A stretch of DNA of 46,917 bases from an uncultured Hyphomicrobiaceae bacterium (GTDB lineage Bacteria; Pseudomonadota; Alphaproteobacteria; Rhizobiales; CAMYJA01). Shown piece after piece: positions 1-46,917 of this stretch. Position 1 is the stretch's first letter; each line of letters begins with the position of its first letter. The stretch lies in assembly GCA_947258705.1 (NCBI GenBank), contig CAMYJA010000024.1, forward strand, positions 1 to 46,917, given 5' to 3'. The notes under the pieces are model-generated. The model was not told the DNA's origin and made no database searches. It was given only the letters and a program-made list of their open reading frames with translations. The position numbers and the translations under genes are program-made.

Positions 1-56
1 CATTGCAGAAAATTAGTCCGGTTACGTCTCATTGTGCGTAGCGCGTACGCTCCTCA

Positions 57-743
57 TCAGACCCGCTCGGGGCTGGAGACGAGGCGTGCCGCGTTCAGGC
101 TTGAGATCCAGTCGCTGAAACATTCGCCCTGAACCGAGACATGTGCGCGCAGCAATTCCGCCGCCATCCGTTCGTCACCCTTGACGATTGCATCGGTGAT
201 CGCGGAATGCTCCGCATAGGAGGTTTGCACGCGGCCGCGCAAACGCAGCTGGAGTCGGCGGTAGGCGCGCAGGCGATGATGCAGGCGCAGGACTTCATCG
301 GCGAGATAACGGTTGTGGGTGCCGAGATAGATGATGCGGTGAAATTTGGTGTTTTCCTCGTAATACAGGTCGCCATCGCCCGACTCCCCGGCACGACCGC
401 AAACCTCGTGCTGGTTCTTGAGGTCGTCGCGCTCCTGATCCGTCATGCGCCGCGCCGCAAGACCTCCGCACAGGGCTTCCATCTCCGACATGACCTCGAA
501 CATCTCGAGAAGAGTTTCCAGGCTGAGCGAGGCTACGACCGCGCCGCGCTTGGGGCGCAGCTCGACCAGCCCCGACGCCGACAGCATTTGCAACGCTTCG
601 CGTATCGGCGTGCGCGATACGCCAAAGCGCGCAGCCAGCGCGGTCTCTTCAAGGCGCGTGCCCGGCGGCAGTTGAATAGAGGCGATTTCGTCTTCCAGCA
701 ACTGCCTGAGCTCTTCGGAGCGTTTTATCGGTCTGGCTTTCAA
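57..743 (-). CDS. matR: GntR-family (FCD) regulator of the malonate locus
   Basis: A 228-residue GntR regulator. The N-terminal winged helix-turn-helix spans about residues 10-70 (ETALAARFGVSRTPIREAL is the recognition region). The all-helical FCD effector domain follows at about 80-205, with His135, His179 and His201 at positions where FCD proteins usually bind a metal and a carboxylate ligand. The start is TTG; no better ATG exists near the N-terminus and a GAGGA lies about 9 bases upstream. It is transcribed away from a TRAP transporter / malonyl-CoA decarboxylase / malonyl-CoA synthetase operon. The same arrangement is known for MatR of rhizobia, so it is inferred to be a malonate-responsive repressor acting on the palindromes at 785-816. 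The symbol is by context; the ligand is not shown by sequence alone. Confidence 0.85.
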   Translation of the reverse strand: MKARPIKRSEELRQLLEDEIASIQLPPGTRLEETALAARFGVSRTPIREALQMLSASGLVELRPKRGAVVASLSLETLLEMFEVMSEMEALCGGLAARRMTDQERDDLKNQHEVCGRAGESGDGDLYYEENTKFHRIIYLGTHNRYLADEVLRLHHRLRAYRRLQLRLRGRVQTSYAEHSAITDAIVKGDERMAAELLRAHVSVQGECFSDWISSLNAARLVSSPERV

Positions 744-784
744 AAGCGTTCCTCAATCTTGGCCAATCAATTCAAGCGGGTGAT

Positions 785-816
785 ATTGTCGACAATTTTT
801 CTTGACTTGTATACAA
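785..816. promoter_or_regulatory. Paired palindromic operators for the GntR regulator
   Basis: Two perfect palindromes lie 10 bases apart between the divergent regulator and matP: ATTGTCGACAAT at 785-796 and TTGTATACAA at 807-816. TTGTA-TACAA is the typical recognition core of FCD-type GntR repressors. A TTGACT box at 802-807 could be the -35 element of the matP promoter and would be overlapped by the second site; its -10 is not clear. A looser half-site, TTGTAC, follows at 829-834. Confidence 0.7.
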
Positions 817-883
817 TTTAAATCGAGATTGTACACTTGAGACAAACAAGTCTCGACATAGTTTTCATATTCCATGGGAGGAA

Positions 884-1882
884 ATGATGAAATCTCTTCT
901 GTTAAAATCAATCTTGGGGCTGGTGTCAATTATCTATGGTATCGGCTCCGCCAGTGCCGCGGACATCGAATTGCGCGCATCGCATCAATGGAACACCAAG
1001 GATGTGCGCCACGAAATGGTGCAGATCATTGCCGATGAAATGGCGAAGGCGAATGTTGGTGTCGTCGTCAAGCTGTTTCCCTCGAAAACGCTCTATAAGC
1101 CGAAGGAACAATGGGGGCCACTGACAACGGGAGAGCTCGATATATCAGCTTTTCCTCTGGCCTATGCCGCCAAACGGCATCCGGAGTTCGATTCAACGCT
1201 GATGCCGGGGCTGGTTAAAAACCATGACCATGCGTCGCGCATGAACGATTCTCCCTTCATGGCGGATATCAAGAAGATTATCGACGATGCCGGCGTCATG
1301 GTCATTTCGGATGCGTGGCTTGCCGGCGGTTTTGCCTCCAAGAAAACATGCATTCTCGCACCTGAAAGCGTCAAGGGACAAGTGTTCCGCGCTGCGGGCA
1401 AGGCGTTCAACAGAATGCTGCAAGGTGCCGGCGCGTCCATCCAATCGATGCCTTCATCGGAAATCTATACAGCGCTGCAGCAGGGCGTGCTCGACGGCGC
1501 CAACACCTCATCGGGCTCGTTCGTTTCTTACCGGATCTACGAGCAGGTGAAATGTCTCACGGCTCCCGGCGCCCATGCACTCTGGTTTATGTATGAGCCG
1601 ATCCTGATGTCAAAAGCCTCCTTCGCCAAACTGAATGACAAGCAGAAGAAGGCCGTAATGGCAGCCGGACAAAAAGCCGAGGACTGGTTTGCGACCCAGG
1701 CTGCCGGTCTGGACAAGAAAATGTCCGATACATTCGCAAAGGCCGGCGTCAAGGTGGTCACCATGACGGCGGATGACGCCGCGGCTTGGCGCAAGATCGC
1801 CAATGAGACTTCCTACGCGGCTTTTGCCAAGAAGGTCAAAAACGGTCAGGCTCTGATCGCCAAGGCGCTGGCTGTCAAATAA
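884..1882 (+). CDS. matP: TRAP transporter substrate-binding protein (malonate)
   Basis: A 332-residue periplasmic DctP-type solute receptor. It has a signal peptide of about 25 residues ending in SASA, followed by the usual receptor sequence. Arg169 in GQVFRAAGK matches the conserved arginine that holds the carboxylate of the ligand in DctP proteins, and the helix SSEIYTALQQGVLDGAN is the classic family motif. The first of two tandem ATG codons is taken as the start, with GGGAGG just upstream. It is the first gene of an operon with two TRAP permease subunits and two malonate enzymes, so malonate or a close dicarboxylate is the inferred ligand. The substrate rests on context, as for MatPQM of Sinorhizobium. 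Confidence 0.88.
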   Translation: MMKSLLLKSILGLVSIIYGIGSASAADIELRASHQWNTKDVRHEMVQIIADEMAKANVGVVVKLFPSKTLYKPKEQWGPLTTGELDISAFPLAYAAKRHPEFDSTLMPGLVKNHDHASRMNDSPFMADIKKIIDDAGVMVISDAWLAGGFASKKTCILAPESVKGQVFRAAGKAFNRMLQGAGASIQSMPSSEIYTALQQGVLDGANTSSGSFVSYRIYEQVKCLTAPGAHALWFMYEPILMSKASFAKLNDKQKKAVMAAGQKAEDWFATQAAGLDKKMSDTFAKAGVKVVTMTADDAAAWRKIANETSYAAFAKKVKNGQALIAKALAVK

Positions 1883-2045
1883 GCCTGCTTCGGCTTTCTC
1901 TCTGGCCTGCCGGAAGCATCGGATCTCGCCTCTCTATTTCCCCCTTCCGGGCGAACCGGTGTTTTCGGCCATGCCAGACGAATAAATTCCGCCTCTGCTC
2001 GCGTACTGTCGCGGGAGATCATATTTTTTGCTGGAGGAGCAGGCC

Positions 2046-2543
2046 ATGGTGTCGTTCATTGAGCGATTGTCGTTAATCGCCGGGGTGATCGCCGCGCTGC
2101 TGATAGGCGTTGCAATCGTCATCGTGTGCCAGATGGTTTTCATCCGCTATGTGCTGGTTGGTTCAACGGCCTGGCAGACCGAAGTGGTTACGTTTTCCTT
2201 GGTCGGCGCGACGATTTTGGGAAGCGCCTGGGTGCAAAAGGAACGCGGACACGTATCGGTGGGTCTGGTGGTGGAAAATGCGCCGCCGGGGCTGCGCCGG
2301 ATCATGTTGATGCTGGCCGATCTGATTGTTCTGGCATTTGCCGCGATCATGCTCTGGAAGGGTTTTGAGGTTACCCATGAAGCGTGGAAGGGCGCCTGGA
2401 CAACCGATTCAATATACGAATTTCCACTCTGGATCCCCTACCTGTCCATGCCGGTCGGCTTCGCACTTCTGGTTCTGCAGTCGATTGCCTGCCTGATTAA
2501 GGTCTGGAACGACGAGGACGTCAAAACGATGGGCGGACACTGA
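2046..2543 (+). CDS. matQ: TRAP transporter small permease subunit (DctQ type)
   Basis: A small inner-membrane TRAP subunit with four predicted membrane helices: residues about 8-32, 45-63, 82-105 and 125-148. The motif TAWQTEVVTFSLVGATILGSAWVQ is typical of DctQ proteins. The ATG at 2046 is chosen over an upstream in-frame TTG at 2028 because GGAGGAG at 2033-2039 is correctly spaced only for the ATG, giving 165 residues. It pairs with the large subunit, whose start lies 2 bases downstream of its stop. About 160 bases separate it from matP, so expression of the abundant receptor may be uncoupled from the permease. Confidence 0.87.
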   Translation: MVSFIERLSLIAGVIAALLIGVAIVIVCQMVFIRYVLVGSTAWQTEVVTFSLVGATILGSAWVQKERGHVSVGLVVENAPPGLRRIMLMLADLIVLAFAAIMLWKGFEVTHEAWKGAWTTDSIYEFPLWIPYLSMPVGFALLVLQSIACLIKVWNDEDVKTMGGH

Positions 2544-2545
2544 AT

Positions 2546-3859
2546 ATGGGACCAGGTAGCATCGGCCTCCTGATCGGTCTGGCGCTGGCGGTAATGCTGG
2601 CGCTCCGCGTGCCGGTCGCCTTCGCGTTGGCCGTCAGCGCCATATTGTTCCCGGTCCTCTTTAAGGGACATGTCGCAATATCGACACTTGGCGAGCAGTT
2701 CTTTTCAAGCCTGTCGGAATTTACGCTGCTTTCAATTCCGATGTTCATCGTCATGGGCGCCGCCGTTGCCGCCTCGCCCGCCGGCAGGGATCTTTACGAG
2801 GCGCTTGACCGCTGGCTCAATCGCGTTCCCGGCGGCCTGATCATTTCCAATATCGGCGCCTGTTCGATCTTTGCGGCCCTGTCCGGTTCTTCGCCGGCGA
2901 CCTGTGCCGCCATCGGTAAAATGGGTATACCCGAAATGCGTCAGCGCGGCTTTCCCGACAGTGTCGCGACGGGCGCCATTGCCGCAGGTGGAACACTGGG
3001 CATCCTGATACCGCCGTCGATCACCATGATCGTTTACGGTATTGCAACGGAAACTTCGATCGGCCGCCTGTTCCTGGCCGGTTTGCTGCCCGGCCTCCTG
3101 TTGACGGGCTTGTTCATGGCATGGTCGCTCTTTGCTGCCTGGCGTTCGGGATACAGCTTTTCTGAAACCCGAAAAGTCAGTTGGGCAGAACGGCTGGTCA
3201 TTTTGCCCCGCGTCTTGCCATTTCTAGCGGTCATTGTCGGCGTCCTCTGGGTGCTGTATGGCGGCGTCGCCACGCCGTCCGAAGCGGCGGGTGTCGGCGC
3301 GGCATTCTGTATTTTTCTAGCGGTCGTCATCTACCGCATGTGGCATCCGGGGGAACTCTGGACGATCCTGTCGACATCGATGAAAGAAAGCGTGATGATT
3401 TTGATGATCATCGGCTGCGCGGCGCTTTTCTCGCAGATGCTGTCGTCGTTCTATATCACGCAGACCGCCGCCGAGACGATTGTCAACGCCGGGCTCGACA
3501 AATGGGTGTTGATGCTGGCCATCAATATCTTTCTGTTGTTCGCCGGATTTTTTCTGCCACCCGTCGCCGTCATCCTGATGACCGCGCCCATCCTTCTGCC
3601 GATTGTGACACAGGCCGGGTTTGACCCCTACTGGTTCGCCGTGATCTTCACGATCAATATGGAAATCGGCCTGATAACCCCACCAGTGGGGCTCAATCTC
3701 TACGTCATCAACGGCATCGTTCCAGAGGTGCCATTGTCGACAATCCTGAAGGGCGCTATGCCCTATATGCTGTGCATGGTGCTGGCGATTATCATACTTT
3801 CGATTTTCCCCGGCATTGCAACATGGTTGCCGGAGGTTTGGATGGGTAAGGCGGTATGA
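2546..3859 (+). CDS. matM: TRAP transporter large permease subunit (DctM type)
   Basis: A 437-residue membrane protein of the DctM family, the sodium-coupled translocating subunit of TRAP systems. Roughly a dozen hydrophobic segments are visible. Family motifs include GSSPATCAAIGKMGIPEM near residue 115, GTLGILIPPSITMIVYG near 150 and the C-terminal repeat-related stretch GLITPPVGLNLYVINGI. Length is normal for the family. Its stop overlaps the start of the decarboxylase gene (ATGA), which ties transport to metabolism of the imported substrate. Confidence 0.9.
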   Translation: MGPGSIGLLIGLALAVMLALRVPVAFALAVSAILFPVLFKGHVAISTLGEQFFSSLSEFTLLSIPMFIVMGAAVAASPAGRDLYEALDRWLNRVPGGLIISNIGACSIFAALSGSSPATCAAIGKMGIPEMRQRGFPDSVATGAIAAGGTLGILIPPSITMIVYGIATETSIGRLFLAGLLPGLLLTGLFMAWSLFAAWRSGYSFSETRKVSWAERLVILPRVLPFLAVIVGVLWVLYGGVATPSEAAGVGAAFCIFLAVVIYRMWHPGELWTILSTSMKESVMILMIIGCAALFSQMLSSFYITQTAAETIVNAGLDKWVLMLAINIFLLFAGFFLPPVAVILMTAPILLPIVTQAGFDPYWFAVIFTINMEIGLITPPVGLNLYVINGIVPEVPLSTILKGAMPYMLCMVLAIIILSIFPGIATWLPEVWMGKAV

Positions 3860-5208
3860 CCAGTTTCTTTAGCGATCTCCTGAATGTCATCGCTGAACGC
3901 GGACGAAACCTGGTTGTCGGGCCAAGTGTTGAAATTGGCGAAGACAAGGCTCCCCTCGAGATCGCCGAGGCGCTGTTATCCGTCAAGGGCGAAGCCTCGG
4001 GCGTTGCATTGGCAAGCGAATTGTTCGACAGCTATGATCGGCTCAATCCCGAAGGGCGGCTCGATTTTTTCCGGGCCCTGGCCGATCAATTCGGCGTTGA
4101 CCTCGCTACTTTGAAAAAAGTTGTAGCGGCATTTCAAAACACCTCGTCACAGACGAACGCGACACTGCTTCACGATGCCGCCGAACCACGGCGCCAGGAA
4201 CTCTTCCGGCGTTTGAACCAGTCTCCCAACGGGACGGAAAGCCTGGTTCGCATGCGCGAAGATCTGCTTCCCCTGGTGAAGGAACAGGCGGAATTGAAAG
4301 AGGTGGACAAGGATTTCAGTCATCTCTTCTCGTCCTGGTTCAACCGTGGATTTCTTGTGCTGAAATCAATCACCTGGGCAACCCCGGCTGCAATACTCGA
4401 GAAAATCATCGATTATGAAGCGGTTCACGAGATTGACAGCTGGGAGGAATTGCGCCGCCGTATCGAGCCCACGGACCGGCGTTGTTATGCATTTTTTCAT
4501 CCGGCAATGGCTGACGAACCCCTCGTTTTCGTCGAGGTGGCGCTCACCACCGACATTCCCGACGCGATTGCGCCGCTTCTGACGGACGAGCGCAAACCGC
4601 TCAGAGCGCGGGACGCGAAGACGGCCGTGTTTTATTCCATTTCCAATTGTCAGAAAGGCCTGAGCGGGATTTCATTCGGCCACTTCCTGATCAAACAGGT
4701 TGTCGAGGAGCTGGCCCGCGAACTGCCGCATATCGATATTTTTGTCACCCTGTCGCCCATACCCGGCTTCAGGACGTGGCTGAGCTCGCTCATGGACGAT
4801 GGCATTGCGGAGAACATACCGGAAGACGACAGGTCTCATCTTGCCCGGCTCTCCAATGCGGAGTGGCACAGCGACACCGCGCTTGTACCGGTGATGCAAT
4901 CCCTGCTGCTGCCCCTCGCGGCACAATATTTCCTGCAAGCGAAGAATGGCCAGGGCAAACCGCTCGATCCGGTTGCCAGGTTCCATCTCGGCAATGGCGC
5001 CAGCCTCGAGAGGATCAACTGGCTAGCGGACACTTCCGTCAAAGGCCTTGCCCAATCCGCAGGCATGATGGTCAATTATCTCTATGAACGCTCGGCCATC
5101 GAGAAAAACCACGAAGCCTATGAAAACGATCATCGTATTGCCGCCTCCAGTGCCGTTACCCGTCTGGCAAACCAATTGCCGCCCTATCGAGGAGGCGCGC
5201 AAGAATGA
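3856..5208 (+). CDS. matA: Malonyl-CoA decarboxylase
   Basis: A 450-residue malonyl-CoA decarboxylase that converts malonyl-CoA to acetyl-CoA and CO2. An N-terminal helical region (about 1-150) is followed by the GNAT-fold catalytic domain. Recognisable motifs are FYSISNCQKGLSGISFG near 259, SPIPGFRTWLSSL at 300 and ARFHLGNGASLERINWLAD around His377. By comparison with the human enzyme from memory, Ser300 and His377 would be the catalytic pair. Length is close to rhizobial MatA. It starts inside the matM stop codon and ends inside the matB start, both as ATGA overlaps, so the three proteins are probably translationally coupled. Confidence 0.92.
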   Translation: MTSFFSDLLNVIAERGRNLVVGPSVEIGEDKAPLEIAEALLSVKGEASGVALASELFDSYDRLNPEGRLDFFRALADQFGVDLATLKKVVAAFQNTSSQTNATLLHDAAEPRRQELFRRLNQSPNGTESLVRMREDLLPLVKEQAELKEVDKDFSHLFSSWFNRGFLVLKSITWATPAAILEKIIDYEAVHEIDSWEELRRRIEPTDRRCYAFFHPAMADEPLVFVEVALTTDIPDAIAPLLTDERKPLRARDAKTAVFYSISNCQKGLSGISFGHFLIKQVVEELARELPHIDIFVTLSPIPGFRTWLSSLMDDGIAENIPEDDRSHLARLSNAEWHSDTALVPVMQSLLLPLAAQYFLQAKNGQGKPLDPVARFHLGNGASLERINWLADTSVKGLAQSAGMMVNYLYERSAIEKNHEAYENDHRIAASSAVTRLANQLPPYRGGAQE

Positions 5209-6731
5209 CCGTTCCCAATAACAATCTTTTCTCGGTTTTCAGGTCGCATATCAAGGCGCCGGACGCGCCCTTCATCCATCTACCCCAGGGCGGGGTCATT
5301 ACCTATGCCGACATGGTTGCCCGGTCGGGCCAGTACGCCAATGCACTCATATCCCTCGGCATTTCACCCGGCGACCGGTTGGCGGTTCAGGTTGATAAGA
5401 GCATTGAAGCATTATTCTTATATCTCGGCTGCCTGAGAACCGGCGCTGCATTTCTGCCGCTTAATACCGGCTATCGCGAAAAGGAACTGGCCTATTTCAT
5501 CGTTGACGCCGAACCGCATATTTTCGTCTGCGCGCCCGATCGTAAAAGCGAGCTGGAGAAAATCTCCAATACAAGCGACGTGGCCCATCTGGTAACGCTT
5601 GGCGCCGACGGTCGCGGGACAATGGCGGCTCTGGCGGATGAAGCGGACAGGGAATTCGAGGATGTCGCCTGCCAGCGTGACGATCTCGCGGCTATCCTTT
5701 ACACATCGGGCACAACGGGGCGCTCCAAGGGGGCAATGCTGACGCACAATAATCTGCTTTCGAACGCTCTGGCTCTCGCCGAATACTGGCGTTTTTCGCA
5801 AAAAGACGTGCTCTTGCACGTGCTGCCGATTTTCCACACGCATGGGCTGTTTGTCGCCACCAATGTGACGCTGATTTCAGGTGCATCCATGATCTTTCAT
5901 GCGAAATTCGATGTCGACGGGATTCTCGAAGCCTTGCCGCGCGCGACCGTGATGATGGGTGTGCCGACCTATTACACACGGCTCTTGTCGAGCGGCAGGC
6001 TAACGCGCGAGCTGACGATTGGAATACGGCTATTCGTTTCAGGATCGGCGCCGCTCTCGCCCGAAACTCATAAAAAATTCGAGCAAATAACAGGTCATGC
6101 GATCCTCGAACGCTACGGCATGACCGAGACAAACATGAATACGTCGAATCCCTATGACGGCGCGCGGCGCGCGGGAACGGTCGGTTTTCCCCTGCCCGGC
6201 GTCGAGATCCGCATTTGTGATACGAAAACAGGGGAACCTGTCGCGCAGGGCGAGGTCGGCGTGATTGAAATTCGCGGACCCAATGTGTTCAAGGGCTATT
6301 GGCGGATGCCGGAAAAAACCGATGAAGAGTTCCGCGCCGACGGCTTTTTCATTTCCGGGGATCTGGGCCTGATGGACGATCAGGGGTATATTTCCATCGT
6401 CGGCCGTATCAAGGACCACATCATCTCCGGCGGCTACAATGTTTATCCGGCGGAAATTGAAAATGCGCTCGATGCCATCGACGGCATCGCCGAATCCGCC
6501 GTCATCGGCGTTCCGCATGACGATTTCGGCGAATGCGTAACCGCTGTCGTTGTCTCATCCGATGAGACCAGCCTGAATGAAGATGAGATCAGGAACCATC
6601 TCGTCCACGACCTTGCCAAGTTCAAGATCCCGAAGAAAGTCTTCTTCGTCGACAGCCTGCCGCGCAATAAAATGGGAAAAGTTCAGAAAAACGAACTGCG
6701 TCAGAAATATAAAGACACCTACAGCCATTAG
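5205..6731 (+). CDS. matB: Malonyl-CoA synthetase (ANL superfamily ligase)
   Basis: A 508-residue acyl-adenylate-forming ligase that activates malonate to malonyl-CoA with ATP and CoA. The phosphate-binding loop YTSGTTGRSKGAMLTH lies at about 166-181. The adenine-binding ERYGMTETNMNTSNPY segment, GRIKDHIISGGYNVYPAEIE hinge region and C-terminal catalytic lysine (Lys492 in NKMGK) are all present. The HGLF and GTVGFPLPGVE motifs match MatB proteins better than general acyl-CoA ligases. With the preceding decarboxylase it forms a malonate to malonyl-CoA to acetyl-CoA route. It is the last gene of the operon; the next gene converges from the other strand 48 bases away. Confidence 0.9.
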   Translation: MTVPNNNLFSVFRSHIKAPDAPFIHLPQGGVITYADMVARSGQYANALISLGISPGDRLAVQVDKSIEALFLYLGCLRTGAAFLPLNTGYREKELAYFIVDAEPHIFVCAPDRKSELEKISNTSDVAHLVTLGADGRGTMAALADEADREFEDVACQRDDLAAILYTSGTTGRSKGAMLTHNNLLSNALALAEYWRFSQKDVLLHVLPIFHTHGLFVATNVTLISGASMIFHAKFDVDGILEALPRATVMMGVPTYYTRLLSSGRLTRELTIGIRLFVSGSAPLSPETHKKFEQITGHAILERYGMTETNMNTSNPYDGARRAGTVGFPLPGVEIRICDTKTGEPVAQGEVGVIEIRGPNVFKGYWRMPEKTDEEFRADGFFISGDLGLMDDQGYISIVGRIKDHIISGGYNVYPAEIENALDAIDGIAESAVIGVPHDDFGECVTAVVVSSDETSLNEDEIRNHLVHDLAKFKIPKKVFFVDSLPRNKMGKVQKNELRQKYKDTYSH

Positions 6732-6779
6732 GGCGTTGCCGGGAGAGAGCGTTAACGAGGGACTTACCGGGGGAGAGCG

Positions 6780-7430
6780 CTAGCGCACGGCCACCATGCA
6801 GGCGTAGTTTTCCGCCGGTGTCGGGTTGTCGATGTTGGGCTCGAAATGGGCAAGCGATTTGGGATTTGCGAATCCGGCCTGACGCATCAGCTCCATATGG
6901 CGCTCGATCTCAAAACGGCCCGGCTCATACGTCCAGGACGTGCCGCGCGGCTTTATGAAATCGCCATTGACGAGCAGCCCGCCCTCAGGGAGCGTTTCGT
7001 GACTACGCGCGTAAACCTCCGCCACCGCATTTTGACCGCCGAGATCGTGCAGCGCCCAGGTCGAGACAATGGCGCCGGGCGTTTTCGCCAGTTTCCCGGG
7101 CCAGCCCTGGTCCATAAGATCCGCCCTGGTCAGCACGACCCGGTGCATCAGGTCGCCGATGGTCTCATTTGCGATTTCGAAAAAGGCATCGGAGAAGTCG
7201 ACGCCCTCATAGCTGATGCGTTCATTGCGTTGCAGGATGTGGCGCGCCATGTATCCCGGGCCGATGCCGAGTTCCACCACGTGGGCATTGGGCAGTCCCG
7301 GTCTCTCCAGCTCGTTCAATATCATATCGAAGAGCCGGATGCGGGATTCGGTCGGCACGAAACGCTTCGCCCAGTCCCGGACAAATCCGGCATCATGAAA
7401 GGCGTGTTCGGCCCCGACATATCCGCTCAT
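6780..7430 (-). CDS. Class I SAM-dependent methyltransferase
   Basis: A 216-residue methyltransferase with a recognisable SAM-binding motif I, HVVELGIGPGYMARHIL (about 50-66), and a motif II-like acidic residue in YEGVDFSDAFFEIA. ALHDLGG and GGLLVNGDFI correspond to later motifs of the fold. The ATG at 7430 is preferred over two upstream GTG codons because AAGGA lies 7 bases upstream. The substrate cannot be told from sequence. It converges on the malonate operon and has no obvious partner. The stop codon lies within a 10-bp palindrome, GCGCTAGCGC. Confidence 0.75.
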   Translation of the reverse strand: MSGYVGAEHAFHDAGFVRDWAKRFVPTESRIRLFDMILNELERPGLPNAHVVELGIGPGYMARHILQRNERISYEGVDFSDAFFEIANETIGDLMHRVVLTRADLMDQGWPGKLAKTPGAIVSTWALHDLGGQNAVAEVYARSHETLPEGGLLVNGDFIKPRGTSWTYEPGRFEIERHMELMRQAGFANPKSLAHFEPNIDNPTPAENYACMVAVR

Positions 7431-7576
7431 CACCACATCCTTCCGCGCCGTCCGTTGAAATCAGGCGGCTTGCCTTCTTATGAACGGATCTTCACCGCGA
7501 AGCCAATGAAAACGGCAGGCTGCAGGAACCGGGACGCCTGCTCGCAGCATCGTCCCAATCCCTGCTAGCCGCGCAT

Positions 7577-7993
7577 TCAATGATGGGCCGAAACCGCCCT
7601 GAGGGCCTCACCCGACAATTTCAGTCCAGACTTATGCGATATATCGCCGAGGCTGAGGATACCGACCATTCGCCTGGCCTTATTGATGACTGGCATGCGG
7701 CGGATCTTCTTGTCTTCCATCCGGTGCACTGCATCGGTGAGGTTATCATCTTCACGGCAGTAAACGACATGTTCCGTCATCACATCGCGTGCAAAGGTCG
7801 AGGATGGATCGGCGCCTTCGGCCACCGCCTTGCATGCGATGTCGCGATCGGTCACCATGCCCACCAAACGGTCATTCTGACCGATCGGCACCGAGCCAAT
7901 ATCTTCACGTTTCATGATTTTTGCGATTTCGGTGATCGGTGTATCGGGGCCACACCATTCAACACCATGATGCATTGCTGATTTGACTTTCAT
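7577..7993 (-). CDS. CBS-domain pair protein
   Basis: A 138-residue protein made almost entirely of two CBS domains: about 5-58 (SVPIGQNDRLVGMVTDRDI) and 70-125 (RRMPVINKARRMVGILSLGDIS). Each ends with the G-(I/M)-(V/L)-(S/T)-xx-D signature that contacts adenosine nucleotides. Stand-alone CBS pairs sense energy state or bind nucleotides to control partner proteins; the partner here is unknown. The start at 7993 is set by a perfect AGGAGG (7999-8004 on this strand) 5 bases before the ATG. An upstream in-frame GTG lacks such a site. Confidence 0.8.
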   Translation of the reverse strand: MKVKSAMHHGVEWCGPDTPITEIAKIMKREDIGSVPIGQNDRLVGMVTDRDIACKAVAEGADPSSTFARDVMTEHVVYCREDDNLTDAVHRMEDKKIRRMPVINKARRMVGILSLGDISHKSGLKLSGEALRAVSAHH

Positions 7994-8348
7994 CACAACC
8001 TCCTGTTTCACCACTGTCGGTTCAGTGGAACATTGTTCCGCCCCTTATCGATCCGGAGGAGATTTTGTGTTTGAAAGGGCTTCGCCTGTCGTTGCGTTGG
8101 AGAATTTTTCCTCTTTCGCTTCCGGATCAGTCCAGCCGAGCTTCATTTTAACGCCCATTGCAGACATTCCACAAGGTCAGATCTTTTGCTTGTGGGTGAT
8201 CCCGGGAGGAAGGGCACGGCACGCATGGCGCATATGCGCCAGGAGCGCGAAAAGCGCGCACATGCGCCGGGAGGAGGAGGCCTTGCCTGCCCCGGTTGCG
8301 GACTTATGGGGACATGACGGGCCGGTGAAGCGGGGCGCGATGGCGATT
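7994..8348. other. Intergenic region with G+C-rich palindromes
   Basis: No convincing gene. It holds the ribosome-binding site of the CBS gene and presumably its promoter. A perfect 16-bp palindrome, TGGCGCATATGCGCCA, lies at 8226-8241 and is followed by a small GCGCG-AAAAG-CGCGC hairpin, both just downstream of the ExoR-like gene. They may act together as a transcription stop without a T run, or as a protein-binding site. Confidence 0.4.
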
Positions 8349-9410
8349 TCAGCGCCCGCCGCCCTGCCCGGTCGCGCCGACATTACGCAGGCCGAAACCT
8401 GTCGTCGCACCCAACATGTTGTCGCCACTGCCTGAATTGTTTTTCAGCGACGGTATGGTGGCCCGATCCGTGCCGCTACCTGCATTGGTTGTCGGGATTG
8501 ACGGAAAGGCCACTTGCTCGCCATTGCGGCAGGTGCGTCTGGCGCGAAATTCTGCGATACCGAGACCGATCTCTTTGGTTCCGGCGCGGCGGCCGGGGGC
8601 TCTGAATTTTTGCCGCCATCCAGCCGCCAAATTTACCGCCCTGTCGCGGATTTTCGGGGTACTCGCGCAAAAAGCGTTCTGATAGAGCTCATCGATCCAG
8701 ATGCGGTTATGCTCGCGGGCGTTTTCCAGCGCCAGCATAATAAACGCCATGCCGTGGACCTTGTTGCGCTCGACATATTCGCCGCGCACGTACAGATCAC
8801 CGAGGTAAGCCTGGGCTTCGGCGTGACCCTTGCGCGCGAGGCTGGATAGCCAGTGTTTGCCACGGCGCTCATTGGCACGGACGCCATCGCCGGAAAGGTA
8901 CATTTTCGCCAATTCAAACTGGGCTTCGCGATCACCGAAATATTTTGCGGCATGATCGAGATAGGCCGCCGCCCGGGACTTGTCGGACTCGAACTTGAGC
9001 TCCGGTACACCCGCTTTCAGATAACGGGCAAGCTCGACAAATGCGCGGGCCACATACGGGGCGCGCAGATTATAGACCGGATCGACCTCGGCGTACTGGT
9101 CGGCGATTTCCTGATAGAGCTCAAAGGCACGGGCGTGATTGGTATAGGGGTTGGAGTTTTTTGCGTAAATCCGCGCCAAATAATATTTGGCCCGGAAATG
9201 GCCTTTCTTGGACGCGTATTCGAGCGCCTTGAGTGCGCGGTCGAGATCGCCTCTGCGGTAATGCCGGATGCCCTGCTCAAACGCGCGTTTGGGCTTGGCG
9301 TATTCGGCTGCCTTCACTTCTCCGATTGCACCACCTCCAGGCACTGCATGCAGGCAAAACGCAAGCGCCGCTATACCGGCCATATATTTGATCAAACTAG
9401 ATATCCGCAT
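8349..9410 (-). CDS. ExoR-like Sel1-repeat periplasmic protein
   Basis: A 353-residue protein with a signal peptide (about 1-35) followed by at least four Sel1/TPR-like repeats. Examples are [43 protein letters not shown] and [18 protein letters not shown]. The order of repeats and the phrases [12 protein letters not shown] and [14 protein letters not shown] resemble ExoR. In rhizobia ExoR is the periplasmic inhibitor of the ExoS/ChvI two-component system, which controls exopolysaccharide and motility. A Gly/Ser-rich C-terminal tail of about 80 residues is longer than in classical ExoR. The start overlaps the last 14 bases of ilvD, suggesting co-transcription. No exoS or chvI gene is in this window, so the regulatory role is inferred. 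Confidence 0.65.
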
Positions 9411-11121
9411 AATTTACAACTTCCGCCTTTCCGCCCGGATGGGTTACCGCCCCGAAACGCGCCGGGCCGACCTGATCCGCATATTTCCTCAATACGCCAC
9501 TTTGATAGATATTTTCCGGCAACCGCCAGTTCGCCCGCCTCTCCTGGAGTTGTTCCTCGGTCAATTCGATGTCAAGAATGCCTTCATCGGCGTCGATCGA
9601 GATGATGTCGCCATTTTGTATGAGGCCGATGGGACCGCCTTCGGCCGCTTCGGGTCCGACATGGCCGATACAGAAACCACGCGTCGCGCCTGAAAAGCGC
9701 CCGTCCGTGATCAGCGCCACGTCATCGCCCGCGCCCTGGCCGTAAATAGCAGCCGTGGTCGAGAGCATTTCGCGCATTCCGGGACCACCCTTGGGCCCCT
9801 CATAGCGAATGACGATGACATCGCCTTTCTCATATTCGCGATTTTCAACCGCACGGAAGGCGTCTTCTTCGCAATCAAACACCCGCGCAGGGCCCTTGAA
9901 TTTCAAATTGGTCATGCCGGCGACCTTCACGATCGCACCATCGGGCGCAAGCGTGCCTCTGAGACCAACCACCCCACCTGTTGATGATAACGGATTTGAT
10001 ACCGGGTAGACAACCTTTTGATTTTCAAGGAATTTCACGTTTTCGAGATTTTCACCGATCGTCCTCCCGGTGACCGTCAGGCAGTCCTCATGGAGGTAGC
10101 CTCCTTCGAGGAGCGCTTTCATGATCACTTCGACGCCGCCGATGTCGTAGACATCCTTGGCGACATATTTTCCGCCGGGCTTGAGGTCGGCGATATAAGG
10201 CGTGCGCTTGAAGATCTCGGCGACATCGAACAGGTCCATGTCGATGCCGATTTCGTGCGCGATGGCGGGCAGGTGGAGCGCGCCATTGGTCGAACCGCCG
10301 GTAGCGGCAATGATGGTGGCGGCGTTTTCGAGCGCCTTGCGGGTGACGATATCGCGCGGGCGGATGCCGTCCGCGAGCAGGCGCATGACGGCGATGCCGC
10401 TATCGCGGGCATATTGATCGCGGCTTTCGTATGGAGCCGGTGCGCCGGCCGATCCCGGCAGCGCCAGGCCCATCGCCTCGGACACGCAGGCCATGGTGTT
10501 GGCCGTGAACTGGCCGCCACAGGATCCGGCACTCGGACAGGCGACGCATTCGAGGTCATGAAGTTCCTTTTCGGACATATTGCCGGCCGACCATTGTCCG
10601 ACGCCCTCAAAGACGTCGACGACGGTGACGTCCTTGCCCTTGTATTTTCCAGGCAGGATCGATCCCCCATACATGAAGACGCTCGGCACGTTGAGGCGCA
10701 CCATGGACATCATGATGCCAGGCAGGGACTTGTCGCAACCGGCGATGCCGACCATGGCGTCATAGCAATGGCCGCGCATTGTGAGTTCGATGGAATCGGC
10801 GATGACTTCGCGCGACACCAGGGACGATTTCATGCCCTGATGACCCATGGCGATGCCGTCGGTGACCGTGATGGTGCAGAATTCGCGCGGTGTGCCGTGG
10901 GATTCGGTAACGCCCGCCTTGGCGTGCTGGGCCTGACGCATGAGCGAAATATTACAGGGTGCTGCTTCATTCCAGCAGGACACGACGCCGACGAAAGGCT
11001 GATGGATCTCCTCCTCCGTCAGTCCCATGGCATAGTAATAGGACCGGTGCGGCGCCCGTTCCGGCCCCTCGGTCACATGCCTTGAGGGCAATTTCGATTT
11101 ATCAAATATCTTGGCGTCCAT
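9397..11121 (-). CDS. ilvD: Dihydroxy-acid dehydratase
   Basis: A 574-residue IlvD/Edd-family dehydratase that converts dihydroxy-isovalerate and dihydroxy-methylvalerate to the keto acids of valine and isoleucine synthesis. Three conserved cysteines that hold the iron-sulfur cluster are visible in [13 protein letters not shown] and [17 protein letters not shown], and the C-terminal ITDGRFSG motif is present. The start is placed at [27 protein letters not shown], where homologues begin and where AAGAAG lies upstream. The 40 residues before it look like untranslated leader. It is followed by an overlapping ExoR-like gene. IlvD rather than the sugar-acid dehydratases is the best reading of the sequence. 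Confidence 0.92.
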
Positions 11122-11605
11122 ATATATTCTTCTTGTATCAGGTCCGGTCGGCGGCATTTCAGCCTTTTCAGCCATTTTCGACCCGGATCCGGCAAGCCGT
11201 GATGAGCGGGATGAGCGGGATGACGAAGCATTCCGCCTCATATCCCATATTCAGGCTATCGTACATCAGGTCGGAGATGAGCGCGCTCCCACCCTTTCCA
11301 AACCGGGCAAAAAACCAAATAGGTTCCGGTCAAGTGACCAATGCGGGTGACCAATGCGGGATGGCGTCTCGAGGCTCCCCGGACTGTGTTCCAACTCCTT
11401 ATATTTGGACGATTTGTGGCATAATCTGGGCAGGATGACCAGATTTAGTTGCTGTCCTGCAACAGTGTGAATAAATTGCGACAGAGTGGCTCTGGATTGG
11501 CAGTTGGCCCTGTTTTTAACCCGGTTTCAGGTCCACGGGGCTCAGCTTATCCAAATCGATATTTGGGTTGTGTTGCTCTTGCGACCCGCCTGAACCAGCC
11601 TGCTA
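11122..11605. other. ilvD upstream region with a short tandem repeat
   Basis: No gene seen. The part next to 11122 must contain the ilvD promoter and leader. A perfect tandem repeat of GTGACCAATGCGG occupies 11334-11346 and 11347-11359, and near-repeats of GATGAGCGG lie around 11200-11220. An inverted repeat CCAAAT-CGAT-ATTTGG at 11551-11566 lies just downstream of the next minus-strand gene and could be its transcription stop, although no T run follows. Confidence 0.4.
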
Positions 11606-11914
11606 CTAGCCGGCCAGCGGCTGAATAACGCTTTGCAATTCGGGCTTGAAAAACACCGCCATGGTGAGAATAGCCATGATGGTTCCGCCCAATAGCGAAA
11701 TGGTCCAACCGATGGTCTTGAAAATCGAGTAAAGGGCCGAGCCGAGTATCAGAGCCGCGGCGGGGGTGGCGAAAGCGGCGACCGGTGCGGCTTCCTGGAG
11801 TTTCGCGAAATCGAGGTTGTGAAGCGCTGGAAGGCCCTGACCTGCGACATAGGAACTGGATACCAGGAAGGCGCCGACCATGAAGAAAAGGAGTGTCGTG
11901 ATAGAGAGACGCAT
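11606..11914 (-). CDS. Small membrane protein of unknown function
   Basis: A 102-residue protein with an N-terminal hydrophobic segment (about 3-24, possibly a signal peptide) and two further membrane helices at about 45-65 and 68-90. I do not recognise a family. The ATG at 11914 is chosen because the hydrophobic start follows it directly; the extra 30 residues encoded upstream are charged and unlike a signal sequence. It sits between an exported barrel-like protein and ilvD on the same strand, but a strong terminator upstream separates it from the former. Confidence 0.55.
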   Translation of the reverse strand: MRLSITTLLFFMVGAFLVSSSYVAGQGLPALHNLDFAKLQEAAPVAAFATPAAALILGSALYSIFKTIGWTISLLGGTIMAILTMAVFFKPELQSVIQPLAG

Positions 11915-12054
11915 GTACTTATTCCCTGTTGAGAATTTACTATGGTCCTTTGTAGAAAAGCAAAGGGGCGGCATTGGGACGTGAAAAAGGAATTTTCTGG
12001 GCAATGCCCGGACCAGACCGGGGATGTGGTGCAGGTTTTATGCCGACCGCACAG

Positions 12055-12089
12055 AAAAAGGGCGGATCCGGATTAGTCCGGGTCCGCCC
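12055..12089 (-). terminator. Rho-independent terminator of the exported barrel-like gene
   Basis: A long hairpin, GGGCGGATCCGGA / TCCGGGTCCGCCC with a TTAG loop, is followed on the minus strand by a run of five T. It lies about 45 bases after the stop of the gene ending at 12134, so it should end that transcript. Confidence 0.8.
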
Positions 12090-12100
12090 TTGATTGAATT

Positions 12101-12128
12101 CCGGCTATAGTCGGCCGGCTATAGTCGG
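12101..12128. repeat. 14-bp tandem duplication
   Basis: Two perfect head-to-tail copies of CCGGCTATAGTCGG lie between the terminator and the stop codon of the minus-strand gene. This looks like a recent slippage product. Confidence 0.75.
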
Positions 12129-12133
12129 CCGGA

Positions 12134-13207
12134 TCAGTTCAGCGGCATGGTCGCCCGGACGCCGGCTGATACGCTGTAAATCATGTCGTCACCGAGCTGC
12201 GTGCCAAGCCGCGATGAGCCGATATTACCGACGGGGCTGACGTCCACTCCATTGTACTGAATCTCGGGTGCGTAGGAATAATAGGTGCCCTCGACAAATC
12301 CGGAGACCAGAAACTGCATGACCTGTTGCTGGACTTCCACCCTGCCCTGGACGATAAACGCGAGTTCATTTTCGCTCAAAGACGCGCGTTGGGCGATCGC
12401 AGGGCCGCCAAATTGTCCCTGATCGGAATTATAGACGCCATCATAATCGGCGCTGGCCCGGTAAAGTCCGACCTCGCCATCGAACAGGAGGGTCATTCCG
12501 CCGGGCAGCGGCATGGAACCCGCAGCACCCACGTAAACGCCCAGATAATCCGTTTCGAAATCCTGGGCATAGCGCGCGTTTGTAATACTGGCTCCTAAAA
12601 CGGAAGTAAGATTCAGGACCACATCGTCACTCAGGCGGCGAAAGGCGATGCCTGCCTTGGGTGTTACATTCGCGCCTGGTATGGAAATTTGCGGCAGTGC
12701 TTCGAGCGCCACGCCCCAATTGTCGGCTTCGCGGCTCGTGCGGTAGGTGACGGTGGATGCGAAAAAGTTTGTCGTGACGTCGAATATGCCTGCGCCAGTG
12801 TCGAAGATCGGCACCAATTCGCAAATTTGCACCCCGACGGCTCCCTGGCAAACTATCGTGCGGTTATCCTTGAGATAATCGTCGTAGAAGGCTTTCACAC
12901 CGAGTTTCGCTGGAACGCCCATGAGCGAAACCGGATTTGTGTGGACCCCGACGCCGATATGATAGCCGTCCAAAAAGGTTTCGGCGTTCTCCATGCGCGC
13001 GATTGTGTTGAACGGTCCGAGTGCCGTCACGTAGCCGAGTTTGACCTCTGGCAGTCTGAGCAGCGACCAGCCGACATCGACGCTGACGGTCGTGCCGCCG
13101 AGGTTCAGCTCCTGAGCACCTGCCGGTTTGGCCGATGCAAGGAATACCGTGCCCGTCAGCATAAATGCCGCGGCCAGGGCCGTTGTGAACCCATGTCTGA
13201 TGTCCAT
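12134..13207 (-). CDS. Exported beta-rich protein, probably outer membrane
   Basis: A 357-residue protein with a clear signal peptide (cleavage after about residue 31, AGA-QE). The mature part is rich in alternating hydrophobic/polar strands and Gly/aromatic turns, as in outer-membrane barrels, for example LGVYVGAAGSMPLPGGMTLLFDGEVGLYRA and FLVSGFVEGTYYSY. A pair of cysteines (IVCQGAVGVQIC) could form one loop disulfide. The last residue is Asn rather than the aromatic residue common in barrels, so the outer-membrane location is an inference. No family is recognised. A degraded copy of its 3' end lies upstream at 13454-13516, so the gene may once have been duplicated. Confidence 0.6.
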   Translation of the reverse strand: MDIRHGFTTALAAAFMLTGTVFLASAKPAGAQELNLGGTTVSVDVGWSLLRLPEVKLGYVTALGPFNTIARMENAETFLDGYHIGVGVHTNPVSLMGVPAKLGVKAFYDDYLKDNRTIVCQGAVGVQICELVPIFDTGAGIFDVTTNFFASTVTYRTSREADNWGVALEALPQISIPGANVTPKAGIAFRRLSDDVVLNLTSVLGASITNARYAQDFETDYLGVYVGAAGSMPLPGGMTLLFDGEVGLYRASADYDGVYNSDQGQFGGPAIAQRASLSENELAFIVQGRVEVQQQVMQFLVSGFVEGTYYSYAPEIQYNGVDVSPVGNIGSSRLGTQLGDDMIYSVSAGVRATMPLN

Positions 13208-13648
13208 GTCCGCATCCCCGCTAGAACAATGTCAAAATGTTAGGAGCATTGCCACAGGCAAATTCCGAATCAGAATCTCATTAATTCGATTCTTTTTACC
13301 TGATTCGTTTGAAATTGATTCCAACCGAACCGGACCCAGTTGGATAATGTCTGGTATATGTCACCAAATAGATACAGGCTTTCCGGCCATTGGTTGATGA
13401 CAAGGCACGGTGCTTCACAATCTCATCGATAAAAAATGGGCTACCCCCCTATCGGATCAGTTCAGCGATACTGTCGCCCGGATGTGTTCGTTCGAGCTGA
13501 ATAGGTGTCGTTTATTCAATAATCACGGTAACTATTGCCACGGCTGTTGCCATGACGATCCGCCGACGAGACAGGCTGGCGCATAAGCCGCGTCTTCATC
13601 AGGTGGGATGGAGGCGGAGAGCGCAATAATCAGACTTGTCGCATAGTG
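13208..13648. other. Intergenic region with a gene remnant
   Basis: No intact gene. It contains the promoter side of the barrel-like gene, including the inverted repeat CGAATCA (13266-13272) / TGATTCG (13301-13307) in an A+T-rich stretch, and the remnant described separately. Confidence 0.45.
13454..13516 (-). pseudogene. Remnant of a second copy of the barrel-like gene (3' end)
   Basis: Bases 13454-13482 match the end of the gene at 12131-12159 at about 25 of 29 positions, including the in-phase stop codon. The encoded end reads IRATVSLN compared with VRATMPLN in the intact gene. Similarity fades upstream of about 13516. This suggests a tandem duplicate that has been mostly lost. Confidence 0.5.
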
Positions 13649-13897
13649 TCAGGACAGCAGACGGGCGATGACGACCACGATAATGGCGCCGACGGTGGCA
13701 ATGACGATCTGATCAGCCAGGGGGTGCCCGAGATTGAGCTGGATATTGAACTGACCCGCGAGAAAACCGCCGACAAAAGCACCAAGCATGCCCGTGATCA
13801 GGTAGCGGATGAGACCGCCGCCACCGACAAATATGCTGGCGAGATAGCCCGCGACAATTCCGACCAAGGCCCAGATGATCAAACTGCGTGCATCCAT
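13649..13897 (-). CDS. GlsB/YeaQ/YmgE-family stress membrane protein
   Basis: An 82-residue inner-membrane protein with three hydrophobic segments. The glycine-rich pattern WALVGIVAGYLAS, GLIRYLITGMLGAFVGGFL and VIATVGAIIVVVIARLL is typical of the transglycosylase-associated (GlsB/YeaQ/YmgE) family. The family is linked to general stress responses; a molecular activity is not established. It is a lone gene with no evident partner. Confidence 0.8.
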   Translation of the reverse strand: MDARSLIIWALVGIVAGYLASIFVGGGGLIRYLITGMLGAFVGGFLAGQFNIQLNLGHPLADQIVIATVGAIIVVVIARLLS

Positions 13898-14218
13898 AAT
13901 TCGCCTCCCTTGCTTTACCGGCCCGATTGCGGCCGCTCCTTCATGTCCGTGAAACCCTAAAGTTATTCGTCCTCATTTGCCAGTCCCCATCGGCATCGTC
14001 TGCATTGCGCCCACCCGGCGCCCGGCACTCCGGTCCGGCATCCGGGCCGGCATCCGGGCCGGTAAAGCAACATATGGACAGGGACCGGTGGAGGGGGGGA
14101 TAAATGTCTGAAGCGGACATTTACAAATCCGATCATATCCTTCAGATTGCGCGTCAGATGGCGCGCTCAAAAATGTTGCGCAGAGGACAATATTCAATCA
14201 TCACGGATGGGGACATTT
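13898..14218. other. Divergent intergenic region
   Basis: It holds the promoters of the GlsB-type gene and the next membrane protein. CCGGCATCCGGG is repeated in tandem near 14036-14060. A strong GGAGGGGGG just before an ATG at 14104 precedes a short reading frame that overlaps the membrane-protein gene in another frame; see findings. Confidence 0.4.
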
Positions 14219-14965
14219 ATGGGTATCCAATTGCCCGGGTTGAAACTCGCTTCAGGCGTTCAGGAATTGTCGAGCCGCGATCCCGGCGCCGGAGAAGCCT
14301 GGTGGTGGGCCGGGATTCCCCTGATTATGGGGCTGGCAATCATCGCGATTTACCGGATTGCGCCGGACTGGTATCTGGCCTGGATGCATCCTGAGGGCTA
14401 CGGCATTCTCGAACTTTTGCATTTCTTCGTCCCTTTGGCCGGGTTTTTCGTGGCGCTCGGATTGTTGATGCAAAAGAAGATCAGGCGGCACAGACTGCTG
14501 TTCGGATTTCTGCTGCTGTCGGCGCTCGCATGTCTTTACAGCGCGGGGGAGGAAATGAGCTGGGGACAGCATTTTTTCAAATGGAATACGCCGGACTACT
14601 GGTCGTCGCTGAACCGGCAGGACGAGACCAACCTGCATAATACGCTCGATATTTTCGATAAAACCCCGCGTCTCATTCTCGAAATCGGCATCCTCGTCGG
14701 CGGGATCGTTCTGCCGCTCCTGGGACTGATGACGCCGAAACTGCGCCAGTTGGACTGGGCCCTCTTCATCCCGCCGATTGCGATCCTGCCGGTTTCACTG
14801 GTGGCGCTCTTCTTCAAGTTTTCGAGCTTCATTCACAGCGAGCTCGGATTGGGCACGCTCGTCTACCGCCCGAGCGAGGCGACGGAGACGTTTCTCTATC
14901 TCTTCATGCTGTTTTATCTGATCATGTTCGCACGGCGGATGCGGTTGTTGCCCGACGCGGACTAG
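14219..14965 (+). CDS. Multi-pass membrane protein of unknown function
   Basis: A 248-residue protein with about six predicted membrane helices and the conserved-looking extramembrane motif SAGEEMSWGQHFFKWNTPDYW followed by NRQDETNLHN. A glutamate-rich (E)EMSWGQ motif of this kind occurs in several uncharacterised bacterial membrane proteins; I know of no assigned activity. The ATG at 14219 has GGGGAC 6 bases upstream. ATG 14207 or an upstream TTG would add 4 or 24 residues. It is alone on its strand between a stress protein and valS. Confidence 0.6.
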   Translation: MGIQLPGLKLASGVQELSSRDPGAGEAWWWAGIPLIMGLAIIAIYRIAPDWYLAWMHPEGYGILELLHFFVPLAGFFVALGLLMQKKIRRHRLLFGFLLLSALACLYSAGEEMSWGQHFFKWNTPDYWSSLNRQDETNLHNTLDIFDKTPRLILEIGILVGGIVLPLLGLMTPKLRQLDWALFIPPIAILPVSLVALFFKFSSFIHSELGLGTLVYRPSEATETFLYLFMLFYLIMFARRMRLLPDAD

Positions 14966-15005
14966 TCCGTTGGTTGCCGGGGCCGGGCAAGCGCACCGGA
15001 CAGCA

Positions 15006-17675
<2,670 letters not shown>

Positions 17676-17798
17676 CGAAATATTCTGGAATGTTGTTCAT
17701 CGGCCCTGGAGTTGAACTATCAGCGTATCATTAGAACATTGTCCAGCCGAATTGAACCGTTTGATGGAGCCGGAACGGTAAATATTCGTGGAGAGGCT

Positions 17799-18911
17799 CT
17801 AGTCGGATTTTTTCGTTTGACCGAATTCATCCCGGAGTGCTTCCTCGACAAGACGCGGCATGTTTTCATCCAGCCATGCTTTTATCATCGGTTTTACGAG
17901 ATCGCGCAGTGCCCTCTCCGTGGGAGAGATGTCCGTGGGCGAGATAGCGTCTGCGGGTACCGGTTCGGCCGGGCCGCTGGCGACAGCCGCAGCGGCGGTC
18001 AGCGCCATCTCGGGCTCAAGCAGAGTCGGTTCGGCATCGCTTGCGCCGACAGGGGGCGGTGGCACATCGGACATGCCTGGCTCAGCCGGGCCCAGTGCGG
18101 CGTCATCTCGAGGCGTGCCTGCATCCGCCCCGCTTTCAAGGGGCGGCTCGTCGTGCGGACCGGATATCGTGGTCGTAACACCCTGCAATGCATCTTGAAG
18201 CGCGTCGACGTCGTTCGGACCGTCCTGAGGAACATCATCTGCATCCCCATCGGAAACAGGGGTTTTGAGCAGGCCCGGGCTCTCTGTTACGGACTTGTCA
18301 GCAACGGACTGGTCCGCAACGGACTGGTCCGCGACGGACTGGTCCGCGACGGGCGAATTCGCAAGCGCTTGTGAAACGTTTTCCGCGACATTACCCGGTG
18401 CTGATGACGGTGCCGGTTCAGGTGCCGGCCGCGTCATATGTCGCGGATCCGGCGCTCGCTGCGCGCCATTTGGCAACGGCTCGGTCAAATCCATGATCTT
18501 GCCGGCCCGCTTGGGGGGTGTCGGTGGCGGTGGTGGTGGTGTACGCGGTTGCTGGTTTTGCGCCAAAGGCAGGGGCACCGGCGGCACGGGGCCGGGAGGC
18601 GTCGGCGCCATGTCTGGCTGCCGCGGTATGGCGCCGGAAGGCGTCGGCGCCACATCAACTTCTGGCGGCATGGCTGCGGGAGCCACGTCTGCGGGAGCCG
18701 CATCTGCGGGCGACTGGTTGACGGGAGGTTTGGAACCCAGCGCACCGGCAAGTTTATGCGTCAGATCCGGCGACTTATTGTCGCTCGCATCCGTCTGGCC
18801 CGCTTGTTCCCCGTGTTTCGCGGGTGTTTCATTTCCCGCAGGTTCTTCCGAGATTATCTGACGAATTGAATCGAGTATGTCGTCCATACTCGAATCTGAA
18901 TCCTTATCCAT
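17799..18911 (-). CDS. popZ: PopZ-family (DUF2497) polar organizing protein
   Basis: A 370-residue PopZ-like scaffold. The N-terminal helix SSMDDILDSIRQIISEE (8-24) matches the client-binding helix of Caulobacter PopZ. The C-terminal helices ERALRDLVKPMIKAWLDENMPRLVEEALRDEF (about 332-363) match the oligomerisation region. Between them is a long disordered Pro/Ala/acid-rich linker that is about twice as long as in Caulobacter PopZ. It includes four 15-base repeats (18286-18345) encoding SVADQ units. PopZ forms polar condensates that tether chromosome origins and cell-cycle regulators. It lies between tolC and valS, the usual place for this gene. Confidence 0.88.
   Translation of the reverse strand: MDKDSDSSMDDILDSIRQIISEEPAGNETPAKHGEQAGQTDASDNKSPDLTHKLAGALGSKPPVNQSPADAAPADVAPAAMPPEVDVAPTPSGAIPRQPDMAPTPPGPVPPVPLPLAQNQQPRTPPPPPPTPPKRAGKIMDLTEPLPNGAQRAPDPRHMTRPAPEPAPSSAPGNVAENVSQALANSPVADQSVADQSVADQSVADKSVTESPGLLKTPVSDGDADDVPQDGPNDVDALQDALQGVTTTISGPHDEPPLESGADAGTPRDDAALGPAEPGMSDVPPPPVGASDAEPTLLEPEMALTAAAAVASGPAEPVPADAISPTDISPTERALRDLVKPMIKAWLDENMPRLVEEALRDEFGQTKKSD
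18286..18345. repeat. In-frame 15-bp tandem repeats in popZ
   Basis: Four head-to-tail units related to GCAACGGACTGGTCC encode repeated VADQS pentapeptides in the disordered linker. The second and third units differ by a single base, so copy number is likely to vary among strains. Confidence 0.8.
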
Positions 18912-19105
18912 GCTGCCCGTTCTTAATTATTTTTCCGGTCTGTGCATTACCCCAGCGCGACTGCGCAATCCAGTGTTAACCATAGCATCGGCCGAATAAA
19001 ATGTGGAGAGCCCATATCGGCCTGCCATGAAACTCATCATAGTTCCGATTGTGGCAAGCTTATGCATGGCATTGTCAATGAACGCAATGATTGCAGCGGC
19101 TGGCC

Positions 19106-20614
19106 TTACTGCTTCAGGCCGTCATCCGGCGTTTCGCGGATTGCATCGAAATGGAGAATGCGACCGTCTTCATGCTCGATGCTCAGGCCATACCATTTGT
19201 GCCGGACGACATCGAGGTGGTATTGCGCGTCATATTGTTCGGTATGCAGTCCGAGACGAACAACCGTCAACCGGCCGATGGCTGCAAGCATGGCATAATG
19301 AGCCACGGTGAGATCCCGGCGGGTGGCTTCGAGGTTGACCTGGGAATTGAGCAATTCCTGCTCTGCGTTGAGAACATCGAGAATCGTCCGTTGACCGACC
19401 CTTTCCTCTTCGCGAACGCCTGAAAGAGCGACGCGGTTGGCTTCCACCTGAGTGCGGTCGGAAACGATCTGGGCGCGGGCCGCCTGTAATTGCGACCAGG
19501 CCGCCACCGCCGACGACTTGATCTGAGTGCTGGCAGCATCGACTTCTCGCTGCCGTTGATTGCGCGTATGCTTGGCCTGGCGCACACGGGCTGATACTTC
19601 GCCACCGCGATAAAATGGAACGGTTACGCGTCCCGTTACGGATGTCGTTTCCGTATCATGGATAGCGCGCGAGGGGTCCCATCGGCGGGAATAGGAGGCT
19701 TCGAGATCGACATCCGGCAGGAGTTCGCCGCGAATGCGCTGAATGGTATGGCGCGCCACGATTTCCCGAAACACCGCCGCCATGACGGTCGGGTGTTCGG
19801 CGTCGGCGATGTTGATTGCCTCGGTCAGTGTATTCGGTATCAGCCGCATTATGGATGGCGGCACGCGCAAATTGCTCGGCGCATGTCCAATCACCTGTTC
19901 ATAGGTTGCGCGGCTCGTTCTCAGATTGGCGCGGGCCAGATCCAGCCTCGAGACGGCGCCCGCGCGCCGCGCGCGGGCCTGGGCCACATCGGTTTTCGTA
20001 ACCTCGCCCACTTCAAAACGATCCTTGGCGGCGTTCAGGTCTTTCGTCAGTACTTTTAAATTATTCTCACGCAGGCGGACGATGGCCCGGTCACGGAAAA
20101 CATCCATATAGGCCGTGACCGCATCGAGTAATGTCGTCTGCTCGTTGCCACGCAGGTCTTCGCGCCCGGCCTCGACCGTTGCTTCGGCTTCGCGAACGGA
20201 ATTCAAGGTGCGAAATCCGGCAAAAATGGATTGGGCCAGCGATAGCGAATAACCCTTCGGATAAGTAAATCCGTCTCCCGTCGAGCCGATGATGCCGCCA
20301 GGACTGCGCAGGCCGGTATTCGATGAATTGAAGCCGCGATCTGCTGAGCCGGTGATTTGCGGGCGAAATCCGGAACGGGCCCGTGGGACTTCTTCATCGG
20401 TGGCGCGTTGGCGCGCGCGCTCCGCATCGAGCGCGGGATTGGTGTTATAAGCCGACACCAGGGCGCTGCGCAGGGATTCCGCGGAAGCACCATTGGTGGA
20501 TACGACAAGGGCCAGGACGATCATCCCGGCACCCTGAACGAGAGGCACAAGCCAGTGGGGGCGCGCTTTATGTCGCTGAGCGCGCAACAGAAATGACTTT
20601 GCTTCTGTTGTCAT
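19106..20614 (-). CDS. tolC: TolC-family outer-membrane channel protein
   Basis: A 502-residue outer-membrane efflux protein. A basic leader and hydrophobic signal segment (to about residue 45, ASA-ES) are followed by ESLRSALVSAYNTNPALDAERARQRATDEEVPRARSGFRPQITGSA, the standard beginning of TolC. The two duplicated helical halves are seen as repeated YNTNP/YEQVIGHAPSNL and LNAAKDRFEVGEVTKTDVAQARA / LSGVREEERVGQRTILDVLNAEQELL. It forms the exit duct of tripartite exporters and type I secretion. The start at MTTEAKSFLL (20614) is preferred to a longer reading frame whose first 25 residues lack signal character. No membrane-fusion or ABC gene is adjacent, so it probably serves several systems. 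Confidence 0.93.
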   Translation of the reverse strand: MTTEAKSFLLRAQRHKARPHWLVPLVQGAGMIVLALVVSTNGASAESLRSALVSAYNTNPALDAERARQRATDEEVPRARSGFRPQITGSADRGFNSSNTGLRSPGGIIGSTGDGFTYPKGYSLSLAQSIFAGFRTLNSVREAEATVEAGREDLRGNEQTTLLDAVTAYMDVFRDRAIVRLRENNLKVLTKDLNAAKDRFEVGEVTKTDVAQARARRAGAVSRLDLARANLRTSRATYEQVIGHAPSNLRVPPSIMRLIPNTLTEAINIADAEHPTVMAAVFREIVARHTIQRIRGELLPDVDLEASYSRRWDPSRAIHDTETTSVTGRVTVPFYRGGEVSARVRQAKHTRNQRQREVDAASTQIKSSAVAAWSQLQAARAQIVSDRTQVEANRVALSGVREEERVGQRTILDVLNAEQELLNSQVNLEATRRDLTVAHYAMLAAIGRLTVVRLGLHTEQYDAQYHLDVVRHKWYGLSIEHEDGRILHFDAIRETPDDGLKQ

Positions 20615-20860
20615 GTGTTTGACCGCATGGATTTTCTTGTCCCTCGATTGCACGATTTTCGGACGATTTTTCGTCTCTCCCGCATGCACGTGCTCAATGC
20701 CGCAGGTGTTTCCGATCCTGGCAACCTGAAGGCACTATATTCTTTGTGGATGATTCTAAAAAGGCGTGGATATATCTTTTCGGCGTTTGAAGTGTCTTTT
20801 CAGTCACATGGCTTCAACATGAGACGTTCCAGCCTGCGACACGCGTCCCCTGCCCGGGCG

Positions 20861-21532
20861 CTAGAATGTAAATTCGGAAACCGTCTCGAATCCGGGCAGT
20901 TCGGGGGCTGCGGCGTCAAACGCTTCACGGCCCGAACATGTGTCGCCATTGCTCAGCCAGATCATCGCCTTGCTTTCCGCCCCCCGGCCCATCACGCCAA
21001 CCGCCCGACCGCCCGGTTTTAACTGTTTGAGCAGAGCCTGCGGCGGCTCCGGCACGCGGCCGTTGATGAAAATAACATCATAGGGGCCCTCGGCTGCGTA
21101 GCCCTCGCCAAGCGGTCCTTCAATGATGGCGGCGTTGTCGATTTCCGCCTTGGTCAGATTGGCCGTTGCCTTTTCAACCAGATCCTTGTCGGATTCAAGT
21201 CCGACAACGGCATCCGCGAGGCGGGCCAAAAGTGCTGTGGAATAGCCGGTCGTGCAACCGATATCGAGTACCAGGTCGGTGCTCTCGATTTTCGCGAGTT
21301 GTATCAGCTTCGCCAAAACCATCGGCGCCAGAAGCGTTCTTTGCCGGCCCGTCGCCTCGTCGGTTTTGACGGTGATTTCCCCCTCCATATAGGCCAGGGT
21401 CCGGCTCGAGGCCGGCACAAAATTTTCCCGCTCGAGTTCCATCATCGCAGCAATGATCCGGCCATCGGTCACGTCATTGGTCCGAATTTGCGATTCAACC
21501 ATGTTTTCGCGCTGGATTTTTAAATTAATCAT
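20861..21532 (-). CDS. pcm: Protein-L-isoaspartate O-methyltransferase family protein
   Basis: A 223-residue PCMT-family methyltransferase, which repairs isoaspartyl residues in aged proteins. The N-terminal REN-MVESQIRTNDVTDGRIIAAMMELERENFVP is characteristic. Motif I reads LVLDIGCTTGYSTALLARLA, differing from the EIGTGSGYQ of the classical enzyme. This variant is common in the alphaproteobacterial copy located before tolC. Its true substrate may differ from that of E. coli Pcm. It has the same strand as tolC, with about 250 bases between them. Confidence 0.8.
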   Translation of the reverse strand: MINLKIQRENMVESQIRTNDVTDGRIIAAMMELERENFVPASSRTLAYMEGEITVKTDEATGRQRTLLAPMVLAKLIQLAKIESTDLVLDIGCTTGYSTALLARLADAVVGLESDKDLVEKATANLTKAEIDNAAIIEGPLGEGYAAEGPYDVIFINGRVPEPPQALLKQLKPGGRAVGVMGRGAESKAMIWLSNGDTCSGREAFDAAAPELPGFETVSEFTF

Positions 21533-21770
21533 ATTTGTTTCTGCTTTCTACGACAGATTTTCAACCATCGGCCCGCGGCGCCCGCTCGCCTGTGCTCCGC
21601 GCGGATAAATTGTGTCCCCGTCCCAGCTAAAACAAATTAGATGAGCGCCGTCAATCCGGCTCTCTCCATATTGTTTGAATTCACGGAACTTGAGCTACGA
21701 TCTGCCTCTTTACGCGCGCGGCCAATGTTTTTCAAGACTTTAGCTGACCGATAACGAGACAGTATTCAGA

Positions 21771-21844
21771 GGCCACGTGGCGGAGTGGTGACGCAGCGGA
21801 TTGCAAATCCGTGTACCCCGGTTCGATTCCGGGCGTGGCCTCCA
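21771..21844 (+). tRNA. tRNA-Cys (GCA)
   Basis: The cloverleaf is complete. The acceptor stem GGCCACG pairs with CGTGGCC, and the anticodon loop TTGCAAA at 21801-21807 carries GCA at 21803-21805. The T arm is CCCGG-TTCGATT-CCGGG. The discriminator base is T, as expected for tRNA-Cys, and the CCA end is encoded. Confidence 0.97.
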
Positions 21845-21860
21845 ATCATTTTTCACTTCA

Positions 21861-22307
21861 TCATTTACGGCGTTTGCCAAGATATTCCGCATAGGTCACG
21901 CGGAATGGCAGGATGATGAGCGCCGGCGTGAATGGCAGCACCATCAGGGCGATCAGGGTCAGAGACGATCCCTCGATCAGTCCCATTGACTGCAATTTCA
22001 TGAAGGCCAGTCCGATGACGCTGATGAACAAGGCGATTGTGAATAAAATCATGCGCCATGGTTCCCGCTTCGCATTGGCGAAGATGTTGAAAAGACCGGC
22101 AAGATAAAACAATGCGGTTATGGTCAGGCAGGTCCAGCCAAAGACGGTCAGACCACGCTCGGTCATGCCCAGCCCGGCAAGCGCCCCGGTGATTGTTTTG
22201 ACCAGATCGATATTCAGACCGAGTGCCGCGTCAAGTTTGAGATGGGCGACCAAAAGCCACAGGAATGAAAAAACCAGAAGGGCGATATAAAGAGCAGTCC
22301 TGATCAT
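21861..22307 (-). CDS. Small four-helix membrane protein of unknown function
   Basis: A 148-residue integral membrane protein with about four hydrophobic helices (5-25, 45-66, 75-95, 112-132) and a basic C-terminal end (YLGKRRK). I recognise no family. The ATG at 22307 is chosen because the first helix begins right after it and the 39 extra residues upstream are not membrane-like. It ends 16 bases from tRNA-Cys on the other strand. Confidence 0.6.
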   Translation of the reverse strand: MIRTALYIALLVFSFLWLLVAHLKLDAALGLNIDLVKTITGALAGLGMTERGLTVFGWTCLTITALFYLAGLFNIFANAKREPWRMILFTIALFISVIGLAFMKLQSMGLIEGSSLTLIALMVLPFTPALIILPFRVTYAEYLGKRRK

Positions 22308-22586
22308 CCGTTCAATATCCCCTATTCCCGCACTCTGTTCCCGAGGCTCTATTCCCGAAGCCCTTTTCCCGAGGCCCCGAGCACCACTCAAGGCCGGACG
22401 TACAGCCGGAACGGCCCTGCACATCGAACTGGTGGTTTCGTGCCCCGGTTCAACCGTGGCCTTAACTTTTCTGGCACAGTTGTTGCTTTTCTACCAAGAC
22501 AGCGTTGCCGTGCACAATATCTCCCTGTTCTGTGCGCGTGGTGCAATGCCGACTTGTCAGCCTGAAATGGAAAAGCGAGGGCACTA

Positions 22587-23102
22587 ATGTTTAACAGCAC
22601 ATCTGGATCTAATACGAAACCACGAGCAGAAAGTGAGACCATGTCATCAGATATTGAAATCGGCGACCGTTTATCGAATTCCGTTATTTGCCGGAGAATT
22701 ACCATTGTGGGAAACGCTTTTTCGGAAGGTGACGTCCAAATCGAAGGCACGTTTCATGGAGACGTTCAAGCCGCCACTCTGAAGATCGGCGCGCTCGCGC
22801 AGGTCAAAGGGACGTTCAAGGCGAAAGAGATCATTGTCTGCGGACAGGTCGAGGGAACCATCGTCGGAGGACGGGTAGTGCTTCAGAAAGACTCTTACGT
22901 CGAAGGCGACGTCTATCACGAGTCACTGTCGATCGAAGATGGCGCAATCTTCAAGGGCAAATCCTATCAGGCCAAATATCAAGCGGCCGAAGCGGCTTCG
23001 TCCGACAGCAAACCGGCCGAAAAAGAGCCCCTGAACAAGAACAAGCCAATCAACACATCGGCACCGAAAAAAGCCGACGATGCGCGCACATCGGCACATT
23101 AA
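22587..23102 (+). CDS. Bactofilin
   Basis: A 171-residue bactofilin (polymer-forming cytoskeletal protein). The central domain (about 35-135) is a right-handed beta-helix seen as repeated short strands with G at turn positions: SEGDVQIEGTFHGDVQAATLKIGALAQVKGTFKAKEIIVCGQVEGTIVGGRVVLQ. Flanking unstructured tails are usual. Bactofilins polymerise without nucleotides and localise envelope or cell-shape enzymes at the membrane. No M23 peptidase gene, a frequent partner, is adjacent. Instead the next gene, 36 bases downstream on the same strand, encodes a small charged protein that may be co-expressed. Confidence 0.9.
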   Translation: MFNSTSGSNTKPRAESETMSSDIEIGDRLSNSVICRRITIVGNAFSEGDVQIEGTFHGDVQAATLKIGALAQVKGTFKAKEIIVCGQVEGTIVGGRVVLQKDSYVEGDVYHESLSIEDGAIFKGKSYQAKYQAAEAASSDSKPAEKEPLNKNKPINTSAPKKADDARTSAH

Positions 23103-23138
23103 AGCCCGGTCATTTCAATTCAAAAGCGAGAAGAATTC

Positions 23139-23528
23139 ATGAGCGATATTAAACTGAAAAAAAGCAGCAATGGCAGCTCCGGCGCACAGGGCGCCGGCGC
23201 AAACGGTAACGGGCTGGCAAACCCCTCACAGAACGATGCCAGTGACAATGCCGCGATCAACAAATTGGCGGCAAATGCCAGTCCGCGTCAAATGAAGCGC
23301 TGGATCGCCCGTCTCGAGGTTCTCTATGAAGAGAAGAGAATGGCCATCCGGAACGAGCTGAAATCACAGCTCGACGATCTTCTGGATTCCAATGACTACA
23401 CGATCGAGGAGCTTTACACGGCACGCCCCATTCCATCGACCTCCGAACTGGCGGAGCAGTCTGAAAAGCGCAAATCGGAAACGCAGAGCAAGCGGGACCA
23501 GGCCATCAAAGGAATCTGCGGCGTTTAA
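23139..23528 (+). CDS. Small charged protein co-directional with bactofilin
   Basis: A 129-residue protein of unknown family. The first 50 residues are Gly/Asn/Ser-rich and probably disordered. The rest is helical and charged (PRQMKRWIARLEVLYEEKRMAIRNELKSQLDDLLDS, about 49-84, then YTIEELY and a Lys/Glu/Ser-rich tail), possibly a short coiled coil. GCGAGAAG stands before the ATG. Only 36 bases separate it from the bactofilin gene, so the two are likely one operon; a role as assembly partner is a guess. Confidence 0.65.
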   Translation: MSDIKLKKSSNGSSGAQGAGANGNGLANPSQNDASDNAAINKLAANASPRQMKRWIARLEVLYEEKRMAIRNELKSQLDDLLDSNDYTIEELYTARPIPSTSELAEQSEKRKSETQSKRDQAIKGICGV

Positions 23529-23570
23529 TCGAATTTTCGCCCTGATTGCGGCCTTTCCGCTCTCTTGTAT

Positions 23571-23613
23571 CGCCGCCCCATTGGCCATGTTTCGACAATT
23601 GGCCGGGGCGGCG
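23571..23613 (+). terminator. Inverted repeat after the bactofilin operon
   Basis: CGCCGCCCC (23571-23579) pairs perfectly with GGGGCGGCG (23605-23613) around a 25-base loop that itself holds two TTGGCC copies. It lies about 40 bases after the last gene of the pair. No T run follows, so it is only a possible terminator. Confidence 0.35.
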
Positions 23614-23740
23614 TCGCCTTGCGCGGCGTCCGCCGCATATATTGCGCATCGAATTCAATGGCTGCTACCATTGCCGTGAGCGGTTAAGCCCGATTATCGT
23701 TTCGGCATGAGACGGAACATGCTGTAATGGCATCGCTCAA

Positions 23741-25342
23741 ATGACACAATTCGATGGAAGACAGCCCTTTATGCCGACAAGCCCCGCCCGCCAGGCACCG
23801 CCCGTTTTCAATACCTATTCCCTCTACGTCGTCACGGTTCTGATTACGGCCGCCTGCGGCTTGATAATCGAAATCGTCGCCGGACGCATGCTGGCGCCCT
23901 ATCTCGGCATGTCGATTTATACCTGGACGGCGATCATTGCCGTTGTGCTGGCCGGATTTTCGGTCGGTCACTGGGTCGGGGGGCTGATCGCCGAATGGCC
24001 GGCGGACAGGGCCGAGGTGAGCATGGTGTGGATTCTGCTTGGCGCGGCGATTTCCGCGGCCGCCAGCCTGATCCTGATCCGGCTCCTTTCCGGTCCCATC
24101 CTCAGCGCCGGACTGTCGCCAGTACCGACCATCATACTCCTGACATTCGCGCTGTTTTTCGCGCCAAGTTTCTTTGTCGGCATTCCCTCGCCGGTGCTGA
24201 CAAAACTCGCCATCGAACTCAATCCCGAACGCACCGGGCGCAGGCTCGGGGCAATGTATGCGGCTGGCGCGCTCGGCAGCATTTTCGGCACCCTGGCGGC
24301 GGGTTACATATTTATTTCCTGGCTCGGAACGATCAATACGGTGCTTGTCGTGACAGCCACGTATTTCCTGCTCGGCTCGGTCTATTTTTTCAAGACATTC
24401 GACCGCTCGAACAAAAAGGCGCTGATTGGTTTTGGCACAGGCCTCCTGGTTCTGTGCGCCATTGGCCTGATGGGCGGTCAGGTTCATGCATTCACCTCCA
24501 ACTGCATGAAGGAAAGCCAGTATTACTGCATACGCGTGGTCGATATCGAGGGCCCCGAAACCGCGGGCGCGGACTATTCGGAGGCCCGGCTGATGATCCT
24601 CGATCATCTCGGTCACAGCATGAGCGTCAAATCGGGCCCTGAAATTCTCATGGCATCCTATGTCGAGCTTCAGCATGTCCTGGTGCGTGACCGGTTCGAG
24701 CGCAATGCCGGGCTCAATGCCTTTTTCATCGGCGGTGGCGGCTACACGCTGCCCCGGGCATGGCTGAAGCATTATCCATCCGGCCGGATGCGCGTATCCG
24801 AAGTCGACCCGGAGGTGACGGCACTGGCGAAAGGAATGATGTGGCTCACGAGCTCAGAAAAGCTCGACATCGTTCATGCGGATGCGAGAACGACATTGCA
24901 GCGGCGGCCGGAGAAATACGATGTCATCATCGGTGATGCATTTCATGACATATCCGTTCCGCAGCATCTGGTTACGCAGGAGTTTTTCAGCCTGGTGCAA
25001 AAGCGCCTCAAGGCGGACGGGATCTACATCATGAATGTGGTCGATCACTTGTCACGGCCACGGCTTTTACTGTCGGTCGTCAAAACGCTGGCGGAACTTT
25101 TTCCCGTGGTCGAGGTCTGGATCGATACCGACCATTTGCGCACAGGCGGGCGGGAAACCTTCATCGTAATGGCCGGCGCGAAACCGAGTTCTAATTCCCA
25201 ATTCAGGTCAACGCAGTTCGAGGAGCGTGTCTGGCTGCGGCTGAAGACCGACGTGAACGACGCAAAAACCATAGCGGCTCTCAAGCCCATTGTTCTCACG
25301 GACGACTTCGCGCCCGTCGATCGGCTGATCGGCGACCATTAG
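23741..25342 (+). CDS. Membrane-anchored spermidine-synthase-like protein
   Basis: A 533-residue fusion. The N-terminal part (about 20-250) has roughly seven to eight membrane helices (for example AACGLIIEIVAGRMLAPYLGMSIYTWTAIIAVVLAGFSVG). The C-terminal part (about 310-500) is a spermidine-synthase-type Rossmann domain with NAFFIGGGGYTLPRAWLKHYP, RMRVSEVDPEVTALAK, HADARTTLQ and YDVIIGDAFHD. Proteins of this build are annotated as fused MFS/spermidine synthase. Polyamine production has not been established for most of them, and the usual decarboxylated-SAM enzyme gene is not nearby. An internal ATG at 23771 is an alternative start. Confidence 0.8.
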   Translation: MTQFDGRQPFMPTSPARQAPPVFNTYSLYVVTVLITAACGLIIEIVAGRMLAPYLGMSIYTWTAIIAVVLAGFSVGHWVGGLIAEWPADRAEVSMVWILLGAAISAAASLILIRLLSGPILSAGLSPVPTIILLTFALFFAPSFFVGIPSPVLTKLAIELNPERTGRRLGAMYAAGALGSIFGTLAAGYIFISWLGTINTVLVVTATYFLLGSVYFFKTFDRSNKKALIGFGTGLLVLCAIGLMGGQVHAFTSNCMKESQYYCIRVVDIEGPETAGADYSEARLMILDHLGHSMSVKSGPEILMASYVELQHVLVRDRFERNAGLNAFFIGGGGYTLPRAWLKHYPSGRMRVSEVDPEVTALAKGMMWLTSSEKLDIVHADARTTLQRRPEKYDVIIGDAFHDISVPQHLVTQEFFSLVQKRLKADGIYIMNVVDHLSRPRLLLSVVKTLAELFPVVEVWIDTDHLRTGGRETFIVMAGAKPSSNSQFRSTQFEERVWLRLKTDVNDAKTIAALKPIVLTDDFAPVDRLIGDH

Positions 25343-25474
25343 GGCGTCAGCGGGAAACCGTTCAGATGAACGCCAGATTAATGCCTGTTTCAAGTCATGT
25401 TCAGCCGATATCGGTCATGGTCTTCTCCATCAGTGACCCGCCGCCTTTGATATCGTTATTAATGGAGAAACAAC

Positions 25475-25846
25475 ATGAAACGAATTCTTGCAACAACCGC
25501 TGCCATTTTCGGCGTCATCCTCCTCGCTTCCGCTCCCGCGAATGCCGCTTCATTCGGACCGATCACAAAACTTACCTATGATCATTCGGGCGCCGCTCAG
25601 GTAATAAAAATTCACAGCCGCCGGGCCGCGCATGACATTCTTCACGATTATGGCTTTAGTCGTGTTAAATTCCTGTCGAAACGCATAGCCTATGACGGGA
25701 AACCTGTGTTCAAATTTCGTGCTTGCCTCGGGAACCGCGCGTATCGCATCAAGGTGAACTATTACGGAAATATCGTTCGCCAGCGTCGTTCGGGATGGTG
25801 CTTCAACCACCGCCGGGATCACGACTACAGACAGCGCGACTATTGA
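25475..25846 (+). CDS. Small exported basic protein of unknown function
   Basis: A 123-residue protein with a clear signal peptide (cleavage after about residue 24, ANA-AS). The mature part is basic, with two cysteines (FRACLGNRAYRIKVNYYGNIVRQRRSGWC). The pattern of a short helix followed by a strand pair resembles PepSY-like small periplasmic proteins of rhizobia, but I cannot name a family. The tail is rich in Arg/Asp/Tyr/His. TTAATGGAGAAACAAC gives a good ribosome-binding site. Confidence 0.65.
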   Translation: MKRILATTAAIFGVILLASAPANAASFGPITKLTYDHSGAAQVIKIHSRRAAHDILHDYGFSRVKFLSKRIAYDGKPVFKFRACLGNRAYRIKVNYYGNIVRQRRSGWCFNHRRDHDYRQRDY

Positions 25847-25854
25847 TACAATAT

Positions 25855-25891
25855 GGAGGCTGCACTACATTTGCGGCCACGTGCAGCCTCC
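25855..25891 (+). terminator. Perfect 11-bp inverted repeat before copC
   Basis: GGAGGCTGCAC (25855-25865) and GTGCAGCCTCC (25881-25891) are exact complements around a 15-base loop, 9 bases after the stop of the small exported protein. It probably ends that transcript, although no T run follows. Alternatively it could be a control site for copC, which begins 53 bases later. Confidence 0.5.
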
Positions 25892-25943
25892 AATCACGAA
25901 CAATCCACTCATTCGAGGAATTTCATTCATAAGAGGCTTTTAA

Positions 25944-26312
25944 ATGAATTTTTTTAAAACAGCTTTCCTGGCCGGTGTTGTTGGCCTTATGGCGGTCTCT
26001 GCGGCCCATGCCCATGCAAAAATGGTCAACACGATGCCCGCCGACGCGGCCGAAGTTAAAAGCGGTCTCTCCGCGATTGCCATGAACTTCAATAAGCCCA
26101 TGCGCCTTACAGTGGTGAAAATCGTACGCAACGCGAATAATAAACCACAAGCGATGACCGCCACGCTTCCCCGGACATTCAGTAAATCGCTTGATGTTGC
26201 GGTTGAGCCGCTGGACGCCGGCAACTACGACGTCAACTGGAGCGCTATATCGAGTGACGGACATGTGATGAATGGTAAATTCAGCTTTTCGGTAACCGAA
26301 ACGGGCCAGTAG
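25944..26312 (+). CDS. copC: CopC-type periplasmic copper-binding protein
   Basis: A 122-residue CopC protein. The signal peptide ends AAHAHA, so the mature chain is predicted to begin with His, which is the N-terminal ligand of the Cu(II) site in CopC. The matching Asp and His are in SSDGHVMNGKFSF near the C-terminus. The Met-rich Cu(I) site of long CopC proteins is absent, which places it in the Cu(II)-only class. It lies directly before copD and probably hands copper to it or stores it in the periplasm. Confidence 0.88.
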   Translation: MNFFKTAFLAGVVGLMAVSAAHAHAKMVNTMPADAAEVKSGLSAIAMNFNKPMRLTVVKIVRNANNKPQAMTATLPRTFSKSLDVAVEPLDAGNYDVNWSAISSDGHVMNGKFSFSVTETGQ

Positions 26313-26343
26313 CCCTGCGCATAATCGAGGGGGCGCCATTATT

Positions 26344-27192
26344 TTGGATATTCAATCCCTAGAATCCCTGTTGCGGTTGGGTGTTTACGCCGCCACGGTT
26401 GCGGCCGCCGGAAGCGCGCTCTTTTCTTTGAGTTTTCCAGAACTCGCACCCCGGATTGCCAGAACGCTGCAACGCCAGATGGGATTGGGTATCGTCCTTT
26501 TGTTTCTGCTTGAGCCGGCTCGCTACACGCTTTTTCAGTATAAAATTTCCGGCGGCGATCTTGGTTTGGCATTCGGTCCCGACCTGAGATGGCTCGGCAT
26601 GGCGACACCAATCGGTCAGGCGTCTATTGTGCGGTTGTTTGCCGGATTGGCCCTTTTCCTGTTCAGCAAAAACTCCCGCATCGTTCAGCTTGGCGCGAGT
26701 GCCGTGATGATCGGCTCCTATCTCCTTGAAGGGCACACAAGCGCGAGCGACCATCGTCTCTATCTGGCCCCACTCCTATTTTTACATCTCGTAATTGCGC
26801 ACTGGTGGCTTGGTGCGCTTTATCCGCTGTCGGCGCTCACGCGTTCAGCCGGCGGATCTGTTTCTCTTAACGGCTTCGAAGCTTTCGGCATGAAAGCAAT
26901 TTATGCCGTGCCCGTTCTTATCGCGGCGGGCGCGACGATTTTTGCTCTATTAACCGGTTTCAAGCTGGATTTTGCCAATGTTTATCAGCAGCGCTTTCTG
27001 ATCAAGCTGGGATTGGTGGTTGTCATTCTCGGCATCGCCGCGCGGAACAAATTCACACTCACGCCGATGCTTGCCCGCGCCCCAAAAGAAGGGGGCGGCG
27101 CGCTCAAACGTTCGATCGCCATCGAGATCGTGGTCGCGGCCGCTATTCTGGCGACAACCGCCTGGATTCTACAAACCGGCCCTGACGAATAG
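26344..27192 (+). CDS. copD: CopD-family copper import membrane protein
   Basis: A 282-residue CopD-domain protein with about eight membrane helices. Conserved features are LEGHTSA, HLVIAHWWLGALYPL and KLGLVVVILGIAARNKFTLTPML, with the closing LKRSIAIEIVVAAAIL segment. These are family hallmarks, with His and Trp residues for metal. CopD is generally taken to move copper across the inner membrane. The start is TTG with GAGGGGG about 10 bases before it. The gene is 31 bases after copC and forms an operon with it. No copper efflux ATPase or oxidase is in the window, so the role may be supply of copper rather than resistance. Confidence 0.83.
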   Translation: MDIQSLESLLRLGVYAATVAAAGSALFSLSFPELAPRIARTLQRQMGLGIVLLFLLEPARYTLFQYKISGGDLGLAFGPDLRWLGMATPIGQASIVRLFAGLALFLFSKNSRIVQLGASAVMIGSYLLEGHTSASDHRLYLAPLLFLHLVIAHWWLGALYPLSALTRSAGGSVSLNGFEAFGMKAIYAVPVLIAAGATIFALLTGFKLDFANVYQQRFLIKLGLVVVILGIAARNKFTLTPMLARAPKEGGGALKRSIAIEIVVAAAILATTAWILQTGPDE

Positions 27193-27306
27193 GCTGCAAT
27201 CCAGTTTTCTTCGATATCCGAAACATTATATCTATTGAGATTTTGCCGAAACCTCCAGACCGACACGGGACAAGAGGCGCGAGACAATCGAGGTGCCCGA
27301 GGCATG

Positions 27307-27588
27307 TCAGTCGTTGGGCGTCGTGTCCGCGGTGGCATCGTTGCGCGTTTCCTTGTCGCGCCGCCGCCCCCACCAGACTTCCAGATTTCTTCGCCAGCGC
27401 CGAACCATCGGCAGATCGACGGACAGAACCAGGAGCCCTAGCGGGATCATCCAGAAACCCAGAATGGGTAAAAAGCCCAATAGTCCGGCACCGATCAGGA
27501 GTATGCCGATAATAATGCGCGCCAGCCGCGAACGTGGCAGTTTGACCGAATTGTTACCGTATTTTAGTCTCGGGCCCATTGTTCGCAT
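27307..27588 (-). CDS. Short membrane protein (PGPGW-like)
   Basis: A 93-residue protein with two hydrophobic segments (about 22-42 and 44-60) joined by FLPILGFWMIPLGLLVLSVDLPMVRRWRR, a sequence typical of small proteins annotated as putative transmembrane PGPGW family. The C-terminal 20 residues are polar. Function is unknown. It stands alone, convergent with copD. Confidence 0.55.
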   Translation of the reverse strand: MRTMGPRLKYGNNSVKLPRSRLARIIIGILLIGAGLLGFLPILGFWMIPLGLLVLSVDLPMVRRWRRNLEVWWGRRRDKETRNDATADTTPND

Positions 27589-27773
27589 GCTTCCCTAGTC
27601 TGCAGAAATTAATCTCAGGTTCTGAATGAAGGTATTCATCTTATCAAGCGCATCAAGCCCAATGATGTCAATTTTGCACATGAGACTTGCGCAATTCGGC
27701 GAATTAGCTCATAGAATGCTTCGCAGATTTGCCAAATTGCCTGTGCGTATGACGCAACAGCAAAGGGCATTGA

Positions 27774-27849
27774 TCCCCGGTAGCTCAGTTGGTAGAGCAA
27801 GCGGCTGTTAACCGCTTTGTCGCTGGTTCGAGTCCGGCCCGGGGAGCCA
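27774..27849 (+). tRNA. tRNA-Asn (GTT)
   Basis: The acceptor stem TCCCCGG pairs with CCGGGGA. The D arm is GCTC-AGTTGGTA-GAGC and the anticodon loop CTGTTAA carries GTT at 27807-27809. The T arm contains GGTTCGAGTCC. The discriminator is G and CCA is encoded at 27847-27849. Confidence 0.97.
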
Positions 27850-28031
27850 CCCCCCCTCATGTTGCAACACCCCAACCTTACTACCTGCATGACTATGGGC
27901 AAGGACACGCAATTGAGGCTGCCGACTTTTCAAGGCGTTGGTATTTGAGATCCGGCAAATTAAAAGGGCCGGACACGCCCATCAGGCTTATCCGACCCTT
28001 CAGCCTCCCTAAACTCAGGCTGTTATTATTC

Positions 28032-28463
28032 TCAGTGGCGGATTTTGATCCGCGTATTCCGGCGGCCGTGCTGCCTTACAAGGCTGAAAAGACGGCGTGC
28101 GTTCGAGGGGTGCAGGCGGATGCATCCATGGGATGCGCGCCGGCCCAGGCGCTTGATCTCATAAGTGCCGTGGATCGCGTAACCGCCGTAGAAAAAGATG
28201 GAATGCGGCATTGGCGACATATTATATTTCCGTGAGCGCCACATGACGTGCATGCGCGTCGGGCGGAAATTGCCGGTTGGCGTGCGGTAACCGCGCCGTG
28301 CTGTTGAAACGGGCCATGAATGATAATGTATGCCGTTGACATATACATTCATGCGCTGTGAGGAAAGATCGATACTGGCCGTGACGCTTGCCGATGCCTG
28401 CGTCGGCAACACGGCAAGGCAGATCAATAGCGCCAGCCCCCGGAAATATTTCAACATACGCAA
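28032..28463 (-). CDS. L,D-transpeptidase (YkuD family)
   Basis: A 143-residue exported protein with a signal peptide (about 1-26) and a compact YkuD catalytic domain. The active-site motif is HGT...SHGCIRLHPSNARRL, with His98, His112 and the nucleophile Cys114. The enzyme cross-links peptidoglycan or attaches proteins to it in the periplasm. It is among the shortest YkuD proteins, containing essentially only the catalytic fold. It lies on the same strand as the following TPR and O-antigen-ligase-like genes. Confidence 0.9.
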   Translation of the reverse strand: MRMLKYFRGLALLICLAVLPTQASASVTASIDLSSQRMNVYVNGIHYHSWPVSTARRGYRTPTGNFRPTRMHVMWRSRKYNMSPMPHSIFFYGGYAIHGTYEIKRLGRRASHGCIRLHPSNARRLFSLVRQHGRRNTRIKIRH

Positions 28464-28582
28464 ACTCCATTTACAAAATACAAGGCCAATATGGGGCCAA
28501 ATGTTGAAGGGCTGGTTTAAGTGTAGCGGTAATTGCCAACAGGGTAAACGCCGCGTAAACCGGCGCCGGCATGTTCAGGCCA

Positions 28583-30322
28583 TCAATTGCCGAACAGGAG
28601 CTGGAAGAAATTCTTTTTCTTCTTCTTCCGAACTTTCCGACGGGTCACCTTGGGCTGGCCGGCGCCAGGAAGTCCATAACTCTGGCCCCAGGGGGACCAC
28701 ACCGAGGTTCCCACTCCGTTTGGATCATTGGGATTGCGGCGGCGGACCGCGACCCGCCGGAGCTGAATTTCACTGGCCACGCCATCGCGGCCCGTAACTC
28801 TTAACTTGCCGTCTTCCTGCCAATTCCAGGCGGCCAGCTTATTACCGTAACGATAGGGTTCGATAGAAACCACCTTGGCGCTCTTCAGATCGACGATGGC
28901 GGCAAAGGAGACCTTGATCCGGTCTCTCTCGTCACCGCTGTCCGGAGGGACCGTGCCTGCCTGATAACGCAGAACGCCGATGCCCCGATAGGGGTAATGT
29001 TTAAGTTCCCAGTCAACAATGCTGGGGGGAATTTCACTCATGCTTTCGAGAGGTACTTTTAACCGGGCATGACGGCCGTTCGTCGCATAATAGTGTTTTC
29101 CATCGCTGAAAACGCGCCAGTCACCGTGGGAACTTTGGGAAATTTCGCGCGGTCCGGGCTTCTGAACGCCCGTTAGCTCGGCCAGTGCCTCCCATGCGGC
29201 GTTCTCGTCAGGGTCGAGACTTACCGCCTGCTCAAAATCCGCAATGGCATCGCGTGTGCGGCCCAGGCGTTCATAAATCTCTCCGCGTACCCGATAGGCT
29301 TCAGCGCTTTTCGGATCGATTTTCAGCGCCCTTTCGACATCCCGCAATCCGAGTTCGGGCGCCCGCATCGATAGATAGGTCCAGGCGCGACGCGCATAGG
29401 CCGATACTTCTTTCTGATTGAGCTCGATCGCCCGCCCAAGATCATCCAGTGCGGGATCGAAATCGCTGGTTCGCGCATAGGCCAGTCCGCGATCGGAATA
29501 GGCATGGGAAGCGTTCGGCCGCAGCTCGATGGCTTTGGTGAAGTCGCTGATGGCGCTCGAGTAATTTGCTCCGGAAAGATAGGCACGGCCGCGGATGAGA
29601 TAGGTTTCGGGATTGTTGCGGTCAAAGGCGATGGAGCGGGTAAGATCCTCGATCGCTTCGCTGTATCGCTCAAGTTCAAGATAGGCGCGCGCGCGGGCGC
29701 CATATCCCGAGCCAAAGCGTGCATTCAGCCCGAGGGCGCGGGAGAAATCCCTCAGTGCCGAGAAGGTCCGCGACAAGGCGAGCTGCGCATTGCCGCGTCC
29801 GGCCACGGCCACCGGGCTTGTGGGTGTGAGTTTGATGGCGCGGTTGAAATCCCTGATCGCATCTTCATATTGCTCGAGCTTGACTTTTGCGTTCGCGCGA
29901 TTGTTGAACGCTGCCGCATAGCCGGGCGCCAGCAGGATAGCCCGGTCGAAATCGCGTATGGCTTCCTTGGTTTTGCCCAGTGACAGGAGCGCGTTGCCGC
30001 GATTGTTATAGGTTGCCGGGTATTCGGGGTAGAGCCTGACCGCATGGTTGAAGTCGGCCAGTGCCAGCATCGGCTTGTTGAGGCGCCAATAGGCAACGCC
30101 ACGGTCATTGAGAACGCTGGCGCGCTTTTCGGAGGTGATTTTTCGATCCGCAAGCGCGTCGGTGAACAGATTGATCGCCATGCGATTCTGTCCGCGCACT
30201 AGATTGACCCCGGCCTTGTTGGCTTTGAGGTCGGCCTGTTCCTGCGCTGCCTCAACGGCCGTCCCGCTGATTAGCATGACCAGGACCATGGCCGGCGCTG
30301 ATAGAATTAAACGGCTCGACAT
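28583..30322 (-). CDS. Exported TPR-repeat protein
   Basis: A 579-residue protein with a signal peptide (about 1-25, VEA-AQ) and roughly ten to eleven tandem tetratricopeptide repeats at about 30-400, such as PATYNNRGNALLSLGKTKEAIRDFDRAILLAP. A separate C-terminal domain (about 410-560) rich in aromatic residues and strands follows. The tail is strongly basic (KVRKKKKKNFFQLLFGN). TPRs usually build protein-protein scaffolds; here it would act in the periplasm. The ATG at 30322 is chosen because the signal peptide begins there; the 110 extra residues encoded upstream look non-coding. Confidence 0.7.
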   Translation of the reverse strand: MSSRLILSAPAMVLVMLISGTAVEAAQEQADLKANKAGVNLVRGQNRMAINLFTDALADRKITSEKRASVLNDRGVAYWRLNKPMLALADFNHAVRLYPEYPATYNNRGNALLSLGKTKEAIRDFDRAILLAPGYAAAFNNRANAKVKLEQYEDAIRDFNRAIKLTPTSPVAVAGRGNAQLALSRTFSALRDFSRALGLNARFGSGYGARARAYLELERYSEAIEDLTRSIAFDRNNPETYLIRGRAYLSGANYSSAISDFTKAIELRPNASHAYSDRGLAYARTSDFDPALDDLGRAIELNQKEVSAYARRAWTYLSMRAPELGLRDVERALKIDPKSAEAYRVRGEIYERLGRTRDAIADFEQAVSLDPDENAAWEALAELTGVQKPGPREISQSSHGDWRVFSDGKHYYATNGRHARLKVPLESMSEIPPSIVDWELKHYPYRGIGVLRYQAGTVPPDSGDERDRIKVSFAAIVDLKSAKVVSIEPYRYGNKLAAWNWQEDGKLRVTGRDGVASEIQLRRVAVRRRNPNDPNGVGTSVWSPWGQSYGLPGAGQPKVTRRKVRKKKKKNFFQLLFGN

Positions 30323-30485
30323 GTCTGCTCCGTACAGTTGTTCAACGACACTACCCTGCTGGAATCGCTGCACATATCCAATGTTCCGGCAAATCACCGC
30401 AATGCGGGATGATAGCATCATCGGAGAGATATTAAAAATATGTTTCAAAGTCGGAATTGAGGCCGCTAACGAATTCCGGCTGCTT

Positions 30486-31787
30486 TCATTCGGGATCGCG
30501 CCCTCTGTTGGCGGCTGCAAGAAAGGCCATTGCTGAAAAAGCGAACATGGCAATGTACCAGACCTGCCACATGCCCCAGGTGAAGGCTGCCAGGATCGCG
30601 GCGACGGTGAATGTCGCGAAGGCATAGGGTTTGGCGCAGGCGGTAAGCGCATTCATGCGGGAAAGAAACGCTAGTCCCAGCAACAACAGCAGCGCTGCGC
30701 CGACCGCTCCAAGTTCATACCAGGTTTGCAGATAAATATTGTGTCCGTGCCGTCCGGTGCGCAGTGCGTAGGGATGGCCTTCGGGTCGTCTGGCCTCCGA
30801 TGCTGTCTCGTCGTCCGCGATTTTCGTGGATCTCAGCCCGACACCGCCAATGGGGTTTTCGGTGTATCTGCTCGCGGTATGAGCCCAGAAGATGATCCTG
30901 GCATGGGCCGTGTCCGGCAACCATTTGGCCTTATAGAGCTCCGCATCATAAGCAATTTTCGTGGCCGGTATGATGAGAAGAACGGCGACAATCCATCCGG
31001 TGACAACGGTAATTCGGCCGATGCGCGGAACGAAATAGACCAAGGCGAATGTGGCACCGCCCAAAACAAACGCGATCATCGATGTTTCGTGGACGGAATT
31101 GAATGTGGCCAACGCCACGATGGCCGCAAGAAGCGAAAAACTTACCCAGCGCCAGATTCCCCGCCATCGGTTCACAACCAGCAGCGCTGCCGGCCAGAAT
31201 AGAATATTGAGCACGGCCACGCTTCTGTTCAACAGATAATGAGGGATTAAAACCACCTCGCCATTTACGGGCCTGATGTGTTTTTGACTGGCGGGGCGGG
31301 CGCTCTCGAACAGGTTGAAAAACGCCATCTTGAGCGGCTGGCCGAAACTGGCTTCGATGCCCAGGAAAATCGCGCCGAAAGCAATACCGCCGAGCAGTCC
31401 GCGTTTGATGTGTCTGGCCATTGCGCCTGAAATGGTGCCGAGCCATTTCATAATGATCCATGCTGCGATCAGGGTCGATGCAAGAAACAGGACCTTGCCC
31501 AGGGCCGCGACGGGCACGTCCGACCAAAGCACGGTAACCAGGCACCAGAGCGTGAATATTGCGGCCATATACCAGAAATAGCCCGGCGTCTCCCGCAGCT
31601 TCCGAATCGTACCGGTCCGCCAAAGCTCCGTCATCGCCATAACGGCCAGGGCAAAATAAAATAACGGAATTGCACGGGGGAAGATTATGGCCGCCGCGGC
31701 CAGGATTGCCACCAAGGTTTCGGCAATCCGCTCCGCATGGCGATCCAGAATGTCTTCTATCGTTGTGAGCGTATCTGCCAAGGACAT
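30486..31787 (-). CDS. O-antigen ligase / polymerase-like membrane protein
   Basis: A 433-residue membrane protein with about ten to twelve helices and a large periplasmic loop. The loop carries DTAHARIIFWAHTASRYTENPIGGVGL and ends in HPYALRTGRHGHNIYLQTWYELGAVGAALLLL. The conserved Arg and the late H-N-x-(Y/F)-L-Q motif are features of the Wzy_C (WaaL/Wzy) superfamily. It may ligate or polymerise surface glycan on a lipid carrier. The start at MSLADTLTTI (31787) is preferred over an upstream one. No other glycan genes lie nearby. Confidence 0.75.
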   Translation of the reverse strand: MSLADTLTTIEDILDRHAERIAETLVAILAAAAIIFPRAIPLFYFALAVMAMTELWRTGTIRKLRETPGYFWYMAAIFTLWCLVTVLWSDVPVAALGKVLFLASTLIAAWIIMKWLGTISGAMARHIKRGLLGGIAFGAIFLGIEASFGQPLKMAFFNLFESARPASQKHIRPVNGEVVLIPHYLLNRSVAVLNILFWPAALLVVNRWRGIWRWVSFSLLAAIVALATFNSVHETSMIAFVLGGATFALVYFVPRIGRITVVTGWIVAVLLIIPATKIAYDAELYKAKWLPDTAHARIIFWAHTASRYTENPIGGVGLRSTKIADDETASEARRPEGHPYALRTGRHGHNIYLQTWYELGAVGAALLLLLGLAFLSRMNALTACAKPYAFATFTVAAILAAFTWGMWQVWYIAMFAFSAMAFLAAANRGRDPE

Positions 31788-31869
31788 GAATTCACCCGAC
31801 CTCCCGGAACATTGTAAATGACGCCGCCTGTTTTCAGGTCCGCTCAATGGTTTTTCGGCTTTGGGGACA

Positions 31870-33357
31870 CTAAAGCCGTTCGGTCAGATTTGGCAATACA
31901 GAAGGCAGGGTTTCGGTTAAATCCTCGGCTATGAGGCCAGGACCGAGGTGATTGGCTGCCTCGCCATGGATCCAGACGGCGGCGCAGGCCGCTTCGAATG
32001 GCGGCATGCCCTGGGCGAGCAGGCCGGCCGCAATCCCGGCCATTACATCGCCGGACCCCGCCGTCGCGAGTGTCGGAGGTGCGTTTTCATTGATGACTGC
32101 ACGGCCGTCCGGCGCCGCGACAACGCTATCGGGGCCCTTGAGAATGACGATCGCCCTGGACAGGCAGGCCGCATGACGGGCGCGTTCGAGTTTCGACGCG
32201 GCTTCATTCGTGAACAGGCGGTCGAATTCGCCCTGGTGAGGCGTCATGATCACCGGACGTTCCGGGTTGCCGGCAATCGCATCGAAGAGCACTGCCGGAT
32301 CGTCCTCGAACGAGGTCAGCGCGTCGGCGTCGAGGACCGTCGCCGCATCTGACTTCAAAATGCGCAATACATTTTTCCTTGTCGCCTCGCCAACACCGGC
32401 TCCCGGTCCGATCAGCACGGTATTCTTCCGCGCATCCGACAATATATCGCCAAGTTGCTCCGCACCTTCAAAGGGGGTCAGCATGATCGCGGTGAGATGC
32501 GCGGCATTTACGAGGATCGCGGATGCAGGGCTTAAAACCGTTACCGCTCCCGCGCCGGTTCTCAGGGCTGCGCGGGCGGCAAGCCGTGCCGCGCCCGAAT
32601 TGGTCATGCCGCCCGAAATCACAACCGCATGACCGCGGTCATATTTGTGTCCGGCCGGATCGGGGCACGGCATTTGCGAGCGCCAGAGCGCCGGATCGTT
32701 GCTGCAGCTCATGGGTTTGATCGTATCGAGCACACCGGGACGTATGCCGATATAGGCCGTGTGAACGGTGCCGCAACAGGACCGGCCCGGCATCAGGAGA
32801 TGACCGGGTTTGCGGCGGAAGAACGTCACCGTGCAACTCGCCCTGACCGCCCGCCCCCGTATCCTGCCGCTGTTTCCGTCTATGCCGCTCGGAACATCGA
32901 CGGACAGGATGGGTTTGCCGCTATCGTTGAGCCGGTCGATCAATGCAGCGGCCCGGCCTTCGATGTCGCGCGAAAGCCCGGCGCCGAACAGAGCGTCGAT
33001 TACGAGGTCCGCCTGTTCGATCTCGATGTTTTCAGTGGACAGGATTTTACCCGGCCATGTCGCGGCAGCGATTGCTGCATCGCCGCCGAGATCGCCCTTG
33101 TCGCCAAACAGCGCCAGGCTGACGTCATAGCCGCCTGCGCTCAACTCCCGGGCGGCAATAAAACCGTCACCGCCATTATTGCCCGGTCCGCAGACAACCA
33201 GTATGCTACCGCCATCGACGACATGGGCCGATGCCCGATAGGCGACCGCCCGGCCCGCAGCCTGCATAAGATCTATGCCCGGAACGCCGGCTGAAATGGT
33301 CTGCCGGTCGGCTTCGGCCATTTCCTTCGTCGTCAAGAGCTCCAGTCCTGGATGCAT
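31870..33357 (-). CDS. nnr: Bifunctional NAD(P)HX epimerase / ADP-dependent dehydratase
   Basis: A 495-residue two-domain nucleotide repair enzyme. The N-terminal YjeF_N epimerase domain (about 5-215) has the dinucleotide motif VVCGPGNNGGDGFIAARELS at 54-73. The C-terminal ribokinase-like dehydratase domain shows KYDRGHAVVISGG, GPGAGVGE, LDADALT, MTPHQGEF and the catalytic GSGDVMAGIAAGLLAQG. It restores NADH and NADPH damaged by hydration. The start at MHPGLELL (33357) is supported by GAGGGCGG upstream; longer forms from 33387 or 33522 are possible. It is divergent from glnB, a neighbourhood seen in rhizobia. Confidence 0.93.
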   Translation of the reverse strand: MHPGLELLTTKEMAEADRQTISAGVPGIDLMQAAGRAVAYRASAHVVDGGSILVVCGPGNNGGDGFIAARELSAGGYDVSLALFGDKGDLGGDAAIAAATWPGKILSTENIEIEQADLVIDALFGAGLSRDIEGRAAALIDRLNDSGKPILSVDVPSGIDGNSGRIRGRAVRASCTVTFFRRKPGHLLMPGRSCCGTVHTAYIGIRPGVLDTIKPMSCSNDPALWRSQMPCPDPAGHKYDRGHAVVISGGMTNSGAARLAARAALRTGAGAVTVLSPASAILVNAAHLTAIMLTPFEGAEQLGDILSDARKNTVLIGPGAGVGEATRKNVLRILKSDAATVLDADALTSFEDDPAVLFDAIAGNPERPVIMTPHQGEFDRLFTNEAASKLERARHAACLSRAIVILKGPDSVVAAPDGRAVINENAPPTLATAGSGDVMAGIAAGLLAQGMPPFEAACAAVWIHGEAANHLGPGLIAEDLTETLPSVLPNLTERL

Positions 33358-34071
<714 letters not shown>

Positions 34072-34107
34072 GATTTTTTCAGAAACATTGCCGATTTCAC
34101 GTCAGGA

Positions 34108-34131
34108 ACAGAGTGACAGAGTGACAGAGTG
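34108..34131. repeat. 8-bp tandem triplicate in the glnB-glnA spacer
   Basis: Three perfect copies of ACAGAGTG follow each other in the 173-base spacer between glnB and glnA. The spacer may also hold a separate glnA promoter; none could be pinned down by eye. Confidence 0.7.
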
Positions 34132-34244
34132 AATGAGGTTTGTACCGTTGTTTCCATGTCGGCTCGATATATCAACGGAAATTCAGTCGCCCTAAACGGG
34201 CAATTATAATTTGCAATTTCAGTGCAGTAAAACAGGGGAGCATT

Positions 34245-35654
34245 ATGGCGGACGCTAGCGCAGTAGTAAGCAAGATCAAGGAAGAGGACGTTAAATTTGT
34301 CGATCTCAGATTTACCGATCCGAGAGGAAAGTTGCAGCATCTTACAATCGAGGCATCATTGATCGATGAAGGCACTTTCCAGGATGGCGAGATGTTTGAC
34401 GGTTCGTCCATCGCCGGCTGGAAGTCGATTGACAAGTCGGACATGGTATTGATGCCCGATCCGGCGTCAGCCCATATCGATCCGTTTTTTGCACAAACAA
34501 CGCTGGCCTTGTTCTGTGACATTGTCGAGCCGGATACGGGCGAGCTTTACGAGCGCGATCCGAGAAGCGTAGCGCGCAAGGCAGAGGCTTATCTGAAACA
34601 GACGGGCGTCGGCGACACGGCCTATTTCGGTCCGGAAGCCGAGTTTTTCATCTTCGACGACGTGAAATTCTCAACCGATCCATACAATACCGGATTCGTG
34701 CTCGATTCATCCGAATTGCCGACCAATATGGGTACCGATTACGAGATGGGCAATCTCGGCCATCGTCCGCGTACCAAGGGTGGCTATTTCCCCGTGCCTC
34801 CGATCGACAGCGCTCAGGACATGCGCTCGGAAATGCTCAGTGTCATGCACGAAATGGGTGTTGAAACCGAAAAGCACCATCATGAGGTTGGCGCGGCCCA
34901 GCACGAACTTGGAATCAAGTTCGATACGCTGACCTATATCGCCGACAAGCTGCAGATCTATAAATATGTCGTTCACAATGTGGCCCAGGCCTACGGCAAA
35001 ACAGCCACATTCATGCCGAAACCGGTATTTGGCGACAATGGAACGGGCATGCATTGCCATCAGTCGATTTTCAACAATGGCCAGCCGGTATTCGCCGGAT
35101 CGGGTTATGCGGATCTTTCCGAAAACGCCATCTTCTATATCGGCGGCATTCTGAAACATGCCAGAACCCTTAATGCCTTCACCAACCCGTCGACAAACTC
35201 CTACAAGCGACTGGTGCCGGGTTATGAAGCACCCGTCCTTCTTGCCTATTCGGCGCGCAACCGGTCGGCATCGTGCCGTATCCCGCATGTGGCCAATCCG
35301 AAGGGCAAGCGCATGGAGGTTCGTTTCCCCGATCCGACCGCCAATCCCTATCTGGCGTTTGCCGCCATGTTGATGGCTGGCCTTGACGGTATTCAGAACA
35401 AAATCCATCCGGGCGAGCCCATGGACAAGGATCTTTACGACCTTCCGCCAGCGGAGCTTGCTGAAATTCCCACCGTTTGCGGATCGCTCCGCGAAGCAAT
35501 CGATGCGGTCAAGGCAGACTCGTCGTTCCTCACGGCCGGTGGCGTATTCACAGCCGACCAGATCGATGCATATATAGAGCTCAAACAAGAAGAGCTTGAG
35601 CTCTATGAGCAGACACCTCATCCGGTTGAGTTCGATCTCTACTACTCGGTCTAG
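34245..35654 (+). CDS. glnA: Glutamine synthetase, type I
   Basis: A 469-residue GSI enzyme that makes glutamine from glutamate, ammonia and ATP. The N-terminal beta-grasp is followed by the catalytic domain. Visible motifs include [28 protein letters not shown] and [18 protein letters not shown]. Tyr398 in [11 protein letters not shown] is the adenylylation site of the GSI-beta class. The ATG at 34245 with AGGGGAG upstream gives the exact family length; a longer reading frame from 34140 is not supported. It is downstream of glnB and ended by a strong terminator. Confidence 0.97.
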
Positions 35655-35679
35655 GCCGGACGGCTGCAAATCGGATTCA

Positions 35680-35710
35680 GGGGCGGCTTTCGGGCCGCCC
35701 CTTTATTTTT
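35680..35710 (+). terminator. Rho-independent terminator of glnA
   Basis: GGGGCGGC and GCCGCCCC form a perfect 8-bp stem (35680-35687 / 35694-35701) with a 6-base loop, followed by TTTATTTTT. It lies 25 bases after the glnA stop. Confidence 0.92.
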
Positions 35711-35919
35711 ATGGGGCGCTCTTTCGTTACATCCGTCTTGATCGCACGCTCACATGCCCGCCATCGCCGCAATAGATCTCGCGACAAATGTCCGTATGAC
35801 GAATATAATGAGATTTGTTCGACAACACAGCGATGTGATGGCGCGCAAATAAAAAACATCTATGATGCGGATATTTCGTTCAAGCCCCAATCAAGTCTAG
35901 ATATTCAGGTGATCGCCCG

Positions 35920-37143
35920 ATGTTCCCTCTCTCCCACATGATGAAATCCTTTGTGCAGACAGGCACGCTCAATATCATCGATGCCGACGGCAAGACCCAT
36001 GTGTTTTCGGGCGCGCCGGGGCCGGAGGTGACCATGCGGCTGACCGACCGGTCGCTCTACCACAAGCTCGTTTTCAATCCGGAGCTCAATGCGGGCGAAG
36101 CCTATATGGACGGGCGGATGAGTTTCGAAAACAGCACTCTCAGGGATTTCCTGACGCTTTTTTCAATCAACCGGCTTAATCTCGGATCGTATCCGCTGCA
36201 AAAGGCGCTGAGATCGGTTTCGATGAAATTCAGAAAACGTCAGCAGGCCAACAAGATGGGCGAGGCGCAGCGGAATGTCGCGCATCACTACGATCTGGGA
36301 AACGAATTCTACAAGCTCTTCCTCGATGAGAACATGCACTATTCCTGCGCTTATTTTCGCAGCGACGACGAGACTCTCGAAGAGGCGCAGAAAAACAAAT
36401 TGCGGCTTCTCGCCGCCAAGCTGAACCTCAAACCCGGTCAGAAAATACTCGATATCGGCTGCGGCTGGGGCGATCTCGCGCTTTATCTCGCGCAACTCGA
36501 GGATGTCGAGGTTCTGGGTGTCACGCTATCACGGGAGCAGCATGAACTCGCAACTGAGCGAGCCGCCGATATGGGGCTTTCAAACCGGGTGCGATTTGAG
36601 CTCAAGGATTACCGCAAGGTCGATGAACGTTTCGACCGCATCGTGTCGGTCGGCATGTTCGAGCATGTGGGGGTACATCATTACGACGAGTTCTTCGACA
36701 AGATCAACGCTCTCATGGATGATGACGGCGTCGCGCTCATTCATTCCATCGGCCATATGAGCCCGCCCGGCATGGCGAGCCCGTGGATGCGTAAATATAT
36801 TTTCCCCGGCGCCTATTCCCCAGCGCTTTCGGAAGTGTTCGAAGCGGTCGAGCAGAATTCGCTCTGGGTGACGGATCTCGAGTTCCTGCGCCTTCATTAC
36901 GCCAAGACGCTGGCCCACTGGACGGAGCGTTTCGACGCCAACCGGGACAAGATCGAAGCCATGTATGACAAGCGTTTCGCCCGCATGTGGGAGTTCTATC
37001 TCATCAGTGCGGAGATGATGTTCCGCACAGGCAGCCAGCTTGTCTTTCACATGCAGCTCGCACGCAAGCGCGATGCAGCGCCCATCGTGCGCGATTACAT
37101 CACGGATTTGCAGCGCGAATACCGCAAGCGCGAGACGGCCTGA
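35920..37143 (+). CDS. cfa: Cyclopropane-fatty-acyl-phospholipid synthase
   Basis: A 407-residue CFA synthase that methylates double bonds of membrane phospholipid chains with SAM. The N-terminal lipid-binding part is followed by AHHYDLGNEFYKLFLDENMHYSCAYF, where Cys143 matches the conserved active-site cysteine, then SAM motif I LDIGCGWGDLALYLA at 177-191. VGMFEHVG and ALIHSIGHMS (His of the bicarbonate site) also fit. AGGTGA stands 7 bases before the chosen ATG. It is transcribed alone after the glnA terminator and is typical of membrane adaptation in stationary or acid conditions. Confidence 0.93.
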   Translation: MFPLSHMMKSFVQTGTLNIIDADGKTHVFSGAPGPEVTMRLTDRSLYHKLVFNPELNAGEAYMDGRMSFENSTLRDFLTLFSINRLNLGSYPLQKALRSVSMKFRKRQQANKMGEAQRNVAHHYDLGNEFYKLFLDENMHYSCAYFRSDDETLEEAQKNKLRLLAAKLNLKPGQKILDIGCGWGDLALYLAQLEDVEVLGVTLSREQHELATERAADMGLSNRVRFELKDYRKVDERFDRIVSVGMFEHVGVHHYDEFFDKINALMDDDGVALIHSIGHMSPPGMASPWMRKYIFPGAYSPALSEVFEAVEQNSLWVTDLEFLRLHYAKTLAHWTERFDANRDKIEAMYDKRFARMWEFYLISAEMMFRTGSQLVFHMQLARKRDAAPIVRDYITDLQREYRKRETA

Positions 37144-37146
37144 AAA

Positions 37147-37701
37147 TCAGGCGGCCTTCCACTTGATTCCGCAGCCCATGGACGAGACCTGCTCTTCGGG
37201 ACCACGGCCGGTCTCGGCCACCTGTTTCATCGCTTCAAAGAGATCGCGCCGAAGATCGGGCGGGCCGGCTTCCTTGCGGCTGGCATCGAGCCTGCCGCGA
37301 TATTGCAATTCGAAGTCAGCGTTGAAGCCAAAGAAATCCGGGGTGCACACGGCATCATAGGCGCGGGCGACATCCTGGGATTCGTCATAGAGATAGGGGA
37401 AGGTGAAACCCTGCTCGGCGGCAAGCACTTTCATATTGTCGAAAGAATCCTGGGGGTAGTTTTCGACGTCATTGGCGCTGATGGCGACGATGCCGATGCC
37501 CAGTTCCTGAAGATCTTTCGCGTCGCGCACCAGGCGGTCGATGACCGCCATCACATAGGGACAGTGATTGCAGATAAACATGACGAGGGTGCCGTTGGGC
37601 CCGGCCACGTCGCCCAGCGTGTAGGTTTTGCCATCGGTTCCGGGCAGCGAGAAATCCGGCGCCTTCCAGCCAAAATCGCAAATGGGGGGGTATTCAGCCA
37701 T
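37147..37701 (-). CDS. Thioredoxin-fold (AhpC/TSA-like) protein
   Basis: A 184-residue thioredoxin-superfamily protein. It has LPGTDGKTYTLGDVAGPNGTLVMFICNHCPYV near the N-terminus, with a CNHC redox pair, followed by SANDVENYPQDSFDNMKVLAAEQGFTFPYLYDESQDVARAYDAVCTPDFFGF (the cis-proline region). Proteins of this type are annotated as thioredoxin family or peroxiredoxin-like and are cytoplasmic, since no signal peptide is seen. The exact partner is unknown. It converges with cfa only 3 bases apart. Confidence 0.82.
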   Translation of the reverse strand: MAEYPPICDFGWKAPDFSLPGTDGKTYTLGDVAGPNGTLVMFICNHCPYVMAVIDRLVRDAKDLQELGIGIVAISANDVENYPQDSFDNMKVLAAEQGFTFPYLYDESQDVARAYDAVCTPDFFGFNADFELQYRGRLDASRKEAGPPDLRRDLFEAMKQVAETGRGPEEQVSSMGCGIKWKAA

Positions 37702-37816
37702 TATTCGTTATCTCCTGGGCAATAAGCGTGGTTGGAACTCAATGGACCGGTCCACCGGACTGAGCCCAATGGACGCGATGAAAAAGACCAAAGCGCACGC
37801 TTGATACTGGTTATGA

Positions 37817-37834
37817 ATGTCATAATGCTGTTAT
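37817..37834 (+). promoter_or_regulatory. Pho box in front of phoX
   Basis: ATGTCAT-AATG-CTGTTAT matches the PhoB consensus CTGTCAT-N4-CTGTCAT at 12 of 14 conserved positions with exact spacing. It lies about 60 bases before the phoX start, on the coding strand. PhoB sites replace the -35 element, so the promoter should be used under phosphate starvation. Confidence 0.8.
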
Positions 37835-37892
37835 TTAAAAGAGATCTTGTGATTTTCAAAGCCCTGATCGACAAACGGAGGTGGACGTCCAC

Positions 37893-39929
37893 ATGGCATC
37901 TGACGACCCGATCTATTCAAACCGCTCCGAGGCGGCGGAGGCCAGCGACGATGTCCCGGCCAATGAGGATATTTCAAACAACATCAACGACGTTCTCGAG
38001 CGCCGATATGGCCGGCGCGCGGTGCTCGGCGCCATGGCGGGATCATTGACGTGGTCAACGGCCGGATTAAGCGGGATAGGTTCATCATTCGGGCAAGCCT
38101 CTGCAGAGGCGGCAAACGTCAATCCTGCCGATGGCAATATTCCGGGCTTCGACTTTGAGGAACTGGCGTCGGGCGTGGACGAGACGCATCATCTGGCTTC
38201 GGGCCATGAAGCGCAAATCCTCATTCGCTGGGGCGACCCCGTTTTTGCCGATGCGCCGCCCTTCGATCCGCATCAACAGAGCGCCAAAGCCCAGCTTCGG
38301 CAATTCGGCTATAATAACGACTATATCGGATTTCTGCCGCTCGACGAGACCGGGCGGCGGGGGCTCCTTTGCATCAATCATGAATACACCAATGAAGAAG
38401 TGATGTTTCCCGATGTTTCATACCAGGACGGCAGCGATTTTGCCGAGATGACCGAGGAGCTCGTCGATATCGAAATGGCGGCCCATGGCGGAACGATCAT
38501 CGAGATTGCCTTTGACGGCACGGGATGGAAGCCCAAGCTCGACAGCAGATATAACCGCAGGATCACGCCGCTCGACACCGCCATGACGCTCGATGGCCCG
38601 GCTGCGGGACATGAGCGGCTTCGGACATCCGGCGATCCGTCGGGGAGCGCGGTCACCGGAACGCTGAACAATTGCGCCGGCGGCATGACGCCCTGGGGCA
38701 CCTATCTGATGGCGGAAGAAAACTTTCATTTCTATTTCTGGACGGATGAGACCGGTTTTGACGGCAAGCCGGAAGAAGGCTTCGGCGGAAAACAGGCCGC
38801 CAGCGCCAAGCGCTACAAGCTGGGGCACAAGCGCATGGCATGGGGGCTCTTCCACGACCGGTTCAATCTCGACGAGGAATTCAATGAGGCCAACCGCTTC
38901 GGCTGGGTCGTCGAGGTCGATCCGCTCGACGCGGGCTCCCGGCCGCGCAAACATACCGCGCTTGGCCGTTTCTGCCACGAGGGGGCGGAGTGCATTTTGT
39001 CCCGTGACGGCCATGCGGTCGTCTATATGGGGGACGACGCCCGGTTCGAGTTTCTTTACCGTTTCGTGTCGGAGGGGCGATACAAGGCCGGTGATCGCGC
39101 CGCCAACATGAAGCTGCTGACCAAGGGAACGCTGTCGGCCGCGGTGTTTCACGCAGACGGCCGGCTCGAATGGCGCGCTCTTGAGTTTGGCAAGGGACCG
39201 CTCACGCCCGAGAACGGATTTCATTCCCAGGCCGATGTTCTGATCGACGCGCGGCTTGCAGCGAGCAAGCTCGGCGCAACGCCCATGGACAGGCCCGAGG
39301 ACGTCCAGCCCAATCCGCGCACGGACAAGGTCTATGTCCTGTTGACCAACAACAGCAAGCGAAAAAAGGCCAATGCCGCCAATCCGAGGCCGGGAAACCG
39401 GTTCGGGCACATTATCGAATTCACGCCAGACGAAGGCGACCATGCAGCCGCCAATGCGCGCTGGAACATGTTCATCCAGGGCGGCGATCCGAAAGGCGAG
39501 GCATCGGGTGCTCAATGGCATGACGAGACCTCTGCGCATGGCTGGTTCGGCAGCCCGGACAACGCCGCGGTTGACGGTCAGGGCCGGTTATGGATCGCAA
39601 CCGACCAGGGCTCGCGCTGGCCTCTGAGCGGCAAGGCCGACGGGCTTTATGCGCTTGAGACGTCCGGGCCGAAGCGGGGGCTTTCGAAGCTCTTTTTCCG
39701 CGCTCCCGTCGGCGCCGAGGTTTGCGGCCCGCAATTTACATCGGATGGCGAAACGCTTTTTCTCGCGGTTCAACATCCGGGTACGGACGGTACACATGGC
39801 TATCCCGGCTTCAACCGCCCTTCCACCTTTGAGGATCCGGCAACCCGGTGGCCCGACTTCAATCCCGATCATCCGCCGCGTCCTTCGGTCCTGGCCATTC
39901 GGCGCAAGGGCGGCGGCCGCATCGCCTGA
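37893..39929 (+). CDS. phoX: PhoX-type alkaline phosphatase (DUF839)
   Basis: A 678-residue PhoX-family phosphatase that releases phosphate from organic phosphoesters outside the cytoplasm. A long N-terminal region with a twin-arginine signal (RRAVLGAMAG, arginines 41-42) indicates Tat export, as for other PhoX enzymes that fold with metals inside the cell. Family motifs include RWGDPVFADAP, LCINHEYTNEEVMFP, NNCAGGMTPWGTYLMAEENFHFYFW (Cys261 probably an iron ligand), RPEDVQPNPRTDKVYVLLTNN and GAQWHDETSAHGWFGSPDN. The ATG at 37893 is favoured by GGAGG at 37877-37881; a GTG at 37881 is unlikely. The Pho box upstream fits control by PhoB. Confidence 0.92.
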   Translation: MASDDPIYSNRSEAAEASDDVPANEDISNNINDVLERRYGRRAVLGAMAGSLTWSTAGLSGIGSSFGQASAEAANVNPADGNIPGFDFEELASGVDETHHLASGHEAQILIRWGDPVFADAPPFDPHQQSAKAQLRQFGYNNDYIGFLPLDETGRRGLLCINHEYTNEEVMFPDVSYQDGSDFAEMTEELVDIEMAAHGGTIIEIAFDGTGWKPKLDSRYNRRITPLDTAMTLDGPAAGHERLRTSGDPSGSAVTGTLNNCAGGMTPWGTYLMAEENFHFYFWTDETGFDGKPEEGFGGKQAASAKRYKLGHKRMAWGLFHDRFNLDEEFNEANRFGWVVEVDPLDAGSRPRKHTALGRFCHEGAECILSRDGHAVVYMGDDARFEFLYRFVSEGRYKAGDRAANMKLLTKGTLSAAVFHADGRLEWRALEFGKGPLTPENGFHSQADVLIDARLAASKLGATPMDRPEDVQPNPRTDKVYVLLTNNSKRKKANAANPRPGNRFGHIIEFTPDEGDHAAANARWNMFIQGGDPKGEASGAQWHDETSAHGWFGSPDNAAVDGQGRLWIATDQGSRWPLSGKADGLYALETSGPKRGLSKLFFRAPVGAEVCGPQFTSDGETLFLAVQHPGTDGTHGYPGFNRPSTFEDPATRWPDFNPDHPPRPSVLAIRRKGGGRIA

Positions 39930-40740
39930 AGCATTTATTCTCCCTTCCAATGCAACCGGCGGGCGGCCGGCTGTTCACAGGTGCGACCTTTTATCTTCCG
40001 CGGAAACTTGACTATGACGGTTCGCGGGTGCACAATTAAGACAGTATTCATTCAGTGAAGGAGGCTAACAAAATGACTCCACCTGACAGTACCGAGCCGT
40101 CGGTTTAAACGCGATACCATCGCGGAACCAAGGACGGCACTTACCCTACAATTTAATCTAAACGTGAAGAGTTTTGCGCTTCGTGCAGACTGAAGTAAGC
40201 AAAAGCTGCATGGCAAAGACGCAGGTTGGGATGAGCGGGTGTGTAATGGCGATTATGTTGCCACTGCCCGGAATTTTAATCGCGGTGCCAAGCGAAGTTG
40301 TATAGCTCGAATAAACTGAAGTGTTCAGTCAAGGGTTAACAGGAGGACGAAGAGCCAGGTCGAACAGACCGATGAACCGATTAATTGGAGACAGGACAAG
40401 CCGGGAAAGCCATTCTGGGTGATCCGGCAAGCGGGCTGAGGCCCGTTGCTCAGAGTATGTATGAGTATCCGGTCGAGAATGAAAGCGTCAATGAATGAAA
40501 GCATCAATGGCGATTTTATTACGCGAACTGGAAATCATCCCTCCGAAAAGAGCAGTCCGGACCAAAGCGCATTCCGTGTTGAACCCACGGAGAAGGCACC
40601 GGTCAATATGTCTTAGGATCAATACGTCCTTGGGATGTATTTTGGTACGATGCCGCGCAAAGGTGCATATGGCAAAGGTGCAAAGGGCGTAACTTTGTAC
40701 CAAATATGGACCGGATCGGTGAGTGGTTGTTTGATGAGAT

Positions 40741-40824
40741 GCCTCGACCCATCGCAAGAAAACCCAATGTGAAGAGCACACAGGAGCCCGGTGGATTGCA
40801 TGCAGTCACCGGGTTTCCTGCTGT
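40741..40824. repeat. 84-bp direct repeat, left copy
   Basis: This matches 43386-43469 at 81 of 84 positions in the same orientation. It contains the inverted repeat CCCGGTG (40787-40793) / CACCGGG (40807-40813) around a GATTGCATGCAGT centre with its own GCATGC palindrome. The two copies bracket the whole arsenic operon. Confidence 0.9.
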
Positions 40825-41156
40825 TTGACGGGGAAAAAAACGCGCAGGAAAGGAAGTGCCGGGTCTGAATCGCCCCTAGAGCACGATCAACCTGCGGGAT
40901 CGTTTCTGCTCTGGTCGGTTGCGGCCAATTGGCCTTGGAAATTCTCAAGCCCGGTGATCCAATGATGGGTAGCGCCTCATGTGGAACGGACAGCAACTCA
41001 AAACGGGGACATTTCAGAGGAGCAGATCAGTCGCAATACAGCCAAAACAACACCTCTCATAATTCAAGACTTTTGAGAGGGTCGGCGGCAGCTTTTTGGT
41101 GAGGTATGCGGAAAGTTGCCCGCTTGGCGGGTATGGAGAAAAATGACCCGAACCGG

Positions 41157-41178
41157 AAATTGATCAGCTGATCAATTT
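41157..41178 (-). terminator. 22-bp perfect palindrome after acr3
   Basis: Bases 41157-41178 are a perfect palindrome (AAATTGATCAG and its complement) lying 25 bases after the acr3 stop on the minus strand. It probably ends the ars transcript, though the T stretch after the stem is short. Confidence 0.55.
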
Positions 41179-41203
41179 TCAAGAAGCCAGAAGAACCGTG
41201 TTT

Positions 41204-42274
41204 TTAAACGCGACTTTTTTTCTCATACCAGCCCTTGGAGCTGTTGACGATTTTCACTACCGATAGCATGACCGGTACTTCAACGAGCACGCCAACGACA
41301 GTGGCGAGAGCTGCCCCTGATTCAAATCCAAATAGAGCGATAGCGGCGGCAACGGCGAGTTCAAAGAAATTGCTCGCGCCGATCAGAGCCGATGGCGCTG
41401 CAACGCAGTGGGCAACTCCGAATTGGCGATTGAGTAGATATGCAAGCCCCGAATTGAAATAGACCTGGATCAGGATTGGTACAGCCAATAATCCAATTAT
41501 CATAGGATGCGCGATGATCTCTCCGCCCTGAAAGCCGAACAGAAGTAAAAGTGTTGCCAACAGCGCCATGATCGAAGGGCTTTCCAGCAGGTGTATGGTC
41601 TCGTCAAGCCGAGACTGCCCGCCACTATGCATGATCATACGTCGCCATATCTGGGCGGCAATCACCGGCAATACAATATAGAGAACCACCGAGATAAGCA
41701 GCGTTTCCCATGGTACGGTGATCGAAGAAATACCAAGTAGGAAGGCGACAATTGGAGCAAAGGCAAACACCATGATCACGTCATTCAACGCTACCTGCGA
41801 TAGGGTAAAGTTGGCGTCGCCATCCGACAGGTTGCTCCATACGAACACCATGGCTGTGCAAGGCGCGGCAGCAAGAATGATGAGTCCAGCGATATAGCTG
41901 TCGACCTGAGTTTCCGGTAAATATGGACGGAACAGCCAGCCGATGAAAATCCAACCGAGAAGCGCCATCGAGAACGGCTTGACTGCCCAATTGATAAACA
42001 GGGTCACCCCAATGCCGCGCCAATGCTCACGCACCTGATGCAGGGCGGAGAAATCAACCTTGAGCAACATAGGAATGATCATTAGCCATATGAGGATGGC
42101 GACGGGAATGTTAACCTTGGCAAATTCCCAATGCCCCAATTGCTGAAACAGTGCCGGAAATAAATGGCCGAGGGTGATACCAGCCACGATGCAAAGTGCT
42201 ACCCAAAGAGTCAAATAGCGAGCGAACAACCCCATCGGTTTGCGCGCTTCGATAACGGCCGTTTGTTCAATCAT
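41204..42274 (-). CDS. acr3: Arsenite efflux permease, ACR3 family
   Basis: A 356-residue ACR3-type arsenite exporter with ten predicted membrane helices. Cys139 in AAAPCTAMVFVWSNL is the conserved fourth-helix cysteine needed for arsenite transport, and GASNFFELAVAAAI holds the conserved late glutamate. The protein expels As(III) produced by the ArsC encoded just upstream. The two genes overlap by 4 bases (ATGA). Base composition is more A+T rich than the flanking genes, consistent with acquisition. It should not be confused with ArsB, which is unrelated in sequence. Confidence 0.95.
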   Translation of the reverse strand: MIEQTAVIEARKPMGLFARYLTLWVALCIVAGITLGHLFPALFQQLGHWEFAKVNIPVAILIWLMIIPMLLKVDFSALHQVREHWRGIGVTLFINWAVKPFSMALLGWIFIGWLFRPYLPETQVDSYIAGLIILAAAPCTAMVFVWSNLSDGDANFTLSQVALNDVIMVFAFAPIVAFLLGISSITVPWETLLISVVLYIVLPVIAAQIWRRMIMHSGGQSRLDETIHLLESPSIMALLATLLLLFGFQGGEIIAHPMIIGLLAVPILIQVYFNSGLAYLLNRQFGVAHCVAAPSALIGASNFFELAVAAAIALFGFESGAALATVVGVLVEVPVMLSVVKIVNSSKGWYEKKSRV

Positions 42275-42783
42275 GATTCATCTTCGCCAGCCTGTAACTT
42301 GCCGATGGCATCGAGTTCCGCTTTCAGCGCGGTGTCATCGAGTTCATCTAGGTTTAGGTTCATGAATGCGCCAATACGCCTTTCGAGTTGTGCGTAGGCG
42401 GTGCGGAAGGCCTGCATTTTGTCTTTATCCGAACCGTCGGCAACGGCCGGGTCAGGGATGCCCCAATGCGCCTTTGCCGGATGACCTGGCCAGATCGGAC
42501 AGACTTCACCGGCGGCGTTATCGCAGACCGTAAAGACGAAGTCGATCTGCGGCGCGACGTCTCCAGAAAACTCGTCCCACGATTTGGAGCGTAGGTCGGC
42601 CGTATTGTATCCTTTTTCCTCAAGCAGCTTGAGTGCAAAAGGATTGACTTTGCCGGTCGGTGTACTACCCGCGCTGTAACCCTTGTAATGGCCCTCGCCG
42701 AGCCGGTTGATCAGGCACTCTCCCAAAATGCTCCGAGCGGAATTTCCCGTACACAGGATCAGGACGTTTGTTTTATTAGTCAT
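42271..42783 (-). CDS. arsC: Arsenate reductase, low-molecular-weight phosphatase type
   Basis: A 170-residue arsenate reductase of the LMW tyrosine-phosphatase fold. The P-loop CTGNSARS begins with nucleophile Cys11. Cys87 and Cys94 in FTVCDNAAGEVCPIWPG form the disulfide relay known from thioredoxin-coupled enzymes, and HWGIPDPA is typical of ArsC. It reduces arsenate to arsenite for ACR3. The ATG at 42783 (MTNKTNVLILC) is preferred because the fold starts there; an in-frame start 6 codons earlier exists. It is the second gene of arsR-arsC-acr3. Confidence 0.94.
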   Translation of the reverse strand: MTNKTNVLILCTGNSARSILGECLINRLGEGHYKGYSAGSTPTGKVNPFALKLLEEKGYNTADLRSKSWDEFSGDVAPQIDFVFTVCDNAAGEVCPIWPGHPAKAHWGIPDPAVADGSDKDKMQAFRTAYAQLERRIGAFMNLNLDELDDTALKAELDAIGKLQAGEDES

Positions 42784-42804
42784 TGCGGTGAGCATCTCCA
42801 AGAT

Positions 42805-43137
42805 TTAGCAGGCTGGGATGGTTTCTTGGATTAGCGCTCCGCAGGCATCGGGATTGCCTTTGCAGCAATCCTGCGTGAGGTAGAGGACGAGACTCCGTAT
42901 ACCATCCATATCGGCGGTATAGATGATCAAGCGACCTTCCCGGCGCGATGTGATCAATCCACCACGGACGAGAATTCCCAAATGTGTAGATAAGGTGTTC
43001 TGGGGAACGCCAATTTCCCTAGCGATCTCTCCGGCCTTCATGCCCTCAGGTCCATGGCGGATCAGTAGTCTGAATACAGTCAGCCTTGTTGGTTGGGCAA
43101 GCGCCGAAAAAGCATCAATAGCGTTCTGTGATTCCAT
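42805..43137 (-). CDS. arsR: ArsR-family arsenic-responsive repressor
   Basis: A 110-residue winged-helix repressor (SmtB/ArsR fold) with AGEIAREIGVPQNTLSTHLGILVRGGLI as the DNA-reading region. It lacks the ELCVCDL site of E. coli ArsR. Instead, cysteines 91, 92 and 98 (DCCKGNPDAC) near the C-terminus have the same spacing as the As(III) site reported for Acidithiobacillus ArsR (95, 96, 102). Cys110 is the last residue. Arsenite binding should release it from the operator that overlaps its own start codon. It is the first gene of the operon. No Shine-Dalgarno sequence precedes the ATG. Confidence 0.93.
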   Translation of the reverse strand: MESQNAIDAFSALAQPTRLTVFRLLIRHGPEGMKAGEIAREIGVPQNTLSTHLGILVRGGLITSRREGRLIIYTADMDGIRSLVLYLTQDCCKGNPDACGALIQETIPAC

Positions 43138-43173
43138 ATATCGAGAATTAACGATATATTTATTCTATGTCAA
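43136..43173 (-). promoter_or_regulatory. ars operator-promoter overlapping the arsR start
   Basis: A perfect inverted repeat ATATATCG (43136-43143) / CGATATAT (43152-43159) includes the first bases of the arsR start codon. On the minus strand a consensus TTGACA lies at 43168-43173, and a weak -10 (TTAATT/TAATTC) falls 16-17 bases later inside the repeat. Bound ArsR would block the -10 region. Confidence 0.75.
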
Positions 43174-43547
43174 GGTTTCTCGTGCTGGCGCCCCTCGAAA
43201 AGGCTTAGCCTGTTCTCCATCCCGTCAGGCCACAAACTTCCGTTGTTGGCACTTAGTCCCTTATGGGAGGGTGTGAAACGGCCCGATTTTGTCTCTCATA
43301 TATTCCACGTTCGCACTCTCACGAGTTATAATTAAATTATGAGAATGGGGCAGAGCTTACACAATCGCGCCGATTGCGCGATATGGCCTCGACCCATCGC
43401 AAGAAAACCCAATGTGTAGAGCACGTAGGAGCCCGGTGGATTGCATGCAGTCACCGGGTTTCCTGCTGTCCAGGGGAACGGGGGCGTAACTGTTTATGGG
43501 GGAAAGGGGAAAGAGGGCGCATTTGGCCTGCCCGCGGCCGGACTGCG
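43138..43547. other. Region between arsR and the TetR gene
   Basis: It holds the ars promoter and operator at its left end, about 200 bases without recognisable features, and the right copy of the 84-bp repeat. Past the repeat the sequence returns to G-rich spacer leading to the end of the TetR gene. No gene is supported. Confidence 0.5.
43386..43469. repeat. 84-bp direct repeat, right copy
   Basis: This is the partner of 40741-40824, differing by A/T at unit position 32 and AC/GT at positions 40-41. The internal CCCGGTG / CACCGGG inverted repeat is fully conserved. Similarity stops abruptly on both sides. Confidence 0.9.
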
Positions 43548-44135
43548 TCACGCATGGGGCTCATTTTCGCAGATCTTCGACAGCCAATGGCGGGCGGCGT
43601 CAGCCTGACGCTTAACCAGACCGGGGTCGCGATAGGCGTGTGCCAGAAGGGCGGCACCCTGCGCCATCGCCAATAATTGCTCGGCATGATCGCGGGCCTC
43701 GTCCGGCGGCAGCAGGGCGCGAAACCGCGCCTCGAGCCAGCGCAGAAAAATGTCCATCATCTGCCGGGCTTCCTCCTGCAATTCCGGATTATTCTTGCCC
43801 AGCTCATCGTTGAGCGTGCCGATCGGGCAGCCATATTTCGCCAGATCCCCGGCGTTTTTTTCGAACAGGCTTACGATGCGCTCCAGACAATCGTAAGGCG
43901 GCCCGCATTCCAGGCTCCATTGCTCCAGGAGTTTTCTGTATTTTTCCATGCGCATTTCGGCGACCGCCTTGAGCAGCTCTTCTTTCGAATTGAAATAGTA
44001 ATGAATATTGCCCTTACCAAAGCCCGTTCGCACGGCGATGTCGGCATATGATGTCGCGCCATATCCCTGCCGGTAGAAAAGATCGCTGGCGACCTCGACA
44101 ATGGCCGCCCTGGCGCGTTGTCCCTTGCCGGGCAT
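43548..44135 (-). CDS. TetR-family transcriptional regulator
   Basis: A 195-residue TetR repressor. The N-terminal helix-turn-helix (about 5-55, RARAAIVEVASDLFYRQGYGATSYADIAVRTGFGKGNIHYYFNSKEELL) is clear. The C-terminal ligand domain contains the TetR_C pattern YGCPIGTLNDELGK, seen in regulators of the AcuR/NemR kind. The start at 44135 forms TGATG with the stop of the preceding SDR gene, so the two are translated together. It is inferred to bind the duplicated palindrome upstream of that gene. A longer in-frame reading (to 44438) is only the shadow of the SDR gene. Confidence 0.88.
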   Translation of the reverse strand: MPGKGQRARAAIVEVASDLFYRQGYGATSYADIAVRTGFGKGNIHYYFNSKEELLKAVAEMRMEKYRKLLEQWSLECGPPYDCLERIVSLFEKNAGDLAKYGCPIGTLNDELGKNNPELQEEARQMMDIFLRWLEARFRALLPPDEARDHAEQLLAMAQGAALLAHAYRDPGLVKRQADAARHWLSKICENEPHA

Positions 44136-45223
44136 CAGTCCGCCCCTCTCATATCTGCGACTTGCCCTGCGGCTTGTCCTGCGACTGGCTCCGCGACTTG
44201 CTCTGCGATTTGCGGTCCGGACGGCAGGGGTCGTGCCATCTTCATGGGTATTTTCTGCCGTTCGGCCATTTCCGCCATCTGCATATCGATGGCCTGCTTC
44301 CAATGGTGTTCGGGCGCATAACCGAGGCGCTCCATGGCTTTCGCGTTGTCGACATTCGTTTCCTGGAGAAGATGAACGATGCTCCGGGTCACGAGCGGCT
44401 CCCAGGGCACGATCGGATCGAGCATTTCCATCATCCATGCGAAGGCAAATGCCATTGGAAACGGAACGGAGAAATGGGGCCGGGGAAGTCCGTGCCTGTC
44501 GTGAAGATGGTCGAGGACCTCGCGGACGCTGGGCACTTCGGGGCCGACCACGTTAAATCCCTCATATCCCTCAAGACCTGGAACGGTTGCGGCCAATGCC
44601 GCGCAGGCGCCGATATCCCGTCCATCGACGATCGGCATGCTCGTGCGGCCGCCCGCCACCCACGGAACAAGATGCGTTTTCAACCGCGGCACCAATATGG
44701 GCAGCAGCCCAAGACCGTATCGCGCGCCGGCAAACAGGCCCACGCGCAAATTGACCGCGCAAAAATCCGCATCGGCCGAGGCGCGAAGTTCGTCCTCGAT
44801 CGCAACGGCATTGGCTTCATGGGGCCAGTAGGACCGTTTTTGTCCCCGGCTCATCGGATCGCGCGATCCCTTCGGTGCCGCAGCGCTGGTCGTGCTGATA
44901 AATATGAACCGCTTCACGCCCGCACGCCGGGCGGCAGCAATGAGGTTCAGGCTTGGCTCGAGGTAGAGTTTTTCCGACAGCTTTCCGTTGCTCCAGAGAG
45001 ACGACCACGCCGCCGCGTGAATGACCGCATCAATGTCTGTCAAAAGCGCGTCCAGGCAGGTCCGGTCGCGCAAATCGCCGATCCTGACCGGGCCCTTGAA
45101 GCTTGCGGGCAGTTTCGACCCGTCCCGGCAGGCCGCAATGGTCTCGACGCCCTCGATGCAGTTCAGGGCCTCGAGACAATGGCTGCCGACAAATCCGTTT
45201 GCTCCCGTTACTGCGACACGCAT
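44135..45223 (-). CDS. NAD-dependent epimerase/dehydratase-like (extended SDR) protein
   Basis: A 362-residue extended short-chain dehydrogenase-like protein. The cofactor motif TGANGFVGSHCLEAL begins at residue 6, and VIHAAAWSS and FIFISTTSAAAP match the later part of the Rossmann fold. The catalytic Tyr-x-x-x-Lys is not intact: the expected place reads YWPHEANAVAIE, with Glu instead of Lys. The last 25 residues are built from five 12-base repeats (44154-44213) and are probably disordered. AGGAGG lies before the ATG. It is the first gene of a two-gene unit with the TetR regulator; substrate unknown. Confidence 0.8.
   Translation of the reverse strand: MRVAVTGANGFVGSHCLEALNCIEGVETIAACRDGSKLPASFKGPVRIGDLRDRTCLDALLTDIDAVIHAAAWSSLWSNGKLSEKLYLEPSLNLIAAARRAGVKRFIFISTTSAAAPKGSRDPMSRGQKRSYWPHEANAVAIEDELRASADADFCAVNLRVGLFAGARYGLGLLPILVPRLKTHLVPWVAGGRTSMPIVDGRDIGACAALAATVPGLEGYEGFNVVGPEVPSVREVLDHLHDRHGLPRPHFSVPFPMAFAFAWMMEMLDPIVPWEPLVTRSIVHLLQETNVDNAKAMERLGYAPEHHWKQAIDMQMAEMAERQKIPMKMARPLPSGPQIAEQVAEPVAGQAAGQVADMRGAD
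44154..44213. repeat. 12-bp tandem repeats at the 3' end of the SDR gene
   Basis: Five units related to TCTGCGACTTGC encode repeated four-residue steps rich in Gln, Val, Ala and Glu/Gly at the C-terminus of the SDR-like protein. They are imperfect, so probably not recent. Confidence 0.75.
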
Positions 45224-45245
45224 GACTGCCTCCTCATGTAAAACT

Positions 45246-45288
45246 GTACGAACGTACTAATATTATAGTACGGTCGTACAATCGTCAA
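45246..45288 (-). promoter_or_regulatory. Promoter with duplicated TetR-type operator
   Basis: Two 12-bp palindromes, GTACGAACGTAC (45246-45257) and GTACGGTCGTAC (45268-45279), are centred 22 bases apart, two helical turns. On the minus strand a TATAAT (45262-45267) lies between them and a TTGACG (45283-45288) precedes it by 15 bases. This promoter drives the SDR-tetR pair and would be closed by the bound repressor; the divergent DUF938 gene starts about 70 bases away. Confidence 0.8.
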
Positions 45289-45360
45289 TCCGGATGGATT
45301 GGCTTGATGTTTCGGCCCGCTTCTGCTCGGATGAGCAAAAACGCGCATGGGATAAAACGC

Positions 45361-45981
45361 ATGAATGACGGGATAAACAGGCTGGCTGAGCTTCCCTATT
45401 CGCAGGCCGCGGAAAACAACAGGGAGCCCATAGCGCAAATTCTCAAGGATGCTTTCCGCGATGTCGGACATGTTCTGGAAATCGGCAGTCTCACGGGGCA
45501 GCATGCCGTCCATATGGGGGCGCAGTTGCCGCACCTCATCTGGCAGCCGAGCGATGTGGCGCCCTCCCTTCCCGGTCTGATGGCGCGCATCGAAGCGGAA
45601 GCGGGCGGGAATGTGCGGGCTCCGCTGGAACTCGACCTAAACGTCTTGCCCTGGCCGATTGCGGAGACGGACGGGATTTTTTCGGCAAATGTCGTGCATA
45701 TTGTTTCTCTGCCGCTGGTCGAGGCGATGTTTCGCGGCATCGGTTCCGTGCTCAGCCCCGGCGGCATCGTCTGTCTTTACGGGCCTTATAAATATGACGG
45801 CCAGTTTACCACCGAGAGCAATGCGCGTTTCGATTTGTGGCTGAAAGAGCGCGATGCGGCGAGCGGTATCCGCGATTTTGAATACATCGATGAGCTGGCC
45901 CGCGCCCAGGGGCTGGCTCTTTTGGCCGACCACCAAATGCCCGCGAACAACCAGCTACTGGTCTGGCAGCGAAGGACATAG
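45361..45981 (+). CDS. DUF938 methyltransferase-like protein
   Basis: A 206-residue protein of the DUF938 family, which has a SAM-methyltransferase fold. Typical features are LPYSQAAENNREPIAQILKDAF at the start, the motif I equivalent HVLEIGSLTGQHAVHMGAQLP, and FSANVVHIVSLPLVEAMFRGIGSVLSPGGIVCLYGPYKYDG. The reaction is unknown. The ATG at 45361 fits the usual N-terminus; upstream starts at 45307 and 45331 are possible. It is divergent from the SDR-tetR unit and may share its operator region. Confidence 0.83.
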   Translation: MNDGINRLAELPYSQAAENNREPIAQILKDAFRDVGHVLEIGSLTGQHAVHMGAQLPHLIWQPSDVAPSLPGLMARIEAEAGGNVRAPLELDLNVLPWPIAETDGIFSANVVHIVSLPLVEAMFRGIGSVLSPGGIVCLYGPYKYDGQFTTESNARFDLWLKERDAASGIRDFEYIDELARAQGLALLADHQMPANNQLLVWQRRT

Positions 45982-46034
45982 CCTGGCCGGTTTTCAAAAC
46001 TAGATTGTTTCATCATTATGATGGGCGCTTTTTT

Positions 46035-46907
46035 ATGAGACCAGGTTTTCTGAAAACAATCCGGCCTTGCGGCCCGCAGGTCATCGCCCTGTTTTTTCTG
46101 CTCGCCGTCATTCCGGTCGCGGTGGCAGAGCCGCATTATCAATGGCTGGACCGGGCCCCATCGGTTCACAATGGGCTGATGCAGCGCATTTCGCCGCCCA
46201 CCGGTTTCGTGCGCGAGGCGACGGCTCCCGGCAGCTTTGCCCATTGGCTGCGTCGTCTGCCGCTCAAGGCCCCCGGAAGTCCGGTGCTTCTTCATAATGG
46301 CCGGCTCAAGCCCAATCAGCGCGTCCACGCCGCAGTCGTCGATATCGATGTGGGTGCGCGCGATCTTCAGCAATGCGCCGACGCGGTCATGCGCCTCAGG
46401 GCCGAATATCTTTATGCCCGGGGCCGGTATTCCGACATCCATTTCAATTTTACCGGCGGCACAAAGGTTCCCTTTTCGCGCTGGTCGCGCGGCGAACGCC
46501 CAAGGGTCAAGGGGCGTCACGTTTCCTGGAGGCGGGGTGCGCGGCGGGGCCTGGGCCGGAAAAACTTCAAACAATATTTGAGAATGATTTTTTCCTATGC
46601 GGGCACCTATTCATTGTCGCGCGAGCTTGAGAGCGTGGCACTGACGGACATCCGGGCGGGGGATGTCTTCATCAAGGGCGGATTTCCGGGCCATGCGGTT
46701 CTGGTCGCGGATGTCGTCAGGCATAAACGGACCGGCGAGAGGCGCTTTCTCCTCATTCAGAGTTTCATGCCGGCCCAGGACATGCACGTCCTGAAAAATC
46801 CCAAATCGTTTTTTGGGTCGCCCTGGTATAAACTTCCCGATGGGGATCATCTGACGACACCGGAATGGACCTTTGCGGTGACATCCCTGAAGCGGTTTCG
46901 CGAATGA
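46035..46907 (+). CDS. DUF4846 secreted protein
   Basis: A 290-residue exported protein with a basic, hydrophobic signal peptide (about 1-32, AVA-EP). Features that recall the DUF4846 family are YQWLDRAPSVHNGLMQRISPPTGFVR near the start, ADAVMRLRAEYLYARGRYSDIHFNFTGG in the middle, and DVFIKGGFPGHAVLVADVV...FLLIQSFMPAQDMHVLKNP...SPWY at the end. The GGFPGHAV segment with its His resembles papain-like or NlpC-like folds, which is an inference. Function is unknown. The ATG at 46035 follows a T-rich stretch; an upstream TTG start at 46005 is less likely. The gene ends 10 bases before the window edge. Confidence 0.75.
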   Translation: MRPGFLKTIRPCGPQVIALFFLLAVIPVAVAEPHYQWLDRAPSVHNGLMQRISPPTGFVREATAPGSFAHWLRRLPLKAPGSPVLLHNGRLKPNQRVHAAVVDIDVGARDLQQCADAVMRLRAEYLYARGRYSDIHFNFTGGTKVPFSRWSRGERPRVKGRHVSWRRGARRGLGRKNFKQYLRMIFSYAGTYSLSRELESVALTDIRAGDVFIKGGFPGHAVLVADVVRHKRTGERRFLLIQSFMPAQDMHVLKNPKSFFGSPWYKLPDGDHLTTPEWTFAVTSLKRFRE

Positions 46908-46917
46908 ATTGGGGGGC

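Follow-up and report, generated by a model that had tools for sequence, protein, structure and literature searches.

The locus analysed here raises the question of how an arsenic-resistance operon came to lie between two directly repeated copies of one short sequence, and whether it could leave by the same copies. The window, that is, the whole stretch of DNA analysed (46,917 nucleotides), is an entire contig of an uncultured Hyphomicrobiaceae bacterium.

The repeat pair and the operon between its copies

The two repeat units are:

40741..40824, plus strand: left repeat unit (R1), 84 bp, identical to R2 at 81 of 84 positions
43386..43469, plus strand: right repeat unit (R2), 84 bp, in the same orientation as R1

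A preliminary description of this DNA had reported sharp-ended 84-bp direct repeats matching at 81 of 84 positions, and both a repeat search and a script check confirmed it. The mismatches fall at unit positions 32, 40 and 41 (3.6% divergence), and the likeness is confined to the 84 columns, the flanking sequence being unlike beyond both edges. From the start of R1 to the start of R2 there are 2645 bp, with 2561 bp of unique DNA between the units. No exact repeat in the window is longer than their 43-nt core; in 20 first-order random sequences matched for length, the longest measured 14–17 nt, so the pair is not due to chance. As background, 400 kb of the 2.77-Mb genome, taken as 20 pieces of 20 kb each, were searched against themselves by blastn, and only one direct repeat reached 40 nt and 85% identity with copies within 8 kb. 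Together, these two comparisons indicate that the R1/R2 pair is real and unusual for its genome. The one background repeat measures 50 nt at 86% identity and is located in piece 20001–40000 of contig 7 (L107), at 9422–9471 and 9857–9906 of that piece. Elsewhere in the window, tandem repeats of 15 bp at 18289–18363 were detected as four overlapping 30-nt copies.

The repeats enclose the whole arsR-arsC-acr3 operon, as had been proposed, and all three genes are encoded on the minus strand:

41157..41178, no strand: perfect 22-bp palindrome AAATTGATCAGCTGATCAATTT, just downstream of acr3
41204..42274, minus strand: acr3, arsenite efflux transporter (TIGR00832, above cut-off)
42271..42783, minus strand: arsC, arsenate reductase of the low-molecular-weight phosphatase type (PF01451)
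42805..43137, minus strand: arsR, ArsR/SmtB-family regulator (NF033788, above cut-off)
43136..43159, no strand: inverted repeat ATATATCG...CGATATAT, covering the arsR start

The best NCBIfam match of ArsC was TIGR02691, below the cut-off of that model, and for its start we prefer the ATG at 42783 to the listed TTG at 42801. The acr3 gene was the sole match to itself in its genome at E up to 1. We take the inverted repeat at the arsR start to be a candidate ArsR-operator-like motif, and the 22-bp palindrome is possibly an operon end or a binding site. With these two signals, the operon appears whole and equipped with its own regulation, and both units are external to it.

The composition of the bracketed DNA is mildly in keeping with acquired DNA. 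The GC contents of its three pieces are 0.512, 0.524 and 0.464, compared with 0.614 in phoX (PF05787), the flanking gene on the left, and 0.595 in the 669 bp to the right of R2, the side that carries a TetR-family gene and an epimerase gene. The ars genes have a GC content of 51–55% and a GC3 of 0.54–0.61; in the other 23 ORFs computed, GC3 is 0.61–0.75 in 22 and 0.56 in one. Low GC also extends outside the repeats:

39930..40740, no strand: AT-rich stretch of 811 bp between phoX and R1, GC 0.496

As AT-rich DNA begins about 800 bp to the left of R1, the repeats do not lie at both composition borders. The acquired DNA could thus extend past the bracket, in which case R1 would lie inside it. 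The reading frames tried in the 811-bp stretch matched no Pfam or PHROG family, no gene was recognised, and no close copy was present in the same genome. Against plasmids, blastn returned only short, weak matches in nine records (best E 0.02). A decayed gene was considered for this stretch and rejected on these family and plasmid searches.

Distribution of the unit and of its neighbours

Each unit carries the arms CCCGGTG and CACCGGG, 13 nt apart, as previously noted:

40787..40813, no strand: imperfect palindrome of R1, CCCGGTG, 13 nt with a GCATGC centre, CACCGGG
43432..43458, no strand: palindrome of R2, identical to that of R1

The palindrome is a modest one: perfect arms 7 bp or longer were present in 5.4% of the shuffled units, in 7.0% of random 84-mers and in 9.6% of the real 84-mers from the window, and a 7-bp arm pair alone is weak evidence. 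The pattern CCGGTG N6-16 CACCGG was found at eight places in the genome, both units included, and a reversed control pattern at two; none of the other six places has the centre of the unit, and the palindrome was rejected as a genome-wide family. Integron attC sites are recognised by RYYYAAC and GTTRRRY boxes, which visual inspection of the unit did not reveal, and this identity was rejected, as was that of a known structured RNA, no Rfam family fitting the unit even at E up to 1. No tRNA gene was found at the unit. The unit has no terminal inverted repeats: its ends match at 6 of 20 positions at best, and shuffles average 8.1. The borders of R1, R2, the composite and the insert were each examined to within two bases for a target-site duplication of 3–12 bp, and none was present.

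The genome contains two copies of the unit, both at the ars operon. At E 0.001, none was retrieved from 100 other genomes of the order or the 397 others of the phylum sample, and plasmids gave no match. The class sample, searched at E up to 1, gave matches in 137 of 384 other genomes (138 of 385 with its own), the lowest E among those listed being 0.0036 (21 bases aligned) and the longest alignment having 58 bases at 76%; phages gave four weak partial matches (best E 0.2). These class and phage matches look like chance. Exact patterns, which miss diverged copies, found neither 25 fixed bases of the unit in viral and GTDB contigs nor its first 31 bases in viral contigs. The pattern GGTGNNNTGCATGCANNCACC occurred in four viral contigs, by our estimate about the chance expectation for 16 fixed bases. 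The order, class and phylum samples overlap, and the collections searched may omit records of the genome itself. Among the papers listed by topic searches of the open-access literature, none describes this 84-bp repeat, which does not prove its absence from print. Confinement of the repeat to this site had been named beforehand as half of what would speak against a mobile or acquired origin, and it held in the collections searched.

No transposase or integrase family was matched by the ORFs tested within and beside the bracket, and for these ORFs the corresponding statement of the preliminary description stands. The genome encodes four tyrosine recombinases, none of them on the ars contig. Two are XerC-like and XerD-like, each just below the cut-off of the XerC or XerD model, and one of the Xer-like proteins lies above the cut-off of a broader tyrosine-recombinase model. 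The two non-Xer recombinases are encoded near the end of contig 7; one has an arm-binding domain and the other is only 249 aa long. They are located at 10389–11138 and 15055–16257 of piece 262000–278436 (L075), possibly within an integrated element. Neither serine recombinases nor Y1 transposases were detected in the genome.

The Acr3 query matched 193 of 397 genomes of an order sample, its own included. We compared 21 ars stretches from other genomes (G012 and 20 more best matches), each with about 5 kb on either side of the operon and five of them shorter at contig ends. Around acr3, none showed direct repeats that reached 40 nt and 85% identity; one contained a repeat of 102 columns, both copies of which lie on the same side of acr3. 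With the stretch from a further genome, G014, added, neither the 84-bp unit (blastn, E 0.1) nor phoX, the TetR gene, the epimerase gene or the DUF938 gene (tblastn, E 1e-5) was found beside ars in any of the 22. Since the flanking genes of the window are absent there, ars is located elsewhere in those 22 stretches; the comparison says nothing about when ars arrived at the present site.

Among the matches listed, the most similar acr3 is that of G014 (82% over 264 aa), whose contig 57 ends inside the gene. The arsR of G014 is unlike that of the window (33% over 64 aa) and lies on the opposite strand, and its stretch has no match to the unit. Because arsC-acr3 is closest in this genome yet arsR looks unrelated, one of the two lines has presumably swapped its regulator. 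At the nucleotide level, 406 plasmid records matched the ars genes at 60–80% identity, none over 80% of the stretch; the best (66.8% over 55% of the stretch) lies in arsC-acr3. As these matches are all partial and at 60–80%, no near donor is known.

An empty site was sought through the epimerase, the query for which matched 6 of 397 genomes at E 1e-30, its own included, and a further search gave six matches at 38% identity or less. Only G012 offers a strong counterpart of the TetR-epimerase pair (65% and 70%), and G008 a weak one. In G012, the pair has neither phoX nor ars alongside, and the ars operon is on another contig. In four of the five relatives with the epimerase (L048, L050–L052; the fifth is G092), no phoX or ars gene was found in the stretches compared, two of which are short or near a contig end. 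None of the relatives listed belongs to the family of the genome under study.

Arrival of the operon and competing explanations

We favour, at a probability of roughly one half, the explanation that arrival of the ars DNA duplicated the unit, in its simplest form through one crossover between an ars circle and a unit already in place. The site would have started with a single 84-bp unit between phoX and the TetR gene. Foreign AT-rich DNA with arsR-arsC-acr3 would then have entered in an event leaving a unit at each end, the simplest route being a Campbell-type insertion in which the unit of the ars circle crossed over once with the resident one. The outcome would be the present ars cassette, 2561 bp of unique DNA with direct repeats on both sides and no recognised recombination gene. 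From there, homologous recombination or RecA-independent slippage could excise the cassette as a circle and leave one unit behind. The data directly show the repeats, the operon, its composition and the lack of further copies in the genome; we infer the order of events, the crossover, the past circle and the present ability to be lost. Most likely, the bracket is both the scar of an insertion and a potential route for loss. The circle release foreseen in the preliminary description follows from geometry, R1 by R2 recombination giving a 2645-bp circle with one unit. Its suggestion that the repeats are a trace of the arrival of the operon fits the AT-rich bracket and the finding that the flanking genes of the window lie beside ars in none of the 22 stretches.

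Several findings support the crossover. The sharp-edged repeats enclose exactly one complete operon, the ars genes are low in GC and GC3, and the unit is confined to one site in the genome. No direct repeats of 40 nt or more bracket acr3 in any of the 21 ars stretches compared (several of which end at contig ends), and G012 has its TetR-epimerase pair and its ars genes on separate contigs. The lack of target-site duplications and terminal inverted repeats favours crossover over transposition. The explanation is weakened by the AT-rich DNA that extends about 800 bp beyond R1, by the 3.6% difference between the copies and by the fact that no plasmid record contains the cassette. Neither an empty site nor a free circle was seen. 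In addition, 84 bp is short for homologous recombination, which counts against a crossover. The divergence of the copies suggests an old, largely fixed scar and argues against frequent exchange now. Further support comes from precedents in print, namely the H47 island with the pUY-FRT plasmid model (PMC5426353) and the MITESen1 composites (PMC13367494), as far as the relevant sections of these papers describe them. For direct-orientation MITESen1 composites, the authors speculate that a cargo circle with one repeat inserted at a resident single repeat. MITESen1 differs in that it derives from Tn3, is 256 bp long and possesses terminal inverted repeats, which the unit lacks, and its composites are flanked by 5-bp direct repeats, of which the ars bracket has none (both from the composite sections of PMC13367494).

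The main rival takes R1 and R2 as the attL and attR of a decayed, CIME-like integrative element, the tyrosine recombinase of which would have integrated the ars DNA at the palindromic core and has since been lost or acts in trans. We consider this unlikely, although direct repeats stand at both ends and the inverted arms about the centre are the same in both copies. The sequence CCCGGTGGAT - 7 bp - AGTCACCGGG might represent two inverted core sites that flank an overlap. The two non-Xer recombinases that contig 7 encodes, besides the XerC-like and XerD-like proteins of the genome, also favour this rival. Nevertheless, no integrase lies on the ars contig; the genome has no third copy of the unit, and hence none near the contig-7 integrases; and neither a tRNA gene nor an Rfam RNA coincides with the unit. 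Its 84 bp exceed the 8–60 bp stated for such repeats in the pertinent part of PMC5704250. According to the same part, CIMEs retain attL and attR and are missing their integration genes; the ars bracket would be similar if its direct repeats were att sites, and differs in showing no sign of an ancestral integrase or of a target gene end.

Alternatively, the unit might be a functional hairpin (an RNA or a terminator) that was duplicated locally, the operon lying between the copies by accident or being insulated by them, which we regard as doubtful. The unit folds slightly better than shuffles: as RNA (90 nt), the plus strand gives z -1.9 for R1 and -2.4 for R2 and the minus strand less (z -0.8 and -0.9), and as DNA (84 nt) z ranges from -0.9 to -1.7 (plus strand, R1 -1.7 and R2 -0.9). 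The three differences between the copies fall within 10 nt outside the palindrome and, by eye on the RNA folds, keep the outer stem paired, which speaks for a hairpin; such clustering has a chance of about 0.03 for three independent events and about 0.20 for two. A functional hairpin would agree less well with the lack of an Rfam match, with flanks that share no sequence able to carry a common promoter, and with the lack of a homologue above chance in the collections searched. No terminator was called at either unit, by a scan that takes loops of 3–8 only and could miss this hairpin.

An improbable further reading is a minimal ars 'satellite' that consists of cargo and one undescribed 84-bp palindromic att site, with a resident tyrosine recombinase mobilising it in trans. 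Least probable of all are two miniature transposable elements flanking the operon (a MITE or TIME-COMP-like composite): the unit is small, palindrome-bearing and without a recognised gene, its two copies surround cargo, and truncated MITEs may lose their ends (as stated in the relevant part of PMC10969869), but the MITE/REP identity was rejected, without terminal inverted repeats, target duplications at R1, R2 or the composite, copies beyond two or a Y1 transposase. The absence of terminal inverted repeats and target-site duplications makes the unit unlike a dispersed mobile element, and with two copies and no relatives above chance the small non-autonomous element proposed at the outset was not borne out.

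Relation to known repeat-bracketed segments

The arrangement is genuine but similar to structures that have been described before. In its present state, it is another repeat-bracketed resistance segment without its own recombinase, in a genome whose listed relatives are all from other families. If the repeats allow the cassette to be lost or gained, one step would suffice to remove the only acr3 arsenite exporter found in the genome, and metal resistance would have a simple, transposase-free route to come and go.

The H47 genomic island of E. coli carries a microcin as cargo. It has no recombinase of its own, and its RecA-independent excision was detected by PCR (PMC5426353). Its imperfect repeats are 144 and 148 bp long and those of the pUY-FRT plasmid model are perfect and 46 bp long; both, in the excision sections of that paper, are cases of short direct repeats recombining without RecA or a dedicated enzyme. 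The ars bracket is similar in lacking a recombinase and in the scale of its direct repeats. It differs from H47, the repeats of which lie 12,635 bp apart and have common stretches of only 11–20 bp, and the excision of which was tested, whereas the bracket is described from its sequence.

The ars bracket is probably an unconventional circularizable structure (UCS) and not a new kind, a candidate by its geometry. In UCSs (Palmieri et al. 2013, as cited in the corresponding passages of PMC7843796 and PMC8401462), excision is the defining feature and was demonstrated by PCR; here, the circle is predicted by the geometry. A resistance cargo segment lies between direct repeats, and no recombinase gene was found in the segment. 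The repeats of UCSs are usually long, more than 100 times att sites, and can hold genes, according to the passage of PMC7843796 that treats them, which gives no minimum length, whereas those of the ars bracket measure 84 bp.
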